A DNA stretch of 64,000 nucleotides from Bryobacterales bacterium (GTDB lineage: Bacteria > Acidobacteriota > Terriglobia > Bryobacterales > UBA6623). Position 1 is the first letter of the stretch. Each line of letters starts with the position of its first letter. The position numbers and the translations under genes are program-made. The notes beneath the pieces were generated by a model. That model searched no databases. It had not been told where the DNA came from and worked only from the letters and a program-made list of their open reading frames with translations. The DNA lies in contig JAPPMB010000164.1 of NCBI GenBank assembly GCA_028819255.1, forward strand, positions 70,109-134,108. Direction: 5' to 3'. This document shows, piece by piece, positions 1 through 64,000 of the stretch.

Positions 1-424
1 ACCGCCTTCCGCCAGATGAAGAATGCCGACCGCATCGCGGTCCGGTTCTCTTCAGGTCCTCGCCACGCTCACGCAAACGAGCGACCGGTAGCGCCGCAAG
101 TTCGAGACTCTCCTTCGCAAGCCGTGTGCGTCCCGGGCACTTCCGGCACATTCGAGATCTGTCCGAATACCTGCCCTGTCTCTGTCTCGGCAAATCGGCC
201 GGCAGAACTCACCAACCGAGCACGGCAAACTCGGGCGAAGGACAGGCGGGCTGCCTTCACCCCGAATCAGACCCGCCGGGCGAGGTACCGCGAAACCCCC
301 TCTGCACAATTGCTATGTCATTGCGAGGAGTCTTGGAGACCTCGGGTGTCCGCCCAGGTGGAACTGATAGGGCAGCCGAGTCCACGGAGATTCTCCGTAG
401 TCGAGGTCCGCTAGAATCCGGAGT
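1..424. other. No gene recognised
   Basis: Frames are open on both strands, but none gives a protein resembling a known family and none has the expected codon pattern. The last bases carry the -10-like hexamer that probably serves the next gene. The gene to the left presumably lies outside the window. Confidence 0.6.
412..417 (+). promoter_or_regulatory. Possible -10 element, leaderless start
   Basis: TAGAAT (5 of 6 matches to TATAAT) ends 7 bases before the ATG at 425. The gap CCGGAGT leaves no room for a normal leader, so transcription would begin at or next to the start codon. No convincing -35 is visible. See the finding on leaderless starts. Confidence 0.4.
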
Positions 425-2326
425 ATGCTGAGGATCTTCCGAATTCTGGTCGGCGTGGCCGCTCTTGTGGCCGTGACCGTTCCCTTGTCTGCAAGCGGAG
501 AGGTCAGTTGCTCCGATCACAGCATCTCCGCGAAGGCGGTCTCCACGAACGGCGACATCCAGGCGTTCGTGCGGTGCGCGGCGGAGTACGTGCTGGAGCA
601 TGGCACGGTGGAAGCGCGTCGGGCCTTCCACGAGGACGAGCGCTGGAGGCACGGTTCGACCTACCTCTTTGCCCACGAAGTCGCGCAGTCGGGCACAGAC
701 TCGGAGGCATTCGTCTACCCGCCGGACCCCTCGCGCGAAGGAATGCCATGGGGCGAGTCGATCGACGGTTTCGGGAACGACCTTTACTACGAAGTACACC
801 GAATGCTGGCGTTGGTCGATTCCGGCTGGATCTACTACTCGTTTCCGAATCCGGCGACCGGCAGGGAAGGGCCGAAGACTTCGTACATTGTCGGGATCGA
901 CTGGGACGGCACGCCCGCGTTCATCGGTGCCGGCCTCTACGCGAACGACCGGCCCGGCACGTGCAGGGCGGACGAGGTCAATGCCGCCAACCTCTCCGCC
1001 GAGCCGACGGAGAGGAATCTGCAGGAACTCGTCCGGTGCGCGGCGCTCGTGGTGGAGTCGGAGGGCTACTTCGCCAAGCCCGAGATCGAAAGGGACCCTC
1101 GGTGGGGGGATGGCTCGACCAACGTGTTCGTGATGGACATGTTGGGCAACCAGTTGATTTCCTCCCGCCGGTTGCGGGTGAACGGGAATGCGCTTCATGA
1201 GTGGGGCGGCGGCGGGAACCGGCCCGAGGCCTTCGGTGGCCGCGACGTGGTTTCGGTCGCCGACGCGTTCGGCGAGTCGTACATCTACTATCGGAACTTC
1301 AATCCAGCCTCCGGCCGGAAGCAGAGCAGGGTCGGCATGCTCAAGCGCGTTGTGGCGCAAGGTGTGCCCGTGCTGGTCGGTGCTGCCTACTACGTTCCCG
1401 CGGACGAATCGCAGGCTGGTGCGGATTGCTCGGACAACTTCATCACGGCCGGTGCAGTGCGCACGCGGAGAGACATCCGGGCGTTGGTGCAGTGCGCGGC
1501 AGAGTACGTCGCGGCGCATGGCACCGAGGAAGTGCATCGGTCATTCCACGAAGACCCACGGTGGGAACATCCGGAGTCTTACGTGTTCGTGCGGCTGCTT
1601 GAGCAGCCCGGGGAGAGAACACGGCTGCTGGTGTACCCGCCCGATCGGTCTCGCGAGGGAGTCGTGGGAACATCACTCCACGAAGTCTCCGAGAGCCTCG
1701 TTGGCGACTACCTGCGGGAGCTGCACCGTGTCAGCGACACCGTCGGCTCGGGCTGGATTCACTACTACTTCATCAATCGAGCAACCGGCACGATCGAGCC
1801 GAAGAGTTCCTACTTCATCGAAATCGACTGGAATGGACAGCGCGCGGTGGTCAGCGCCGGAATTCACCAGCGCGATCTGCCGGGCACATGCCGTCGGGAG
1901 CAGGTGAACGCAACCTCCCTGGAGGCCGACCCGAGCGATTCAGGCCTTGAGGAGTTCGTACGCTGCGCCGCCGCCCAGGTGGAGTCCCTGGGATTCTTCG
2001 CGGGGCCTGTCTTTCGCAGCGATTCGCGCTGGCACAGCGGATCGGTCAACGTCATTGGGGTCAATGCAGCCACCAGAGAGGTCGCATTCGGCGGAACGCA
2101 ATCCGATCGGCCGTTCGAGGCGTTTGTCGCCGAAGCATTCGGGGGACGGGATGTCGTCGGAATTGTCGAAACGTTCGGCGAAGCGTACTGGTACTACATG
2201 CAGCCTGACCAGGCTGCGGGGAAGATGGTGCCGGAGGTCGCTTTCGTGAAACGAGTCCTGGCGCAGGGAGTGCCTTTGCTGGTTGGCACGGCGTACCGGC
2301 ATCCGACCGAATCCGCTGCTCCGTAG
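425..2326 (+). CDS. Secreted protein with four Cache-like units
   Basis: A 633-residue protein with a signal peptide (about residues 1-26, hydrophobic core FRILVGVAALVAVTVPL). The rest is an ABAB tandem duplication: unit A at about 29-180 and 335-489, unit B at about 180-325 and 489-625. Units share RALVQCAAEYV-type helices, a W-x-x-x-S-x-Y/N-V-F strand, GWIHYYF-type strands and a closing strand such as IDWDGTPAFIGAGLY, the pattern of extracellular single Cache ligand-binding domains. Cysteines recur at equivalent places (C29, C51, C180, C205 and their second-copy partners). Cache domains normally precede a membrane helix and kinase, cyclase or chemoreceptor; here there is none, so the protein should be a free periplasmic or secreted binder. 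No ligand can be named. The downstream side is non-coding and no partner gene is adjacent. Confidence 0.75.
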   Translation: MLRIFRILVGVAALVAVTVPLSASGEVSCSDHSISAKAVSTNGDIQAFVRCAAEYVLEHGTVEARRAFHEDERWRHGSTYLFAHEVAQSGTDSEAFVYPPDPSREGMPWGESIDGFGNDLYYEVHRMLALVDSGWIYYSFPNPATGREGPKTSYIVGIDWDGTPAFIGAGLYANDRPGTCRADEVNAANLSAEPTERNLQELVRCAALVVESEGYFAKPEIERDPRWGDGSTNVFVMDMLGNQLISSRRLRVNGNALHEWGGGGNRPEAFGGRDVVSVADAFGESYIYYRNFNPASGRKQSRVGMLKRVVAQGVPVLVGAAYYVPADESQAGADCSDNFITAGAVRTRRDIRALVQCAAEYVAAHGTEEVHRSFHEDPRWEHPESYVFVRLLEQPGERTRLLVYPPDRSREGVVGTSLHEVSESLVGDYLRELHRVSDTVGSGWIHYYFINRATGTIEPKSSYFIEIDWNGQRAVVSAGIHQRDLPGTCRREQVNATSLEADPSDSGLEEFVRCAAAQVESLGFFAGPVFRSDSRWHSGSVNVIGVNAATREVAFGGTQSDRPFEAFVAEAFGGRDVVGIVETFGEAYWYYMQPDQAAGKMVPEVAFVKRVLAQGVPLLVGTAYRHPTESAAP

Positions 2327-3118
2327 CGATCTGAGTCTCAAACAGCACCGATCGTCCCGCCTGCTCTTCGAGCGCCCGCCGGCTCGCCGGATCTTGGCCG
2401 GGATGTCTTCGCCGCTTGCATTCCACCAGTGCGGCTTCGGATTCCTGCTGTATCTGGCGGGGTAGTACGCGATCACGTTCGTCAGCTCCCGTACGCCCCC
2501 GGAGTTGTCGGCCCGCACGCAATCCGGCGTCCGGCCCGAAGAGAACCGCTTCTCAAGCATTCATCCGCAAACCGTGGGTCGGAGTGCAGTGCGGTCCGAA
2601 CCGCTTGTGCCGTTCGAGCCCGGTCTTCTAAACTTCGCGTGCTGGTGCGCGGGATGGTGGTCCGTTGCGAGGCGGACCTCCCGCACCGCCGGTTCGCCCA
2701 TGTCACCTTTGGCTGAGCCCGCCCCTCGATGCCCTGCCGCCGCCGCGACGCCGCCGGCGTTTCTCAGTCCGCTCCGGCATCGTCATGACCGCCGCCGGAC
2801 TCGGCCGGCGCGTGTGAGCCATCGCCCCAAACCCGTTCGCCGGCGGCATCAGGGGCGTCCCGGGCAGCAAGCTGCGGCGGGGTCCCGGGTCACGCAGTAG
2901 TCGGCCGGCATCTCGCGCACCGCATCCCCGTCGTCCGGAGCGGCCCGCGGGAGCTGTTCGGGGCCGGTCAATCAAGGCGGACCAGGTCCGCGTCGGCGGA
3001 AAGGAACGCGATACCTGCGAGTCGTCTGAGAGTTTCTCTTGCGCCGTTCATGTAGCCGAGCACACTGCCCCGGAGCCACTGTCAGCGCGACCGCCCGGTG
3101 TGTGCCGAACGTCTGGCG
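2327..3118. other. Non-coding region with decay
   Basis: About 0.8 kb without an intact gene between the Cache protein and the pyrophosphatase. A minus-strand transposase fragment is recognisable near its left side (separate entry). The rest gives only low-complexity Arg/Pro/Ala-rich translations in every frame, typical of GC-rich spacer. Confidence 0.6.
2381..2497 (-). pseudogene. Fragment of IS630-like transposase C-terminus
   Basis: About 40 minus-strand residues, including the segments YSRNPKPHWWNASGEDIPAKI and RELTNVI, resemble the end of IS630-family transposases, where an AxYNxNPKPFxWTKTADEILAKI-type motif follows the catalytic domain. No DDE domain remains upstream in any frame and no inverted repeats were found, so this is a relic. 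The family assignment rests on one motif. Confidence 0.45.
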
Positions 3119-5173
3119 CTATACCGCGATCAGGGGCGCGATCACGAGCGCAACGATCGACATCAGCTTGATCAGGATGTTCATCGAAGGGCCGGAAGTG
3201 TCCTTGAACGGGTCGCCGACCGTGTCGCCCACCACCGATGCCTTGTGGCCGTCCGAGCCCTTGCCTTCGCCCTGGACCGCACCCTGCTCGATCGATTTCT
3301 TGGCGTTGTCCCACGCGCCGCCGGCGTTGGCCATGAAGAGCGCAAGGAGCACGCCGGTCACGGTCGCCCCGGCCAGAGTTCCGCCCAGCGCCTCGGGCCC
3401 GAGTGCCACTCCCACCAGGACCGGTGCCGAAACAGCGATCAGGCCCGGCAGGACCATCTCCTTGAGAGCCGCGGAGGTGGCGATGTCGACGCAGCGGGCC
3501 GCGTCCGGATTGACGCCCTCCCGACCTTCGAGCAGCCCCGAAATCTCCCGGAACTGCCGCCTGATCTCGTCGATGATCTTTCCCGCCGCATTGCCGACGG
3601 CCTTCATGGTGAGAGCTGCGATCAGGAAGGGCAGGATGCCTCCGATCAGCAGGCCGATGACCACGGTCGCCGAGTTGAGGGGAATGGTGATCGGCGCCAT
3701 GCCGGCGGCGGCCCTTGCGCTGTCCAGGGCCTGCGTGTAGGCGGAGAAGAGCGCGAGAGCGGCCAGTGCGGCCGAACCGATCGCGAAGCCCTTGCCCATG
3801 GCGGCGGTGGTGTTCCCCAGGGAGTCCAGCTGGTCCGTGATCGCCCGCACCTTCTCGGGCAGCCTGCACATTTCCGAAATGCCGCCGGCGTTGTCGGCGA
3901 TCGGTCCGTAGGCGTCGACGCTCATGGTGATGCCGACCGTCGCCAGCATGCCGACCGCCGCGATTCCGATGCCGTACAGACCGGCGGAGGCGTGCGCAAG
4001 GTAGATCGCGGCGCAGATCACCAGAACCGGTGCCGCGCAGCTGCGAAAACCCGTTGCCAGCCCTTCGATGATGTTCGTGGCCGTGCCCATTCGCGACGCT
4101 TCAGCGATCTGGATGACCGGCTTCATCGACGTGTAGTACTCGGTGATGTAGCCGATCGCGACCCCGGCGAGGCAGCCGGCCACAACCGCGCCGAACACGC
4201 CTGTCGCCACTCCCATGGCCTGCCCGACCACGTACCCGCCCGCGAGGAACAGCAGGGCGCTCAGCCATGCCGAGTAGCGCAGCGCGGCCGCAGGCCCGAG
4301 CGCCTTGAGTGCCCGGACCGAGACGATGCCGATGAGAGATGCGACGAGTCCCACGGACGAGAGCACCAGGGGCAGCGCCATCAGCGCGGACCGCAGGGCT
4401 TCCCCGCTTACGGATCCGGCAAGCTGCGCGAGGCCCCCCTCGGGCAGCGTCGCGGCGATCGCCAGGCTAGCGATCATGGAGCCGGCGAATGATTCGAAGA
4501 TGTCGGCCCCCATGCCGGCCACGTCGCCCACGTTGTCGCCCACGTTGTCGGCGATCACGCCGGGATTCCGCGGGTCGTCCTCGGGGATTCCCGCCTCGAC
4601 CTTGCCGACCAGATCGGCCCCGACATCGGCGGCCTTGGTGTAGATTCCGCCGCCGACGCGGGCGAACAGCGCGATGGAGCTGGCGCCCATCGCGAAGCCG
4701 TTGAGATACACCGCGTTCGCCGGGTCCGGGAAACTGAATGCAAGCAGTCCCACGCCGAGCAGACCCAGCCCCGCCACGGCGAGGCCCATCACCGACCCGC
4801 CGTTGAAGGCTACCGTCAGCGCGGCTCCCAGGCCCCCTGTGCGCGCGGCTTCACTGGTTCGGGAGTTCGCGAGTGTGGCGGCCTGCATCCCGCATAGGCC
4901 GGCCAAGATGGAACAGGCCGCTCCCACGGCGAAACTGACGGCCATCGGCGCACCGAGCTTCCATGCGATCAGTCCCGCCACGGCCACCACGAAAATGGCC
5001 AGAATGCGGTACTCGCGATAGAGAAAGGCCAGGGCTCCGACCCGGATCAGGCCCGAGACGCCCTGCATCTGGCTGTTGCCCGGCGGATTCCTCCTGACCG
5101 CGAGCAGGGCGAGGAACGATGCCAGCAGGCCGACGACACCCAGGATGGGGGCAAGCGCGAGATAGTTGTCCAT
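3119..5173 (-). CDS. hppA: Membrane-bound ion-pumping pyrophosphatase, K+-dependent type
   Basis: A 684-residue polytopic membrane protein that couples hydrolysis of PPi to H+ (or Na+) export. The family signatures are all present: [11 protein letters not shown], the acidic substrate motif [19 protein letters not shown], and the C-terminal [20 protein letters not shown]. The segment [10 protein letters not shown] has Ala where K+-independent enzymes carry Lys, so the K+-dependent subtype is expected. H+ versus Na+ specificity cannot be decided by eye. I chose MDNYLALAP as start: it begins directly before the first membrane helix, while an upstream in-frame Met adds 26 Arg/Pro-rich residues that do not look native. 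No operon partner; an empty 420-base region lies upstream. Confidence 0.95.
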
Positions 5174-5593
5174 GGCGATTGGTGACTGGTTCAAGCGTTG
5201 GGAGCGTCGGCAGCGCGACTGCGGACGCCGCGGCCGGATCGGTGCGCGCAAGGAAATGCAAGTGGGAATCGCATGTTCGCGCGATGGCGTGCCGCGTGCG
5301 TTCTCGCGATCTGTTCAAGTCCGGAGACTCGTCGCGCGCCGCAAGGAAGCGCCCGCCCGCAAACCGCAGTCAATGCCGGACCGCTCCAAGCTGCCGTGTG
5401 CCGACCGGTCGCCCTTCGGCTCCGGGTCCGCAGAGGCATGCCGCTTTCCGGTCCCTTCAGGCTAGCACGAAACCGGCGCCCCCGAAACCGCAATCCGCAC
5501 GGTCCGCAAAGCGATCCGGGGACCGCCCGGCGACTCGTCTGGAGGCAGGCGCATGCCGGGGCGGCCGCTGACCTACGATAGGGAGCGGTCGGC
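5174..5593. other. Intergenic region, nothing recognised
   Basis: A divergent spacer between hppA and the deaminase fusion. It should hold both promoters. I see no RNA gene, repeat or conserved protein in it. A purine-rich stretch (TAGGGAGCGG) 8-15 bases before 5594 may act as ribosome site. Confidence 0.45.
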
Positions 5594-6595
5594 ATGATCA
5601 TCGGACTGACGGGCACCAACGGCTCCGGCAAGACCGTCGCCGCCGAGCATCTTCAAAGGAAGGGATTCCAGTTCTATTCGCTCTCGGACGTGATCCGCGA
5701 AGAGCTGGCGGCCCGGGGCCTTCCCCCGAACCGGGAGAACCTCATCGCCGAAGGCAACCGCCTGCGGTCCGAATTCGGACCGGGGGTTCTTGCCGAGCGC
5801 GTCTGCAGGAAGTTCCGGCTCGACCAGCACTACGTCGTCGATTCCATCAGAACCCCCAACGAGGTCCGGGCCCTGCGGGAGTGGGGGGACTTCCATCTCC
5901 TGCACCTGGACGCCTTGGTGGAGGAGAGGTACCGGCGCGTCCGGGTGCGCGGCGGGAACCGCGTTCCGGCATCCTTCGTCGAGTTCGTCGAGCAGGAAAG
6001 GCGGGAGCTGGAGAGCCCGGACCGGTCGTCCCAGCAGCTGCGCGCCACGTGGGCGGAGGCCGACGAGACGCTCCGCAACGACGGCGGGATCGACGAGTTC
6101 GTCGAGGCGGTCGCCGGAGTCGCGCGGCGCTGGATGATGGAGAGCCGGAGGCCCGGCTGGGACGAGTACTTCATGGGCATCGCCAGGATCGTCGCGCTGC
6201 GGTCGAACTGCATCAAGCGCAAGGTGGCCGCGGTCGTGGTCAAGGATCGGCGGATCATCTCGACCGGCTACAACGGCACGCCCCGCGGCGTGAGGAACTG
6301 CAATGAGGGCGGGTGCCCCCGCTGCGCGTCCCTTGCGGACAGCGGGACCCGGCTGGACGAGTGTCTCTGCAGCCATGCCGAGGAGAACGCGATCGTCCAG
6401 GCTGCCTACCATGGCATCTCCGTCAAGGGGGCGACACTGTATTCGACCTTCTCCCCCTGCCTGATCTGCACGAAGATGATCATCAACGCCGGGATCGACC
6501 GCGTGGTCTACAGCCTCGAATACCCGTTGTCGGGGACCGCCAGCGGCCTGCTGGCCGAGGCCGGCGTGGACCTCGTGTGCCTGCGGGCCGAGTGA
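5594..6595 (+). CDS. P-loop kinase-like/dCMP deaminase fusion
   Basis: A 333-residue two-domain protein. Residues 1-180 form a P-loop NTPase resembling dephospho-CoA/nucleotide kinases, with Walker A GTNGSGKT at 7-14 and a likely second motif VVDSIRTPNEV near 81-91. Residues 185-333 are a zinc cytidine-deaminase fold of dCMP deaminase type: HAEEN at 261-265 (His ligand, catalytic Glu263) and PCLIC with Cys289 and Cys292. Extra cysteines at 236-259 (NCNEGGCPRC, CLC) match the additional metal site of dCMP deaminases. The deaminase half should make dUMP from dCMP for thymidylate synthesis; the role of the kinase half is unknown. Such fusions occur in some bacterial lineages. The gene starts a plus-strand run with short spacers. 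Confidence 0.85.
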   Translation: MIIGLTGTNGSGKTVAAEHLQRKGFQFYSLSDVIREELAARGLPPNRENLIAEGNRLRSEFGPGVLAERVCRKFRLDQHYVVDSIRTPNEVRALREWGDFHLLHLDALVEERYRRVRVRGGNRVPASFVEFVEQERRELESPDRSSQQLRATWAEADETLRNDGGIDEFVEAVAGVARRWMMESRRPGWDEYFMGIARIVALRSNCIKRKVAAVVVKDRRIISTGYNGTPRGVRNCNEGGCPRCASLADSGTRLDECLCSHAEENAIVQAAYHGISVKGATLYSTFSPCLICTKMIINAGIDRVVYSLEYPLSGTASGLLAEAGVDLVCLRAE

Positions 6596-6627
6596 CATCC
6601 GGGCAGGGGGCCGTGTCATCATCAGAC

Positions 6628-7245
6628 ATGGCTGAGCAGACATTCCGCGAGCCTCGCCTCGCCCTGAACCGGATCTACACCCGCGGGGGCGACCGCGGAA
6701 CAACGAACCTCGTCAACGGTCGCCGGGTCCGCAAGGACGACGCGCGCGTGGAAGCCTACGGCACGATCGACGAGCTGAACGCGTTCGTCGGACGCGCCGT
6801 CGAGGATGTCCGTGCCGCGGGGGAGACCTGCCCCGCAATCGCTCCGCTTGCCGATATTCTCCTGCGTGTCCAGCACGAGCTCTTCAACCTCGGGTCGGAG
6901 GTCGCGACGGACCCGGATGCGCTCGGAGAGCGCCAGCCGCGAGTCGTCCCCTCCCAGATCGAGCGCCTCGAGCGCGAGATCGACGTCATGAACGAGCAAC
7001 TGCGGCCGCTGCGGTCGTTCGTGCTGCCGGGCGGTTCCGCCCTCAACGCCGACCTGCATGTCTGCCGTGCAGTCTGCCGCCGCGCCGAGAGAAGGGTCGT
7101 CTCCTTGGTTGATTCGTGCTCCGGTCCCGACCTCCCCTGCCGCTACCTCAACCGCCTTTCGGACGCGTTCTTCGTCTGGAGCCGCTGGGCCTGTCAGTGC
7201 ATGGCCGATCCCGAGGTGCTCTGGCAGCCCAACCTGTCCCCGTAG
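6628..7245 (+). CDS. Cob(I)alamin adenosyltransferase, PduO type
   Basis: A 205-residue cytosolic enzyme transferring adenosyl from ATP to cob(I)alamin to give coenzyme B12. Family marks: the N-terminal TRGGDRGTTNLVNGRRVRKDD ATP-binding segment, EAYGTIDELNAFVG, the helix FVLPGGSALNADLHVCRAVCRRAER, and the terminal YLNRLSDAFFVWSRW. All match the PduO/MMAB fold. The chosen ATG follows the deaminase gene by 32 bases and begins at the first family residues; an open frame extends further upstream but overlaps that gene. No strong ribosome site is seen; CATCAT lies 5 bases upstream. No other cobalamin gene is in the window. Confidence 0.93.
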   Translation: MAEQTFREPRLALNRIYTRGGDRGTTNLVNGRRVRKDDARVEAYGTIDELNAFVGRAVEDVRAAGETCPAIAPLADILLRVQHELFNLGSEVATDPDALGERQPRVVPSQIERLEREIDVMNEQLRPLRSFVLPGGSALNADLHVCRAVCRRAERRVVSLVDSCSGPDLPCRYLNRLSDAFFVWSRWACQCMADPEVLWQPNLSP

Positions 7246-7259
7246 CCGCTCCGCTGCGC

Positions 7260-7265
7260 AATAAT
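7260..7265 (+). promoter_or_regulatory. Possible -10 element, leaderless start
   Basis: AATAAT (5 of 6 to TATAAT) lies 6 bases before the ATG at 7272, in the 26-base gap after the adenosyltransferase gene. There is no ribosome site between them. This suggests separate, leaderless transcription of the sugar-binding protein gene. Confidence 0.35.
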
Positions 7266-7271
7266 GGCCGC

Positions 7272-8255
7272 ATGCCTACCCGCAGGGAGTTCCTCGCCAG
7301 TGTCTCGGCCGCCGGCGGCCTCTCCGCCTGTGCGGGCGGCAGCGGCCTGCCCGTCGTCGGAGTCGTGCCCAAGGGAACCAACCACACGTTCTGGCAGTCG
7401 GTCCATGCCGGGGCGATCAAGGCCGGCGAGGAGTTCGGCCTTGAGATTCTCTGGAACGCCCCGCAGCTGGAGATTGACTCCTCGCGGCAGATCGCCATCG
7501 TCGAGAACCTGATTACGCGGCAGGTCGACGGGATCGTGCTGGCGCCGGTTGACGCAGAGGCCCTGGTGCGGGTGGTCGAGAGGGCCGTGGACAGGGCCAT
7601 CCCGGTCGCGATCTTCGATTCCGCCATCGAGACCGAGCGCATCATCACCTTCGTGGTGACCGACAACTACCGGGGCGGCGTCATGGCGGCAGAGCGGATG
7701 GGCGAGATCCTCGGCGGCCAGGGCAAGGTCGGGGTGATCGGCTTCATGCCCGGAAGCGCGTCCACCATGAAGCGCGAGGCTGGATTCCAGGAAACCATCG
7801 AGGAGAAGTTCCCCGACATCGAGTTCCTCGGCGTCAGGTTCAACATGGCCGATCGCGCCAAGGCTCTCGAGGAGGCCGAGAACCTCCTGACCGCGCACCC
7901 GGACTTGGCCGGCCTCTTCGCCGACAACGAGTCCAGCCTCGACGGAACGGTCCAGGCCGTCAAGCAGCGCGGGCTGGCCGGGAAGGTCAAGATCGTGGGT
8001 TTCGACGCTTCCGAGACCTTGGTCGGGGACATGCTTGAGGGCGCGATCGACTCGATCGTGGTGCAGGATCCGTTCAAGATGGGTTACGAGAGCACTCGGC
8101 AGATGGCGTTCCACCTGAAGGGCGCCGAAACGACTCCCCACATCGACTCCGGCGCGTACCTCCTCACTCCCGAGAACGTCGATCTGCCCAAGATGCGCGA
8201 GATCGTGTTCCCGGATCTGGAGTACTGGCTGGGCCGAAAGGGTGCCGGGCACTGA
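7272..8255 (+). CDS. Sugar ABC-transporter substrate-binding lipoprotein (orphan)
   Basis: A 327-residue periplasmic binding protein of the ribose/galactose type (Peripla_BP_4). It opens with a twin-Arg-like MPTRREFLAS signal and a lipobox-like LSAC near residue 20. The mature part has the family pattern: PVVGVVPKGTNHTFWQSVHAGA, QVDGIVLAPVDAEAL, GRVVTDN-type hinge (FVVTDNYRGGVMAAE), and VKIVGFDASETLVGDMLEG. No permease or ATPase gene is adjacent, so transport partners must be elsewhere or the protein senses sugars. The start is the ATG before the signal; the open frame continues upstream over the previous gene. It overlaps tadA by 14 bases if the GTG start of that gene is right. Confidence 0.85.
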   Translation: MPTRREFLASVSAAGGLSACAGGSGLPVVGVVPKGTNHTFWQSVHAGAIKAGEEFGLEILWNAPQLEIDSSRQIAIVENLITRQVDGIVLAPVDAEALVRVVERAVDRAIPVAIFDSAIETERIITFVVTDNYRGGVMAAERMGEILGGQGKVGVIGFMPGSASTMKREAGFQETIEEKFPDIEFLGVRFNMADRAKALEEAENLLTAHPDLAGLFADNESSLDGTVQAVKQRGLAGKVKIVGFDASETLVGDMLEGAIDSIVVQDPFKMGYESTRQMAFHLKGAETTPHIDSGAYLLTPENVDLPKMREIVFPDLEYWLGRKGAGH

Positions 8256-8763
8256 TGTGCCGCCGGACGACGAGCGGTACATGCGGGAGGCGCTGCGGCT
8301 GGCGGCCAGCGCAGGGGACGCGGGCGAGATCCCCGTCGGCGCTCTCGTGGTGAGTCGGGGAGCCATCATCGGCCGCGGCGCCAACCGCCAGATCCGGGAT
8401 GGGGATCCCACGGCGCACGCCGAGATCGTGGCGCTGCGGGAAGCCGCGCGCGCGGCCGGTGATTTTCGTCTCCGGGAGTCCACCGTGTACACCACGCTCG
8501 AGCCTTGCGCGATGTGCGCCGGCGCCCTGGTCACGGCCCGCGTCGCGCGGCTGGTGTTCGGTTCCAGGGACCTTCGTTTCGGGGCGGTGCGCAGCAAGTT
8601 CCGGATCGCCGATTCCGATCTCCTGAATCACAGAATGGAGATTTCGGAAGGTGTGCTGGCGGCGGAGTGCCTCGCTCCGCTGCGCTCGTTCTTTGAGGCA
8701 CGCCGGCTGCAGGACCGGGGTCGGCGGCGTCGGCGGGCGAGTCCGCCTCGCTCCAGAGATTGA
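8242..8763 (+). CDS. tadA: tRNA-specific adenosine deaminase
   Basis: A 173-residue zinc deaminase converting A34 to inosine in tRNA. The catalytic motif HAEIVAL (zinc His, proton-shuttling Glu) and PCAMCAGA (two zinc Cys) are both present with TadA spacing, and the segment GEIPVGALVV and RDLRFGAVRS are typical of TadA rather than of free nucleoside deaminases. The start is GTG at 8242 or GTG at 8257; both overlap or touch the end of the previous gene. The last 20 residues are Arg-rich and not conserved in the family. Confidence 0.93.
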   Translation: MPGTDVPPDDERYMREALRLAASAGDAGEIPVGALVVSRGAIIGRGANRQIRDGDPTAHAEIVALREAARAAGDFRLRESTVYTTLEPCAMCAGALVTARVARLVFGSRDLRFGAVRSKFRIADSDLLNHRMEISEGVLAAECLAPLRSFFEARRLQDRGRRRRRASPPRSRD

Positions 8764-8789
8764 CAAACCCGCTCCGCTGTCGAAAGAAT
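8760..8789 (+). promoter_or_regulatory. Candidate sigma-70 promoter for metK
   Basis: A perfect TTGACA overlaps the tadA stop codon (8760-8765); 18 bases later AAGAAT (8784-8789) matches 4 of 6 of the -10 consensus. This leaves a leader of about 100 bases before metK. I looked for a SAM-riboswitch-like fold in the leader and did not find one. Confidence 0.4.
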
Positions 8790-8897
8790 TAGGAATTGAC
8801 GCCGATTCCGCGGCGGGCGCGCCGAGGCCTCCCGGAATCCAGCGACCAGCCGCCTGCACGAGAGACGGGAACGTCCCGGCGGCTTCCTGAACGGAGA

Positions 8898-10064
8898 ATG
8901 AACTTGCATCGTAGCGCTACGCAGCTCTTTACGTCGGAGTCGGTCACCGAGGGCCACCCCGACAAGGTTTGTGACAAGGTCTCGGATGCCGTCCTCGACG
9001 CGGCTCTGGCGCAGGACCCGAATTCCCGGGTCGCCTGCGAGACTCTGGTGACCACCAACCTCTGCATCCTTTCCGGCGAGACCCGAACCTCGGCCAAGGT
9101 CGACCTCGAGGCCGTCGCCCGGGAGACGATCCGCGAGATCGGCTATTGCGATCCGGCATACCTGTTCGACGTCGACTCGTGCCGGGTCCGGACCCACGTG
9201 CATGCGCAGTCCGCCGACATCGCAATGGGGGTGGACACGGGCGGTGCGGGGGACCAGGGCATGATGTTCGGATTCGCGTGTCGCGAGACCGAAGAGCTGA
9301 TGCCTCTCCCGATCATGCTGGCCCACAGGCTCGCAAGGCGCCTTACCGATGTGCGCAGGGCCGGTGGCCTGCCGTTCCTGCGCCCCGACGGGAAGTCCCA
9401 GGTCACCGTCGAGTACGAGGGCGATACGCCCACGAGGATCGACGCGGTCGTGGTCTCGACCCAGCACGACCCCGTCGGAGGGGACACCCTGTCGAGCCAG
9501 GCCGAGCTCCGCGAGCGCGTCCGGGAGGTCATCATCGACCCCGTCGTGCCCTCGAGCCTGACGGACCGCGGCACCAGCTACCACATCAACCCGACCGGCC
9601 AGTTCGAGATCGGCGGCCCGCACGGAGACACCGGGCTCACCGGGCGAAAGATCATCGTCGACACCTATGGCGGCATGGGCCGCCACGGCGGCGGCGCCTT
9701 CTCCGGCAAGGATCCTACGAAGGTGGACCGCTCGGCCTGCTACATGGCCCGTCACATCGCCAAGAACATCGTCGCGGCCGGACTGGCCGACCGCTGCGAG
9801 GTGCAGCTGGCCTACGCCATCGGCGTTGCAGACCCGGTCTCAGTCCGCGTGGACACCTACGGAACCGGCCGGCTCCCCGAGACGCGTCTCGCCGAGGTCG
9901 TGCAGGAACTGTTCCCTCTCACCCCCAAGGCGCTGATCGATTACCTCGATCTGCGCCGTCCGATCTACAAGTCCACGGCGGCCTACGGCCATTTCGGACG
10001 CAGCGAGGAGACGTTCACATGGGAGCGGATAGACCGAACCGGCGACTTGAAGGGGCGGACCTGA
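8898..10064 (+). CDS. metK: S-adenosylmethionine synthetase
   Basis: A 388-residue enzyme forming SAM from methionine and ATP. Family signatures: [16 protein letters not shown] at the N-terminus, the methionine-loop GAGDQG-like [13 protein letters not shown], and the phosphate loop [19 protein letters not shown]. The C-terminal HFGR...FTWE closes the domain. The ATG is preceded by CGGAGA. An in-frame upstream Met adds 34 residues without family similarity and was not used. It lies just before ahcY, with 48 bases between them, so SAM formation and SAH recycling are encoded side by side. Confidence 0.97.
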
Positions 10065-10112
10065 CCCGGGGTGCGGCGGACGGCGACCGGCCAGGCAGCG
10101 GGGACAGGAATA

Positions 10113-11609
<1,497 letters not shown>

Positions 11610-11613
11610 TTGG

Positions 11614-12471
11614 GTGGCGGGCGCGCTGGCGATGGTCGGAAAAGGTCTGCGGGGTCCGCATCATCGAGGGCGGCGGCTGCGAAGGGCGCTGGCGACCGCC
11701 TTCATTCTGTGCTGTGCGGGCTGGGTCTCGGCCCAGCTGACGCACCATGACCTGCCCGTTCTTCCCCTGTCCGCGCACCGCCTCGGAGGGCCGGCCGGAA
11801 TCACCGAGCCGTCCGAGTTCGTCCTGGCGCGCATGGCGTATTCGGATCTCTATGCGGGCGAGCCTCTCGAAGTTCGTCCCTGGCAGATCGACGCGCCGGC
11901 CGCAGAGCGGCACTTCCTCCAGGGCCTGCGTCGCCTCTCGGCCATCCACGCGAGGCCGACGGAGTTCTACATCCATCCGAACGCCCCCGGCCTCTTCGAC
12001 CTGCCGTTCCTGTACGTGGTCGAGCCGGGACACTGGAACCTGACCGAGACGGAGGTCGGGCGGATCCGCGAATACCTGCTCAGGGGCGGCTTCATCATGT
12101 TCGACGACTTCCACGGCAGCGCCGAATGGCAGAACTTCATGCGGGGCATCCGCCGGATTTTTCCGAACCGGGAAGTGGAGGACATCGACTCCGGCAGCGA
12201 GGTGTTCCACGTGCTCTTCGACATGGAACATCGCGAGCAGATTCCCGGCCTGCAGATGCTGTACAGCGGCAGGCCCTTCGAGAAGGACGGCTACATCCCG
12301 CACTGGCGGGGCGTTCGCGACGACGACGGGCGGCTGATGATCCTGATCAACCACAACATGGACCTAGGCGACGCCTGGGAGCACGCGGACGTGCCCGAGT
12401 ACCCGGAGCGGTTCACGGCCATGTCGTACAGGCTGGCGATCAACTACATCATCTATGCGATGACGCACTGA
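11614..12471 (+). CDS. DUF4159 domain protein, exported
   Basis: A 285-residue protein with an N-terminal hydrophobic segment (LATAFILCCAGWVSAQ, about residues 26-41) that looks like a signal peptide. The remainder matches DUF4159: FVLARMAYSDL, the motif LPFLYVVEPGHWNLTETE, LRGGFIMFDDFHG, and a central SGSEVFHVLFDME. The fold is glutamine-amidotransferase-like in related families, but no activity is established. DUF4159 genes are often near MoxR-type ATPases and Bat proteins; none is present here. The GTG start at 11614 lies 4 bases after ahcY; ATG at 11632 is an alternative. The 3' end overlaps the converging small gene by 23 bases. Confidence 0.85.
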   Translation: MAGALAMVGKGLRGPHHRGRRLRRALATAFILCCAGWVSAQLTHHDLPVLPLSAHRLGGPAGITEPSEFVLARMAYSDLYAGEPLEVRPWQIDAPAAERHFLQGLRRLSAIHARPTEFYIHPNAPGLFDLPFLYVVEPGHWNLTETEVGRIREYLLRGGFIMFDDFHGSAEWQNFMRGIRRIFPNREVEDIDSGSEVFHVLFDMEHREQIPGLQMLYSGRPFEKDGYIPHWRGVRDDDGRLMILINHNMDLGDAWEHADVPEYPERFTAMSYRLAINYIIYAMTH

Positions 12472-12739
12472 CACTGGCGCGCCGCCGGCTGTGCTGGAAG
12501 ATCTCCAGCGCTTCGTCGACTCCCATCCACAGGTTGACCAGGCCGACTCCGGAAACTGCTCCGCGCAGGTGGTTGCTCAGCCAGAACTCGCTGTGCTGCG
12601 GCTGCAGGCTGAAGAAGAAGTTGTTGTCCCAGAGCAGGGTCCACGGCAGGAGCAGCAGGACCATGCCGACCTCGACGCAGAACAGCAGATACACGACCTG
12701 GCTCAGCACGACGTGAGGCCTTCTCCGCAGCGGCTTCAT
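12449..12739 (-). CDS. Small conserved-looking membrane protein
   Basis: A 96-residue protein with a strong membrane helix (VVYLLFCVEVGMVLLLLPW, about residues 13-31), then a polar segment LWDNNFFFSLQPQHSEF and SNHLRGAVSGVGLVNLWMGVDEALEI. The mix of aromatic and polar residues and clear codon bias argue that it is real. I do not recognise the family or a function. GTG at 12778 would add 13 residues. It is the last gene of the tex-rnhB group, 50 bases after rnhB, and its end overlaps the DUF4159 gene on the other strand. Confidence 0.65.
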   Translation of the reverse strand: MKPLRRRPHVVLSQVVYLLFCVEVGMVLLLLPWTLLWDNNFFFSLQPQHSEFWLSNHLRGAVSGVGLVNLWMGVDEALEIFQHSRRRASVSASSHR

Positions 12740-12789
12740 GTCAGCGGGCGCCGGCGGGAATCTGGGGCTGATGCTCACGTTTCCACAGT

Positions 12790-13446
12790 TTAGCCGTGTC
12801 CCGGGCGCTCCGGATGAAGTGCCGCCATCCGCGCCACAGGCGCGTAGCTGTGGCGATGCTGCGGCAGGCAGCCGTAGCGGCGGATGGCATCGCGGTGCGC
12901 GGCGGTCGGATAGCCCTTGTGCGAACGCAGACCGTACTCGGGGTAGACCTCGTCCCAGGCCAGCATGCACCGGTCGCGCGCGACCTTCGCGAGGATCGAT
13001 GCGGCTGCGACGGAGCGGCTCACGCGGTCGCCTTTGACGACCGCGCGCTGGGCGGTGTCGAGGTCGACCGTGACCGCATCGATCAGCAGGAAGTCCGGCA
13101 CCGGATCGAGCGCCTCGACCGCGATGCGCATCGCCAGCCGGGCCGCCTGCAGGATGTTTAGCAGATCAATCTGCGCGGCGTCGACCGCCCCGACTGCGCA
13201 TGCCAGGGCGGTTTCCCGGATCCGCCTGTCGAGTTCGGCCCGACGTCGCGGGCCGAGCCTCTTGCTGTCGTCGAGGCCCGAAAGCTCCGCGTCGGGGTCA
13301 AGGACCACTGCCGCTGCGAACACCGGCCCGAAGAGGCAGCCTCGTCCGGCCTCGTCGATTCCCGCGACCGTGCGGAAGCCTTCTCCGCGGGCCTCGTTCT
13401 CCAGCGACCAGGTCGGCCGGCCGTCCGCCCGGCCCCGATGCGGCAT
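12790..13446 (-). CDS. rnhB: Ribonuclease HII
   Basis: A 218-residue endonuclease removing ribonucleotides from DNA and RNA of RNA-DNA hybrids. Active-site marks: GIDEAGRGCLFGPVF (Asp-Glu-Gly), LDDSKRL, the third acidic segment LLIDAVTVD and the GDRVSRSVAAASILAKVARD helix, ending with the HKGYPT motif. It starts 2 bases after the stop of the tex-like gene, so the two are almost certainly co-transcribed and probably coupled. Confidence 0.95.
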   Translation of the reverse strand: MPHRGRADGRPTWSLENEARGEGFRTVAGIDEAGRGCLFGPVFAAAVVLDPDAELSGLDDSKRLGPRRRAELDRRIRETALACAVGAVDAAQIDLLNILQAARLAMRIAVEALDPVPDFLLIDAVTVDLDTAQRAVVKGDRVSRSVAAASILAKVARDRCMLAWDEVYPEYGLRSHKGYPTAAHRDAIRRYGCLPQHRHSYAPVARMAALHPERPGHG

Positions 13447-13448
13447 GC

Positions 13449-16085
13449 CTAGATTTTCGTGCGGTACCTGTCCTGGAGCATGTCGAGCTTCTCCTCCATG
13501 CTCAGCTTCTGGCGCCCGCGCTTCCTCCGGCGACCGGAATCGGGTCCGAAGGTGCGGTTGAACGGCTTGCGCCGGCTCCGCCTGTCCGGGCCCCCTCCGC
13601 GCCGGCTCCGCCCGCCGTCGAAACGGCCGGACCGGAACCTTGGACCGCCGTTGCGGCTCCGCGCCGGGCGCGAGTTCGGCGCCCACATGGACAGCCCGAT
13701 CCGGTTCTTGCCCTGGTTGTCCGGCTTGATGAAGACCTCGACCGGCGAGCCCACCTGGAATTTCGGCTTCGACTCGCCCTTGAACTCGCGTTTGATCTGG
13801 GACACGTGCAGGAGGGCGTCCTGGTCCGCCCCGATATCGACGAAGACGCCGTACTCCCTCACGCTCGCGACCACGCCCTCGATCTTGCTGCCGGGGGCCA
13901 GCTCCTCGTCCCGGCGCAGGCGAACGGGCGGCTCGGGAAGCCGGAACGCCTTCCGGACACGCCGCCGGCTGGGTCTGAGCTCCTCCAGTGCCGAACGGAC
14001 GAGCAGGATCGAGCGTTCCGGACTCACGAACTGCTCCGGGTCCACGGCATCCAGACGCTCGGGTTCGGCCAGGAGCGTTTCAAGGTCGCATCCCGCAGCC
14101 TCGGCGAACTGTTCGTGGAGCTGGCCGTACTCGGGGTGGGCGCCTGTCGCGTCCAGCGGGTCGCCGCCGTAGACGCGCAGGAACCCGACCGCCTGCGCGA
14201 AGATCCTGTCGCTGAGTCCGGCCACCTTCTTCAGGTCCGCCCGGGACTGGAATGGCCCCTTCCTGGTCCGGTGCTCGATGACGCGCTTGGCCAGCGGCCT
14301 TGTGAACCCGGGAACCAGCGACAAGAGGGGCGCTGAGGCGCGATTCACGTCCACGCCGACATCGTGCACGGCCCGCTCGACCGTCCGCCTGAGGGCATCG
14401 CGGAGGGCATCGGCGTTGACCTCGTAGTGGTGCATTCCGATTCCAACGGTGCGGGGATCCGCCTTGGCCAGCTCGGCCATGGGATCCTGCACACGGCGCG
14501 CGAGGCTGATGGCGCTTCGGAAACCGGGGTCCAGGCGCGGGAACTCGCGCTTGGCCGTCCGGGATGCCGCATAGATCCATGTGCCGCTGTCGCGAGCGGC
14601 GAGCCACCGCGTGCCGATCTTGCCGGACTTGCGGATCTGGGAGCGGAGGAACTGCTCTGTGATGCGCTTGCGAGGGCCGGTCGGAAAGACGATGAGATCC
14701 ACGTCGTGGACGGCGAGCATCTCGCTCAGTTCGGTGCGCCGCGCCCCCTGCCTGCTCCGGCGGGACGCCTTGGCCTTGGGTTCGGACCCGGCCTTGGGGC
14801 TCGGTTCGCCTGAGCCGGCCGCGGGAGACCCGCCGTCGGCCGTCGGGCCCGGGTTCCCGGGATCCGCATCGTTCGTCGGCTGCCCGTCAGCGGCAGGAGG
14901 ATCGCTGTCGGTCGGCAGGGGCGGGGCGCTGGAACGCGACTCGGCGACGACCTGAACCGCTTCCTTGGGCGCCTTCCCGCCGGCGCGGGCGTTCCGCCGC
15001 TGGCGGCCGGTTCCGTCGCCGTCCCGGATGATCGCGTAGTCGACGAGCTCGCCCTTGGTGTTCACCAGCGCCGCCCGCCAGCCGCCGCGTCGGCCGGTCT
15101 CGACGCCCATGATGTTCAGGTGATGCGCTGTCGGCCCCAGCAGCGCGTCGCGCAGCGTCTTTCGATAGGAATCGACGGCGTCGCTGTCGGCCTGTCGATC
15201 CAGCTGCCGCAGCACGTCGTTCCGGACCCGATCGACCAGCCCGTTGCGCAGGGCCGAATCGATGACTCGCCTGAGGTGGGGAGCATAGGAGGATCCGGTG
15301 TCCTTGATCAGGCACCGCTCCAGGTACTTGGCCGCCGCCTCAAACGGAAACTCCTGCTTCACTTCGAGCAGGCCGGTCCTCACGCCCCGGCGCAAGGACA
15401 GGCGCTTCTGCCAGGGAATCTCCGCCACCTTGGACCGGAAGCCGTCCAGCGACTGGTAGCGCGGCTCCTTGCGGGCCGCGGGCTTGGCCGCCACGACGAT
15501 CTCGCAGTCGCGTCGGCACAGCTTTCGCAGCTCGCGCAGGATCTCCGGCTTTTCGCTCAGCCATTGTGCCGCGATTGCGTACGCGCCGTTCAGCGCCTTC
15601 TCGGCGGTCTCGACTCCGTTCACCGTGTCGACGTGTCTGGCGGCCTCCGCCAGGATGTCGCTGCTTTCGTCTTGGAACCAGAGCGTGCGAGCCAGCGGAT
15701 CCAGGCCCCGCTCGACCGCCACGTCCGCCGGCCCCGGCTTGCGGGCCCGATATGGGCCGAAGACGTCGTTGAGCTCGCGGCGGTCCCGGGCATCCTCCAG
15801 CTGCTTCTTCAGCTCCGGTGTGAGGACGCCACGCTGGCCGAGCGTGGTCAGCATCGAGATGCGGTGGTCGATCAGGTCGCGATGCTCCTTGAGCGTTCGC
15901 AGGACGGCCTGGACTCGCTCCTCGTCCAGACCAGCGCAGAGATCCGCCCTGTATCGTGCGAGGAATGCAGGGGTGGCGCCGTTCTCGACCTGCTGAACGA
16001 GTTCCAGCAGATCCTTCAACGGGATTTCGGATTCCCGGGACACCTGGACGAAGGCATCCACGGGAAGCCCTGTAAGGGGTTTCAT
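13449..16085 (-). CDS. Tex-family RNA-binding protein with insert and basic tail
   Basis: An 878-residue Tex/S1 protein, longer than usual Tex (about 770). In order: N-terminal helical region (ATPAFLARYRADLCAGLDEERV in place of the PFIARYRKE block), the YqgF/RuvC-like domain (HLNIMGVETGRRGGWRAALV, then DVDLIVFPTGPRKRITEQFL), helix-hairpin-helix units (ASAPLLSLVPGFTRPLAKRVIEHR, FQSRADLKKVAGLSDRIF), and an S1 domain (GVVASVREYGVFVDIG...LLHVSQI). Two oddities: about 85 Pro/Gly/Ala/Ser/acidic residues split the YqgF-like domain (near 14735-15010), and the S1 domain is followed by an Arg/Gly-rich tail of about 70 residues. Start taken at MKPLTGLPV; an ATG at 16124 adds 13 residues. Tex proteins act in transcription and RNA metabolism. 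Confidence 0.9.
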   Translation of the reverse strand: MKPLTGLPVDAFVQVSRESEIPLKDLLELVQQVENGATPAFLARYRADLCAGLDEERVQAVLRTLKEHRDLIDHRISMLTTLGQRGVLTPELKKQLEDARDRRELNDVFGPYRARKPGPADVAVERGLDPLARTLWFQDESSDILAEAARHVDTVNGVETAEKALNGAYAIAAQWLSEKPEILRELRKLCRRDCEIVVAAKPAARKEPRYQSLDGFRSKVAEIPWQKRLSLRRGVRTGLLEVKQEFPFEAAAKYLERCLIKDTGSSYAPHLRRVIDSALRNGLVDRVRNDVLRQLDRQADSDAVDSYRKTLRDALLGPTAHHLNIMGVETGRRGGWRAALVNTKGELVDYAIIRDGDGTGRQRRNARAGGKAPKEAVQVVAESRSSAPPLPTDSDPPAADGQPTNDADPGNPGPTADGGSPAAGSGEPSPKAGSEPKAKASRRSRQGARRTELSEMLAVHDVDLIVFPTGPRKRITEQFLRSQIRKSGKIGTRWLAARDSGTWIYAASRTAKREFPRLDPGFRSAISLARRVQDPMAELAKADPRTVGIGMHHYEVNADALRDALRRTVERAVHDVGVDVNRASAPLLSLVPGFTRPLAKRVIEHRTRKGPFQSRADLKKVAGLSDRIFAQAVGFLRVYGGDPLDATGAHPEYGQLHEQFAEAAGCDLETLLAEPERLDAVDPEQFVSPERSILLVRSALEELRPSRRRVRKAFRLPEPPVRLRRDEELAPGSKIEGVVASVREYGVFVDIGADQDALLHVSQIKREFKGESKPKFQVGSPVEVFIKPDNQGKNRIGLSMWAPNSRPARSRNGGPRFRSGRFDGGRSRRGGGPDRRSRRKPFNRTFGPDSGRRRKRGRQKLSMEEKLDMLQDRYRTKI

Positions 16086-16118
16086 TACGCAGCCAAAGAC
16101 CCTGACTAGACCTTCCTG

Positions 16119-16124
16119 TATCAT
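16119..16124 (+). promoter_or_regulatory. Possible -10 element
   Basis: TATCAT (5 of 6 to TATAAT), preceded by TG, ends 10 bases before the ATG at 16135. The overlapping sequence on the other strand reads TATGAT and could serve the tex-like gene, so this short divergent gap may hold back-to-back promoters. Confidence 0.35.
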
Positions 16125-16134
16125 AGGGCAAACC

Positions 16135-16749
16135 ATGCGACGGTTGCGAGCAGGACACTGGCTGCTCTGCGTCACCGTGTTATTGGCGGCCAGTTCTCCG
16201 CTGGCCGCCCAGGTCATCCACTTTGAATCGAACGGGATGGCCTATCAGGTCTTGACGCGCGAGGGACTGACGCTGATGTGCGCAGCGATGCCGTTCAGGA
16301 CGAGCCGGTATGCGGTGATGCACATTGCCGTGAGCAACGGCAGCCGCGAGACGTGGCAGATTGACGCCGACGACTTCGTCTTCGAGTACATGGACGGCAC
16401 GCGGGTCCGTGCGGCGACGGAAGAGCGGGTCGTCGGGGAGTTCTTCCGGAGCGCCGGCCGATCGGAGCTGCTCAAGCTGCAGACGGCCTACGAGAAGGCG
16501 CTCTACAACAACCAGTACATCCGTCCCAACAACAGCTACGAGAAACGCAGGCTGTCGGCGCTGGCTTTCGGGCCGAAGGGCCTGAAGGCATCGGCGGCGG
16601 CGGCGGCGATCACGTTCGTCAGCGGGAAGGTCGGTCCGGGGGATTCCACGGACGGCGCCCTGTTCTTTCCGACCTCGGGGCGGCAGCTCGGTCCGGGCAG
16701 GATCGTTGCGGACCTCGGTCCGGTGAGCTTCGAGTTCCTCGCGCAGTAG
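16135..16749 (+). CDS. Secreted protein of unknown function
   Basis: A 204-residue protein with a clear signal peptide (LLCVTVLLAASSPLAAQ, cleavage near residue 25). The mature part looks beta-rich, with MHIAVSNGSRETWQIDADDFVFEYMDG, a form seen in periplasmic domains that follow immunoglobulin-like folds, then a helical stretch LLKLQTAYEKALYNNQYIRPNN and a final strand block FPTSGRQLGPGRIVADLGPVSFEF. No family is recognised. It diverges from the tex-like gene with about 50 bases between the chosen starts. Confidence 0.7.
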   Translation: MRRLRAGHWLLCVTVLLAASSPLAAQVIHFESNGMAYQVLTREGLTLMCAAMPFRTSRYAVMHIAVSNGSRETWQIDADDFVFEYMDGTRVRAATEERVVGEFFRSAGRSELLKLQTAYEKALYNNQYIRPNNSYEKRRLSALAFGPKGLKASAAAAAITFVSGKVGPGDSTDGALFFPTSGRQLGPGRIVADLGPVSFEFLAQ

Positions 16750-16849
16750 GCCTGGGCGCAGCTGCTGACGAAGGGTTCCGGGCCGGGATGCTCCGGGCGG
16801 CTTGCCGGATCCACGCGTTCGCGCTTCTGCGTGCGACAATGCTCGGGCC

Positions 16850-18235
16850 ATGGCGGGGATCCTGCGTTACGGAACCTATGTTCCGTACTGTCGCCTGCTG
16901 CGCTCCGATCTTCCGGGCCGGGGACGCGGCGAGCGGTCCGTGGCCAGCTTCGATGAGGATGCGGTCTCTCTCGCCGTTGAGGCGGGCCGCGAGGCCCTGC
17001 GAGACTCGGACGCCGCTCCCGAGAACCTGCTTCTCGCTTCCACGTCGCATCCGTACGCCGAGAAGCTCAACGCCGCCGCCGTGCAGGCGGCGCTCGACCT
17101 GCCGGCGGACGTGCTGGCTGTCGACGTGTCATCCTCGACCCGGGCGGGCCTCGCTGCGATTGGCCTTGCCTCCCGGATGGCGGGCGGACCTTCGCTGGTC
17201 TGTGCCGCGGACGTGGTCGTCGGGGCCCCCGGCGGTTCGCGCGAGTCGATGGGCGGAGATGCGGCCTGCGCGTTTCTGATCGGAAACGATCCTGGTGCGG
17301 CAGCCGAGATCGTTGGCGCGGCCTCCCGCACGGAGGAACTGCTTGATGTCTGGAGGGGTCCGGAGCAGTCGTTCGCCCGGCAATGGGAGGAGCGTTTCGT
17401 GCAGCAGCGACTCGTTCCGGCGCTGGTGCGCGCATTCGACCGGTCACTGCGGGACGCCGGAATGCCCGCCGGCCGTCTGTCCCGGGTGGCCATCGACACG
17501 GCGCACCCCAAGATCGCCGCATCGTTCGCCGCGAAGACGGGTCTGAAGCCCGGGCAGATCGCCGACAACCTGCTGGAGAGCGTTGGCCGGCCGGGCGCAG
17601 CCGGTGCAGGCCTCCTGCTGGCCAGCCTGCTGGACTCGGCGGGACCCGGCGAGGTGATGGCCGTTGTCTCCGCCGCGGACGGTGCCGAGTCCGTGGTGGT
17701 GAAGGCCGCCCCTGCCCTCGAGGATTCGCGACCCGCCCACTCGGTGTCCTCCTGGATCCGGTCCCGGCGATCCGGGCTTGCCTACCACACGTATCTGAAA
17801 TGGAGGGGGATCCTTCCCTTCGAACCCCCCAGGCGCCCGGATCCGCCCCGTCCCGCTGCGCCGCCGATGCAGCGCGCCGAGCGATGGAAGTACGCGTTCA
17901 TCGGATCGCGCTGCACCACGTGCGGGGCGACGAACCTGCCTCCCCAGCGCGTCTGCGTGGCGTGTGGCGCAGTGGACGCGATGGCGCCCGCGCCGTACGC
18001 CGACGCCACCGCGCGGGTCGCCACCTACACGGTGGATCACCTGGCGTACTCGCTCCAGCAGCCGGTCGTCGCGGCGGTGGTCGATTTCGACCAGGGCGGC
18101 CGCTTTGCGTGTGAACTGGCCGACGTCGATCCGGCCACCGTGGAGATCGGGCAGGAGCTCGAGATGACCTTCCGCAGGTTGTACACTTCGGATGGCGTGC
18201 GCAACTACTTCTGGAAGGCGCGCCCGCGCAGGTAG
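16850..18235 (+). CDS. HMG-CoA-synthase-like protein fused to DUF35 OB-fold
   Basis: A 461-residue fusion. Residues 1-310 have the thiolase-superfamily fold of HMG-CoA synthases (ILRYGTYVPYCRL at the start, SMGGDAACAFLIG, AIDTAHPKIAASFAAKTG). Residues about 335-461 are a DUF35 domain: a rubredoxin-like zinc ribbon CTTCG...CVACG near 352-375 followed by an OB-fold (TARVATYTVDH, VAAVVDFDQGGRFACELADV). The catalytic Cys expected in the segment around residues 90-100 is replaced (VDVSSSTRAG), so classical HMG-CoA synthesis is unlikely. In archaea thiolase, HMGS and DUF35 form a complex that channels acetoacetyl-CoA; the thiolase gene 29 bases downstream makes a similar pair likely here. ATG 16850 chosen as first family residue. 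Confidence 0.85.
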   Translation: MAGILRYGTYVPYCRLLRSDLPGRGRGERSVASFDEDAVSLAVEAGREALRDSDAAPENLLLASTSHPYAEKLNAAAVQAALDLPADVLAVDVSSSTRAGLAAIGLASRMAGGPSLVCAADVVVGAPGGSRESMGGDAACAFLIGNDPGAAAEIVGAASRTEELLDVWRGPEQSFARQWEERFVQQRLVPALVRAFDRSLRDAGMPAGRLSRVAIDTAHPKIAASFAAKTGLKPGQIADNLLESVGRPGAAGAGLLLASLLDSAGPGEVMAVVSAADGAESVVVKAAPALEDSRPAHSVSSWIRSRRSGLAYHTYLKWRGILPFEPPRRPDPPRPAAPPMQRAERWKYAFIGSRCTTCGATNLPPQRVCVACGAVDAMAPAPYADATARVATYTVDHLAYSLQQPVVAAVVDFDQGGRFACELADVDPATVEIGQELEMTFRRLYTSDGVRNYFWKARPRR

Positions 18236-18264
18236 AAGGAATCGAACGCAGGAGGTGAACGGCA

Positions 18265-19446
18265 ATGGCTAGCAGGGGAATCCGCGATCGTGTCGCCATA
18301 GTGGGGATGGGATGCACCCGCTTCGGGGAGCACTGGGACCGCGGCGCGAGCGACCTGCTCGTCGAGGCCGCCCTGGAAGCCTGCTCTTCGGCACGCATCG
18401 ATCGGGACGCGGTCGATGCCTACTGGATGGGCACGTTGACGAGCGGGCTTTCCGGCCTGATGCTGTCCGAGCCTCTCAAGACCGGCTACAAGCCGATCAC
18501 GCGGGTCGAGAACTACTGTGCGACGGGAAGCGAGGCGATCCGGAATGCCGCCTACGCGGTCGCATGCGGCGCGTACGATCTCGTGATGGCGATCGGCGTC
18601 GAGAAGCTCAAGGACTCCGGCTATTCCGGTCTCGCGTCTGGCGGCGGGATTCCCACGGACGGCACGCAGTCGTCAATGACCGCTCCGGCCACCTTCTCGC
18701 TGCTCGCGCCCGCCTACTCGAAGAAGTACGGGCTGGACCGCGAAACCCTGCGCCGCGTGCTGACCCGGATCGCCTGGAAGAACCACGCCAACGGAGCGCG
18801 CAATCCCAAGGCGCAGTTCCAGCGCGTGGTCCCGCCGGAGAAGATCGAGAACGCCCCGAAGGTGGCCGGGATGCTCGGAGTGTTCGATTGCTCGGGGGTC
18901 AGCGACGGAGCGGCTGCCGCGATCCTGTGCCGGGCGGAGGACGCCCACAAGTACACGGACAGACCGCTCCTCATCAAGGCGCTGTCGTTCATCGCGGGCC
19001 CGGCGGACGGCGCGAAACGCCAAGACTACGACTACACGTCCTTTCCGGAAGTCGTCGCGAGCGCGGCAGACGCCTACGCCCAGGCGGGCGTCAGGAACGC
19101 CCGCGACGAGATCTCGATGGCCGAAGTGCATGACTGCTTCACGCCGACCGAGCTCGTGCTCATGGAGGACCTCGGATTCTCGAGGCGCGGGAACGCATGG
19201 CGCGACACGCTCGAGGGCCGGTTCGAGCTTGGCGGCGACCAGCCGGTGAACCCGGACGGCGGCCTGAAGAGCTTCGGGCATCCAATCGGAGCCAGCGGAC
19301 TTCGAATGATGTACGAGATGTGGCTGCAGTTCAGGGGCGAGGCCGGAGCGCGCCAGGTGCCGGCCCCAAGGCTGGGCCTGACGCACAATCTGGGCGGCGC
19401 GCCAGGGCGTTGCGTGAGCTTCGTGTCGGTGGTGGGCGCGAACTAG
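18265..19446 (+). CDS. Thiolase (acetyl-CoA acetyltransferase, SCP2-like)
   Basis: A 393-residue thiolase. It has the nucleophile Cys85 in NYCATGSEAI, the His segment EVHDCFTPTEL and the C-terminal SFGHPIGASGLRM. It belongs to the SCP2/lipid-transfer-type thiolases that often pair with DUF35 proteins, rather than to PhaA-type biosynthetic thiolases. Preceded by a ribosome site AGGAGGTG 8 bases upstream. With the upstream gene it should form an acyl-CoA condensing or cleaving complex; the substrate cannot be told from sequence. Confidence 0.9.
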   Translation: MASRGIRDRVAIVGMGCTRFGEHWDRGASDLLVEAALEACSSARIDRDAVDAYWMGTLTSGLSGLMLSEPLKTGYKPITRVENYCATGSEAIRNAAYAVACGAYDLVMAIGVEKLKDSGYSGLASGGGIPTDGTQSSMTAPATFSLLAPAYSKKYGLDRETLRRVLTRIAWKNHANGARNPKAQFQRVVPPEKIENAPKVAGMLGVFDCSGVSDGAAAAILCRAEDAHKYTDRPLLIKALSFIAGPADGAKRQDYDYTSFPEVVASAADAYAQAGVRNARDEISMAEVHDCFTPTELVLMEDLGFSRRGNAWRDTLEGRFELGGDQPVNPDGGLKSFGHPIGASGLRMMYEMWLQFRGEAGARQVPAPRLGLTHNLGGAPGRCVSFVSVVGAN

Positions 19447-19525
19447 CCGAACCCGGACCGTCGATCGCCCTGCCGGGGCCCGAGCCGCGATACTCTGTAG
19501 CACGTTCGGCCAAGCGACGCGCAAC

Positions 19526-20476
19526 GTGTATCCGCCCTTTGTGAGCCTCGCGAATCTTCGAGCATTCCGCAGCTCGGACCTCGAGCCGGTTCTGGAAGCG
19601 CAGGCGCTTCACTGGCAGCGACATTTTCGCTGGGACCGCCGTTTTGCAATGGGAGAGGTCCGCCGCCTTCTCGACCGCCGCCTTCTCTCCGGTCGGGTGC
19701 TCGTGAGCGGGCGCTCTCCGATCGGGTACGCCCACTATTTCCAGGAGGGCGGGCGGGCGGTCCTCAGCGACCTGTTCGTCACCGGCGATGCGGATCCGCA
19801 GGCAACGCGACTCCTGCTGGAAGGCACGCTCAACGGCGCGTGCCTGCAATACGGGGTCCGACGGGTGGAGGGGCAGCTGCTGTGCCTCGACCCTGCTTTG
19901 GGAGTTCGCGCAGCGGTTTCCGGCGAGCTGCGGGAGTTTCCGAGAGACCTGATGCTCAAGAGCGACCTCTCCACTCCCCCTGCGCCGCCGAACGCGATCG
20001 GAACCGTGACCTTTCTGGGCTGGTCGGAGGAGGTTCTGCACCGTGCGGCCAGACTGCTGGCAGCGAGCTATCGGGGACACGTCGACGCCCTGATCAACGA
20101 GGAGTATGCGGGCGACTCGGGAAGCCGGTGCGCGCTGGCCCGATGCACGCGGACGCCGCCTCGCGGCCAGTTTCTTCCGGCCGCCGGGATCGTGGCCCGG
20201 AAGTCCGGCTCGTCCGCACTGGCGGGCATGTGCCTCGGAAGCATGGTGTCAGACGGTGTGGGCCATATCGCGCAACTGTGTGTCGAGCCGGAATCTCAGG
20301 GCCTCGGGCTCGGATCGGAACTTCTCCGGCGCACCATGCGCGCCCTTGCCCGGGCGGGATGCGATTCGGTGACGCTTACCGTCACGGCATCGAACTCGAG
20401 GGCCGTGCGGCTCTACGAGCGCCACGGCTTCCGCACCATTGCCACGTTTCCCGCCCTCGTCTGGCAAAGGATCTGA
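19526..20476 (+). CDS. GNAT-family acetyltransferase
   Basis: A 316-residue protein with a C-terminal GNAT domain: HIAQLCVEPESQGLGLGSELLRR carries the acetyl-CoA loop (Q/R-x-x-G-x-G/A), followed by VTLTVTASNSRAVRLYERHGF. The first half (residues 10-160) looks like a second, divergent GNAT repeat (VLSDLFVTGDADPQATRLLL). The start is GTG 19526 (or GTG 19541). Substrate unknown. A 79-base gap separates it from the thiolase. Confidence 0.8.
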   Translation: MYPPFVSLANLRAFRSSDLEPVLEAQALHWQRHFRWDRRFAMGEVRRLLDRRLLSGRVLVSGRSPIGYAHYFQEGGRAVLSDLFVTGDADPQATRLLLEGTLNGACLQYGVRRVEGQLLCLDPALGVRAAVSGELREFPRDLMLKSDLSTPPAPPNAIGTVTFLGWSEEVLHRAARLLAASYRGHVDALINEEYAGDSGSRCALARCTRTPPRGQFLPAAGIVARKSGSSALAGMCLGSMVSDGVGHIAQLCVEPESQGLGLGSELLRRTMRALARAGCDSVTLTVTASNSRAVRLYERHGFRTIATFPALVWQRI

Positions 20477-20546
20477 CCGGCCGCTCTCCGGGATCGATTA
20501 GCGCGTCCCGGCAGGGAGCAACTAGAGTAGGTTGCAGGCACTTCAC

Positions 20547-21560
20547 ATGCGGATCGGCGTGATCGGACTCGGATTCATGGGCAGCACCCACCTCGAAGCG
20601 TACGAGAGGGTGCGAGGCTTCGAGCTGGCGGCCATCTCCAGCTCCAGCAGGAAGAAGCGGGCCGGCGACCTCAGCGACGTGGGCGGCAATCTCGGTACGG
20701 GTGCGGGTGTCGTCGACTTCGGCGGCGCCGCGCGCCATGCCCGGGCGGCGGACCTGATCGACGATCCCGCGGTCGAAGCCGTCGACATCTGCACTCCCAC
20801 GCACCTGCACAAGCCTCTCGCGCTCCAGGCGCTTGCTGCGGGGAAACACGTGCTGGTCGAAAAGCCCATGGCCCTGTGCGGCGAGGACTGCGACGAGATG
20901 CTCCGGGCCGCGCAGGCCGCTGGCCGTGTTCTGATGGTCGCGCAGGTGCTGAGGTTCTTTCCGGAGTACGCGGCGGCGCGCTCGATGATCCGGGCGGGCG
21001 GGATCGGCGCAGTGAGAGCGGCTCTTTTCCGCCGGCGCTGTGCCGCTCCCGCGTGGGGGCGGTGGCTCAAGGACCCGGCCCGAAGCGGCGGGGGTGTCCT
21101 GGACCTGCTGATTCATGACTTCGACTTCTGCCAGCACCTCCTCGGCGCGCCCCGCACGGTCAGTGCCGTCGGTTCGGAGGACCTCGAGGCGGGAATCGAC
21201 TTTGCGGAGGCCAGGCTCGACTACGGTGACGGCGTCCCCGTTCTGATCACGGGCGGCTGGCACCATCCCGAGAGCTTCCCGTTCTCGATGGAGTTCACGA
21301 TCATCTGCGAGGGCGGGACGCTCGACTACAGTTCCGAAAAGGAGGGGCTGAGGCTCCACAGGTCGGACGGCGAGGCTGTGAACGTGGAGCTGCCGGAGCA
21401 GGACGGTTTCGTGGCCGAACTGCAGGCCTTTGTGGATGCGTGTTCGACCGGCGAGCCTCCCGAGGTCTGCCGTCCCGAGGACTCGGCGGAGGCGGTCCGC
21501 ATGGCTCTTGCGATGAATCGCTCCAGAGCCCAGGGAGGGGAGGCGGTGCCGGTGCGGTGA
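20547..21560 (+). CDS. Gfo/Idh/MocA family oxidoreductase
   Basis: A 337-residue NAD(P)-dependent dehydrogenase acting on sugars or inositols. N-terminal Rossmann motif IGVIGLGFMGSTH, the strand AVDICTPTHLHKPLALQAL, the EKP catalytic-lysine motif (VLVEKPMAL), and the C-terminal sheet with GGWHHPESFPFSMEFTIIC. Substrate unknown, but it converges with a minus-strand glycan operon and leaves only 4 bases between the stops, which fits a sugar-related role. Confidence 0.9.
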   Translation: MRIGVIGLGFMGSTHLEAYERVRGFELAAISSSSRKKRAGDLSDVGGNLGTGAGVVDFGGAARHARAADLIDDPAVEAVDICTPTHLHKPLALQALAAGKHVLVEKPMALCGEDCDEMLRAAQAAGRVLMVAQVLRFFPEYAAARSMIRAGGIGAVRAALFRRRCAAPAWGRWLKDPARSGGGVLDLLIHDFDFCQHLLGAPRTVSAVGSEDLEAGIDFAEARLDYGDGVPVLITGGWHHPESFPFSMEFTIICEGGTLDYSSEKEGLRLHRSDGEAVNVELPEQDGFVAELQAFVDACSTGEPPEVCRPEDSAEAVRMALAMNRSRAQGGEAVPVR

Positions 21561-21564
21561 TCCG

Positions 21565-23190
21565 CTACCGCTCCCCGCGCCAGAACGCCCGCTCGGTCGC
21601 CGCTAGCAGGGCCATGGCGCCTCCGCGGTCGTCCCGGCCAAGGATTGCTTCGCGGTCGAGGTAGGCCCGCAGCGAGTCCTGCCTGCCCGTGCTGCGACAG
21701 ACATCCACCAGCGTCGCGTCGGACTTCACGCGGGCGTTCACCGCCCTCCACGCCGCCTCTGCCACGGCTTCGTACGGATCCCGATCAAGCCAGCCCCGCC
21801 GCAGGCCGCGGGTGACCGCGAATCCGATCATCGCCGTAGACGTGAACTCCCGGTAGCTCTCGGGGCGGTCGACAACCTGGTGCCATGCGCCCGTGGGATC
21901 CTGGTGCCGCGCCAGAGCCGCAATGTGTGCCCTGAAGGACTCGAGGACCTCCGCGAACCCGGGATCGTCCTCAGGCCAGGCGGAAAGGGCAAGCGCGAGG
22001 CCGAGCGCCGGGAATCCGTTTCCTCGGCCCCAGGCGGCATGGTCCAGCGGCGAATGCCGATACAGGCCGTCGGGCCGGAGGTCGAGGGCCTGCATGAACC
22101 GCAAGTGACGCAACGCCATTCGAAAGTAGCGGCTCTCGCCGGTGGCCCCGCCGACCCGCGCCAGAATGGCGCAGCCCATGAAGACCGAGTCGCTCATCTC
22201 GTTGTGGAACGGCATGGACGGCTTCAGCGTCCCGTCGGGATTGAAGCCGAGCTCCGCGGCCGACTTCGCCAGCTCCAGATAGCGTGGCTCGCCGGTTCGC
22301 CCGAACAGTTCGGCGAAGACCAGATGTCCTGATACATGGCTCCCGGTGGGGCGGTCTCCCAGGGACGGCTTCCCATGCAGGTACGGTCGGACGATCCGCT
22401 CGACATCCGCGAGCCGGCTGGTGCCGTTGAGGTCGCCGAGCCGGAGGCGTCCGACGAGCGCAAGCGCCGGGATGTACGTCGCGGTTTCCAGTGCGTGGCC
22501 GTACTCGCTCTCCAGGATGCGCGCCACCTGGAGCGGGCTGCGCTGCAGCCTCGCCCGCAGCTCGCGACGGGCGTGCGAGGCGGGCAGGTCGCGCGCGAGA
22601 GCCGCCAGCCGCCCGAGGACATCCCGGCTCATCGAGTCCAGCGACTCTCCCTCGGTCGCGATGCGGAGCACCTCGGCTCCGACCCTGCCGACGCCGGCGG
22701 GCGTCGCCCCTCTCCGCAGCGCTTCGGCAAGGCGGCTCGGACGCTCGTCCGTCCGCAGGTCCACAACCAGGTCGGGTGCCAGCGTTCCTACGAAACGCCA
22801 GAGGTACTGCGCCTCGACGGCCTCCCCATGGTAGGCTGCGCCCGAAGGCGGGAAGGCCTCCTCCGGCGCCCGGTCCGGGAAGGCGTTCAGGAGGACGGAC
22901 AGCGAGTAGGCGATCTCGCCCGGCTGGCGCATCACCGCGGCAGCCAGGTCGACGGAGCTGTCGGCCCCGTCCAGACCGGCTACGAGGAGGATGCTCGGAG
23001 CGGAACTCGCCGGATCCAGCGCTGCCTGGGCTATCATCGCGTGGATCGGGCTGCCCGCGGCTGTCACGCCGACAGGCATCTCGATCGTCTCGGCGCCGAC
23101 CAGCGCGCAGACTGCCAGCAGCACCGCACCGGTCCCGAGAGAAAGCCCCGTCAGCCGAGCCGGGCAGAGGGCTTTCCTGCGGCAGAACAT
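21565..23190 (-). CDS. GH105/GH88-like hydrolase with peptidase-like N-terminal domain
   Basis: A 541-residue exported enzyme. Signal segment at about residues 15-33 (LSLGTGAVLLAVCALVGAE). Residues 35-170 resemble the start of M14 carboxypeptidase-type domains (VGVTAAGSPIHAMI, ILLVAGLDG) but without visible zinc ligands (no HxxE after the glycine turn). Residues about 210-535 are an (alpha/alpha)6 barrel of the unsaturated glucuronyl/rhamnogalacturonyl hydrolase type: FHNEMSDSVFMGC, AAWGRGNGFPALGLA, TGAWHQVVDRPESYREFTSTAM. It probably trims unsaturated uronic-acid oligosaccharides. Its ATG directly follows the TAG of the fucosidase gene, so the two should be translationally coupled. Confidence 0.8.
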   Translation of the reverse strand: MFCRRKALCPARLTGLSLGTGAVLLAVCALVGAETIEMPVGVTAAGSPIHAMIAQAALDPASSAPSILLVAGLDGADSSVDLAAAVMRQPGEIAYSLSVLLNAFPDRAPEEAFPPSGAAYHGEAVEAQYLWRFVGTLAPDLVVDLRTDERPSRLAEALRRGATPAGVGRVGAEVLRIATEGESLDSMSRDVLGRLAALARDLPASHARRELRARLQRSPLQVARILESEYGHALETATYIPALALVGRLRLGDLNGTSRLADVERIVRPYLHGKPSLGDRPTGSHVSGHLVFAELFGRTGEPRYLELAKSAAELGFNPDGTLKPSMPFHNEMSDSVFMGCAILARVGGATGESRYFRMALRHLRFMQALDLRPDGLYRHSPLDHAAWGRGNGFPALGLALALSAWPEDDPGFAEVLESFRAHIAALARHQDPTGAWHQVVDRPESYREFTSTAMIGFAVTRGLRRGWLDRDPYEAVAEAAWRAVNARVKSDATLVDVCRSTGRQDSLRAYLDREAILGRDDRGGAMALLAATERAFWRGER

Positions 23191-24825
23191 CTACTTGGGC
23201 CGGAGGACGACGGACTGCCCGTAGAGTCGGACCTTCGGGTGCTCGACCACGGCCCGGTACTCCCATTCGCGATGCGGGTCAGCACGGCCAAGAACCGTCG
23301 AGAACGGACCCGGGGCCGCCATGGACGTCATTTTCCGGCTCACGGGCTTCCATGGATCGTCGGGCTCGTACATCTCCGCCGTGCTCTTCCGACGGCGGTA
23401 CTCGAAACCGACCTGCACGGACGGCGCGTCGCCCAGGCTCCTCAGTTCCGCTCCCAGCTTGGCGCCCTTCGGGCCCCACAATGCTTCCGAGAGCGTCTCC
23501 ACCTCCGGCGGCTGCAGGCCGGGCGAGGCGTTCTCGATCTTCAGCACCACGGGATTGGGCCAGCGTCGGTCGTTGTACAGCCGCTGGGCCCGATAGGCCC
23601 GGATGCGCAAGCCCTCGGGCGTCTGTTCCCACTCCGTCGCGGGCGTGACGTCCGTACGGTACTCAAGCACCGTGTCGTTCTGACCCAGGACCCGGACACG
23701 GGTGTCCTCTCGGGCCGTCACGGACTTCAGTGTCACGGTCTTCCGCGTTCCCCAGGTCCAGTCGGTGCCGGGCACGAATGCGTAGACCGTGTTCCGGTCC
23801 TTGGCCTTGGTGAACCAGACGCTGCCTTCGTTGGTGATCACCCAGGGACGCACCGCACCCACCGCCTCGGCGTTCACCATGTTCCACAGCGCCATTTCGC
23901 GCATTCTCGCCTCCTGCTCGATCGCAAGCGCACCGTCGGGCTTGGGCCCGATGTTGAGCAGGAAGTTGCCGCCCTTCGCGCGAGTCTCGATCCACGCACC
24001 AATCAGCTCGCCGCCCGACTTGTAGTGCTCGTTCGTGCCGCGGTACTGCCACTGCGTGCCCATCGTCATGTTGCCCTCCCACGCCCCCTCCAGGGGGACG
24101 CCGGGGGTGTACTGCTCAGGCGTCTCGATCTCCCCTCGCGTGACGACGGTGTCGGGAGAGAGCTCCCAGATCAGCTCCTTCATTTCGGCGACGACGTCGT
24201 CCCGGGGCACGGCGGCGTTGGTCGGCGGATCAAAGAACACGACATCGATGCGCCCGTACTTCGTCATCAGTTCGCGTTCCTGCGCGAGGTTCAGCTCGAG
24301 CAGCTCCGGATTGTTCGGGGGCAGCACTTCGGGGCGAAGCCGGCTGATTAGGGTTCCCTGGCGGTACAGGAAGTGGAAGTCGTCCGGCGAGAAGTACCAG
24401 CCGACCGCGATGCCCTCGGCGCGGAAGGCCTCCGCGATCTCCGCGGCCGCATCGCGGCCGAAGGGGGTGTTCATGATGTTGAAGTCCGTCGTCGCCGTCT
24501 CGAACATGCAGAATCCCGAATGGTGCTTCGCGGTGAAGACGACGTAGCGGAAGCCCGCCAGCCTTGCCACGCGAGCCCATTCCCGCGGGTCGAACTCCTT
24601 GGGATTGAAGCTGCGCGGCAGCTCCTCGACGTAGCGCTTCAGGTAGGCCTCGTCCGCGCCCACCATGGAATGGCTGATCACCGAGGTGAGCTGGCTGTCC
24701 ACGCTCCAGTGGATGAACAGCCCGAGCCCGAGATCCCTGAACCATTCGATGCGCTCGGGCTTGTTGGCGGCCGAGGCGGCGGACAGCGCGGCCGCCAGAG
24801 AACAGACCATTGCGAATCGCTTCAT
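23191..24825 (-). CDS. Alpha-L-fucosidase, GH29
   Basis: A 544-residue exported glycosidase removing alpha-linked fucose. Signal peptide at residues 1-20 (FAMVCSLAAALSAASA). GH29 marks: RIEWFRDLGLGLFIHWS, ARLAGFRYVVFTAKHHSGFCMF, the nucleophile strand RIDVVFFDPPT, and GGNFLLNIGPKPDGAL. A C-terminal beta-sandwich follows (about 380-544). It is the middle gene of a three-gene minus-strand group (DUF1015, GH29, GH105-like). MKRFAMVC taken as start, since the upstream Met lies before the signal peptide's basic region. Confidence 0.93.
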   Translation of the reverse strand: MKRFAMVCSLAAALSAASAANKPERIEWFRDLGLGLFIHWSVDSQLTSVISHSMVGADEAYLKRYVEELPRSFNPKEFDPREWARVARLAGFRYVVFTAKHHSGFCMFETATTDFNIMNTPFGRDAAAEIAEAFRAEGIAVGWYFSPDDFHFLYRQGTLISRLRPEVLPPNNPELLELNLAQERELMTKYGRIDVVFFDPPTNAAVPRDDVVAEMKELIWELSPDTVVTRGEIETPEQYTPGVPLEGAWEGNMTMGTQWQYRGTNEHYKSGGELIGAWIETRAKGGNFLLNIGPKPDGALAIEQEARMREMALWNMVNAEAVGAVRPWVITNEGSVWFTKAKDRNTVYAFVPGTDWTWGTRKTVTLKSVTAREDTRVRVLGQNDTVLEYRTDVTPATEWEQTPEGLRIRAYRAQRLYNDRRWPNPVVLKIENASPGLQPPEVETLSEALWGPKGAKLGAELRSLGDAPSVQVGFEYRRRKSTAEMYEPDDPWKPVSRKMTSMAAPGPFSTVLGRADPHREWEYRAVVEHPKVRLYGQSVVLRPK

Positions 24826-24870
24826 GGCAGGCTGGTATTGTGCCACAGGATCGGCCTGCCTAGCGGCGGC

Positions 24871-26112
24871 TCAGTCAAGTTTCGCCATCACCAGGCCGCT
24901 GCGGATCTTGGGCGAGAACCAGGTCGATTTCGGAGGCATCATCCGTCGCTGGCGGCAGACGTCGACGAACTGGTCCATGCTGACAGGCGGCAGGGTCACG
25001 GCGAACCCGAACTCACCCGCGTCCACGCGTCCCCGCAGGTATGCGGCGTTGCGGTTCCCCCCGACGAACGTCAGGCGCTCGTCCCTGGGATCGGGTATCC
25101 CGCAGACCCTCTCGAAGATTCGGCGCTGCACGATGTTGGAGTCGATCGACTCCGCCGCGTTGGCAGGATCGAAGGATCCCGGGCGGGGAGAAAGCCGCAG
25201 CCACGCGCCCGGCGTGTAGAGCCCGATGCAATGCTGCCCGGTCGGCTGGTAGTCCTTCCCCGGGTCCGACTCGGACACCTCGAAGTCATCGTCAAGTGAG
25301 GAGCGCCACGCGTCGGCAGACCGCGCATTCTCCCTCACCAGGCGGTTGTAGGGCAGCAGGCCCATCCTGTGCGCAGGAAACATCACCGTGAGGAATCCTT
25401 CGAGGCCCAGCATGGCTGCAGCCGCACTGCGATGGTTGCCGTCGGCGACGTACGCAAAGGGCTCCTCCGCGAGTGCGCGAACCAGCTCGTCCCGTTCCCT
25501 GGACTCCGGGAGAAGCCGGATCAGGTGGCGGCATCCGTCCTCGGCCGCCGCTGTGAAATCCGGCGCACGCTGGTCGGAGATCTGATCGAGAAGCGCTGCA
25601 AAGCGTCCGCTGGGATCCTCAACGGCATTGTTCACCGTTCCGATAATCGCCATGGTCGAGTCGATCAGGTCCGCCCGCCCGCGCGCCTTCTTGGGCCGGA
25701 CGCCCTCGTTCCGGACGATCGTGCCGTCGGGTGTCGCGTCCGTCAGGATGTCCCTGGAGGGCGCCACGCCGCCGAGACCAATCTGCCGGGTGTCGGGCCG
25801 CTCCGGATCCTCGATCTCGTACAGGAACATCACATCGTTGAGAGTTCGCGTCAGCGGCCCGTCCTGAAGCTCGGCCATCCGACTTTGGGCGGCTTCGAGC
25901 GCTTCGTCGGAGCCCTCCACCAGCATCTCGTCGGGAGACGCAGCCGACGCGTGCGGCATGGTGATGCGCAGGACGCTGTTCGGCCGCTGCCGCAAGAGCT
26001 CGAAGATCTCAAGGTCACTCTGGAACTCGTCGTAGTTCGGGCTGGATAGAGTCTCCGCTGCCTCCGTGTCAACTGGCACCAGCGCGCGAGGAATCGGATG
26101 AAGCGTGACCAT
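24871..26112 (-). CDS. DUF1015 family protein (SbnI-type kinase fold)
   Basis: A 413-residue cytosolic protein of the DUF1015 family, to which the free-serine kinase SbnI belongs. Family marks are LVPVDTEAAETLSSPNYDEF at the start, the central FAYVADGNHRSAAAAML and the end MMPPKSTWFSPKIRSGLV. The start MVTLHPIPRA fits the family; the open frame extends upstream through an Arg-rich stretch that is unlikely to be translated. The catalytic activity is not proven for this branch. It precedes the fucosidase by 45 bases. Confidence 0.85.
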   Translation of the reverse strand: MVTLHPIPRALVPVDTEAAETLSSPNYDEFQSDLEIFELLRQRPNSVLRITMPHASAASPDEMLVEGSDEALEAAQSRMAELQDGPLTRTLNDVMFLYEIEDPERPDTRQIGLGGVAPSRDILTDATPDGTIVRNEGVRPKKARGRADLIDSTMAIIGTVNNAVEDPSGRFAALLDQISDQRAPDFTAAAEDGCRHLIRLLPESRERDELVRALAEEPFAYVADGNHRSAAAAMLGLEGFLTVMFPAHRMGLLPYNRLVRENARSADAWRSSLDDDFEVSESDPGKDYQPTGQHCIGLYTPGAWLRLSPRPGSFDPANAAESIDSNIVQRRIFERVCGIPDPRDERLTFVGGNRNAAYLRGRVDAGEFGFAVTLPPVSMDQFVDVCRQRRMMPPKSTWFSPKIRSGLVMAKLD

Positions 26113-27908
26113 GATGGGACTGCCAGGGCAGCGGGCGCGGCGCCCAGTCCCGGCTCGCAGCCAGAATTGTCGCAGAATCAGGGACTGTGCCTTGGTTTCT
26201 CGGACTGAGGGTTCCTGCCCGGCGGATTCCGCAGAAGGGGCCGGGCGGGGCGTTCCGGCACGGAATTGCGCAGAGTCGTGCTGATCAGTTGATCCTCCGT
26301 TGAGATGGCGCGGGGAGGTGCCAGCGCACTCTGGAATCTTGCCGGCCGTGGGGGAGACCGGCCCCTTGAGCCGAGCGCGGCCATGCTTCGGGCGCACCCG
26401 CTTCCGGGCCGGTAACTGGACGCTGGTGGGTTGCATCTTCGCCCGCGCGCCCTTTGCGCTCCGATACCAATGCGTAAAGGTCGAGCCCATCCATGTCCAC
26501 CCTCAGTCCGCAACAACCAGACAGAGCCTCTGCGCCGACATCGCCGAGCGGAGCAAGGCCCTCGAACGCACACCGGACGACCGCTCCGCCGCCGTCTCGC
26601 CCTATTCGGGACAATCGGGTCCTCGTTCCATAAAGCCTTTCCCCAGGACCGACGTTCCTGGGATCTCGAGGGTTCAGGCGGCAGCGGTCCGTTGGAGACG
26701 CTGGTGCAGGAGCCGAACCGGCTGCCGCTGGTGGAGCGGGCGAGTCCGTTCCGTCCGGACGCTGTCACCGTGCTTAGCCCATTCGAGAGCGCCATGGCCA
26801 AGTAGAAGGCTCTGTTGACGTCGCTCGCGGGGCGGCGATACACGGGCGGGGACTACGTCCGGCACCCGACGGACCTGGCGGCCAAGGGAGGGTCCGGAGC
26901 CTTCGATCCCGGTGCAGTGACTGGCGCACTGGCCGCTTTGGCGGCCGAACTGCGAGGTTCCGGTGCGACGCAGGCTCTGCGGGAGCTGCAGGCCCCGGAA
27001 TGGGAAGCGAACTTCCAGGACTACCTGCGGCGAATGGGCCAGCTCCCGGTCCGGGCCGTGCGCTCGGCGTTCTCCTATCCGACCTTGGCGGCCGGTGCTG
27101 CAATGCGTCGCGGCGATGGCGCTGGATCTCAAGCTGGTCCCAAAGGGGGGCCTCCCCGAGATCAAGCAGGTGGCGCGGGAGCGCGGCCGCAGCCGCTGAA
27201 TGTCCGCTCCCCATCGGTGAGATTGCCTGCAGGGCTGCGACGAGGTGGCGACCCTCGGGACAGACAACATCCAGCACTTGGGTTTCTGCGGATGCGCTCC
27301 TGTACCCCGGCGGCAGCCCAGCCCACCGGATCCGGAGATCACCGCCCTCGGGCGCTCTTTGCCAGCCGGGTTTCCTCAAGACCCGCCGGAAACGGCTGAG
27401 TCTGGCCCAATCCTGCAGCGGAAGCGAGATCGTGGCAGTCCCCGTTCCGCGCGGGCAGCGTCCCGCTCGCGAGGGGATCGTGGGCCGTGTAATGCGGGAT
27501 GGTCATGCAGCGGAGTATCGCCCACGCGAGACCTCTAGCGCTCGGAAGGGATTCTATTCGCACGGGGGCACGGCATCCTGAAGGCGTCACATCCAGGGTG
27601 CGATTCCGAGGCGAGGTGTTTCCGGGTGATCTTGTGGAAGGCGGCTATGTGTGCCGTCTTGAGAATCGACCGCACGGTCTCGCCAGACTGGCAGCAGATT
27701 CGGACGCGCAGGGCGGTGCCCGAAAACCTGTCTGCCTTCAGCGCGGCGCTGATCGCTTCGGACGCGCCCACCGCGCGCTCGCCGCAAGACCGCGCCAGTC
27801 ACCATAAGGCTTGGTAGTTGCGGCTCCTGCAATAGCGTGATGCGGCTGTGGGTTGGCGTGAAACCCTCCGGCGGCAAGCGCAGTCCTATGATTGAAGCGA
27901 GAGGTCCT
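26113..27908. other. Gene-poor, decayed region
   Basis: About 1.8 kb without an intact gene. One plus-strand stretch reads like a nucleotidyltransferase tail with an in-frame stop (separate entry). Further right a short fragment (about 27100-27198) encodes ALDLKLVPKGGLPEIKQVARERG in another frame, which could be the continuation after a frameshift. The remaining frames give no recognisable protein. The region looks like an old insertion or defence island in decay. Confidence 0.5.
26692..27039 (+). pseudogene. Possible remnant of AbiEii-like nucleotidyltransferase
   Basis: One frame reads through VTVLSPFESAMAK, an in-frame TAG (26803-26805), then KALLTSLAGRRYTGGDYVRHPTDLA and helical residues up to LRRMG. 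This matches the order seen at the end of AbiEii-type toxins: a V-L-S-P-E-E/AEKLxALL strand-helix followed by RDLYDLA. No catalytic GGTxL or DxDL segment is visible upstream, so the gene is broken whatever its origin. The assignment is a guess from one motif. Confidence 0.3.
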
Positions 27909-28268
27909 ATGCATTCGAGAGATTTTCTGAGAGGCTTGCTGATTCTCGGGCTGGCGATTCCCGTCGGTCTGGCCCAGAAGAAGTCACCCGTCAACGGAAC
28001 CTGGAACCTCAGCGTCGGAGGGCAGAGCTATCGGATCGAGTTTGTCGAGGAGGACGGCGACGTGCGTGGCACGGTAACGCTTCCCGACGGAAAGGCGATC
28101 GAGGTTGAATATGGGCTGATCTTCGGCAAGGAGCTCGAGTTCACCACTGTGGAGAACGGCGTCGAGTTCGAGTGGACCGCCGAGGTGAGCAGGAATTCGA
28201 TCAAGGGCGAGCGCGTGAATCTCGACGAGGAGACAGCGGCGCGTTTCTCGGCCAGGCGGGCGAGGTGA
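27909..28268 (+). CDS. Small secreted protein, unknown function
   Basis: A 119-residue protein with a signal peptide (FLRGLLILGLAIPVGLAQ, residues 5-22). The mature part is a short beta-rich domain (GTWNLSVGGQSYRIEFVEEDGDVRGTVTLPDGKAIEVEYGLI...ELEFTTVENGVEFEWTAEV) with the alternating pattern of a small barrel, reminiscent of lipocalin-like secreted domains. No family recognised. A purine-rich GAGAGG lies just upstream of the ATG. It converges with mqnC across a short gap holding a TGCCGG/CCGGCA hairpin. Confidence 0.7.
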   Translation: MHSRDFLRGLLILGLAIPVGLAQKKSPVNGTWNLSVGGQSYRIEFVEEDGDVRGTVTLPDGKAIEVEYGLIFGKELEFTTVENGVEFEWTAEVSRNSIKGERVNLDEETAARFSARRAR

Positions 28269-28292
28269 TTGCCGGAGGGTGGCCCGGCAGGA

Positions 28293-29327
28293 TCAGTTCA
28301 GGTAGTACGTCCGGTACAGCGTGTCCCGCTGTTTCGGAATGAAGCCTGCCTCGCGGATCATCCGCCGGAGATCCTCTTCCGTGGCCGAGTGGCTCGCCCC
28401 CGCCTGCCGTACGACGTTCTCCTCCAGCATCACGCTGCCCACGTCGTTGCCGCCGAAGCGCAGTCCGAGCTGGCAGACCTTCAGGCCCTGCGTCACCCAC
28501 GAGGTCTGCACATTGAGAAAGTTGTGCAGGTAGAGCCGCGAGATCGCCAGCGTCCTCAGGAATTCGCAGGCCGTCGCCTCCTCAGGCACTTTGCGGCCCA
28601 GCGCCGTGTGTTCCGGCTGGAACGGCCACGGAATGAACGCTGTGAAGCCCCCGGTCTCGTCCTGGAGGCGGCGCAGGTGCTCGAGGTGGCGAACGCGGTG
28701 CTCGGCGGTCTCGCCACACCCAAACATCATGGTCGCCGTTGTGCGCATCCCGATGCTGTGCGCGGTGCGATGCACCTCGATCCAGTCGGCGGTCGTGCAC
28801 TTCAGGCGCGCGATGCGGAAGCGGACCTCGTCGTCGAGGATCTCGGCTCCCGCTCCCGGCATCGAGTCCATTCCCGAATCCCGAAGCCTCAGCAGCGTGT
28901 CCCTGATCGTGAGGCCGCTCACCTCGGCGATGCAGAGAATCTCGGGCGCGGACAGGCAGTGCAGCTGGACCTCCGGAAAGCGCTTCTTGAGGCCGCTGAA
29001 CAGGGATTCGAAGTAGCCGATGTCGAGATTGGGATTGACGCCGCCCTGCATCAGCACCCCGGTTCCGCCGCAATCCACGGTCTCCTGGATTTTCTGGGCG
29101 ATTGTCTCGAAGGGCAGCACGTAGCCCTCTTCGTGCCCCATTGGCCTGTAGAAGGCGCAGAAGCTGCAGTACTCCGTGCATTCGTTCGTATGGTTGATGT
29201 TGCGGTCGATGATGTAGCTGGCGATGCCGTGGGGGTGCAGCGACTCGCGGAAGGCGTCAGCCTCCATCCCGATCCCGATCAGGTCGTCGCTCGCGAAGTA
29301 CTCGAGAGCTTGGTCGTTGGTCATCAT
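28293..29327 (-). CDS. mqnC: Cyclic dehypoxanthinyl futalosine synthase
   Basis: A 344-residue radical-SAM enzyme of the futalosine route to menaquinone, cyclising dehypoxanthine futalosine. The [4Fe-4S] motif CTEYCSFC has cysteines at 50, 54 and 57. Family features: NHTNECTEYCSFCAFYR, GVLMQGGVNPNLDIGYFESLF, FIPWPFQPEHTAL and LRFGGNDVGSVMLEENVV. It follows mqnA by 9 bases. The other futalosine genes (mqnB, mqnD, mqnE) are not in the window. Confidence 0.95.
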   Translation of the reverse strand: MMTNDQALEYFASDDLIGIGMEADAFRESLHPHGIASYIIDRNINHTNECTEYCSFCAFYRPMGHEEGYVLPFETIAQKIQETVDCGGTGVLMQGGVNPNLDIGYFESLFSGLKKRFPEVQLHCLSAPEILCIAEVSGLTIRDTLLRLRDSGMDSMPGAGAEILDDEVRFRIARLKCTTADWIEVHRTAHSIGMRTTATMMFGCGETAEHRVRHLEHLRRLQDETGGFTAFIPWPFQPEHTALGRKVPEEATACEFLRTLAISRLYLHNFLNVQTSWVTQGLKVCQLGLRFGGNDVGSVMLEENVVRQAGASHSATEEDLRRMIREAGFIPKQRDTLYRTYYLN

Positions 29328-29336
29328 GTCCTGCGC

Positions 29337-30173
29337 CTATCGCATCAGAGCGGGCTCGGGAAGGAACCGCGTCTCGCGCGGGGCCTCTGCCAGTCCCAGT
29401 TCGCACGCCAGCCTGAGGTAGGTTCGGATGGCCTCCCGCTCACGCGAACCGATCTTATACCGAACCCGCCGCGTGAGGTATTCCCGAACCATGTCCCGGG
29501 AGAAGCTCAGCCGCGCGCTCTCAGCTGCCACGATTTCCTCGATCCTGCAAAGCCCGTGCTCTGCGGACTCGCCCAGCGTCTCGGCCAGCCCGCCCGGGTC
29601 CGCCAGTTTCTTGACCGCCCACACGGCGAACACCATGGGCAGGCCGGTCAGCGCGGTCCACTCCGCACCCAGGTCGTATACGTGCACCGGATTGCCGGCC
29701 CACTCCGTCATCGAGGAATCGATCCTCAAAGCCGGGTCGCCGATAACGAGCGCCGCATCCGCAATCTGGAGCATTTCGTCGAGCCTCGGGGGGTATGGCC
29801 GGACCTGCGGCCTGATTCCGTGTGCGTGCGCCGCCACGATCTGGGCCAGCACGACGGAGGTGCGGGATCCGGTGTCGGCAGCGAACGACTCGATCGCGCC
29901 GAACGGTCTCCTCGACACCAGCAGGATGCTGCGCACGGGACCCTCGCTCGCGATGCCCGCCCCGGGAACGACCACCAGGTCGGGCTGCCGTGCCAACTCG
30001 ATGACAGGAGCGAGACCGGCGTCGGCATCGCCCCGGCGGAGCCGGTCTGCGCATTCTGAAGGCAGCCCGAAGCTGAGATCGAGAATTCCGCGCTGCGGGC
30101 CGTGCATCAAGCCCCAGACCAACGGCGCCGTGTTCAGGTAGCTGACGGCGCAAACGCGAAGCTTGCGTGCCAT
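29337..30173 (-). CDS. mqnA: Chorismate dehydratase
   Basis: A 278-residue enzyme of periplasmic-binding-protein fold that makes 3-enolpyruvylbenzoate from chorismate, the first step of the futalosine pathway. Family marks: RVCAVSYLNTAPLVWGL, ALVIGDPAL, VYDLGAEWTALTGLPMVFAVW. The ATG at 30173 is preceded by an extended -10 promoter only 12 bases away and no ribosome site, so initiation may be nearly leaderless. The open frame continues upstream over a non-coding region. Confidence 0.95.
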   Translation of the reverse strand: MARKLRVCAVSYLNTAPLVWGLMHGPQRGILDLSFGLPSECADRLRRGDADAGLAPVIELARQPDLVVVPGAGIASEGPVRSILLVSRRPFGAIESFAADTGSRTSVVLAQIVAAHAHGIRPQVRPYPPRLDEMLQIADAALVIGDPALRIDSSMTEWAGNPVHVYDLGAEWTALTGLPMVFAVWAVKKLADPGGLAETLGESAEHGLCRIEEIVAAESARLSFSRDMVREYLTRRVRYKIGSREREAIRTYLRLACELGLAEAPRETRFLPEPALMR

Positions 30174-30174
30174 G

Positions 30175-30194
30175 GAAGCGCTTCGATTGTAGCA
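30175..30194 (-). promoter_or_regulatory. Extended -10 promoter and palindrome before mqnA
   Basis: On the minus strand TGCTACAAT is an extended -10 (TGn plus TACAAT, 5 of 6). Between it and the ATG lies the perfect 10-base palindrome GAAGCGCTTC (30175-30184). Transcription would start inside or just after the palindrome, a good position for a repressor operator. No repressor gene is nearby. Confidence 0.45.
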
Positions 30195-30284
30195 GCGGCG
30201 GGGGCGACTCCAGGCCGTCTGCGGCGCGTTCAGGTAACCTGAGGGTTCACACTGCGCCATCTTATAGGTAAGGATATTTGCGCA

Positions 30285-31277
30285 ATGATACCTAGGCTCG
30301 GCTCCCTCTTGGCGGGAGCACTGTTTGCTGTTGCCCTTCCCGTACAGGCCGCCGACCGCTATTCCGTGCGGTCGCCCGTGCTCGGCTACGTGCTCGATCA
30401 GGAGACCGGTTCTCTCCACCGCCTCGACGGCATTCCGGGTGCTTCCTGGGTGGGCGAGGCAATCGACCTGAACCTCGTTGTCACGCGCGCCGACTTCGCA
30501 CCGACGCAAGGCTACGCGATCATTCGGGACGAGGAGGGCCGGACCCTCTTTGTGGACCTGACCGTCGAGGCCCCGACAGCTGTGCCGATCAAGGATGCGC
30601 TGGACGGGGCGTCCGGCGTTGTCATCAGCCCGTCGGCCCGCCGGGCGGCGATCTATTCGACCGAAGCCGGACGGATCCAGCTCCTTGACGGCCTGCCCGG
30701 CGTCCCCGTGGTCGGAGAGACGCTCCAGCTCGTGAAGGGCGTCGGCACCTGGTCGGCTTTCGCGATCAGCGACGAAGGAGTGATTCTGGCTGCAGCCACC
30801 AGGCCGCCGGGCGGCTCGCTCCACATGATGCGGGCCGGACACTCCACTGTGCGCATCGGGCCGGTGCAGCGCGCCGGAGAACTTGCATTTCTTGCCGGCA
30901 CCAATGACGCCGTTGTGACGGACACGGCCGCCAGCGAGATCGTGCTGTATCGCGACGTGGTCGTCAGGCGCCAGTCCATGGTGATCGCGTCGTCGAACGA
31001 TGGCGTGAAGAACCCGTTCGGAGCGAAGCCGACGGGCGACGGCCGCTTCGTGGCGGTCGGCCTGAGGGGCGGCATCGCCTCGGTCCCCTTGCAGGGCGGA
31101 GTGGCGGTGTTCACCGAGTGCGCCTGCGCCACGACATCCCTCGCGTCCCTGGCGGGCGGCAACGTCTTCCGGCTCACGGACGACCTCGGCGAACCGATCC
31201 AGATCGCCGAGGTCAGTGCGGAACCTCGCGTGCTCTTCGTCCCGGCGCTTCAGCGCGATAGCGATTCGGCCCAGTAG
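30285..31277 (+). CDS. Secreted beta-propeller-like protein, unknown function
   Basis: A 330-residue exported protein; signal peptide at residues 1-22 (LGSLLAGALFAVALPVQAA). Two segments repeat the same pattern: VLDQETGSLHRLDGIPGASWVGEAI and STEAGRIQLLDGLPGVPVVGETL, and further blades show VVISPSARRAAIYS, AFAISDEGVILAAA and DGRFVAVGLRGGIA. Repeated four-stranded units of this type suggest a beta-propeller. A single CAC pair (ECACATT) occurs late. Family and ligand unknown. AGGA lies 10 bases before the ATG. Monocistronic: it is divergent from mqnA, and the next gene has its own promoter-like site. Confidence 0.7.
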   Translation: MIPRLGSLLAGALFAVALPVQAADRYSVRSPVLGYVLDQETGSLHRLDGIPGASWVGEAIDLNLVVTRADFAPTQGYAIIRDEEGRTLFVDLTVEAPTAVPIKDALDGASGVVISPSARRAAIYSTEAGRIQLLDGLPGVPVVGETLQLVKGVGTWSAFAISDEGVILAAATRPPGGSLHMMRAGHSTVRIGPVQRAGELAFLAGTNDAVVTDTAASEIVLYRDVVVRRQSMVIASSNDGVKNPFGAKPTGDGRFVAVGLRGGIASVPLQGGVAVFTECACATTSLASLAGGNVFRLTDDLGEPIQIAEVSAEPRVLFVPALQRDSDSAQ

Positions 31278-31353
31278 CCGGGGTCGGGGCGCCCGATTCC
31301 GCACCCGCGAAAGTGCGCCTCTCGGGGCGCGCACGTGTCCGCGCGGGCGTCTG

Positions 31354-31359
31354 TACACT
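31354..31359 (+). promoter_or_regulatory. Possible -10 element, leaderless start
   Basis: TACACT, preceded by TG, ends 7 bases before the ATG of the enoyl-CoA hydratase gene, with no ribosome site in between (GGGCCGG). This fits the leaderless pattern described in the findings. Confidence 0.35.
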
Positions 31360-31366
31360 GGGCCGG

Positions 31367-32152
31367 ATGGCCCACTACGAACACCTCCGCTGCGAGATCG
31401 ACTCCGGGATCGCGCTGCTGGTCATTGACCGGGCTGAGAAGCTCAACGCTCTCAACGCGGCCGCCGTCGATTCGCTCGGCCGTTTCTTCGCCGACGCGGC
31501 GAAGGACGACCGGATCCGGGCCGTCATCGTCACAGGGGCCGGCGAGAAGAGCTTCGTCGCGGGAGCCGACATCGGGGAGGTCTCGGACTTCGACGCTCTC
31601 GAGGGCCGGGCATGGGGCCTGCGCGGCCAGTCGGTGCTGCGGTGCATCGAGCTGATGGAGAAGCCCGTAATCGCCGCCATCAACGGCTACGCGCTGGGCG
31701 GCGGCCTCGAGCTGGCCATGGCCTGCCACATCCGGATCGCCTCGTCCCGTGCCCGGCTCGGTCAGCCCGAACTCAGGCTGGGAATCGTGCCCGGCTTCGG
31801 GGGCACCCAGCGCCTGCCGCGGCTCGTCGGAAAGGGAAGGGCGCTCATGATCCTTCTCACGGGCGCTCCCGTTGGCGCCGACGATGCTCTGGCCATGGGT
31901 CTGGTCGACCGTGTCGTGGAGCCGCACTCGCTGCTTGAGGAAGCCAAGGCCCTGGCCTCGCGAATCCTTCGCAACGGTCCCTTGGCGATCTCGCTGACCT
32001 TGCAGGCGGTGAACCGCGGGCTGGAAATGCCGCTCGCCGAGGCCCTCGACTGGGAGGTGTCACAGTACGCCCTCAGCTGTGCGACCGAGGACGTGCGCGA
32101 GGGGACAAGGGCGTTCCTGGAGAAACGCCGGCCCAAGTTCCGTGGCCGCTAG
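31367..32152 (+). CDS. Enoyl-CoA hydratase/isomerase
   Basis: A 261-residue crotonase hydrating trans-2-enoyl-CoA in fatty-acid oxidation. Oxyanion-hole segments FVAGADIGEV and INGYALGGGLELAMAC, the catalytic-Glu strand GQPELRLGIVPGFGGTQRLPR and the final FLEKRRPKFRGR are all typical. Residue context matches short-chain 3-hydroxybutyryl-type hydratases. The stop codon TAG lies inside the target duplication of the IS element that follows, so the insertion missed the coding region by a few bases. Confidence 0.95.
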   Translation: MAHYEHLRCEIDSGIALLVIDRAEKLNALNAAAVDSLGRFFADAAKDDRIRAVIVTGAGEKSFVAGADIGEVSDFDALEGRAWGLRGQSVLRCIELMEKPVIAAINGYALGGGLELAMACHIRIASSRARLGQPELRLGIVPGFGGTQRLPRLVGKGRALMILLTGAPVGADDALAMGLVDRVVEPHSLLEEAKALASRILRNGPLAISLTLQAVNRGLEMPLAEALDWEVSQYALSCATEDVREGTRAFLEKRRPKFRGR

Positions 32153-32155
32153 CCC
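32146..32155 (+). repeat. Left target-site duplication of IS4 element
   Basis: CCGCTAGCCC directly before the left inverted repeat, matching CCGCTAGACC after the right end in 9 of 10 bases. A 10-base duplication agrees with IS4-family insertion. The TAG within it is the stop codon of the hydratase gene. Confidence 0.7.
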
Positions 32156-33586
32156 CAATACTGATAACTTAATGGCCTGCGACTGCTAAACTGGTGTGTG
32201 CTGCTAGAGCAGCGGAGGACACGCCATGGCCAGAACTCGAGCCGTTCTACCTGGAGGGGCGCGGCTGTCAGACTACTTGAGCGTGGGGGTCATCGCCAAG
32301 GTGTTCCCGTTGCGTGCCGTGCGGGCAGCGCTGCGGGAGTGCGGACGTGCCAGCCAGCGGAGGCGGGCGCTGCCGGCGGAAGCGATGGTGTACTACGTGA
32401 TCGCGATGAGCTTGTTCCGTGCGGCGGCGACGCGCGAGGTGCTGCGCTGTCTGGCGGACGGGTTGCGCTGGACGCGGAGCGGAGCCGGGCTGCGGATCGC
32501 GAGCAAGGTGGCGATTTCCCGGGCGCGGACGCGCTTGGGCCGCAAGCCCCTGCGCGGGCTGCGGCGGCGCTGCGTGCGGGTGCTGGCGGAGGCGGGCACG
32601 CGCGGGGCCTGGTATCGCGGGCTGCGGCTGCTGGCCTACGACGGGACGACGCTGGACGTGCCCGACGAGCGGCGCAACCGGGAGCAGTTCGGGCTGCCCG
32701 GGGCGGGGCGCGGGAAGGCGGCCTTTCCCAAGCTGCGGGTGACGGCGCTGGTCGAACTGGGGACGCGGGCCGCGTTTGCCTGGGAGTACGGGCCGTACCG
32801 GGAGTCGGAGAGGAAGCAGGCGGAGCGCCTGCACCGGCATTTGGAAGCCGGCATGCTCCTGCTGGCCGACCGCGGCTATCTCGGGGTCGCGTTGTGGCGG
32901 TCCGCCGTGCGCACCGGGGCCGACCTGCTGTGGCGGGTCAAGTGCGACACGGTGCTGCCGCTGCGGCAGGTGCTGCCGGACGGCTCCTACTTGAGCGAGT
33001 TCGGCGGGCTCACCGCGCGGGTGGTCGAATACACTATCCCCGAGAGCGACGAGCCGTCTTACCGCCTGCTGACGACCCGGCTCGACCCGCTCCAGGCCCC
33101 GGCCGCCGAACTCGCCGCGCTGTATCACGAGCGCTGGGAGATCGAGAGCACCTACGACGAGATCAAGACCCACCTGCTGGGCCGCCACCCGATCCTGCGC
33201 AGCAAGACGCCGCCACTGGTCCGCCAGGAGGTCGAAGGCCTGATGCTGGCCCACTATGCCGTGCGGCATTTCCTGCACGAGGCGGCGCAGCAGGCGGACG
33301 ATGACCCTGACCGCCTGTCCTTCACCCACGCAGTGCAGGTGATTCGGCGCCGGATCCGGAATCCCGGCGCTTTCCCCCGCTGCGCATCGTCCGCGCAGGC
33401 TGCGGCAGGCCGTCCAGCACGAGATCCTTGAGGAACGGGCCGAATCGAGCCGGGGCCAGAGCAAGCCCCGTGGTGTGAAACGGAAGATGAGCAACTACAG
33501 GGTCCGACATCGCGGACCCCTGGCGTGCGAGGTCCATGCTTGGAAGCCACAAATTGTCATCCATGACTTCTAAATGAACAGTATTG
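32156..33586 (+). mobile_element. IS4-family insertion sequence
   Basis: A 1,431-base element bounded by imperfect inverted repeats: left CAATACTGATAACTTA (32156-32171) and right end, read inwards, CAATACTGTTCATTTA (13 of 16 identical). It is flanked by a near-perfect 10-base duplication. It carries one transposase gene, now frameshifted, preceded by TAAACT (32187-32192) and a hairpin with the arms GCTGCT/AGCAGC just before the ribosome site GGAGG, a layout that often limits translation from outside transcripts. Codon use is more extreme in GC than the neighbours, as expected of recently acquired DNA. Confidence 0.85.
32226..33573 (+). pseudogene. IS4-family transposase, frameshifted
   Basis: Reads as 401 residues to a stop at 33431. 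Residues 10-110 match the IS4 N-terminal domain (LSDYLSVGVIAKVFPLRAV). DDE residues: D139 (LLAYDGTTLDV), D215 (LLADRGYLGVALW), E307 in YHERWEIESTYDEIK, which is the YREK signature (Y300, R303, E307, K314). After RNPGAFP the frame goes astray; removing one base in the run of five C at 33374-33378 restores RPRRLRQAVQHEILEERA, then GVKRKMSN and IHDF with a stop at 33571-33573. The IS therefore lost its C-terminal tail to a 1-base insertion and is probably inactive, or the shift is a sequencing error. Confidence 0.85.
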
Positions 33587-33596
33587 CCGCTAGACC
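33587..33596 (+). repeat. Right target-site duplication of IS4 element
   Basis: CCGCTAGACC immediately after the right inverted repeat end (33586). Differs from the left copy at one base (A for C), which indicates either a substitution since insertion or imperfect initial duplication. Confidence 0.7.
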
Positions 33597-33695
33597 GGCC
33601 TTCCCGGCGATTAGTGGGATCTGATCCGTCCTGGCGGATCCCGGCGTTGACCGCGGCCATTCTCTCGCCGGCCCGGCCGTTGGTCGGCGCAAGCG

Positions 33696-34616
33696 TCACC
33701 GTCGGAGACCGGAGACCTCGAAGTGGCCGACTCCGAAGATCCCGGGGATTTCGAACGCCAGCGGCCCGACCTCCCTGCGGTAGACCTCCGCGAGGTCCGA
33801 CATCGCGACGTTCTCCACGACGTCGAGCCCTCCGGCCGCCATCAGGGACCCCATCCTGTCCAGCGAGTAGTCGGCTCGCATTGGCTCGCCTCGCTTGTCC
33901 ACGAAGTCCATGAGGCGCCGGCGAACCTGAAGGTCCCGCTGGCGTGAGGAAGCGGTGTCCAGCAGGTAGTCGAGCACGAGACGTGTTCCGGGCGCCATTC
34001 CGTCCGCAAGGGATCGGGCCGTGGACTCGAGTGTGGCGGGCGTCAGGTAGTATGCGACGCCGAGCAGGGAACAGAAGGACGGCAGCGAGCGGTCAAACGG
34101 GGAGGAGGCGAGCGCGGCGAGGGGCGAAGTCTGCGACAGATCCGCGGGGACGAAATGATGATTCGTCGAAACCTCCAGCCCCGCTCTGGCGATGCGCTGA
34201 AGCTTCTTGCGCTGGGTGACGGGGTGATCGATCTCGAAGACGCTGATCCGCTCTAGGATGTCGGGCTTTCGGAATGCGAAGGAGTCCATTCCTGCGCCGA
34301 TGATGACGTACTGCCGGACGCCATCCGCGACGGACTGCTCGAGGGCCTCCTCCGCGAACCGCGCACGCATGACCACGCACATGGTCACCGGATGGAGCGG
34401 TCGCAGGTACACGTCGAAGAGCAGCCACTTCAGGGGTGGAAAGACCAGGGCCAAGCCGAGCAACCGACCGCAGAGGCGGTGGGCGAAAGGATCGTCCGCA
34501 ATGGGATTCGCACGCTCTCTGTGGAGTGCGCGTGCCGCCGCAACGAGGTCCGCGGTCGAGACGGTGTGAACAGGGAGAGCCACGCTGCTGTAGTCCGAAG
34601 GAACCTCCTGCTCCAA
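33696..34616 (-). CDS. SAM-dependent O-methyltransferase, Ppm1/LCMT-like
   Basis: A 306-residue methyltransferase of the leucine-carboxyl-methyltransferase-like family (TIGR00027 type). Marks: ALHRERANPIADDPFAHRL, QYVIIGAGMDSFAFRKP (SAM motif I), VFEIDHPVTQRKK (acidic ribose ligand), YYLTPATLESTARSL. Substrates of this bacterial group are unknown, usually secondary metabolites. TTG start at 34616, supported by the family-typical opening residues and the promoter-like site just upstream. A 122-base spacer separates it from the IS element. Confidence 0.88.
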   Translation of the reverse strand: MEQEVPSDYSSVALPVHTVSTADLVAAARALHRERANPIADDPFAHRLCGRLLGLALVFPPLKWLLFDVYLRPLHPVTMCVVMRARFAEEALEQSVADGVRQYVIIGAGMDSFAFRKPDILERISVFEIDHPVTQRKKLQRIARAGLEVSTNHHFVPADLSQTSPLAALASSPFDRSLPSFCSLLGVAYYLTPATLESTARSLADGMAPGTRLVLDYLLDTASSRQRDLQVRRRLMDFVDKRGEPMRADYSLDRMGSLMAAGGLDVVENVAMSDLAEVYRREVGPLAFEIPGIFGVGHFEVSGLRR

Positions 34617-34624
34617 GGCCCCTC

Positions 34625-34630
34625 ACTATA
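34625..34630 (-). promoter_or_regulatory. Possible -10 element, leaderless start
   Basis: On the minus strand TATAGT (5 of 6) lies 8 bases before the TTG start at 34616. The gap GAGGGGCC is too short to hold both a ribosome site and spacer. Confidence 0.35.
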
Positions 34631-34755
34631 GCGCTCCGGTTCTGCGCAGGCCGTGGAGATCCTGGCGTCAGCTTGCGGCTCCGGACATGCATCGCCACCA
34701 GTCCATCGGAGGGAGGGCTCAGATCTCGTCGGGTTCGACGAGGGGCCAGCGGCGG

Positions 34756-36972
34756 CTACCGGGCTGCGTCCCGGTCCTGCCAGGCCTCCAGGGAGCTTTC
34801 CAGCCACTCGATCGATTCGTTCTCGTGGCATGCGAGGCAGGCGTTCGGGCTTTCCTCCCGCCCGAAGCGGGCTGTCATCCCGGCGTCCGGTATGTCGTCG
34901 ATCCTGTGCGTGCCGGCCAGGAACATCATGCTGTTCATGATCTTCGGCATGTGGCAGGACACGCACTGGCTGGCCTCGGAGCCGTCCGCGTGCCGGGTGT
35001 GTGCCTCCGGATCCTCTGCGAGCGACTCGTGGCACTGCAGGCACATCCGGTTCGGCTCGTTCCTGTGCTTGAGGGAGGTCGGATTGGTCGCGCTGTCCGC
35101 CGGGTGGGGGTCGTGGCAGTGCCCGCAGTGCGCCTGGCCGCGGCGGAAGCACTCCGTTCTCATGAACGACTCGGCGATGAATGTGGTTTCCCGGAACCGT
35201 CCGTCCTTGTAGAATGCCGTGCGCGAGTACTCCTCGTAGGGGCGCTGCTCCCGCTGGTTGAGGAACGATTCCTGTCTGCCCGAGTAGTTGATCTCACCTC
35301 GCGGGCCGGTCTCGACGATTCCCGACTGCATGTGGCACTGCGCACAGACGCTGACGTACGAGCGATGGTCCAGCTCCCCGAATCGCAGCGGCGGATCTGT
35401 CGCCTCCGGCATCTCGGTGTTTCCGGCGCGCATTGCGGTCTCGTGGGCGCGCGAGGGGCCGTGACACATCTCGCAGTTGATGCCGGCCTCGCGGTAGGTG
35501 ATGCGCTCCGCAGCGACGAGCGATCCCTCCGCCTGCACTTGGCTCGTGTGGCACGGCGAGCAGTGCACCTGGTAGCTCGTGGAGAGCCTCATCCGATGGA
35601 AGTCCCGGAGGCGCGACCGCTCGGACGGTCCGTCGTCCAGCTCCTCCCAGAAGTTGACCCACTTGCGGTGGAGAACGTTGTACTGGATCGGAACCACGTG
35701 GATTTGCCCGTTGGGCAGTCGGGTTGCGTATGCCTGCTGCCACTTGGACCCGATCGTGTAGTCCACCGGGAACCGCTGCGTTCCCTCGCCCGTCGGCAGC
35801 TCGAAGTAATGTCGGTCGCCGTCAATGAGCATGCGGGCAAGCAGGTCTCCGGCTGGATCACGGAACTCGACGTCGCGCTGGAAGTCGCCAATCACGTTCT
35901 CAAAGCCGTACGGGCGGAACATTTTCGCCATCCCCGTGTTCGACCAGGCGTCAAAGACCTGTTCGTGGCAGTCGCGGCAGCCCTCGCTCCCCGCATATGA
36001 TCCCGGGGGATCCAGCGCAGGGCGATCTGGCCCGGTTCCAGCCTGAGCCTTGACTCGAAGCGGCCGGATCCCGGCCCGAAACTCCTTTAGGGAACTGCGA
36101 ATCTCGCCGCCGTCTCTGAATGCCTCCTGCAGCTTGGCCAGAGCGCTGGCCTGGACGGGACCCGGCACTCGCGCCGCCGCTTCGAAGGCTGAAAGGGCCT
36201 CGCCACTGTTCCCCAGGGCCTCTTCGACGATGCCCAGGAGCAGAAGGGCGATGCCGTCTCTCCGGTTCAGGCGAATCGAGCTCCGCAGGGACTCCCGGGC
36301 CGGCACGAGCATCGCCGGCGTCTCAGCCGCGGGGGCCCGAAAGGCCCTTGTCGCTGCCACACGCCCAAGCACAAAGTGTGCCGAAGCCCGCAGTTCGCGC
36401 CCGATCCGCTCCCATTCGGACTTCGTGTAGAGAGACGGGTGCCGGAATCTCCCGAGGTAGGCGAGCGCGTCGGCTGCGTTTCGCTCGGCCTCCTCGAGCA
36501 GCCCCTCGAGCACCTGCACGTTCGCCAGCGCGACCAGCAGCGTGCCGTTCTCGGGCAGAATCCGGATCGATCTCCTGCCGTGCTCCAGCCCGGCCTGCAG
36601 ATCGTCCAGGGCTATGCAGGCCTTCGCTGCCATCGAGTGCGCGAATGCTACGAGCCAGGACTTCGGAAAGCGCTCGAGGAATGCCTCGGCCAACGCCCGC
36701 TTCCGCGCCGGGTCCGTGGTCTCCCTCAGCTCCACGAATGCGTCGCGCTCCTCGGGATCCTCAATCTGGTCGATCACCGAACGCTTCTCCGGGTCTCCCG
36801 CGTAGAGAACGAGGTCGAGGTCCTGGCCGGAACACAAGGCGACGCTCCAGAAAACGGTCAGAGCAAGGAGCAAGAAGCGGGTCCTTGCGTTGCCGCGGAC
36901 CAGTCGGCCGCCAAGGGCCGCAAGCGGTCCGAGCGGCGAAGCCTCCGGCTTCCTGACTGTCGTGACCGTCAC
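34756..36972 (-). CDS. Eight-heme cytochrome c with N-terminal TPR domain
   Basis: A 738-residue exported protein. Signal anchor near residues 30-48 (ARTRFLLLALTVFWSVAL). Residues about 50-280 are helical TPR-like repeats (GLEHGRRSIRILPENGTLLVALANVQVLEGLLEEAERNAADAL and others). From about residue 325 on there are eight CxxCH sites: CRDCH, CSPCH, CEMCH, CAQCH, CGHCH, CLQCH, CVSCH, CLACH, embedded in a cytochrome c554-like setting (GSEGCRDCHEQVFDAW). The hemes point to periplasmic electron transfer. The GTG start overlaps the sulfatase stop by 4 bases (GTGA), so the two are translationally coupled; no enzyme domain apart from the hemes is seen. Confidence 0.88.
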   Translation of the reverse strand: MTVTTVRKPEASPLGPLAALGGRLVRGNARTRFLLLALTVFWSVALCSGQDLDLVLYAGDPEKRSVIDQIEDPEERDAFVELRETTDPARKRALAEAFLERFPKSWLVAFAHSMAAKACIALDDLQAGLEHGRRSIRILPENGTLLVALANVQVLEGLLEEAERNAADALAYLGRFRHPSLYTKSEWERIGRELRASAHFVLGRVAATRAFRAPAAETPAMLVPARESLRSSIRLNRRDGIALLLLGIVEEALGNSGEALSAFEAAARVPGPVQASALAKLQEAFRDGGEIRSSLKEFRAGIRPLRVKAQAGTGPDRPALDPPGSYAGSEGCRDCHEQVFDAWSNTGMAKMFRPYGFENVIGDFQRDVEFRDPAGDLLARMLIDGDRHYFELPTGEGTQRFPVDYTIGSKWQQAYATRLPNGQIHVVPIQYNVLHRKWVNFWEELDDGPSERSRLRDFHRMRLSTSYQVHCSPCHTSQVQAEGSLVAAERITYREAGINCEMCHGPSRAHETAMRAGNTEMPEATDPPLRFGELDHRSYVSVCAQCHMQSGIVETGPRGEINYSGRQESFLNQREQRPYEEYSRTAFYKDGRFRETTFIAESFMRTECFRRGQAHCGHCHDPHPADSATNPTSLKHRNEPNRMCLQCHESLAEDPEAHTRHADGSEASQCVSCHMPKIMNSMMFLAGTHRIDDIPDAGMTARFGREESPNACLACHENESIEWLESSLEAWQDRDAAR

Positions 36973-38333
36973 TTCCTGTGCTTTGCCATCGGTGCTTCGA
37001 CGGCCTCAAGATAGCTGCCCAGCCGCCCGGAAAGGCGCTGCGCGATCTCGGGATTCTCGGCGCTGAGGTCCCTGGTCTCGCCAACGTCGCTCGCCAAGTC
37101 GAAGAGACGGGACTCTCCGGACTCGTAGAGTCTCACCAGCTTCCAGTTTCCGATGCGGATCGAGGACATCGGGGTTGTCCCCTTGAGCGTCTGGTAGTGC
37201 GGAAAATGCCAGACTAGGCCGTCAAACCGGCGTGGCAGGGGGCCTGTGCCGCCCGTCTGCAAGAGGCCCAGCAGGCTCGCACCCTCGACCTCGGAGGAAA
37301 GTTCGGCCTGAACCCGCACCATCGCCGCGACTGTCGGATAGAGGTCCGTGCCCGTGACCGGAACGGAGCTTGTGCTTCCAGCCTCGATTCCGGGGCCCCG
37401 CACCAGCATGGGCACCCGAATGCCGCCCTCCCACGTCGATGCCTTCTGGCCCCTCAAAGGCGCGTTCGTGGAGATCACGTTTCTGCCCTGATCGTGGTAG
37501 GAGCCGTTGTCGGAGGTGAAGATCACGTACGTGTCTTCGGTGAGGCCGAGACTTTCAAGCGAGTCCAGAATCCGGCCAACACCCGCATCGAGTTCGTGCG
37601 TCATGGCGGCGTGGGCGGCGTGCTTGTGGCGCTCGCCCTTCGGTTTCGCCTCGAATTCCCTCACAGTCTCTTCAAAGGCGAACACCCCAAGATGGACAGC
37701 ATAGTAGGAGACCTGCAGGAAGAACGGCTCTCCGGCCTCTTTGCGGTGGCGCAGAAAGTCCACGGCACGCGTCGTGACGCTGACCGTGCGTTTCGGGTCG
37801 GGCGCGCGCGAGCCTCCCTCCCGGTTCGAGGTGGGCCCGCTGTGGTCGTCGTAGCCGTGTCTGCCGGGGCCGCCGCCCCCAAGATGCCACTTGCCGAAGT
37901 GAGCGGTGACGTATCCCGGCCGGTGCATCTTGATGAGCTCGGCAACCGTCGTCTCCTCGTGCGGGATATGGTCGATGTGCTGCGGCGGAATCATCGGCAG
38001 CCCCTCGTAGAACTGCCCGCTGCCGCGATTGATGATGTCGGTCATCTTCAGCTGGGCCGGAGACTTTCCCGTCTGGATGGCGAGCCTCGTGGGCGAGCAG
38101 TTCGGGTGCGGTGCGTAGGCGTCGGTGAAGCGCATGCCTTCCGCTGCGAGACGCTCCAGGGCGGGGGTGTAGTGGTAGTCCGACTTCGAGTCCGGGCGGG
38201 TGGGATCCATTTGCACCGAGGTGCCCACCCAGCTCATGTCGTCGGCCAGGATGAGCACGACGTTCGGCTGGGCTGCAGCCGACAGGGCCAGGACGGACGC
38301 GACGATGACGGGCAGCAAGCGGCAGAGGGCCAT
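36969..38333 (-). CDS. Sulfatase (type I, formylglycine)
   Basis: A 454-residue exported sulfatase. Signal peptide 1-22 (LLPVIVASVLALSAAAQ), metal-binding ILADDMSW (D31, D32), and the Cys-type formylglycine motif NCSPTR with C79 followed by LAIQTGK. Further metal and sulfate ligands appear in WHLGGGG and FTSDNGSYHDQG. It should remove sulfate esters from glycans or other substrates and needs a formylglycine-generating enzyme encoded elsewhere. AAGAAT sits 8 bases before the ATG with no ribosome site. Confidence 0.93.
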   Translation of the reverse strand: MALCRLLPVIVASVLALSAAAQPNVVLILADDMSWVGTSVQMDPTRPDSKSDYHYTPALERLAAEGMRFTDAYAPHPNCSPTRLAIQTGKSPAQLKMTDIINRGSGQFYEGLPMIPPQHIDHIPHEETTVAELIKMHRPGYVTAHFGKWHLGGGGPGRHGYDDHSGPTSNREGGSRAPDPKRTVSVTTRAVDFLRHRKEAGEPFFLQVSYYAVHLGVFAFEETVREFEAKPKGERHKHAAHAAMTHELDAGVGRILDSLESLGLTEDTYVIFTSDNGSYHDQGRNVISTNAPLRGQKASTWEGGIRVPMLVRGPGIEAGSTSSVPVTGTDLYPTVAAMVRVQAELSSEVEGASLLGLLQTGGTGPLPRRFDGLVWHFPHYQTLKGTTPMSSIRIGNWKLVRLYESGESRLFDLASDVGETRDLSAENPEIAQRLSGRLGSYLEAVEAPMAKHRK

Positions 38334-38576
38334 TGGCCTTGATTCTTGCGCACCGGTGCGCAATTGGCAACCAGGGACGGAAGGCGGCGATCGGAGCCCC
38401 GCTTTCGCCTCCCTGTCTGCACGGTGGCTGGCGGAGCGCGGGGTGGTCTCATCCCTCCAACAACCGCTGCTTGGACCGGCACCGCACCGCCGGGAGCGGA
38501 ATCGAGACGAGCTGCGAGTCCGCGGACACCCGGCTGAAGGACCCCGGGCAGCAGGACGTATCCGACGCGACACGAT
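38334..38576. other. Divergent intergenic region
   Basis: A 243-base spacer between sulfatase and threonine synthase. It contains the near-palindrome GCGCACCGGTGCGC (38349-38362), a perfect 14-base inverted repeat that could be an operator or attenuating hairpin. No gene recognised. Confidence 0.5.
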
Positions 38577-39950
38577 GTGCCATCGCCTGGTCAGGAAACG
38601 GGATATGCGCTGATACCATGGACTTTGACCGCTTCGCGCTCCACGCTCCGCTGCCATGACGCCAACTGCCGGAAGCGCTACGAACTGAGCGAGGTCATCT
38701 ACTCCTGCGCAACCTGCGGCAGCCTGCTTGAGGTTTTCAATTCGTTCGACGGCGTTGAAGGGAGCGGGCTGCGCGAGCTGTGGCAGGAAAGGCGCCTCAG
38801 CCGCAGGAGGATCGATGTCAGCGGGGTCTGGCGGTTTCGTGAAATGCTGCCGTTCGTGACGGACGAGCGGCACATCGTCACGCTGCCCGAAGGCAACACC
38901 CCGCTGTTCGAAGCGCCCGCCGCAGCGGCGTATGCCGGCCTGGACGGGCTGCAGTTCAAGCACCAGGGCTACAACCCCACAGCCTCGTTCAAGGACAACG
39001 GCATGACCGCCGGCGTGACGCAGGCCCGCGTCCTGGGCATGCAAAGGGTGGCCTGCGTGTCCACAGGGAACACGTCAGCCTCGATGGCCGCGTACGCCGC
39101 CGCGGCCGACATGCAGGCGGTGATCTTCCTGCCGGCCGGCAAAATCGCCTACGGCAAGCTCGCCCAGGCACTCGAATACGGCGCCCTCACGATCCAGGTC
39201 GAAGCGAATTTCGACCGCATCCTGGCGCTGGTTCGCGAACTCGCCGTAGCCCTCGGGATCTACGTCCTCAATTCCGTCAATCCGTTTCGGATCGAAGGGC
39301 AGAAGTCGATCGTGATCGAGATGCTCGAGCAGCGGGGCTGGCGGGTCCCCGACTGGATTGTCCTGCCAGGCGGGAATCTGGGCAACATCAGTGCCTTGGG
39401 AAAGGGTCTCAGGGAACTGCGGCAGCTGGGGCTCATCGACAGTCTGCCCAGGGTCGCCGTGATCCAGGCCGAGGGGTCGGCACCATTCCATGCCCAGTTC
39501 CGGGACGGCGGCGAATTGCGCGCCGTGCGCAAGCCCGAGACGTTGGCCACGGCGATCCGCATTGGGGATCCGGTCTCGTGGAGAAAAGCGGCCTTCGAGG
39601 TTGGGACCGTGCACGGCGTCGTCGAGTCGGTGACGGAACAGGAGATCGCCGACGCCAAGGCGGTCATCGGACGCTGTGGAATCGGCTGCGAGCCTGCCTC
39701 CGCAGCCACTCTGGCCGGGATCCGCAAACTGGTCAAGGCCGGTGCCGTCAAGGCTTCGGCCGAGGTCGCGGCCATCCTGACGGGGCACCTGCTCAAGGAT
39801 CCGGACTATGTCTACCGATACCATTCCGGCCAGCTGGAGACGCCGTCCGGACAGCCGATCCGCGCGACATTCGGGAACGCACCGATCACGGTCGGGCACG
39901 ACAGGGGCAGGATCGCGGAACTCCTGGAACGGTACGCCCGGCCGGCCTAG
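38577..39950 (+). CDS. thrC: Threonine synthase
   Basis: A PLP enzyme converting O-phosphohomoserine to threonine. The N-terminus has a zinc-ribbon-like pair (CHDANC, CATC) found in one threonine-synthase branch; the PLP lysine lies in NPTASFKDNGM, and CVSTGNTSASMAAYAA, LPAGKIAYGKLAQAL, PGGNLGNISALGKGL follow. End ATFGNAPITVGHDRGRI fits. The start is unclear: GTG 38577 gives 457 residues; TTG 38625 would drop 16. No clear ribosome site supports either. It converges with ilvD with 5 bases between stops. Confidence 0.93.
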   Translation: MPSPGQETGYALIPWTLTASRSTLRCHDANCRKRYELSEVIYSCATCGSLLEVFNSFDGVEGSGLRELWQERRLSRRRIDVSGVWRFREMLPFVTDERHIVTLPEGNTPLFEAPAAAAYAGLDGLQFKHQGYNPTASFKDNGMTAGVTQARVLGMQRVACVSTGNTSASMAAYAAAADMQAVIFLPAGKIAYGKLAQALEYGALTIQVEANFDRILALVRELAVALGIYVLNSVNPFRIEGQKSIVIEMLEQRGWRVPDWIVLPGGNLGNISALGKGLRELRQLGLIDSLPRVAVIQAEGSAPFHAQFRDGGELRAVRKPETLATAIRIGDPVSWRKAAFEVGTVHGVVESVTEQEIADAKAVIGRCGIGCEPASAATLAGIRKLVKAGAVKASAEVAAILTGHLLKDPDYVYRYHSGQLETPSGQPIRATFGNAPITVGHDRGRIAELLERYARPA

Positions 39951-39955
39951 CGCTC

Positions 39956-41635
39956 CTACTGCGGGTGCGTGACCGCACCCTGCGAGGAAGAGGACACGAG
40001 CATCGCGTATTTTGCGAACACTCCCGACCGGTAGCGCGTCGGAGGGGGCTCTGCAGAGGCCAGGCGCGCCGCGATCTCGGCGTCCGAGAGCTCGACATCG
40101 AGCCTGCGCTCCGCGCAATCGACGACGACCGTGTCCCCGTTCCTGACTGCGGCGATCGGTCCCCCGCGTGCGGCCTCGGGGGCGACGTGCCCCACCATCA
40201 GGCCGCGCGTAGCGCCGCTGAACCGACCGTCCGTCAGCAACGCCACGGTCTCTCCGAGACCCGCTCCGACAATCGCGGCTGTGACACCCAGCATCTCGCG
40301 CATCCCAGGGCCGCCGGCGGGGCCCTCGTAGCGGATCACCACGACGTCGCCGTCGACGATCTCGCCGCCGGTCACGGCCTGCATTGCCGACTCCTCGTTC
40401 TCGTAGACCCTCGCCGGACCGCGGTGTCGGAGGTGCTTGCCGCCAGCCACTTTCACCACACCCCCTTCGGGTGCGAGGTTGCCCTTGAGGATGACGAGGC
40501 CTCCTGTCTCCTTGATCGGGTTGTCAATCGCCCGAACGACCTCTTGGCCGGGGGTCTCGGACGCGCCTGCGCTTGCGTCCCCCAGCGTCAGTCCGGTGAC
40601 GGTCATTTGCGCACCGTCCACGTAGGCCCCTTCCACAAGCCTCTTTGCGATCAGCTGGATTCCGCCTGCCTTGTCGACATCCGCGGCCACGAACCGGCCG
40701 CCCGGCTTGAGGTCCACCAGAAGGGGAGTGCGTTCGCTGATCTCATCGAAGTCCTCGATGTCGAGGTTGACTCCGCAGTCCCGGGCCAAGGCCAGCAGGT
40801 GCAGCACGGCGTTTGTAGAGCCGCCGGTGGCGGCGACACTGGCGATCGCGTTCTCGAAGGCCTTGCGGTTCATGAAGTCGCGGGGGCGCCGGTTCGCCTT
40901 GAGGGCCTCCATGAGCACGAATCCGGCCTGGTAGCCCGCGTCGTCCTTGCGCGGGTCGACCGCTGGTATGCTCGCCGTTCCCATCGGCGAGATTCCGAGC
41001 ATCTCCATCGCGGTCGCCATCGTGTTTGCCGTGTACTGGCCGCCGCATGCCCCGGCCCCCGGGCAGGCGTGATCCTCGATCTCGAGGAGCTGGGCATCGC
41101 TGATCTTGCCGGCCGCGTGGGCTCCGACAGCCTCAAACACGTCCTGGATCGTGATGTCGACGCCGTTCACCTGTCCGGGCAGGATCGACCCGCCGTACAG
41201 CAGCACGGAAGGCACGTTGACGCGGGCGAGGCCCATCGCGCCGGCGGGAATCGTCTTGTCGCAGGCCACAAGTGCGATCAATCCGTCGAACATGTAGCTG
41301 CGGGCGGCAAGTTCGATCGAGTCGGCGATGATCTCGCGACTCACCAGAGACCCCTTCATTCCCTCCGTGCCCATCGTGATGCCGTCGCTCACGGCGATAG
41401 TATTGAACTCCATCGGCGTCCCGCCGGCGGCCCTGACGCCCTCCTTCACCTTCACCGCCAAGTCCCTCAGCGTGAAGTTGCAGGGCATGGTCTCGATCCA
41501 GGTGTTCGCGATCCCGATGATCGGCTTTGCAAGATCCTCGTCGGTGAATCCGATGGCCTTGAACATCGAGCGGGCGGGAGCCCGGTCCCGACCATCGGTG
41601 ATCGTCGCGCTGGCGTGCTTGAGGGGGTTTGGCAT
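39956..41635 (-). CDS. ilvD: Dihydroxy-acid dehydratase
   Basis: A 559-residue iron-sulfur enzyme of valine and isoleucine synthesis. Cluster cysteines lie in METMPCN-type [24 protein letters not shown] and [15 protein letters not shown]-terminal motifs [24 protein letters not shown] and VFAKYAMLV are standard. A GGAAGG lies upstream of the ATG. It stands apart from other branched-chain genes. Confidence 0.97.
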
Positions 41636-41844
41636 GGTTGTCGGCCTTCCGGCTGGGAATCAATCAGTCTACCAGCGGATTTGGCGGCCCGTGACGGATT
41701 CGACCCACCTGTGCCGGCCGTCTCGGGACCGAGGCAGGGTCGCATTCGGACGGGCCGGGAGGGCCGCGCTAGACTTGGCGGGAAAGGCACACTCGATCAG
41801 CAACCGATGGTCCGGAAGGCTGGTCGAGCCGAGGGCCGGACACT

Positions 41845-42234
41845 GTGCGCACAGAGAGTGAATGGAGGCGGATTCTCTCGCCGGAGCAGTATCGCGTGCT
41901 GCGCCGGCACGGCACCGAGCGCGCCGGCACGAGCCCTTTGAACTACGAGAAGCGTGCGGGCACGTTCCGTTGCGCCGGCTGCGATGCCCCGCTGTACGCC
42001 TCGGGCGCGAAGTTCGAGAGCGGTACCGGCTGGCCCAGCTTCCGCGAGGCCGTCGAGAATGCCGTTGGGACCTCGACCGACCGGTCATTCTTCATGACCA
42101 GGACGGAGGTTCACTGTCGGCGCTGCGGGGGGCACCTCGGGCACGTCTTCGACGACGGCCCCCTCCCGACGGGCAAGCGGCACTGCATCAACGGTGTGGC
42201 GCTGCGGTTCGAGCCCGACGCGGGACGCGCCTGA
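41845..42234 (+). CDS. msrB: Peptide methionine-(R)-sulfoxide reductase
   Basis: A 129-residue reductase repairing oxidised methionine. Two zinc-binding CxxC pairs (FRCAGCDAPLY and VHCRRCGGHLGHVF) and the catalytic RHCINGVALRF are in place. GTG start at 41845. Family core is complete; the resolving-Cys position near GTGWPSF carries no Cys, as in many MsrB. Confidence 0.95.
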   Translation: MRTESEWRRILSPEQYRVLRRHGTERAGTSPLNYEKRAGTFRCAGCDAPLYASGAKFESGTGWPSFREAVENAVGTSTDRSFFMTRTEVHCRRCGGHLGHVFDDGPLPTGKRHCINGVALRFEPDAGRA

Positions 42235-42295
42235 GAATCGGCGTGCATGACGGACCTGTCCAGTCCGGCCCCGCACGTGAGGTAGCCTTGTTCCC

Positions 42296-43081
42296 ATGAT
42301 TCGAGGCGTCCTGTTCGACTTGGACGGCGTGCTCTACAACGGTGACGAGGCCATCGAGGGAGCAGGTGCCGCCGTCGCGTCCGTGCGCGCCGCCGGCGTT
42401 CCCTCGCTGTTCGTCACGAACACCACGTCCAAGCCTCGGAGCGCTCTGGTCGAGAAACTTCGCGGATTCGGAGTGGAAGCCGAGCCGGCCGAATTTCTGA
42501 CGCCCCCAGTCGCGTCCGCGGGATGGATTCGCGGGCGTGGCGACGGCCTGGCGGCACTCTTCGTTCCCGACGCCACGCGCCGGGAGTTCCTCGGCCTGGA
42601 GGGCGATGCGGAGTCTCCCGATCTCCGCTATGTGGTGATCGGCGACCTGGGAGCCGCCTGGGACTACGGCACGCTGAATCGCGCATTTCGTCTGCTTCAC
42701 GCCAGCCCGGACCGCGAGCTGGTCGCGCTGGGACTCACCCGCTACTGGCGCTCGCCCGACGGTCTGAACCTCGACGTGGCCCCGTTCGTCGCGGCCCTGG
42801 AATGCGCCACGGGCCGCAGGGCGACCGTTCTCGGAAAGCCGGCGCCCGAGTTCTTCCGGCAGGCCGCCGCCAAGCTCGGCCTGCGGCGCGAGGATCTGCT
42901 GATGATCGGCGACGACATCAGAGCCGACGTGATAGGGGCGAAGCGCGCGGGGCTGCAGGCGGCGCTCGTGCGGACGGGGAAGTTCAGCCGCGGGGACCTG
43001 GACTTGGAGGGCGAGCGCCCTGACTGGGTGCTTGATTCGGTGCGCGACCTACCCGGGCTGCTTGCGCACTGCGGTGACTGA
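42296..43081 (+). CDS. HAD-family phosphatase, IIA type
   Basis: A 261-residue HAD hydrolase of the NagD/LHPP group. Motif I DLDGVLYNGDEAI, motif II LFVTNTTSKPRS, motif III with K in LGKPAPEFF, and motif IV GDDIRADVIGAKRAGL. The cap is of C2 type. Closest to phospholysine/phosphohistidine pyrophosphatase-like proteins; the true substrate is open. TAGCCT sits 7 bases before the ATG. Its end overlaps the converging methyltransferase gene by 33 bases. Confidence 0.88.
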   Translation: MIRGVLFDLDGVLYNGDEAIEGAGAAVASVRAAGVPSLFVTNTTSKPRSALVEKLRGFGVEAEPAEFLTPPVASAGWIRGRGDGLAALFVPDATRREFLGLEGDAESPDLRYVVIGDLGAAWDYGTLNRAFRLLHASPDRELVALGLTRYWRSPDGLNLDVAPFVAALECATGRRATVLGKPAPEFFRQAAAKLGLRREDLLMIGDDIRADVIGAKRAGLQAALVRTGKFSRGDLDLEGERPDWVLDSVRDLPGLLAHCGD

Positions 43082-43687
43082 CTTCGTCAGGCCGAGGAAT
43101 CTCTCGCGCTCGATCGTCGCGTCGGGGAACACCCTCTGCAGCTCCTGTTCGGCGAGCAGGCGAATGTTCTCGACGAAGCCCCTGGCCTCTTCCCGTCCGG
43201 GGCGCTGCAGCCAGCCCCACACGGTGAAGTTCCGCGCGAGACGGACCTGCCAGTTCCGGGGCAGGAAGTGGAATCCCGGGGTCAGCGTGTGTGCCTCGAC
43301 GGGAAACCGCCTGTTCGGCGTCTGCACGGCGTAGCCGCGGCCAACGCGCGCGATTTCGCGGGCCATCGCAGCGCGGCTGCCCGCGTCGGCGAGATGTTCG
43401 ATGACGGAGTTGCAGTAGACGACGTCGAAGGCGCCGTCGGCAAAGGGGAGCGATCGGCCATCCGCCTGGACCCACGGCATGGCCCGGGGATTCAGGTCGC
43501 GGGATTCCAGGTTCGCGATCGTCACTGCGGGGCACGGCGACAGCCAGCGCCAGTAGTACTCGTCGCCTCCGAGGTCGAGGACCTTCGTGGACGGCCCCAC
43601 GGCGAAGGTCTTCGCGAAACGGCGCAGGCGACGGGTGCGAAAGTGCCGGGCCAGCGGCCTGTGGAGCGCGGCGAAGCGGCCTCGCAT
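43049..43687 (-). CDS. Class I SAM-dependent methyltransferase
   Basis: A 212-residue methyltransferase: motif I KVLDLGGDEYYWRW, then SLPFADGAFDVVYCNSVIEHL (motif II/III of the UbiE-type family), ARVGRGYAVQTPNRRFPVEAHTLTPGFHFLP. The last feature is seen in lipid or polysaccharide methyltransferases. Substrate unknown. Last gene of a minus-strand run that begins with the M20 peptidase. Confidence 0.85.
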   Translation of the reverse strand: MRGRFAALHRPLARHFRTRRLRRFAKTFAVGPSTKVLDLGGDEYYWRWLSPCPAVTIANLESRDLNPRAMPWVQADGRSLPFADGAFDVVYCNSVIEHLADAGSRAAMAREIARVGRGYAVQTPNRRFPVEAHTLTPGFHFLPRNWQVRLARNFTVWGWLQRPGREEARGFVENIRLLAEQELQRVFPDATIERERFLGLTKSVTAVRKQPG

Positions 43688-43733
43688 CAGAGTCCGGCGA
43701 GGCGCCCCGCGCCGGCCCCGAGGCAGACGGATC

Positions 43734-44219
43734 TCACTTGCCGACGGACCGGGGAGTCAGAAGCCAGGACAGCTCGGCGCGCGGCTGCACTCCGGCCGCT
43801 CCCACATCGAGGGCGACCAGTCCGGACTTCTTGAGCCACAGCGCGTCCGCCCGGGCTCCGATCAGCAAAGTGACGAGCGAGCTCAGCTGGGGGTTGTGGC
43901 CCACAGCCATGGTGTCTCCCGATCTCAGATGGTCGCGAAGTTCGCTCCACAGGTCGAATGCGCTCACGAACGGAACCAGGCCGTGCGTCTGGATCGGCCG
44001 GCCGGCGGTGGCCAGCTCCCGAATCGCAATCTCCGCGGTCTGCACGGCCCGCGCGTAGGGACTTGTCAGGATCGTTGCCGGCCGCACTCCGACGCGGCAG
44101 GCGTGCGACAGCACTCGCCTGGCCTTCGCCCGGCCCCGGCCGGTCAGCTGTCTCGCGGAATCCGCCTGGCCTGGCCGGTGGGCCTCGGCGATTGCGTGGC
44201 GCAGAACGTACAGGGTCAT
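43734..44219 (-). CDS. sixA: Phosphohistidine phosphatase SixA
   Basis: A 161-residue histidine-phosphatase (RHG superfamily). Phosphate pocket LYVLRHAIAEAH with catalytic His8, TSPYARAVQTAEIA, and second His in MAVGHNPQLSSL. SixA removes phosphate from histidine-containing phosphotransfer domains. The start is MTLYVLRHA; the upstream extension is Arg/Gly-rich and not family-like. Confidence 0.9.
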   Translation of the reverse strand: MTLYVLRHAIAEAHRPGQADSARQLTGRGRAKARRVLSHACRVGVRPATILTSPYARAVQTAEIAIRELATAGRPIQTHGLVPFVSAFDLWSELRDHLRSGDTMAVGHNPQLSSLVTLLIGARADALWLKKSGLVALDVGAAGVQPRAELSWLLTPRSVGK

Positions 44220-44345
44220 CTGTTGCAGTCTGAGTCGCTGTCGACCTGTCCGCCGGGATCCCGGCGGCCCGACACCGTCGGCGCTCGCAGTCCTGCGGGA
44301 CCGCAAGCCCTCAACCGCCCGGAATCTCGCGATGCAGGCGCAGGG

Positions 44346-44567
44346 CTAGCTGCGATAGCGGTAGACGATTCGCCCCCGCGTCAGGTCGTACGGGGAGAGT
44401 TCCACGTTGACCCGGTCGCCGGTCAGAATGCGAATTCGGTGCTTGCGCAGCTTGCCTGCGATCTGGGCGAGGACCTTGTGCTTGTTGTCGAGCTCCACGC
44501 TGAAGATGCCACCGGGGTGGCGCTCGATGATGGTTCCGGTGACCTCAATGCCCTCTTCTTTTGCCAT
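44346..44567 (-). CDS. infA: Translation initiation factor IF-1
   Basis: A 73-residue S1/OB-fold protein that binds the ribosomal A site in initiation. The sequence [13 protein letters not shown]...[41 protein letters not shown] covers the full family. A good ribosome site (CAGGAGCC) precedes the ATG. It is separate from a ribosomal-protein operon, which is the usual context, and lies between hydrolase genes. Confidence 0.96.
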
Positions 44568-44640
44568 ACGGCTCCTGGTTGTCTGCCTCCTCGGGGAATC
44601 GCAACCTAGTATTGCAGACCCCGCAGGTTCCTACGCGAGC

Positions 44641-45387
44641 TCATTCCCCAAAAACTTTCGCCGCCGTGTCCCAGAGGATGGCCCGCTTGTCGTCTTCCGG
44701 CACCGGCAGCGTCTCGATCTTGCCGATCTCGGTCTCGAGGCTCTCCGGAAGATCCGACCCGGCCATCAGGCGGTCGGCCCCCACATGCTGCAGGATTTCC
44801 AGGATCGCGTGGGGCATCAGGGTGGAGAGCTCGATGTAGATGTTGGGGCACACGGTTGCGGCCACTGCGGCCTCGAGCGAGTAGATGCCCCCTCCGGCGT
44901 GGCCCAGCACGATGCGGAGGTCCGCGTACCTGCGCGCGGGGTGGATGAACAGAGACGGCAGCGCGAACGGCGCGCCGGCGCCAGTGTGGCAGACCAGCGC
45001 CAGGCCGTTCTCCAGAGCGGTCTCGAACAGGAAGCCGCTGCGCTCCGAGAGCGGGTTGAGGCCCTGGTACTGGGGCTGGAACTTGAGAGCGCGGAATCCG
45101 TAGGTCTCGCGGCAGCGCCTCACTTCGTCCCTGTACGTGCCCTCCGCCACGAACGGATCCAGACACGCCGCGCCGACGAACCTGTCCGGGTAGGACTTCA
45201 CTGCGCGTCCGATCTCGTCGTGCTCCCTGCGGAAGTCCTCCACCACGGGAAAGGGAATTAGCAGCGATCGGTCCACGCCGGACGCGTCCATGGCGCGCAG
45301 CATGCCCTCGACGGTGGCTACGCGTCCGGAATGCCGCGCCCGGCCGAGGTGGGTGTGGGTGTCGAACACCCGTCGTGCGCTTCTCAC
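44641..45387 (-). CDS. Amidohydrolase-family metal hydrolase
   Basis: A 248-residue TIM-barrel hydrolase of the amidohydrolase-2 type. Metal ligands: DTHTHLG (H11, H13), LVCHTGAG, LGHAGGG and the catalytic Asp in MAGSDLPES. The substrate is unknown; related enzymes act on decarboxylation or hydrolysis of aromatic or acyl substrates. GTG start at 45387. It follows the M20 peptidase by 25 bases, and the two may form an operon. Confidence 0.82.
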   Translation of the reverse strand: MRSARRVFDTHTHLGRARHSGRVATVEGMLRAMDASGVDRSLLIPFPVVEDFRREHDEIGRAVKSYPDRFVGAACLDPFVAEGTYRDEVRRCRETYGFRALKFQPQYQGLNPLSERSGFLFETALENGLALVCHTGAGAPFALPSLFIHPARRYADLRIVLGHAGGGIYSLEAAVAATVCPNIYIELSTLMPHAILEILQHVGADRLMAGSDLPESLETEIGKIETLPVPEDDKRAILWDTAAKVFGE

Positions 45388-45412
45388 GGTACCCTGTCCG
45401 CCGCCGGGAAGC

Positions 45413-46426
45413 TCAGGCGCCCGCCGCCGAGTCGAGGAGCGACCGGGCCAGCCGCTGGTAGAGGCCGATCGCCTCCGTGATCTGGCGCTTCGGGATGCGC
45501 TCTTCGGCCGTGTGCGCGTGGTGGATGGATCCTGGGCCGATCAGCAGTGGACGGCCCCAGTTGGTCAGCTTGGGGATGTCGGTTGTGTACTTCACGATCG
45601 AGGTCTCGAACCCGTCCATGCCCAGGAGGCGCAGGGCGGGGGTGAAGGAGAAGAACTCCACATCCACGCCATCCAGCGCCGACATTGCGAGTGCCTTGGT
45701 CTCCTCCAGGTCGGCCACGACGCGGACCACCACCGATGCGGACGCATAGTCAGGGATGATGTTGGCCGCCGGACCGGCGTCCAGAGTGCCGATGTTCACC
45801 GTGGTCTCGCCGAGGAGCGGGTCCGAGGGCCAGCGGATCGATCGCAGCCGGCTGAGCCTGTCAAGAAGGATTTCGGTGGCGGACCTCCCGAGTTCCGGAT
45901 ACGCCGAGTGGCAGGCCCGGCCCGCGACGCGAATCTTGAACCCCAGGGTGCCCTTGGATGCCAGTGCCAGCTGGTTCTCGGTCGGCTCCCCGTTGATCAG
46001 GTACTGCACCGCAGGCGGATCCAGATTGGCGTGGGCTGCGCCAATGCCGTCGACCTCCTCGCCGACGACCAGTAGGAGGCCGAGCCCCCGAACGCCGTCC
46101 TCCAGCAGGGACTCGACGGCCTTGATCATCGCGGCGGCGATTCCGTGCGTGTCGCATGCTCCGCGCCCCCAGATGAATTCGTCATCCTCGCGCGAGGGGA
46201 TGAACGGCGGCACGGTGTCCATGTGCGTGGAGAAGACCACCGTGGGATCGCCCCAGCTGGCCCATACGTTGTTGCGTCCGGGCGCAACCTCCTGCCTCTC
46301 GATCGTCCCACCGTGCCGCTCCGCCAGGGGCCGCAGATGGCCGAACAGGAAGTCCCCGATCTCCCCCTCGTTCGGCGTGACCGAATCGATGTCGATCAGG
46401 GACCGAGTGAGCTCGAAGGCGTCCAT
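45413..46426 (-). CDS. M20-family metallopeptidase/deacylase
   Basis: A 337-residue dizinc enzyme. Metal ligands H68 and D92 and the catalytic E123 appear in FSTHMDTVPPF, WGRGACDTHG and VVGEEVDGIG. Dimerisation-domain strands follow (LGFKIRVAGRACHSAYPELG). It resembles ArgE/DapE/LysK deacylases of amino-acid synthesis; the exact substrate is undecided. The start MDAFELTRSL begins at the family's first helix; the frame is open 20 codons further upstream. Confidence 0.85.
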   Translation of the reverse strand: MDAFELTRSLIDIDSVTPNEGEIGDFLFGHLRPLAERHGGTIERQEVAPGRNNVWASWGDPTVVFSTHMDTVPPFIPSREDDEFIWGRGACDTHGIAAAMIKAVESLLEDGVRGLGLLLVVGEEVDGIGAAHANLDPPAVQYLINGEPTENQLALASKGTLGFKIRVAGRACHSAYPELGRSATEILLDRLSRLRSIRWPSDPLLGETTVNIGTLDAGPAANIIPDYASASVVVRVVADLEETKALAMSALDGVDVEFFSFTPALRLLGMDGFETSIVKYTTDIPKLTNWGRPLLIGPGSIHHAHTAEERIPKRQITEAIGLYQRLARSLLDSAAGA

Positions 46427-46905
46427 GCAAACCCTGCCGTTTCCGGAATCCCGAGCGTACCCAATCGGCTCGCCGGCGTCAAACACGCCCTTGGTCGTGG
46501 GCGCTGCCGGCAGCCTGCTGAGCGGATTGTGCTGTCGGACGATGCACGGTCCAGCCCGGCCAGCCTCGTCTTCGGGAACGTCGAAATGTTCGCGAAGGAG
46601 AACGCGCCGGTGCGGACCGGAAACAGCACCGGCAGCCTAAGCGGGAACCGCGACCGCCGGAATCGCCCGAACTGCCCGGGCCTGGGCGCGCCTGCCGCGG
46701 AGCCGCGCCGCATGCTGTCGGCGGCGTCCCGGCCGCTGACGGGACACTGCGCGTGCGGGATGCCGGGTCGGGCCGGGGCCCCATCCTGCAGCGTCTTCCC
46801 GCCAAACCGGTCCGCATCGGTTCGGACTGGAGGGCCGGGTCTTGGCTGCCTCTGTATACTTGTGAGTTAAGTTCAGTCGCTAAGCCGCATGGAGGACCGA
46901 TCTGT
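46427..46905. other. Intergenic region before bactofilin
   Basis: A 479-base divergent region. TATACT at 46855-46860 is the best -10 candidate for the bactofilin gene (no -35 at 17 bases). An open minus-strand frame covers much of it but its translation shows no family and mixed codon use. Nothing else recognised. Confidence 0.4.
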
Positions 46906-47487
46906 ATGAGCATCTGGGGACGACCGCGCGAAGGTTCCGAGGAACCGCCGCGCCAACTTGACAAATCCAAGGGACGGCCCTCCGCGGCTCCCCCGGCCAG
47001 GAAGCCAGAGTCGGCGCCTTTGCCCGGGACGATGGCTCGCAGTGCGTCACGCCGCAACGCCTCCAAGACGACTTCGCGGCTGTGCAAGTCAGTCCATTTC
47101 GCTGGAGAGATCCACTGCGACGAGGATCTCTTCGTTGACGGGAGAGTCGAGGGCCTGATCAGCATGCCCAACAAGACGCTCGTCATCGGTCCCAACAGCG
47201 ACGTGCGAGCCGATATCCAGGCTCGCAATCTCGTCCTGGAGGGGAAGCTGAGGGGTAAGGCCCACATTCGCGAGCGGATGCAGATCAAGAAGCGGGGCAA
47301 CATGCACGGGGATCTCGTGACCCACCGGTTGATCATCGAGGACGGCGCGATCTACTGCGGTACAAGCGAAGTCCATCCTCCCGAAGCCAAGACGGGCGTG
47401 AGGCCGGCAGCCACTCTGGAGCCCAAGGTGCAGGAAAGCCGCCCGGCGCCGCCCGTGCGGGCCAAGGCCAAGCCGTCCATGGCGTGA
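46906..47487 (+). CDS. Bactofilin
   Basis: A 193-residue polymer-forming cytoskeletal protein. Residues 1-55 are a disordered, Pro/Lys/Arg-rich tail, then the bactofilin right-handed beta-helix at about 60-155: VHFAGEIHCDEDLFVDGRVEGLI, TLVIGPNSDVRADIQARNLVLEGKLRGKAHI, RLIIEDGAIYCG. A second disordered tail closes the protein. The ribosome site GGAGGA sits 9 bases before the ATG. Bactofilins shape cells and place enzymes. A methyltransferase gene and a TPR gene follow on the same strand. Confidence 0.92.
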   Translation: MSIWGRPREGSEEPPRQLDKSKGRPSAAPPARKPESAPLPGTMARSASRRNASKTTSRLCKSVHFAGEIHCDEDLFVDGRVEGLISMPNKTLVIGPNSDVRADIQARNLVLEGKLRGKAHIRERMQIKKRGNMHGDLVTHRLIIEDGAIYCGTSEVHPPEAKTGVRPAATLEPKVQESRPAPPVRAKAKPSMA

Positions 47488-47628
47488 ATCCGGAACGGTG
47501 CAGTGGCGCTTGTGGCGGGGGTCGGGCAGAGCGTGCGACGAGATGGAGGAAAATGTCTCCGGCCGCTGCGCATGATCTCTTCCGTGCCAATCCCACTGGT
47601 GCGGGAAGCCAGCAGAGGAAGCTCGTAG

Positions 47629-48324
47629 GTGTCGTTGTGGGGCGAGAAGAATACCCGGCCTGAGAGAGGCGGCTCGCCTTTCGGCCCGGGCGAGGCTTCA
47701 GACCTTGTTCTGCCGCCCTCTCAGGATGGCCTCCATGTCCCGGGGGCGAGTCGCAAGAGCCAGGGTATCCGCAGCCTCTTCGATCACCTTTCGCGCTACT
47801 CCGGACTGCGGATTCTGGACCTCGGGATGCTCTCGCAGGGCACGGTGCGGTACTTGGGCGGGCTCGGCCACCGTATCAACTTCGTCAGCCTCATCCACAG
47901 CTTCGATGTGGCGCGGGCCAGGAGCCTGAACGCGGACGGCGGCTTCAGTGCGGACCTGGCCAGCCGGATCGTTCGGATGGAACTGGAATTCCCCCCCGAC
48001 AGTTTCGACGCCGTTCTTGCGTGGGACGTGCTGCAGCATCTTGACAGGGCGGCGATGCGTAGCGCAATCGCCCAGCTGTCCAGAATTGTCCGTCCCAACG
48101 GCGTGATCTTCTGTCTGTTCCACGGCGACGCAAGCAAGGGGCCGATTCCCTACTTCAATTGCGGCATCGACTCGACCTCCACGATCTCGATCAGGGAGGT
48201 CGGCCGCCGTCATGCCTCCCAGGAGTTTTCGCCACGAAGGCTCGAGACGCTGTTTCCCCAGTTCCGGGCCGTCCACCTTTACCTGAAGCGGGATGCCCTC
48301 CTCGAGGTTCTTGTCATCTGCTAG
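47629..48324 (+). CDS. Methyltransferase-like protein
   Basis: A 231-residue protein with a SAM-methyltransferase fold. Motif I is loose: LRILDLGMLSQGTVRYLGGL. Later segments fit the class: DSFDAVLAWDVLQHLDRAAM, LSRIVRPNGVIFCLFHGDAS, FSPRRLETLFPQF. The first 45 residues are Gly/Pro-rich. The GTG start is uncertain. Gap to the bactofilin is 141 bases. The stop overlaps the next gene by 32 bases, which suggests coupling. Confidence 0.7.
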   Translation: MSLWGEKNTRPERGGSPFGPGEASDLVLPPSQDGLHVPGASRKSQGIRSLFDHLSRYSGLRILDLGMLSQGTVRYLGGLGHRINFVSLIHSFDVARARSLNADGGFSADLASRIVRMELEFPPDSFDAVLAWDVLQHLDRAAMRSAIAQLSRIVRPNGVIFCLFHGDASKGPIPYFNCGIDSTSTISIREVGRRHASQEFSPRRLETLFPQFRAVHLYLKRDALLEVLVIC

Positions 48325-49306
48325 CCGCGGCGGGAGGCTGGCCGCGGTGCAGGCCTGCCTGTGGGCGATTGCCCTGCTCGCTCTGCCGGCGGCGGTTGCG
48401 TCCGGTCCCTATGCGGCCGGCACCGCGCATTACTTCAACCGCGAGTTTGACGAGGCCGTGCACGCCTTCCGCCAGCTTGTGGAGCGCGAGCCCGAGAATC
48501 CGTCGGCGCACTTCCTGCTGGCCAAGGCGCTGCTGTATCAGGAACTCAACCGGCTGGGGATGGTTGGCTCCAGCGCCTTCGGGCACGACGAGGAATACAA
48601 CGACTTCGAGAAGCCGAAGCCCGACCCCGGGATCAGCGCCCGGATCCGCGGGACCCTTGACCTCGCCGCTGATCTCTGCACCGGGCGTCTGGAGACACAT
48701 CCCTCCGACAGGGACGCCATGTACACGCACGCGAGGGTGCTGGCTCTGCGGGCGACGTTCGAGTTCATGGTCGGCAAGGCCTACTTCAAGGCACTGGCCA
48801 ACGGTCGGCGGGCGAGGGCACTCAGCTACAGGGTCGCCGAACTGCACCCGGAATTCGTCGACGGTCTTCTCGTCGCCGGCCTCGACGAGTACATTCTGGG
48901 CAGCCTGCCGTGGGCCGTGAGGGCGCTGATCGCGCTGAGCGGGTATCGGGGCCACAGGAGGAAGGGGGCCGAGATGATCGCCCGGGTCGCAAGCGACGGA
49001 ACCGTGAGCAGGAACGAGGCGCGGGTGCTGTTCGCTCTGGTGCAGCGCAGGGAGCGGCGTTACGCCGAGGCCGCCGCCAGCTTCAGGTCCCTGGCGGAAG
49101 ACTTCCCGCGGGCCTACACGTTCATGCTGGAATCGGCCGCGATGGAGGTCGCGGCCGGCAACGGGAAGGAGGCCCTGGCTGTCTTCCGGGAGGTGGAGCG
49201 CAGGCGGGCCGCAGACGAGCATCGGTACGGCAGAATGCCGGAGCGCGTCACTGCGGCGCTCGGACGCCGCATCGCGGATCTCGAAGAGGAGTTCGGGTCC
49301 GACTGA
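48293..49306 (+). CDS. Secreted TPR protein
   Basis: A 337-residue exported protein with a signal peptide (AVQACLWAIALLALPAAVASG) and TPR-type helices: AGTAHYFNREFDEAVHAFRQLVEREPENPSAHFLLAKALLY, a middle region FKALANGRRARALSYRVAELHPEFVDGLLVAG, and a last pair EARVLFALVQRRERRYAEAAASFRSLAEDFPRA. Likely a protein-interaction scaffold in the periplasm. It overlaps the upstream gene by 32 bases in another frame. Function unknown. Confidence 0.78.
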   Translation: MPSSRFLSSASRGGRLAAVQACLWAIALLALPAAVASGPYAAGTAHYFNREFDEAVHAFRQLVEREPENPSAHFLLAKALLYQELNRLGMVGSSAFGHDEEYNDFEKPKPDPGISARIRGTLDLAADLCTGRLETHPSDRDAMYTHARVLALRATFEFMVGKAYFKALANGRRARALSYRVAELHPEFVDGLLVAGLDEYILGSLPWAVRALIALSGYRGHRRKGAEMIARVASDGTVSRNEARVLFALVQRRERRYAEAAASFRSLAEDFPRAYTFMLESAAMEVAAGNGKEALAVFREVERRRAADEHRYGRMPERVTAALGRRIADLEEEFGSD

Positions 49307-49321
49307 AAGGGTGCCGGGCCT

Positions 49322-50350
49322 TCAGCCCCGATGGGTGAAGGCGGCCAGCTCGGCCAGCTTGGCGCCTGCCTTGCCGGAGTCGATCGCCGCGCCCGCAGCT
49401 GCCGCGCCCTCACGCCAGCCGTCCGCCTTCCCGGCCATGCGGAGAACCGCTCCTGCGTTCATGACTACGATGTCCCGGGCGGGCCCGGGCTGCCCGTCAA
49501 GCACCGCTCGGACGGTCGCCGCGTTTGCTTGGGCGTCGCCGCCCCGGATGCCGTCGGTGCTGCTCGCGGACAGCCCGAAGTCCTCCGGATCAAGCGTCCC
49601 GGTGGTCACGGTCCCGTCGCGGACTTCCGCAAAGGAGGTCGGTCCGGCCAGCGTGATCTCGTCCATTCCGTCGCTGCCGTGCACCACGAGCGCGCGCTGT
49701 GCGCCGAGCCGGGCCAGCGCCTCGGCGGCCAGACTCACGATTCCGGTCTCGAAGACGCCGATCACCTGGATTCCTGCGCCGGCCGGGTTGGTCAGCGGAC
49801 CGAGCATGTTGAACACCGTCCGCATGCCGAGCTCCCGCCGCACGGGGCCGGCGTGCCGCATCGCCGGATGCATCGTGGGGGCGAACAGAAAGCCGATCCC
49901 CACCTCGTCGATCGACCGGGCCACCCGTGCCGCGTCGAGGTCCACGCGCACCCCCAGCGCCTCCAGCACGTCGGCCGAGCCGCACTGGCTCGAGATGGAG
50001 CGGTTGCCGTGCTTCGCCACAGCCAGCCCGGCGCCCGCTGCGACCAGTGCGGCCGTGGTGGAAACGTTGAAGGTTCCGCCCCCGTCTCCCCCGGTGCCGC
50101 AGGTGTCGACGAGGTTCCTGGAAGGGGTCTTCCGCGGCCTGACACGCACGGCGCTGTCCCGCATCGCGCGTGCGAAACCCGTGACTTCGGCGGCGGTCTC
50201 GCCCTTGACCCGCAGCGCCGTCAGCAGGGCGGCTGTCCGGACCGGGGTGGACCTGCCGTGCAGGATGTCCAGCATCGCAGCGGCGGCCAGCTCCTCGCTG
50301 AGGTCGCGTCCCTCGGCAGCTCGGTGGACAGCTTCAAGAATGGCCGGCAT
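49322..50350 (-). CDS. trpD: Anthranilate phosphoribosyltransferase
   Basis: A 342-residue enzyme joining PRPP and anthranilate in tryptophan synthesis. PRPP loop VDTCGTGGDGGGTFNVST, KHGNRSISSQCGSADVLEALG, FLFAPTMHPAMRHAGPVR, NMLGPLTNPAGA, and VVHGSDGMDEIT are all present. It starts at MPAILEAVH, divergent from sucC. No other trp gene is nearby. Confidence 0.95.
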   Translation of the reverse strand: MPAILEAVHRAAEGRDLSEELAAAAMLDILHGRSTPVRTAALLTALRVKGETAAEVTGFARAMRDSAVRVRPRKTPSRNLVDTCGTGGDGGGTFNVSTTAALVAAGAGLAVAKHGNRSISSQCGSADVLEALGVRVDLDAARVARSIDEVGIGFLFAPTMHPAMRHAGPVRRELGMRTVFNMLGPLTNPAGAGIQVIGVFETGIVSLAAEALARLGAQRALVVHGSDGMDEITLAGPTSFAEVRDGTVTTGTLDPEDFGLSASSTDGIRGGDAQANAATVRAVLDGQPGPARDIVVMNAGAVLRMAGKADGWREGAAAAGAAIDSGKAGAKLAELAAFTHRG

Positions 50351-50357
50351 GATCGGA

Positions 50358-50387
50358 TTGCGATTCGCTCCGGTCGCTCGATATATT
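50358..50387 (+). promoter_or_regulatory. Candidate promoter for sucCD
   Basis: TTGCGA (4 of 6 to TTGACA) at 50358-50363, 18-base spacer, then TATATT (5 of 6 to TATAAT) at 50382-50387. It lies in the 90-base gap between trpD and sucC and leaves a leader of about 50 bases. Confidence 0.45.
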
Positions 50388-50440
50388 GGGAGTCTAGACC
50401 GTCTGCGCGACCTCCGATCGTACCCCACCGGCGGCTCCCC

Positions 50441-51595
50441 ATGAAGCTCCACGAATATCAGGCCAAGGACCTCTTGCGCGCGTACGGCGTGCCGACACCG
50501 CGCGGGACCGTCGCCACGACGCCCGGGCAGGCCCGGGAGGCCGCTGCAAGGCTGGGCGGGAAGGTCGTCGTCAAGGCGCAGATTCACGCCGGAGGCCGCG
50601 GCAAGGGCGGCGGCGTCAAGCTGGCCGGCGATGCGGACGAGGCCGAAGCGCATGCCGCCCGCATCCTTGGAATGTGTCTTGTCACCCATCAGACGGGCCC
50701 CGAGGGCAGGCTCGTCAGGCGCGTGTTGGTCGAGGAGCAGCTTCCGATCGAGCGCGAGATCTATCTGGGAGTGACGCTGGACCGGGCGCTCGCCAGGCCG
50801 GTGTTCATGGCCTCGGCGCAGGGCGGCATGGAAATCGAGGAAGTCGCGGCTGAGAACCCGGAGGCGATCCTGCGTGAACCGGTGGGCTGGGCCGGGCTGC
50901 AGCCGTTCCAGGCGCGGCGGCTGGCGTTCGGCCTCGGGATCCGCGGCGACGCGCTGAAGGCGTCGGTGCAGGCCATCCTGGCCGTGGCGCGGGCGTACGA
51001 GGAGAACGACGCCTCGCTGGTCGAGGTCAATCCGTTCGTGCTGACGAGCGACGGCCGGGCCGTCGCGCTCGACGCCAAGACGGACATCGACGACAGTGCC
51101 ATGTTCCGCCATCCGGACCTCGCCGAGTTGCGGGACCTGGACGAGGAAGAGCCTCTCGAAACCGACGCCATCAACCACGGCCTGAACTACATCAAGCTGG
51201 ACGGCAACGTCGGGTGCATGGTGAACGGGGCGGGCCTTGCCATGGCCACGATGGACATCATCCAGTACGCCGGAGGCATGCCGGCAAACTTCCTCGACGT
51301 GGGCGGCGGCGCGGACAGCGACCAGATCAAGAACGGCTTCCGGATCATCCTCTCCGATTCCAACGTCAAGGCCATCCTGATCAACATCTTCGGGGGCATC
51401 CTGAAGGTCGACGTGCTGGCCGAGGGAATCGTCGCCGCCGCCCGGGAGCTCGCGATCGGCGTGCCGCTGGTCCTGCGGCTGGAAGGCACGAACGTGGAGA
51501 AGGGTCGGCAGATCCTTGCCGCGTCGGGGCTAGACTTCATCGTCGCCGCCGACATGAAGGATGCGGCGCGTCACGCGGTAGCCCGCGCGGTCTGA
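50441..51595 (+). CDS. sucC: Succinyl-CoA synthetase beta subunit
   Basis: A 384-residue ATP-grasp protein. With SucD it converts succinyl-CoA to succinate with ATP or GTP gain. MKLHEYQAKDLLRAYGVPTP, VVVKAQIHAGGRGKGGGVKL, LVEVNPFVLTSDG, LDGNVGCMVNGAGLAMATMD, and NIFGGILKVDVLAEGIV are characteristic. SucD starts 12 bases after its stop, so the two form an operon. Confidence 0.97.
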   Translation: MKLHEYQAKDLLRAYGVPTPRGTVATTPGQAREAAARLGGKVVVKAQIHAGGRGKGGGVKLAGDADEAEAHAARILGMCLVTHQTGPEGRLVRRVLVEEQLPIEREIYLGVTLDRALARPVFMASAQGGMEIEEVAAENPEAILREPVGWAGLQPFQARRLAFGLGIRGDALKASVQAILAVARAYEENDASLVEVNPFVLTSDGRAVALDAKTDIDDSAMFRHPDLAELRDLDEEEPLETDAINHGLNYIKLDGNVGCMVNGAGLAMATMDIIQYAGGMPANFLDVGGGADSDQIKNGFRIILSDSNVKAILINIFGGILKVDVLAEGIVAAARELAIGVPLVLRLEGTNVEKGRQILAASGLDFIVAADMKDAARHAVARAV

Positions 51596-51607
51596 GGGGA
51601 TTCAGAG

Positions 51608-52471
51608 ATGAGCATCTTGGTCAACGAAGACACGCGGGTTGTCGTCCAGGGCCTCGGCCGGGCCGGCCTGTTCCACGCAGAGCAGTGCATCCGTTTCGGG
51701 ACCGACATCGTTGCCGGCGTCCACCCCGGGCGGGGAGGGCAGACCGCCCTGGGGTTTCCGATCTTCGACAGCCTGCGGGAGGCTGCCGCGCACGCGCGGC
51801 CGAATGCCTCCGTGATATTCGTGCCGGCTGCCGGCGCGGGCGACGCCATCCTAGAGGCCGTCGAGTCCGAGGTCCCGCTGATCGTCTGCATCACCGAGGG
51901 CATTCCGGTCCGCGACATGGTCAGGGTGGCTGCGGCCATGCGCTGCAGCGGTTCGCGCCTGGTGGGTCCCAACTGCCCCGGGGTGATCACGCCCGGCAAG
52001 TGCAAGCTCGGCATCATGCCAGGGCAGATCCACGAGCCGGGCCGCGTGGGGGTCGTCTCGCGGTCCGGCACGCTGACCTACGAGGCCGTCGGCCAGCTGT
52101 CCGCCCTGGGCATAGGACAGTCGACCTGCATCGGCATCGGAGGGGATCCCATCATCGGCACGAGCTTCATCGACGTCCTCGAGATGTTCAACCTTGATCC
52201 CGGGACGGACGGCGTCATCATGATCGGGGAGATCGGCGGCTCGGCCGAGGAGGAGGCCGCCGAGTTCGTCAAGGGGCAGTTCAACAAGCCGATCGCCGGA
52301 TTCATAGCCGGGGCCACCGCCCCTCCCGGACGCCGCATGGGCCACGCCGGCGCGATCATCTCCGGCGGCAAGGGAACGGCGAGCGAGAAGCAGGCCGCCA
52401 TGAAGGCTGCGGGAATTGCCGTGGCCCCGACACCAGCCGAGCTTGCCACGACCCTGGCCCAGCTCCTCTAG
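51608..52471 (+). CDS. sucD: Succinyl-CoA synthetase alpha subunit
   Basis: A 287-residue subunit carrying the phospho-His loop [20 protein letters not shown] and the CoA-binding start [12 protein letters not shown]. The middle [20 protein letters not shown] is standard. It precedes ndk with a 59-base gap. Confidence 0.97.
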
Positions 52472-52530
52472 TCCGACGAGACCGTGCCTTGAATTCCAGA
52501 ATCGAGGGCGGCGCGTCCCGAGTCCAGACC

Positions 52531-52950
52531 ATGCCTGTAGAACGAACTCTCACCATCATCAAGCCGGACGCGGTGGCGGCCGGCAACGCCGGCCGCATCA
52601 TCGCCCGTCTCGAGCAGGAGGGCTTCACGATCGTCGCCATGAAGAAGCTCGCCCTGAGCGAGGCGCAGGCCCGCGGCTTCTACGCCGTGCACGGCGAGCG
52701 GCCGTTCTTCGAGGACCTGGTGGCGTTCATGACGTCCGGCCCGATCGTCCCCATGGTGCTGGAGCGCGAGAGCGCGGTCGCCGCGCTGCGCGAGGTCATG
52801 GGGGCCACGGATTCCCTCAAGGCCGCCGAGGGCACGATCCGGAATCTCTACGGCACCGACATCGAGAGGAACGCGATCCACGGTTCGGACGGTCCGGACA
52901 CCGCCGAGGTCGAACGCGCGTTCTTCTTCAGCTCGCTGGAACAGGCGTAG
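52531..52950 (+). CDS. ndk: Nucleoside diphosphate kinase
   Basis: A 139-residue enzyme balancing nucleoside triphosphates. ERTLTIIKPDAVAAGNAGRII, FFEDLVAFMTSGPIVPMVLE, and the active-site His in NAIHGSDG with YGTDIERNAIHGSD around it. The ATG chosen lies in front of the usual PVERTL; the upstream Met in the same frame gives 14 unrelated residues. Confidence 0.97.
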   Translation: MPVERTLTIIKPDAVAAGNAGRIIARLEQEGFTIVAMKKLALSEAQARGFYAVHGERPFFEDLVAFMTSGPIVPMVLERESAVAALREVMGATDSLKAAEGTIRNLYGTDIERNAIHGSDGPDTAEVERAFFFSSLEQA

Positions 52951-52972
52951 CGCCCGCCGCCGGCCTTCCGCC

Positions 52973-54523
<1,551 letters not shown>

Positions 54524-54607
54524 GCTCGCACGGTATCACGGCCGACGGCCTCCGCGCCCCGCGGTCGTCCTCGGCGCAGCCGGGGCGCTCCTGAAGGTCC
54601 GGCGGGC

Positions 54608-55807
54608 ATGATATGCTCCCACTTGCTCGACACGCTCTTCTGGCTGTTCGCCGTTCCCGCCGTCGTCGCGACCCTGTTTTCTGTCAAGAGCGGCAGGAGA
54701 GCCCTGGAATACGCCGAGGATCGCATTCGCGAATCCGCGGGGTTCCCGAACTCGGAGCTTCCCACGACGGCCCTGATCGTCCCGGTGAAGGGAGCCGAGC
54801 CGGGTTTGGCTGAAAACCTGGTCTCCCTGGCAAGGCAGGACCATCCGAGGTTCGAACTCGTGGTGTGCTGCGCCGCGGCGGACGACCCCGCACTGGGCGT
54901 GGCCCGTGCCTCGATCGGCGCCGGCGTCCGGATCGTGGTCGCCGGGGAGCCGCCCAGGGACACGGGCGAGAAGATTCACAATCTGCTGGCGGCCATCGAT
55001 GCGCTCGGCGACGGACCGGAGGTGCTGGCGTTCGCCGACTCCGATGGCCGGGCCGGGCCGGACTGGCTCAGGAAGCTGGTCGCTCCCCTGAGTGATCCCG
55101 GGCTCGGTGCGGTGACTGCGTATCGATGGCACTTTCCCGAGGAAGGCGGATTCTGGCCGTTGCTGAGAAGCGTCTGGGACTCCTCGGTCACCACGGTCCT
55201 GGACACGAGGGACAGGAGCTTCGCGTGGGGCGGCGGCACGGCGCTGCGCAGGGAGGTCTTCGAGTCGTGCCGTGTGCGCGAGTTCTGGCGGGGAGCCGTC
55301 AGCGACGACCTCAGGCTCACGTCCGCGGTGCGCAAGGCGGGTCTCGGAATCCGCTACCTGCCCGAGGCCATGGTGGCGACGACCGGCCAGTGCACGGGTT
55401 CCGGATTCCTCGCGTGGACGGTCCGCCAGCTCACCATCACAAGGGTCTACCGGTTCCGGACATGGATCGCCGGCTGCGTGAGTCACATCGTGTACTGCAC
55501 GGCGCAGGCGCTCTGCCTGCTGCAGGTCTCTCAGGGCAGATTCGTCGGGCTGGCGGCGCTGCTGCTGATCCTGCTGCCGGGCATGGCCAAGGGCGGCTTG
55601 CGGGCGTATGTCTGCGGACTGGCGTTTCCGGACCGCGAGGGCTGGCTGGAGCGCCATGGATGGGCCTACTTCTGGATGACCCCCATCGCGACCTGGGTGT
55701 GGCTGTACGCGTTCCTGCGCTCCGGATTCACTCGCAGGATCTCCTGGCGCGGGCGCACCTACGAACTGATCGACGAGAACCGGGTGCGCGAGGTCCGCGG
55801 GGCGTGA
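54608..55807 (+). CDS. Membrane glycosyltransferase, GT2/GT21 type
   Basis: A 399-residue glycosyltransferase resembling ceramide glucosyltransferases. N-terminal helix (LLDTLFWLFAVPAVVATLFSV), GT-A fold with DSD at FADSDGRAGPDWL, SDDLRLTSAVRKAG (the catalytic DD segment) and TVRQLTITRVYRFR in place of QxxRW. Two to three membrane helices follow (HIVYCTAQALCLLQ, VGLAALLLILLPGMA). Substrate likely a sphingolipid, hopanoid or other lipid. It diverges from the carboxyltransferase gene. Confidence 0.85.
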   Translation: MICSHLLDTLFWLFAVPAVVATLFSVKSGRRALEYAEDRIRESAGFPNSELPTTALIVPVKGAEPGLAENLVSLARQDHPRFELVVCCAAADDPALGVARASIGAGVRIVVAGEPPRDTGEKIHNLLAAIDALGDGPEVLAFADSDGRAGPDWLRKLVAPLSDPGLGAVTAYRWHFPEEGGFWPLLRSVWDSSVTTVLDTRDRSFAWGGGTALRREVFESCRVREFWRGAVSDDLRLTSAVRKAGLGIRYLPEAMVATTGQCTGSGFLAWTVRQLTITRVYRFRTWIAGCVSHIVYCTAQALCLLQVSQGRFVGLAALLLILLPGMAKGGLRAYVCGLAFPDREGWLERHGWAYFWMTPIATWVWLYAFLRSGFTRRISWRGRTYELIDENRVREVRGA

Positions 55808-55823
55808 GGGCCGTTTCGCGGGG

Positions 55824-57467
55824 CTACCGCGTTTCCACCTCGCGGATGACCGGCGTCAGCAGGTTGTCCACCGGCGCATAGTCGTCGGTCAGGACGAGAC
55901 CCCCGGACCGCCGGCGGAGCAGGGCGGTGTCGAAGGGTGTGAGCAGCGAGGCGCTGTAGACCAGGTAGTCGAGATTCTGCACCGGAAGCAGTCTCGTCGA
56001 GCCCGCGACGACGAACGTGTCCCGCTCGTCCTCGTCCGTCGGGCCGCCCGGGGACGTGCAGAACGTGTAGACGTAGGGGAAGACCTCTTCGACCGTGTTG
56101 ATCATGGCCCCCAGGAACCGCCCCGACCGGAAGATGTCGATGGTGTTTGCGAGGAAGACGGAATCGTCGCTCATCAGCGCGCGAAGCTTGCGGACATACT
56201 CCAGCGTGGTCAGGTGGAACGGCGGCGAGTAGTGGTTGAAGGCGTCGTTGTAGACGAGATCGAAACCTCCCTCGGGCGCGACACCCCCGCTGCGGCCGAA
56301 CAGCTCGTCGACCCGGTTGCGCGCGTCCATGTGAACGATTTCCAGGGCGGTGTCCGCCTCCAGTCCGAATGCCGCGTGTGCCGCCCTCGTGACCTGGGGA
56401 TCGATTTCCACGACCTCCCCGTACCCCTTGGGAAACCGCCGCAGGAACCAGCGGGGGAACACGTACCCGCCTCCGCCCAGGAACAGCGCGCGAACCGCTT
56501 CGTCCGGATGGTGTGCGCGGACGGCCTCCTCGGTCACGCCGGCATAGATGCGCTCGTAGTCGTAGTGCAGCTCGTCGGGATCGCCCATGTCCACGTAGGC
56601 GTGGACCAGGTAGTCGAGGGTCATGGAACGCAGGCCCGGCGTCTCGATCACGTCCTCGACGCGAATGTAGGAATACTGCGACTCGTCCTCGAAGAACAGC
56701 GTCTCGGAACCCGGCGCCCGGAAGCCGAGACGCTCGCCCACGGTTCGCGCCAGCGGAAACGGAGCCCAGGCGGCGGTCGTCACCGCGATCAGGACCCCGG
56801 TCCACAGGTACGGCAGAAGCGCTGCGGAACCGTAGGCCAGGGACATTGCCAGCAGCACGGCGGAGACGGCCAGCAGCACGGCAGTCGTGCCCATCTCGGC
56901 GATCAGGACGTAGCCGGTCAGGAACGTCCCGATGATGCTGCCGATGGCTCCCCACGAATACACGCTGCCGATCGTGCGGCCCAGCCGCTCCCCGAGCACG
57001 ATCGCCATCCTGGCCGCCGGGGGGCTGATCATGCCCAGCAGGCAGGAGGGCACGAAGAACACCAGGAACACGTGCAGCGCGATCCGCGTCGGCCAGTCGA
57101 GGCCGCGCAGTGCCTCGAGGCCGCCTACCCGATTGTTGAGGAGCGGGATGAGCAGGCAGTTGGCCGACGCGACGAGGAAGATCGCGCTGAGCGTCTCCTT
57201 GGGCGGGAACCGGTCCGCAAGGCGGCCGCCGACGTAGTTGCCCGCCGCGATGCCGGAGAGCACGATGCCAATCACGGAGGTCCACGTGTAGAGGGAGCTT
57301 CCGACATGCCGGGCGATCAGTCTTCCGGCGACGAGCTCGAGCACCATGATGCAGAGGCTCGACAGAAAGACAGTGCCGATGGGAACGATCCAGGTCCAGC
57401 GACCGGGTCGTGGCGCGCCCGGAGCGGCGGAATGGGCCGCGGTCTCGGGTGGCGGCTGCGAGGGCAT
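55824..57467 (-). CDS. Fused MFS/spermidine synthase-like protein
   Basis: A 547-residue membrane protein. Residues 25-220 carry about six to seven helices (VFLSSLCIMVLELVAGRLIARHVGSS, GIVLSGIAAGNYVGGRLADRF). Residues about 270-540 are a spermidine-synthase-like domain (YIRVEDV, LFLGGGGYVFPRWFLRRF, VEIDPQVTRAAHAAFGL, FDLVYNDAFNHYSPPFHLTT). The product of such fusions is not settled; polyamine aminopropyltransferase activity is inferred. Confidence 0.88.
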   Translation of the reverse strand: MPSQPPPETAAHSAAPGAPRPGRWTWIVPIGTVFLSSLCIMVLELVAGRLIARHVGSSLYTWTSVIGIVLSGIAAGNYVGGRLADRFPPKETLSAIFLVASANCLLIPLLNNRVGGLEALRGLDWPTRIALHVFLVFFVPSCLLGMISPPAARMAIVLGERLGRTIGSVYSWGAIGSIIGTFLTGYVLIAEMGTTAVLLAVSAVLLAMSLAYGSAALLPYLWTGVLIAVTTAAWAPFPLARTVGERLGFRAPGSETLFFEDESQYSYIRVEDVIETPGLRSMTLDYLVHAYVDMGDPDELHYDYERIYAGVTEEAVRAHHPDEAVRALFLGGGGYVFPRWFLRRFPKGYGEVVEIDPQVTRAAHAAFGLEADTALEIVHMDARNRVDELFGRSGGVAPEGGFDLVYNDAFNHYSPPFHLTTLEYVRKLRALMSDDSVFLANTIDIFRSGRFLGAMINTVEEVFPYVYTFCTSPGGPTDEDERDTFVVAGSTRLLPVQNLDYLVYSASLLTPFDTALLRRRSGGLVLTDDYAPVDNLLTPVIREVETR

Positions 57468-57527
57468 GTTCGACGGTCTGCCGCGGCTCGGGCGCCGCGA
57501 TTCAAGCGTAGCGGATCGCCGCCGCCG

Positions 57528-58805
57528 TCACTCGGGAATGCCGGGCGCCGGGTGCGCGGCACACAGTTCCCGGACGCGCCGCCTGCCCCGGGCCAGTGTG
57601 GCGGGATCGCCCGAATCCCGGAGTCCGTCCAGAATGCACTCGCCCAGCACCTCCATTTCCTCCTCCCCCATCCCTCTCGTCGTGGCGGCGGGCGTTCCCA
57701 GGCGGATGCCGCTCGGACGGAGGGGCGGATTCGGGTCGTCGGGAATCACCTGCTTGTTGCAGGTGATCGCAATCCGGTCGAGCGTCTCCTCGGCCTGTCG
57801 CCCGTTGATCCCGAAGCTGCTGACGCAGTCCACGACCATCATGTGGTTCGATGTCCCGCCTGTCACAAGATCGGCGCCGCCCGCGGAAAGCGCGCGCGCC
57901 AGGGCCCGCGCGTTCACCAGCACCTGCCGGCAGTACTCCTTGAAGTCCGGCTGGAGCGCCCTGCCCAGCGCGATGGCGGTGGCCGCCACCTGGTTCATGT
58001 GCGGCCCCCCCTGCAGGCCGGGGAACACCGACTGGTCGACCGCCTTGCGGAACCTCTTCTTGCACAGGATCATGCCGCCCCGGGGGCCCCGCAGCGTCTT
58101 GTGCGTGGTGGTTGTGACGAAGTCGAAGCCGGCGTCGACCGGATTGGAGAGCGCCCCGCCGGCGATCAGGCCGCCGATGTGCGACACGTCGGCCATCGTC
58201 ATCGCTCCGACCTCGTCGGCGATGCTCTTGAACGGGCCGTAGTCGTAGTCCCTCGGATACGACGAGTACCCGCAGACGATCATTCTCGGCCGGTGCCGGC
58301 GGGCACTGCGCCGCAGCACGTCGAAGTCGATGCGGCCCCGGCGGCCGGGATCTGTCTTGTACCGGATCCACTGGAAGAGACGGCCCATGTGGGACACAGG
58401 CGCGCCATGGGTCAGGTGGCCTCCGTGAGAGAGGTCCATGCCCATCACGGTGTCCCCGGGCTTGAGCATGGCGAGGTAGACCGCAGCGTTCATCGGGGCT
58501 CCCGACAGGGGCTGCACGTTGGCGTGCTCGCAGCGGAACAGCGCCTTGGCACGTGAGCGGGCAAGCCTCTCGATGGCGTCCGTAAACTCCTGGCCGCCAT
58601 AGTAGCGTCGGCCGGGATAGCCTTCCGCGTACTTGTTGGTGAAGACCGATCCCAGTGCTGCGAGGACCTCCGGGTAGGTGTAGTTCTCCGACGGGATCAG
58701 CTCGATGCCCTCGGCCTGGCGCCGCTCCTCGCCGGCGAGCGCGGCGAACAGGTCCGGGTCGGATTCCCGGAGCAATTCGCGGGGAGATATGCTGGCGGTG
58801 CCCAT
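57528..58805 (-). CDS. glyA: Serine hydroxymethyltransferase
   Basis: A 425-residue PLP enzyme making glycine and 5,10-methylene-THF from serine. LIPSENYTYPEVLAALGS, NKYAEGYPGRRYYGGQEF, the PLP Lys in TTTTHKTLRGPRGG, and the C-terminal IRLGTPAATTRGMGE are present. GACAAT lies 6 bases before the ATG. An in-frame Met 23 codons upstream adds an unrelated stretch. Confidence 0.96.
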   Translation of the reverse strand: MGTASISPRELLRESDPDLFAALAGEERRQAEGIELIPSENYTYPEVLAALGSVFTNKYAEGYPGRRYYGGQEFTDAIERLARSRAKALFRCEHANVQPLSGAPMNAAVYLAMLKPGDTVMGMDLSHGGHLTHGAPVSHMGRLFQWIRYKTDPGRRGRIDFDVLRRSARRHRPRMIVCGYSSYPRDYDYGPFKSIADEVGAMTMADVSHIGGLIAGGALSNPVDAGFDFVTTTTHKTLRGPRGGMILCKKRFRKAVDQSVFPGLQGGPHMNQVAATAIALGRALQPDFKEYCRQVLVNARALARALSAGGADLVTGGTSNHMMVVDCVSSFGINGRQAEETLDRIAITCNKQVIPDDPNPPLRPSGIRLGTPAATTRGMGEEEMEVLGECILDGLRDSGDPATLARGRRRVRELCAAHPAPGIPE

Positions 58806-59101
58806 CTCTCCATTGTCAGGCAGCGGGAGCCGGACGCCCGGGACCTCGGATCCGAGGCGCCACCCAATCTTCATTGACCTTTAACCGACCTGTTGTCTTC
58901 GGGTAACACAACGTTCCTAGCATGAACATCGGGCGCCCGTCCAGGGATTCCCTGCGGCCGCCGCGCACGAGGGCGACCCGGCCTCCCAGGAAACACGATT
59001 GCGGTGGGGGGACCGGATCCCGAGATTTGTTCAGGAGTGCCGGCCGGACCTGAAAGCGAGTTCGGCGGCCAATCCGATCACTAGTGAGGAGGACTCAATT
59101 C
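58806..59101. other. Divergent region upstream of the secreted protein
   Basis: A 296-base spacer between glyA and the secreted protein. A TTGACC hexamer at 58875 has no matching -10 at usual spacing. The last 20 bases hold a strong ribosome site (GAGGAGGA). Confidence 0.4.
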
Positions 59102-60814
59102 ATGAGACGCGTTCTGATTCCAGGTCTTGTGCTGGCGGCGATCTCCGCCGGGCCGTTCGGCGCGGCGGGCCAGGACATGGAAACGATGACGACGGGCAGC
59201 GGCATTCTGGCGCCGACTCCCGCGAAGGTCCAGATCTGGACCAACAAGCTCGGATACGTGACCGGCGGGCAGATGACGCTGCGCGTTGCTGTCGATCCGA
59301 TGCAGGATGAGACACCTTACACGCTGTTCCTCTATCGAGAGAACATCGAGACCGGCGAGCGGATGTACCTGGACAGCATGCCGAACTCCAATGCGCTGAG
59401 CGAGGAGGTCCAGGACGCCTCAGGGAAGATGGGCGACATGATCGAGGCGCTGCCGCTGGCCGCGACCTCCGCGTCCGCTTCGGCGTGGAGCGGCTCCGTG
59501 CCGCAGGCTGGCCTGTGGCAGTTCGTGGCCGAGGTGCGGAGCATGGACATGACACAGGTCGTGAAGCGCGCCTACGCAAAATTCGTGGTCACACAGAATG
59601 TGCCGGAGGTCTTCGGCGCGGACGGAACCGACACGGAGATCTCGACGGACACGACCTGGTCCAACGACACGATCTACAAGATCCAGTACCAAGTATTCGT
59701 GAATTCCGGAGCGACCCTGACCATCGAGGCCGGCACCCTGATCCTGGCCGAGGGGCAGAATGCGGTGATCGTGGTGGAGAAGGGCGCAAAGATCATGGCT
59801 GAGGGCCGCCGCGAGGCGCCCATCGTGATGACTTGCGACGCCGACGTGGGCCAGCGCGATTCCGGCTGCTGGGCCGGGCTGATCATTCTCGGAAACGCCC
59901 CCATGACACGCGGCGAGGGCCGCGCCGAAGGCGTGATTCCCGAGACCCGTCCTGTCTACGGCGGTGACGACCCGATGGACTCCAGCGGTGTCCTGCGCTA
60001 CGTCCGCGTGGAATTCGCGGGCGTCGACTTCAACCCCGAGACGCAGCCCAACGCGTTCGGGTTCCACGGCGTCGGGGCCGGCACGGTCATCGACCACATT
60101 CAGGCCCACGAGGGCGAGGACGACGGCATCGAGTTCTTCGGCGGCACTGCGAACTGCACGTACTGCGTGTCGAGCGGCTCGAAGGACGACTCGCTCGACT
60201 GGGCGTTCGGCTGGCAGGGGACCGCCCAGTACGTGTTCATCCAGCAGAATCCGACCGGAGAAAACGGCATCGAGGCGGACAACGACAGCCTTGGATTTGA
60301 CAGGACGCCGCGCTCGCATCCGACGCTCTACAACGTGACGATGGTCGGCGGCGTGGCGCAGGACGAGCAAAGCACTTCGGGCGACGGGATGCGGATCCGC
60401 GTCGGAACAGCGGTCACCGCCAGAAACGTCCTGATGACGGGTTTCGGCGGCGACGCGATCGACGTGCTCGACAACTCGCCGGGTCTCTTCGCGGACGGGA
60501 CCAGCAGCATCATGAACTCGATCATCCATGCCAATGGCGGACAAATGGGTGACGCGCAGCTCAAGGGCGGGGTGGCAGCTTCCATCGGGTACGTGGACAC
60601 GGATCCCATGCTGGTGAACGTGCGTTACGAGGCCAACCCCGATCCCCGGCCCATGGTCGGCTCCTATGCGCACAAGATAGGTGCTGCGGCGACGCCGCCG
60701 TCCGACGGCGTGCTGGACACGAGTGCCCAGTGCATCGGTGCATTCTGCAACGGAGAGAACTGGCTCGAGGAGTGGACGTTCTTCGGGGACGAGCTCGACT
60801 ACGACGTTCAGTAG
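59102..60814 (+). CDS. Secreted parallel-beta-helix-like protein
   Basis: A 570-residue exported protein. Signal peptide at residues 1-23 (VLIPGLVLAAISAGPFGAAG). Residues 40-165 look like an immunoglobulin-like domain (VQIWTNKLGYVTGGQMTLRVAVDP). The rest has a right-handed beta-helix pattern: VFVNSGATLTIEAGTLILAEGQNAVIVVEKGAKIMAEG, WAGLIILGNAPM, LRYVRVEFAGVDF, IDHIQAHEGEDDGIEFFGG, TLYNVTMVGG, ARNVLMTGFGGDAID. This is common in surface proteins of Acidobacteriota and Bacteroidota. It has the strongest ribosome site in the window (GAGGAGGA) and a terminator after it, so high expression is likely. Function unknown. Confidence 0.85.
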   Translation: MRRVLIPGLVLAAISAGPFGAAGQDMETMTTGSGILAPTPAKVQIWTNKLGYVTGGQMTLRVAVDPMQDETPYTLFLYRENIETGERMYLDSMPNSNALSEEVQDASGKMGDMIEALPLAATSASASAWSGSVPQAGLWQFVAEVRSMDMTQVVKRAYAKFVVTQNVPEVFGADGTDTEISTDTTWSNDTIYKIQYQVFVNSGATLTIEAGTLILAEGQNAVIVVEKGAKIMAEGRREAPIVMTCDADVGQRDSGCWAGLIILGNAPMTRGEGRAEGVIPETRPVYGGDDPMDSSGVLRYVRVEFAGVDFNPETQPNAFGFHGVGAGTVIDHIQAHEGEDDGIEFFGGTANCTYCVSSGSKDDSLDWAFGWQGTAQYVFIQQNPTGENGIEADNDSLGFDRTPRSHPTLYNVTMVGGVAQDEQSTSGDGMRIRVGTAVTARNVLMTGFGGDAIDVLDNSPGLFADGTSSIMNSIIHANGGQMGDAQLKGGVAASIGYVDTDPMLVNVRYEANPDPRPMVGSYAHKIGAAATPPSDGVLDTSAQCIGAFCNGENWLEEWTFFGDELDYDVQ

Positions 60815-60862
60815 ACTGTCTGGCCAGCGCCGGCGTCCCGGAGACTCCGGCGCGAACCGTCC

Positions 60863-60895
60863 GGGCCCTTCCTCTCGCCGGGGAAGGGCCCTTTT
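60863..60895 (+). terminator. Rho-independent terminator
   Basis: A perfect 10-base-pair stem, GGGCCCTTCC with GGAAGGGCCC, a 9-base loop, then TTTT. It sits 48 bases after the stop of the beta-helix protein gene and is the clearest terminator in the window. Confidence 0.88.
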
Positions 60896-61609
60896 CCTTG
60901 GGGCGAGCAGCCTCTGGCTTCAGTGCCTGCGCGGCCGCCGCACCAGCGGGCCGGCAGGAACCGCCGTGCCGTACCAGCACCTTCGCGCAAGTCCGGATCC
61001 CGCAGCAGCGCCGCCTGACGCCGCCGCAGGGCGGCCTACAAGAAGAGGGAGTGACGCATTGTTCTCAGTGGGGGCATGCGGGCAGGACACCGCATCCTCT
61101 CCACGCTGTCCAGCTCGGGCGGCCCTCGGAACGGACGTCCGAAAAGCCATTCCCGCACCGCACCGCTCCGGCCGGCCGCGCCCGGAGCGACTTTGGCTTC
61201 CTCGCGCCCACCGGCGCTCCTCGTGTCCGAAAGCCGAGAACATGCTCATCTCCCGCGGTCAGACCGACCCCCGCTCCGCAGTCCCGGCGGCGGCGGCCAT
61301 TCCCGCCGCGATGCAGGCGGCAGACATTCCCTATGCTATTCCTCAGACGCGCAAGCCGAGGGCGCTGGGGCTCCGGCCGTGATGTGCCTGAGCCTGCAGC
61401 TTCCGAGAGCGCGGGTCCACGGCAACACCGGTTCTCCTGGGCCCGGCCTCCTGTTCGGAGGCCCAACCGCTTCTTTCCCAGCCGGAACGCCAACACCGGT
61501 GCAGGTTGAGTGGTCGCGCGCCGTTGCGGCTACGCTCGATCCGATCTCGGCAGTGCCAGACGACGACGCATCCGAGACGGTCGGACGCTCGGGAGCGGTT
61601 TCCAAGAGC
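60896..61609. other. Gene-poor region
   Basis: About 0.7 kb between a terminator and a toxin-antitoxin pair. Several frames stay open but none has family similarity. No repeats or RNA genes seen. Confidence 0.5.
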
Positions 61610-61625
61610 ACATGGTATAACATGT
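61610..61625 (+). promoter_or_regulatory. Palindromic operator of the toxin-antitoxin pair
   Basis: An inverted repeat ACATG-N6-CATGT that contains the -10-like TATAAC (61616-61621), located 17 bases before the antitoxin ATG. Ribbon-helix-helix antitoxins typically bind such sites to repress their own operon. Confidence 0.5.
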
Positions 61626-61641
61626 TCTACTAGGATCTGCC

Positions 61642-61902
61642 ATGCCTAACACGAGCGTACACTTTCCGCAATCCGTGCTCGCAGGGCTGAACCGGCTCGC
61701 TAAGGAGCGAGGAATGAGCAGGAACCGGCTGATCGTGGACTCGTGTCGGCGGGTCGTCGAAGAGAGGGAGTCCTGGCCTGCAGACCTGTTCTCGAACGAT
61801 CACTTGAGCGAAGCAGACCTGCATCTCCTCCGGAACGGCGAAGATGGCTTTCTGGACGTCATCGAAGGCGCTCGCAGCAGTCGGGTGCGTCGCCCGTTCT
61901 GA
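61642..61902 (+). CDS. Ribbon-helix-helix antitoxin
   Basis: An 86-residue protein whose N-terminus TSVHFPQSVLAGLNRLAKERGMSRNRLIVDSCRRVV fits the ribbon-helix-helix (CopG/MetJ-like) DNA-binding fold: a short beta strand, then two helices. The C-terminal half should wrap the toxin. Its TGA overlaps the toxin ATG by one base (TGATG), a usual coupling in such pairs. Confidence 0.85.
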   Translation: MPNTSVHFPQSVLAGLNRLAKERGMSRNRLIVDSCRRVVEERESWPADLFSNDHLSEADLHLLRNGEDGFLDVIEGARSSRVRRPF

Positions 61903-62321
61903 TGTTGCTCCTCGATACGAGCGCCGTCTCGGCGGTCATGCATCGACGCCCGAACGCGTTACGCCAGCTGCGCACTGAGCTCCCATCCACGGTTTACCTC
62001 TGCACACCTGTAGCGGCGGAGATATTCTTCGGGTTGTCGCGTCTGGAACCGAACTCACGCCGCCGGCGCCTCCTGGCGGGCGAGTTCCGGCGTTTGCGCG
62101 CGGCGTTACGCTGGGCAGACTGGAGCGAACCGGCATCCCTAGCGTTCGGGCGATGGAAGGCGACTCTACAGCAGCGAGGGACACCGATCCAGGACATGGA
62201 CCTGGCCATCGCGTCGATAGCCCTCAGCCTTCCGGCCCGGCTCGCCACCTGCGACATGCGCCACTTCGCCAAGATTGACGATCTGGACGTGGCCGACTGG
62301 TCCGAGGCCGGGCTTGGCTGA
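61902..62321 (+). CDS. PIN-domain toxin, VapC-like
   Basis: A 139-residue PIN ribonuclease. The four acidic residues of the active site are visible: D5 (LLLDTSAVSAV), E40 (PVAAEIFFGL), D98 or D100 (QDMDLAIASIAL) and D118 (LATCDMRHF). It should cut RNA, often tRNA, when freed from its antitoxin. Preceded by the antitoxin gene with a one-base overlap. Confidence 0.88.
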   Translation: MLLLDTSAVSAVMHRRPNALRQLRTELPSTVYLCTPVAAEIFFGLSRLEPNSRRRRLLAGEFRRLRAALRWADWSEPASLAFGRWKATLQQRGTPIQDMDLAIASIALSLPARLATCDMRHFAKIDDLDVADWSEAGLG

Positions 62322-63084
62322 ATGGTCCGTCTGCGCCAGACGCTGATCCGAGCATCGAGGCGTCTTGCGTCGCCGCACATTCGCCGTCAAATCACCCTGC
62401 GAGAGACCAATGCTGACTACGGGTAGGTCGGTGGCTGTCTCGATGGCGGTGTGGCCGTTGTTCCGGCGGATGTCGACCGTTCCTGCAAGTGCCGGCGGGC
62501 CAGTACCGACTTGCCGCGGCGGTGCCCGGCAGGGAAGCATGGCCAGACCGCATGGGTGGTCCGAGCCCCTCGACCGATGGGGCTTGACTGTGGTTGCCGA
62601 TCAAGCGTTGCCGCTGCGTTGCGGCGAGCAATCCTGCGTGACGGCCTTCGCTCAGGTGATCCAGGCGCAAGAGATTGGGCGACATCGAGGCACGCCTCTC
62701 CAAGCGCTGCGCTCCCTTCCGAGGCTTGACCTTGGCGGACGACCGTGAGGCCGGGATCGAGACCAGGAACGCCGTCAGACAGCTATCCTCGGAATCCTGT
62801 CCTTTCGTTCGTCGCCGCCGGAACCGCAACGTTTTGATCTGCGGCCCTTCCGGCCGAGGCAGAGTCCCCCAGTGGTGCCGGAGAGCATGCAGTGTCCGGC
62901 GACCTGGTGACCGGGGAGGGCCGCACCCGGCTGGCCATCATCTCGCAGCGCAGACCGATGCGAGACGATCAGCTCCCTCGGGCCGAGCGCCCGCCTTCGC
63001 ATCGTTCCGGGGTGAGACGGCGGTCCGGGGCATTCGCCGAATTCAGGATCGCCCGCAGTCGCGTTCTCAAGAGGGGGAGACCGC
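62322..63084. other. Gene-poor region
   Basis: About 0.76 kb with no convincing gene. Frames on both strands are open in part but lack family similarity. It separates the toxin-antitoxin pair from the TPR protein. Confidence 0.5.
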
Positions 63085-64000
63085 CTACATCAGGCGGAAC
63101 GCGATCTCGAGGCGCACCCGCGAAGGCACCTTGGCGCCCCCATTCCGCCGGCGCGCCGCCCGGAACCTCCACTCCCGCACGGCCTCCACGGCCTTCTCGT
63201 CCAGTCCAAGGCCCAGGTGCCGAAGCACGACGGCGTTCCTCGCCTTGCCGTCCACGTCGATGTCAACCTGCAGCAGGACGCTGCCCTCGTGGTTGGCGAT
63301 GCGGGCCTCGTCGGTGTACCGCGGCTCCGTGCGCTCCAGGAGGATTGCGGACTGGATGCCGTCCCCGGAGGCGAGCGGGCCCAGATCCACGGACTCGGCG
63401 GCGCTGGAGCGAGCCCTGCGGAAGGCGAGCGCGCGCTCCTCGAGGGGCGCCGCCTCGTCTGGGCGTGACATCTTGTGAAGCAGCCGTGCAAAGTGCTCCA
63501 GAGTGACGATCGTGTCGGGGTGGGCGGCTCCGACCCCGTCCTGCCTGATGGCGAGAGCGGTGCGATAGTAGCTCTCGGCCTTCGGGTACAGGACCAGGTT
63601 TTCGTACAGGACCGCGAGGTTGTTCACGCTGGTGGCCACGTCGGGATGTTCGCGTCCGAGCAGGCGTGTGCGGATCCCGAAGGCCAGCTTGTAGAACCGC
63701 TCGGCCAGGGCGTACTTCACGCGCAGATGGTAGTAGCGCCCGATGTCGTTGAGCAGGGCCGCATACTCTGCGCTCTCGGCACCCCAGGCCTGTCTGGCGA
63801 TCGGGTCCGCCTCCCGGTAGAGCTCTTCGGGCAGTGCGTAGTCGCCGCGGCCGAGGTGCAGCCGCGCGAGTTCCATCAGTGGGACGATCCGACGCGGGTC
63901 GTCCGTCGCAAAACCTTGCGAGCGCGCGCGGGCCCGCCGGAGAATGCGCTCCGCCTGGTCGAATTCCATCGACGCAACGGCTCGCCGGGCCGAGTCGATG
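63085..64000 (-). CDS. TPR protein with TonB C-terminal domain (partial)
   Basis: The reading frame runs off the right edge of the window (no stop before position 64000 on the minus strand), so the N-terminus is missing. The visible part has tetratricopeptide pairs of the Kinesin-light-chain type (AALLNDIGRYYHLRVKYALAERFYKLAFGIRTRLLGREHPDVATSVNNLAVLYEN, and YPKAESYYRTALAIRQDGVGAAHPDTIVTLEHFARLLH) followed by a TonB C-terminal domain (PRYTDEARIANHEGSVLLQVDIDVDGKARNAVVLRHLGLGLDEKAVEAVREWRF). The TonB end suggests contact with outer-membrane or periplasmic partners. Similar TPR/TonB-C proteins occur often in Acidobacteriota. Confidence 0.85.
   Translation of the reverse strand, partial: IDSARRAVASMEFDQAERILRRARARSQGFATDDPRRIVPLMELARLHLGRGDYALPEELYREADPIARQAWGAESAEYAALLNDIGRYYHLRVKYALAERFYKLAFGIRTRLLGREHPDVATSVNNLAVLYENLVLYPKAESYYRTALAIRQDGVGAAHPDTIVTLEHFARLLHKMSRPDEAAPLEERALAFRRARSSAAESVDLGPLASGDGIQSAILLERTEPRYTDEARIANHEGSVLLQVDIDVDGKARNAVVLRHLGLGLDEKAVEAVREWRFRAARRRNGGAKVPSRVRLEIAFRLM

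Follow-up and report, generated by a model that had tools for sequence, protein, structure and literature searches.

A sulfatase gene overlapping the gene of an octaheme TPR cytochrome: a genus-conserved pair in Bryobacterales

On the minus strand of the window, a 64,000-nucleotide stretch of DNA from a Bryobacterales bacterium, the end of a sulfatase gene overlaps the start of a multiheme cytochrome gene. Multiheme cytochromes are usually treated under metal, nitrogen or sulfur respiration and polysaccharide-degradation genes under carbon use, and the locus raises the question of what joins the two. Sulfate-ester hydrolysis is redox-neutral, the sulfatase yielding sulfate and not sulfite; the pair is therefore not one redox enzyme, and the link would lie in co-regulation or in electron disposal. 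The genes are laid out as follows:

36969..38333, minus strand: S1 sulfatase gene (454 aa, ATG at 38333; PF00884)
34756..36972, minus strand: octaheme TPR cytochrome gene (738 aa, GTG start)
36969..36972, minus strand: GTGA overlap, cytochrome GTG over sulfatase TGA (kept in 8/10 pairs)

The overlap described in a first-pass annotation of this DNA is confirmed by the open reading frames, which place the sulfatase stop TGA at 36971-36969 and the cytochrome start GTG at 36972-36970, and by the orthologous pairs. Its length is exactly 4 bases in eight of ten pairs, the deviant values being +4 in genome G254 and -31 in genome G251 (first possible start taken). Since the overlap is retained in 8/10 pairs, a chance GTG start codon is ruled out. 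The same geometry favours the annotation's further claim that the two products are made together; judged from the sequence, the two genes may be transcribed as one operon.

The first product matches PF00884 with an E value of 4.5e-47, has an apparent N-terminal signal peptide (judged by eye) and carries the catalytic motif of its class:

38085..38099, minus strand: formylglycine site CSPTR, residues 79-83 (alignment; identical in 12/12 orthologs)

The PF00884 domain and the CxPxR motif together identify an S1 (type I, formylglycine) sulfatase, and the metal ligands DD...DN and the substrate Lys/His, located by alignment to 9FO1, are likewise kept in 12/12 orthologs. This best solved relative (PDB 9FO1, E 9e-77) is AMOR_S1_16A, a kappa-carrageenan sulfatase from a Bryobacteraceae MAG, whose Trp79 is given as conserved in S1_16 in the available part of the source (PMC11760155). 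Both proteins share the formylglycine motif and the metal- and sulfate-binding residues, but the Trp conserved in SulfAtlas subfamily S1_16 (W79 of AMOR_S1_16A) is Ile in the window sulfatase and in 12/12 orthologs, so its substrate may differ from that of AMOR_S1_16A. The enzyme would be secreted and would desulfate a galactose/GalNAc-type or other sulfated sugar. Its genome holds at least 154 PF00884 matches, a lower bound with 150 of 227 candidates scored.

The second product contains exactly eight CXXCH motifs and no CXXCK, in agreement with the eight hemes annotated earlier. The TPR half, also annotated earlier, is borne out by a TPR solenoid in the predicted structure, with Pfam giving TPR matches below cut-off only (TPR_16, 17.9 versus 32.7 bits). 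PF13435 (cytochrome c554) matches with E 4.5e-7 (31.2 bits, cut-off 20.8), a signal peptide is apparent near residues 30-50 (judged by eye), and a Pfam scan at E 0.01 found no PSCyt or PSD domains. The parts of the protein are:

36067..36777, minus strand: TPR half, residues ~66-302 (structure model and TPR fold matches)
34756..36021, minus strand: eight-heme half with predicted OcwA-like fold, residues 318-738 (model; profile matches 6I5B, 6QVM)
35965..35979, minus strand: heme motif 1, CRDCH, residue 332 (this and all following heme motifs by motif and alignment)
35653..35922, minus strand: beta-sheet insertion between hemes 1 and 2, residues ~351-440 (secondary structure of models)
35548..35562, minus strand: heme motif 2, CSPCH, residue 471
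35461..35475, minus strand: heme motif 3, CEMCH, residue 500
35332..35346, minus strand: heme motif 4, CAQCH, residue 543
35113..35127, minus strand: heme motif 5, CGHCH, residue 616
35029..35043, minus strand: heme motif 6, CLQCH, residue 644
34951..34965, minus strand: heme motif 7, CVSCH, residue 670
34825..34839, minus strand: heme motif 8, CLACH, residue 712

Heme 2 (CSPCH) is expected, by analogy with c554, OcwA and MccA, to be the five-coordinate heme. All eight motifs are invariant across 46 aligned eight-heme homologs, an alignment without duplicates, partial sequences and seven-heme homologs (L028, L030-L033, L101 and others), and the cytochrome is thus under constraint. Only five further His are invariant in these 46 sequences, for eight hemes, and the conserved non-heme residues comprise one Cys (C608) and one Lys (K410). 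In an 18-row alignment with some of the left-out homologs, His510, 623 and 689 are invariant, His658 and His661 are not, and heme 8 is absent from homologs L031 and L032.

The closest predicted fold of the heme half is that of OcwA, within the NrfA/c554/MccA superfamily. The match (Foldseek E 1.3e-9 with a TM of 0.53 relative to the query; VIA Z of 14.5 over 330 aligned residues at rmsd 4.5 A) is to a heme-free model of mean pLDDT 72, which like the heme-free model that shows the TPR solenoid (mean pLDDT 73) is of middling confidence. NrfA appears in the fold list at Z 4.2 and the octaheme nitrite reductases at Z 3.5, both weak matches, and membership of NrfA is ruled out by the absence of CXXCK. 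Hydroxylamine oxidoreductase is not among the fold matches listed, which excludes nothing. The tetraheme cytochrome c554 (PDB 1BVB/1FT5) shares PF13435 and a sequence match around hemes 2-3, while the window cytochrome has twice as many hemes plus the TPR half; the earlier label "c554 type" thus holds at the level of the superfamily and gives way to OcwA below it.

OcwA (PDB 6I5B; PMC6703420, available part), the outer cell-wall cytochrome with nine hemes from Thermincola potens, has in common with the window cytochrome the predicted heme-half fold, c554-like first hemes, the order of its last four hemes and an extra beta-sheet domain, which MccA is also described as carrying (PMC6703420). The window protein differs in its eight CXXCH motifs instead of nine hemes, its N-terminal TPR half, its acidobacterial host and its coupled sulfatase, and the order of motifs suggests that the eight-heme protein lacks an equivalent of heme 5, the second active heme of OcwA. 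OcwA is reported to reduce nitrite and to both reduce and oxidise hydroxylamine (PMC6703420), an activity that favours a terminal reductase in the periplasm or outside the cell, which like OcwA would hand the electrons of respiration on to Fe(III), to humics or to nitrogen oxides, with the sulfatase as no more than its transcriptional host. We regard such a reductase as distinctly improbable, given the apparent loss of OcwA heme 5, the several glycan-type genes among the family neighbours probed and the donor side: a search of the genome for a quinol dehydrogenase of the CymA/NrfH type (PF03264) gave no match, the E. coli control being positive. This negative result speaks against the electron-transfer explanation as well.

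Redox-linked handling of sulfur compounds, another role suggested in the first pass, is weakly favoured by a superfamily that includes MccA, and would take the form of an MccA-type enzyme with a substrate that contains sulfur and is formed downstream of the sulfatase. MccA is the third-best fold, with a profile match of E 5e-7 over the whole chain and no single significant stretch; its heme number is equal, OcwA heme 5 is missing by motif order, the beta-sheet insertion is present, and C608 and K410 are conserved. These points are set against a Z of 6.7, middling on the tool's own yardstick, and against a sulfatase product that is sulfate and not sulfite. MccA moreover uses two Cys for copper, where a single spare Cys is conserved here. 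MccA/SirA octaheme sulfite reductase (PDB 4RKM) is defined by an atypical CX12-15CH heme motif, as stated in the available part of PMC6976685, whereas all eight motifs of the window cytochrome, which also has a TPR half, are CXXCH. The missing motif rules out membership of MccA/SirA, and a sulfur-redox enzyme of this type is very unlikely.

The pair is present in 10/11 same-genus genomes and intact in 10/10 that possess the cytochrome, and the paired cytochromes form one clade (support 100/100) of single origin. A sulfatase ortholog stands without the cytochrome in the eleventh genome, G255, and in G241 of a sister genus. On gain versus loss of the cytochrome in G255, two trees point different ways: the RpoBC tree has G255 as first-branching in the genus (90/91), and a tree of locus genes groups it with G256 (72/61). 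The whole neighbourhood is syntenic across the genus, and the IlvD-threonine synthase junction is intact wherever judgeable (8/8 in the genus, plus G241); the intact pair is therefore not independent evidence of joint function. By neighbourhood reading, the junctions on either side are less constant than that of the pair: threonine synthase and sulfatase are adjacent in 7/10 genus genomes (2.5 kb is inserted in two; in one, no threonine synthase lies in the 2.1 kb to the contig end), and the cytochrome-hydratase junction is present in four of nine assessable genomes.

General synteny and the abundance of sulfatases (at least 154 matches) favour passive hitch-hiking: the cytochrome gene would have landed behind one of many sulfatases, taken its promoter and been kept by synteny, the two products being unrelated. 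The sulfatases retained without a cytochrome in G255 and G241 also fit this serious rival, which we hold to be less than even but well worth weighing. Against it stands the junction itself: it is intact in all ten pairs and keeps the exact overlap in eight of them, even though insertions or losses have disrupted its neighbours on both sides.

Other cytochromes of the genome bear on the same point. Ten multiheme or c554-type cytochrome genes were counted (C35 and C160 by Pfam match only), and three have a sulfatase neighbour, the other seven being judged against the sulfatase matches listed; three such neighbours exceed chance weakly (a post hoc test, with a Poisson tail of 0.4-5% when 0.3-0.8 are expected by rough estimate). 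Besides the overlapping pair, two 7-heme cytochromes adjoin a sulfatase, C74 with ~0.7 kb between the genes and C130. Of 29 family loci, the remaining 27 showed neither adjacency (sulfatases sought over ~1.5 kb or as far as the contig reached), a pattern that favours hitch-hiking and for which recurrent sulfatase-multiheme pairing was rejected as a functional sign.

Beyond the genus, a sulfatase lies within 8 kb at 1/37 other cytochrome-family loci and in 1/20 control stretches, which rules out the sulfatase as a general partner of the family. The pairing is real and conserved within the genus, and was not found as a rule outside it. Two observations speak against joint function, namely the lack of sulfatase enrichment beside the wider family and the sulfatases kept without a cytochrome.

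What does accompany the family, in Bryobacterales and other Acidobacteriota, are FG-GAP/UnbV-ASPIC proteins (which we take to be those named CRTAC), TonB-type receptors and a second multiheme cytochrome, sometimes with fucosidases or PSCyt genes. UnbV/FG-GAP genes occur at 20/37 loci (0/20 control stretches), TonB-type receptors at 22/37 (4/20), PSCyt genes at 7/37 (0/20) and fucosidase genes at 6/37 (0/20), all lower bounds, with neighbours found by a few tblastn probes (E 1e-8) and a crude choice of ORFs. The 37 loci include seven genus paralogs of near-identical context and seven loci of named MAGs; without the genus paralogs, UnbV stands at 14/30 and the receptors at 15/30. Controls were one arbitrary stretch per genome (n=20; four are shorter than 6 kb and a fifth measures 7 kb) and sum to 260 kb, against 521 kb of case loci. 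At the 20 of 37 loci that could be paired with a control stretch of the same genome, UnbV was found at 11 (one-sided p 7e-5), receptors at 10 (p 0.048), and PSCyt and fucosidase genes at four each (p 0.053 each, marginal), tests that are optimistic because the loci are mutually related. Pfam confirms a single fucosidase gene at each of L082, L093 and L026, and those at L083, L096 and L025, as well as second copies, are tblastn calls.

The reading that we tentatively favour, with a probability of roughly 45%, is a two-gene operon with coupled translation, in which a sulfatase is co-expressed with a periplasmic electron-transfer cytochrome of a glycan-locus family. The cytochrome would be a secreted OcwA-like octaheme protein with a TPR docking half; its family would move electrons, either within the periplasm or at the outer membrane, in the service of loci for glycan uptake or oxidation, with heme 2 perhaps binding a substrate. 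Once, in one genus, a copy would have come to follow a sulfatase gene and its control, which would tie the expression of electron-transfer capacity to the use of the sulfated glycan in question. The electron outlet for a feeder on sulfated substrates, as first proposed, fits the number of sulfatase matches and the family context, and is still a matter of inference. A bolder version, which we consider unlikely, sees in the OcwA-like TPR cytochrome family, taken together with its UnbV/FG-GAP partners and its TonB-type receptors, a redox module dedicated to acidobacterial glycan loci that is here wired to a sulfatase, desulfation and the disposal of electrons from the released sugar (or substrate reduction at heme 2) forming one TPR-docked unit.

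A precedent comes from Verrucomicrobia, where sulfatase genes were reported in the vicinity of genes for planctomycete-specific cytochromes (PSCyt), an arrangement that is likewise unexplained (PMC5615132). These loci resemble the window pair as recurrent sulfatase-cytochrome neighbourhoods in glycan degraders; PSCyt proteins are however another family than the multiheme OcwA-like TPR cytochromes, and the available part of that paper describes no overlapping pair. Among the papers listed in the library searched, taken at the level of titles and abstract openings, none describes the sulfatase-cytochrome pair; this level also applies to several papers that combine sulfatase and cytochrome terms or concern an animal-associated acidobacterium (for example PMC12175321, PMC8841776 and PMC5573963). 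No description came from the available parts of a Solibacter paper (PMC3174227) or a marine Acidobacteriota paper (PMC8528874). A conserved putative sulfatase-cytochrome operon, together with the family's tie to TonB-type receptor/UnbV loci, would offer a testable entry to the question of why glycan-degrading Acidobacteriota hold so many multiheme cytochromes.

The sulfatase gene and the octaheme TPR cytochrome gene were located by reading their open reading frames:

38333 (ATG) to 36971–36969 (TGA), minus strand, sulfatase gene
36972–36970 (GTG start), minus strand, cytochrome gene

These coordinates bear out the overlap between the cytochrome GTG and the sulfatase TGA that the first-pass annotation had described, and the eight hemes claimed there correspond to exactly eight CXXCH motifs. 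The overlap measures exactly four bases in eight of the ten orthologous pairs, G254 being at +4 and G251 at −31 when measured from the first possible start. As far as sequence tells, the pair is arranged as a coupled operon would be, has one origin and persists through a genus.

Of the 257 genomes of the order, 56 gave a cytochrome match at E ≤ 1e-60. A close ortholog is present in ten of the 11 genomes of the genus, and each of the ten carries the sulfatase immediately upstream of it in the same orientation. Sulfatase orthologs (at least 73% identity) were found in 12 of the 257 genomes, namely all 11 of the genus and G241 of a sister genus; two further matches, in G251 and G254, represent paralogs (51–52%). 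The adjacency sought in related genomes therefore holds in 10/11 of the genus and fails in G255 and G241, where the sulfatase stands alone. In G255, the enoyl-CoA hydratase gene follows the sulfatase after approximately 220 bases, with no cytochrome match across the 17 kb read, and in G241 the sulfatase adjoins threonine synthase without a cytochrome. The sulfatase locus thus predates the cytochrome or, at the least, is independent of it. Furthermore, the whole neighbourhood is syntenic (MqnC, an unknown gene, enoyl-CoA hydratase, cytochrome, sulfatase, threonine synthase, IlvD and more), so the retention of the pair is partly due to general synteny. The IlvD-threonine synthase junction is as constant as the pair (8/8 assessable in the genus, from our own reading and the window), and these two genes show no sign of mutual coupling here. 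The sulfatase-cytochrome junction, intact in 10/10, is steadier than both flanking junctions: that between threonine synthase and sulfatase is intact in 7/10, G249 and G252 having an insertion of about 2.5 kb there and G247 showing no threonine synthase in the 2.1 kb up to its contig end, and that between cytochrome and hydratase in 4/9. At the latter position the window carries an IS4-family transposase and a TIGR00027 methyltransferase (32226–34616), for which the four relatives with the direct adjacency have no space. A 330-aa protein encoded nearby (30285–31277) has counterparts at the locus in seven relatives of the genus (45–58% identity) and no Pfam or NCBIfam match at E 0.01.

In the cytochrome tree, the ten sulfatase-paired proteins form one clade (support 100/100) whose neighbour is a sulfatase-less homolog from a different genus of the family (94/88); a further copy, unpaired and present in seven genomes of the genus, branches separately. 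Two UnbV/FG-GAP genes and a TonB-type receptor lie within 8 kb of this second octaheme TPR cytochrome in six of the seven (L072–L078). In a tree of RpoB and RpoC, G255 branches first in the genus (90/91), which favours gain of the cytochrome after the G255 split; in a tree of the locus genes G255 groups with G256 at weak support (72/61), which would mean a loss. Reading the rpoB/rpoC frames (L118–L123, L133, L134, L146–L152, L154) revealed a single open frame of about 2,890–2,946 aa in G247–G250, G252, G253 and G254, and in G251 as far as the contig shows; the frames are separate in the window genome, G255, G256, G246 and six genomes of other genera. One cytochrome homolog, in a gp1 acidobacterial MAG, lies in two reading frames (L028:6016–8110), possibly through a frameshift or an assembly error. 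Three MAGs labelled Bryobacterales are the named relatives of the cytochrome (57–70% identity).

The window genome (6.7 Mb, 98% complete) holds at least 154 PF00884 matches (150 of 227 candidates scored), so a sulfatase as neighbour is not rare in itself. Two 7-heme cytochromes of this genome, on contigs C74 and C130, also adjoin a sulfatase on the same strand:

L157:5389–8850, first 7-heme cytochrome beside a sulfatase
L008:661–3222 / L158:6848–8650, second 7-heme cytochrome beside a sulfatase

Among the 29 loci of the 7-heme group in the taxonomic family, a sulfatase lies within about 1.5 kb at these two alone, and none was seen at the 27 others. By our own estimate, two such adjacencies are at about chance level in a sulfatase-rich genome. 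It is mainly for this reason that passive hitch-hiking, in which the cytochrome lies beside the sulfatase by position only, stays a strong rival explanation of the pair in the window. The link may be functional or only positional. Genes identified by eye as encoding a TPR protein and a TonB-type receptor lie near the first 7-heme cytochrome; in G254 and G251 both are found again next to relatives of this cytochrome, and in G256 the receptor is.

The first gene of the pair matches the Pfam family Sulfatase, and its best solved relative is AMOR_S1_16A, described as an exo-acting kappa-carrageenan 4-O-sulfatase from a Bryobacteraceae MAG (PMC11760155). The formylglycine site, the metal ligands and the sulfate-binding Lys and His are kept in all 12 orthologs, whereas a Trp reported to be conserved in S1_16 (PMC11760155) is replaced by Ile in every one. 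The substrate is likely a carbohydrate. Due to the redox-neutral nature of sulfate-ester hydrolysis, a direct chemical link between sulfatase and cytochrome is unlikely.

The cytochrome matches Cytochrome_C554, Cytochrome_C7 and Paired_CXXCH in Pfam, and a motif search of the protein found no CXXCK and no long-spaced CH motif. Its proposed TPR half matches Pfam below the cut-off only, but appears as a clear solenoid ahead of the heme domain in the AlphaFold model (mean pLDDT 73). When the heme half was modelled alone (residues 318–738, mean pLDDT 72), the predicted fold best matched OcwA, the nonaheme outer cell-wall cytochrome of Thermincola potens (6I5B; Foldseek E 1.3e-9; Z 14.5, 4.5 Å, 330 residues), followed by the undecaheme S-layer cytochrome 6QVM (Z 9.8), with middling matches to the octaheme sulfite reductase MccA (Z 6.7) and NrfA (Z 4.2). 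A sequence profile of 18 homologs matches 6I5B (E 2e-17), 6QVM (1e-12), c554 (1e-7) and, with the whole chain only, MccA (5e-7). Membership of MccA or of NrfA was rejected, the diagnostic heme motif being absent in each case. In the profile alignment, the first three hemes align with hemes of OcwA that are c554-like, and the last four with its last four, which suggests that the missing heme is OcwA heme 5, as in MccA. All eight heme His are invariant in 46 full-length eight-heme homologs, as are His 510, 623, 658, 661 and 689, Lys410, Tyr415, Tyr467 and the spare Cys608; a wider alignment that includes partial and seven-heme members shows variation at His658 and His661. With five spare His for eight hemes, up to three hemes may have another ligand or an open site, heme 2 being the candidate by analogy with c554, OcwA and MccA (PMC6703420).

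The company of the family was assessed at 37 non-pair loci, over up to 8 kb on either side or to the contig end, against 20 arbitrarily chosen stretches, each from a different genome, and representative neighbour identities were checked with Pfam. In one-sided Fisher tests, whose p-values are optimistic because the loci are interrelated and some controls are short, UnbV/FG-GAP genes (20/37 vs 0/20, p 1e-5), TonB-type receptors (22/37 vs 4/20, p 0.004), PSCyt (7/37 vs 0/20, p 0.04) and alpha-L-fucosidase (6/37 vs 0/20, p 0.06) accompany the family, in contrast to enolase-superfamily genes (6/37 vs 3/20, p 0.61) and sulfatases (1/37 vs 1/20, p 0.88). Restricting the comparison to the 20 loci whose own genome supplied a control gives 11 for UnbV (p 7e-5), 10 for the receptor (0.048), 4 each for PSCyt and fucosidase (0.053) and 1 for sulfatase (0.76). 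Of these associations, UnbV alone is strong. The one locus with a sulfatase (L094, G026) sits in a gene run of the same kind as that of L093 (G025), in which this position holds fucosidase, one gene assigned by Pfam and a second by similarity. No description of a sulfatase-octaheme TPR cytochrome pair was found among the titles and abstract openings searched, the nearest published theme found being that of sulfatase genes close to PSCyt genes in Verrucomicrobia (PMC5615132). The cytochromes of this family appear to form an electron-transfer module belonging to glycan-related loci; the copy in the window would be one that came to lie under a sulfatase gene.
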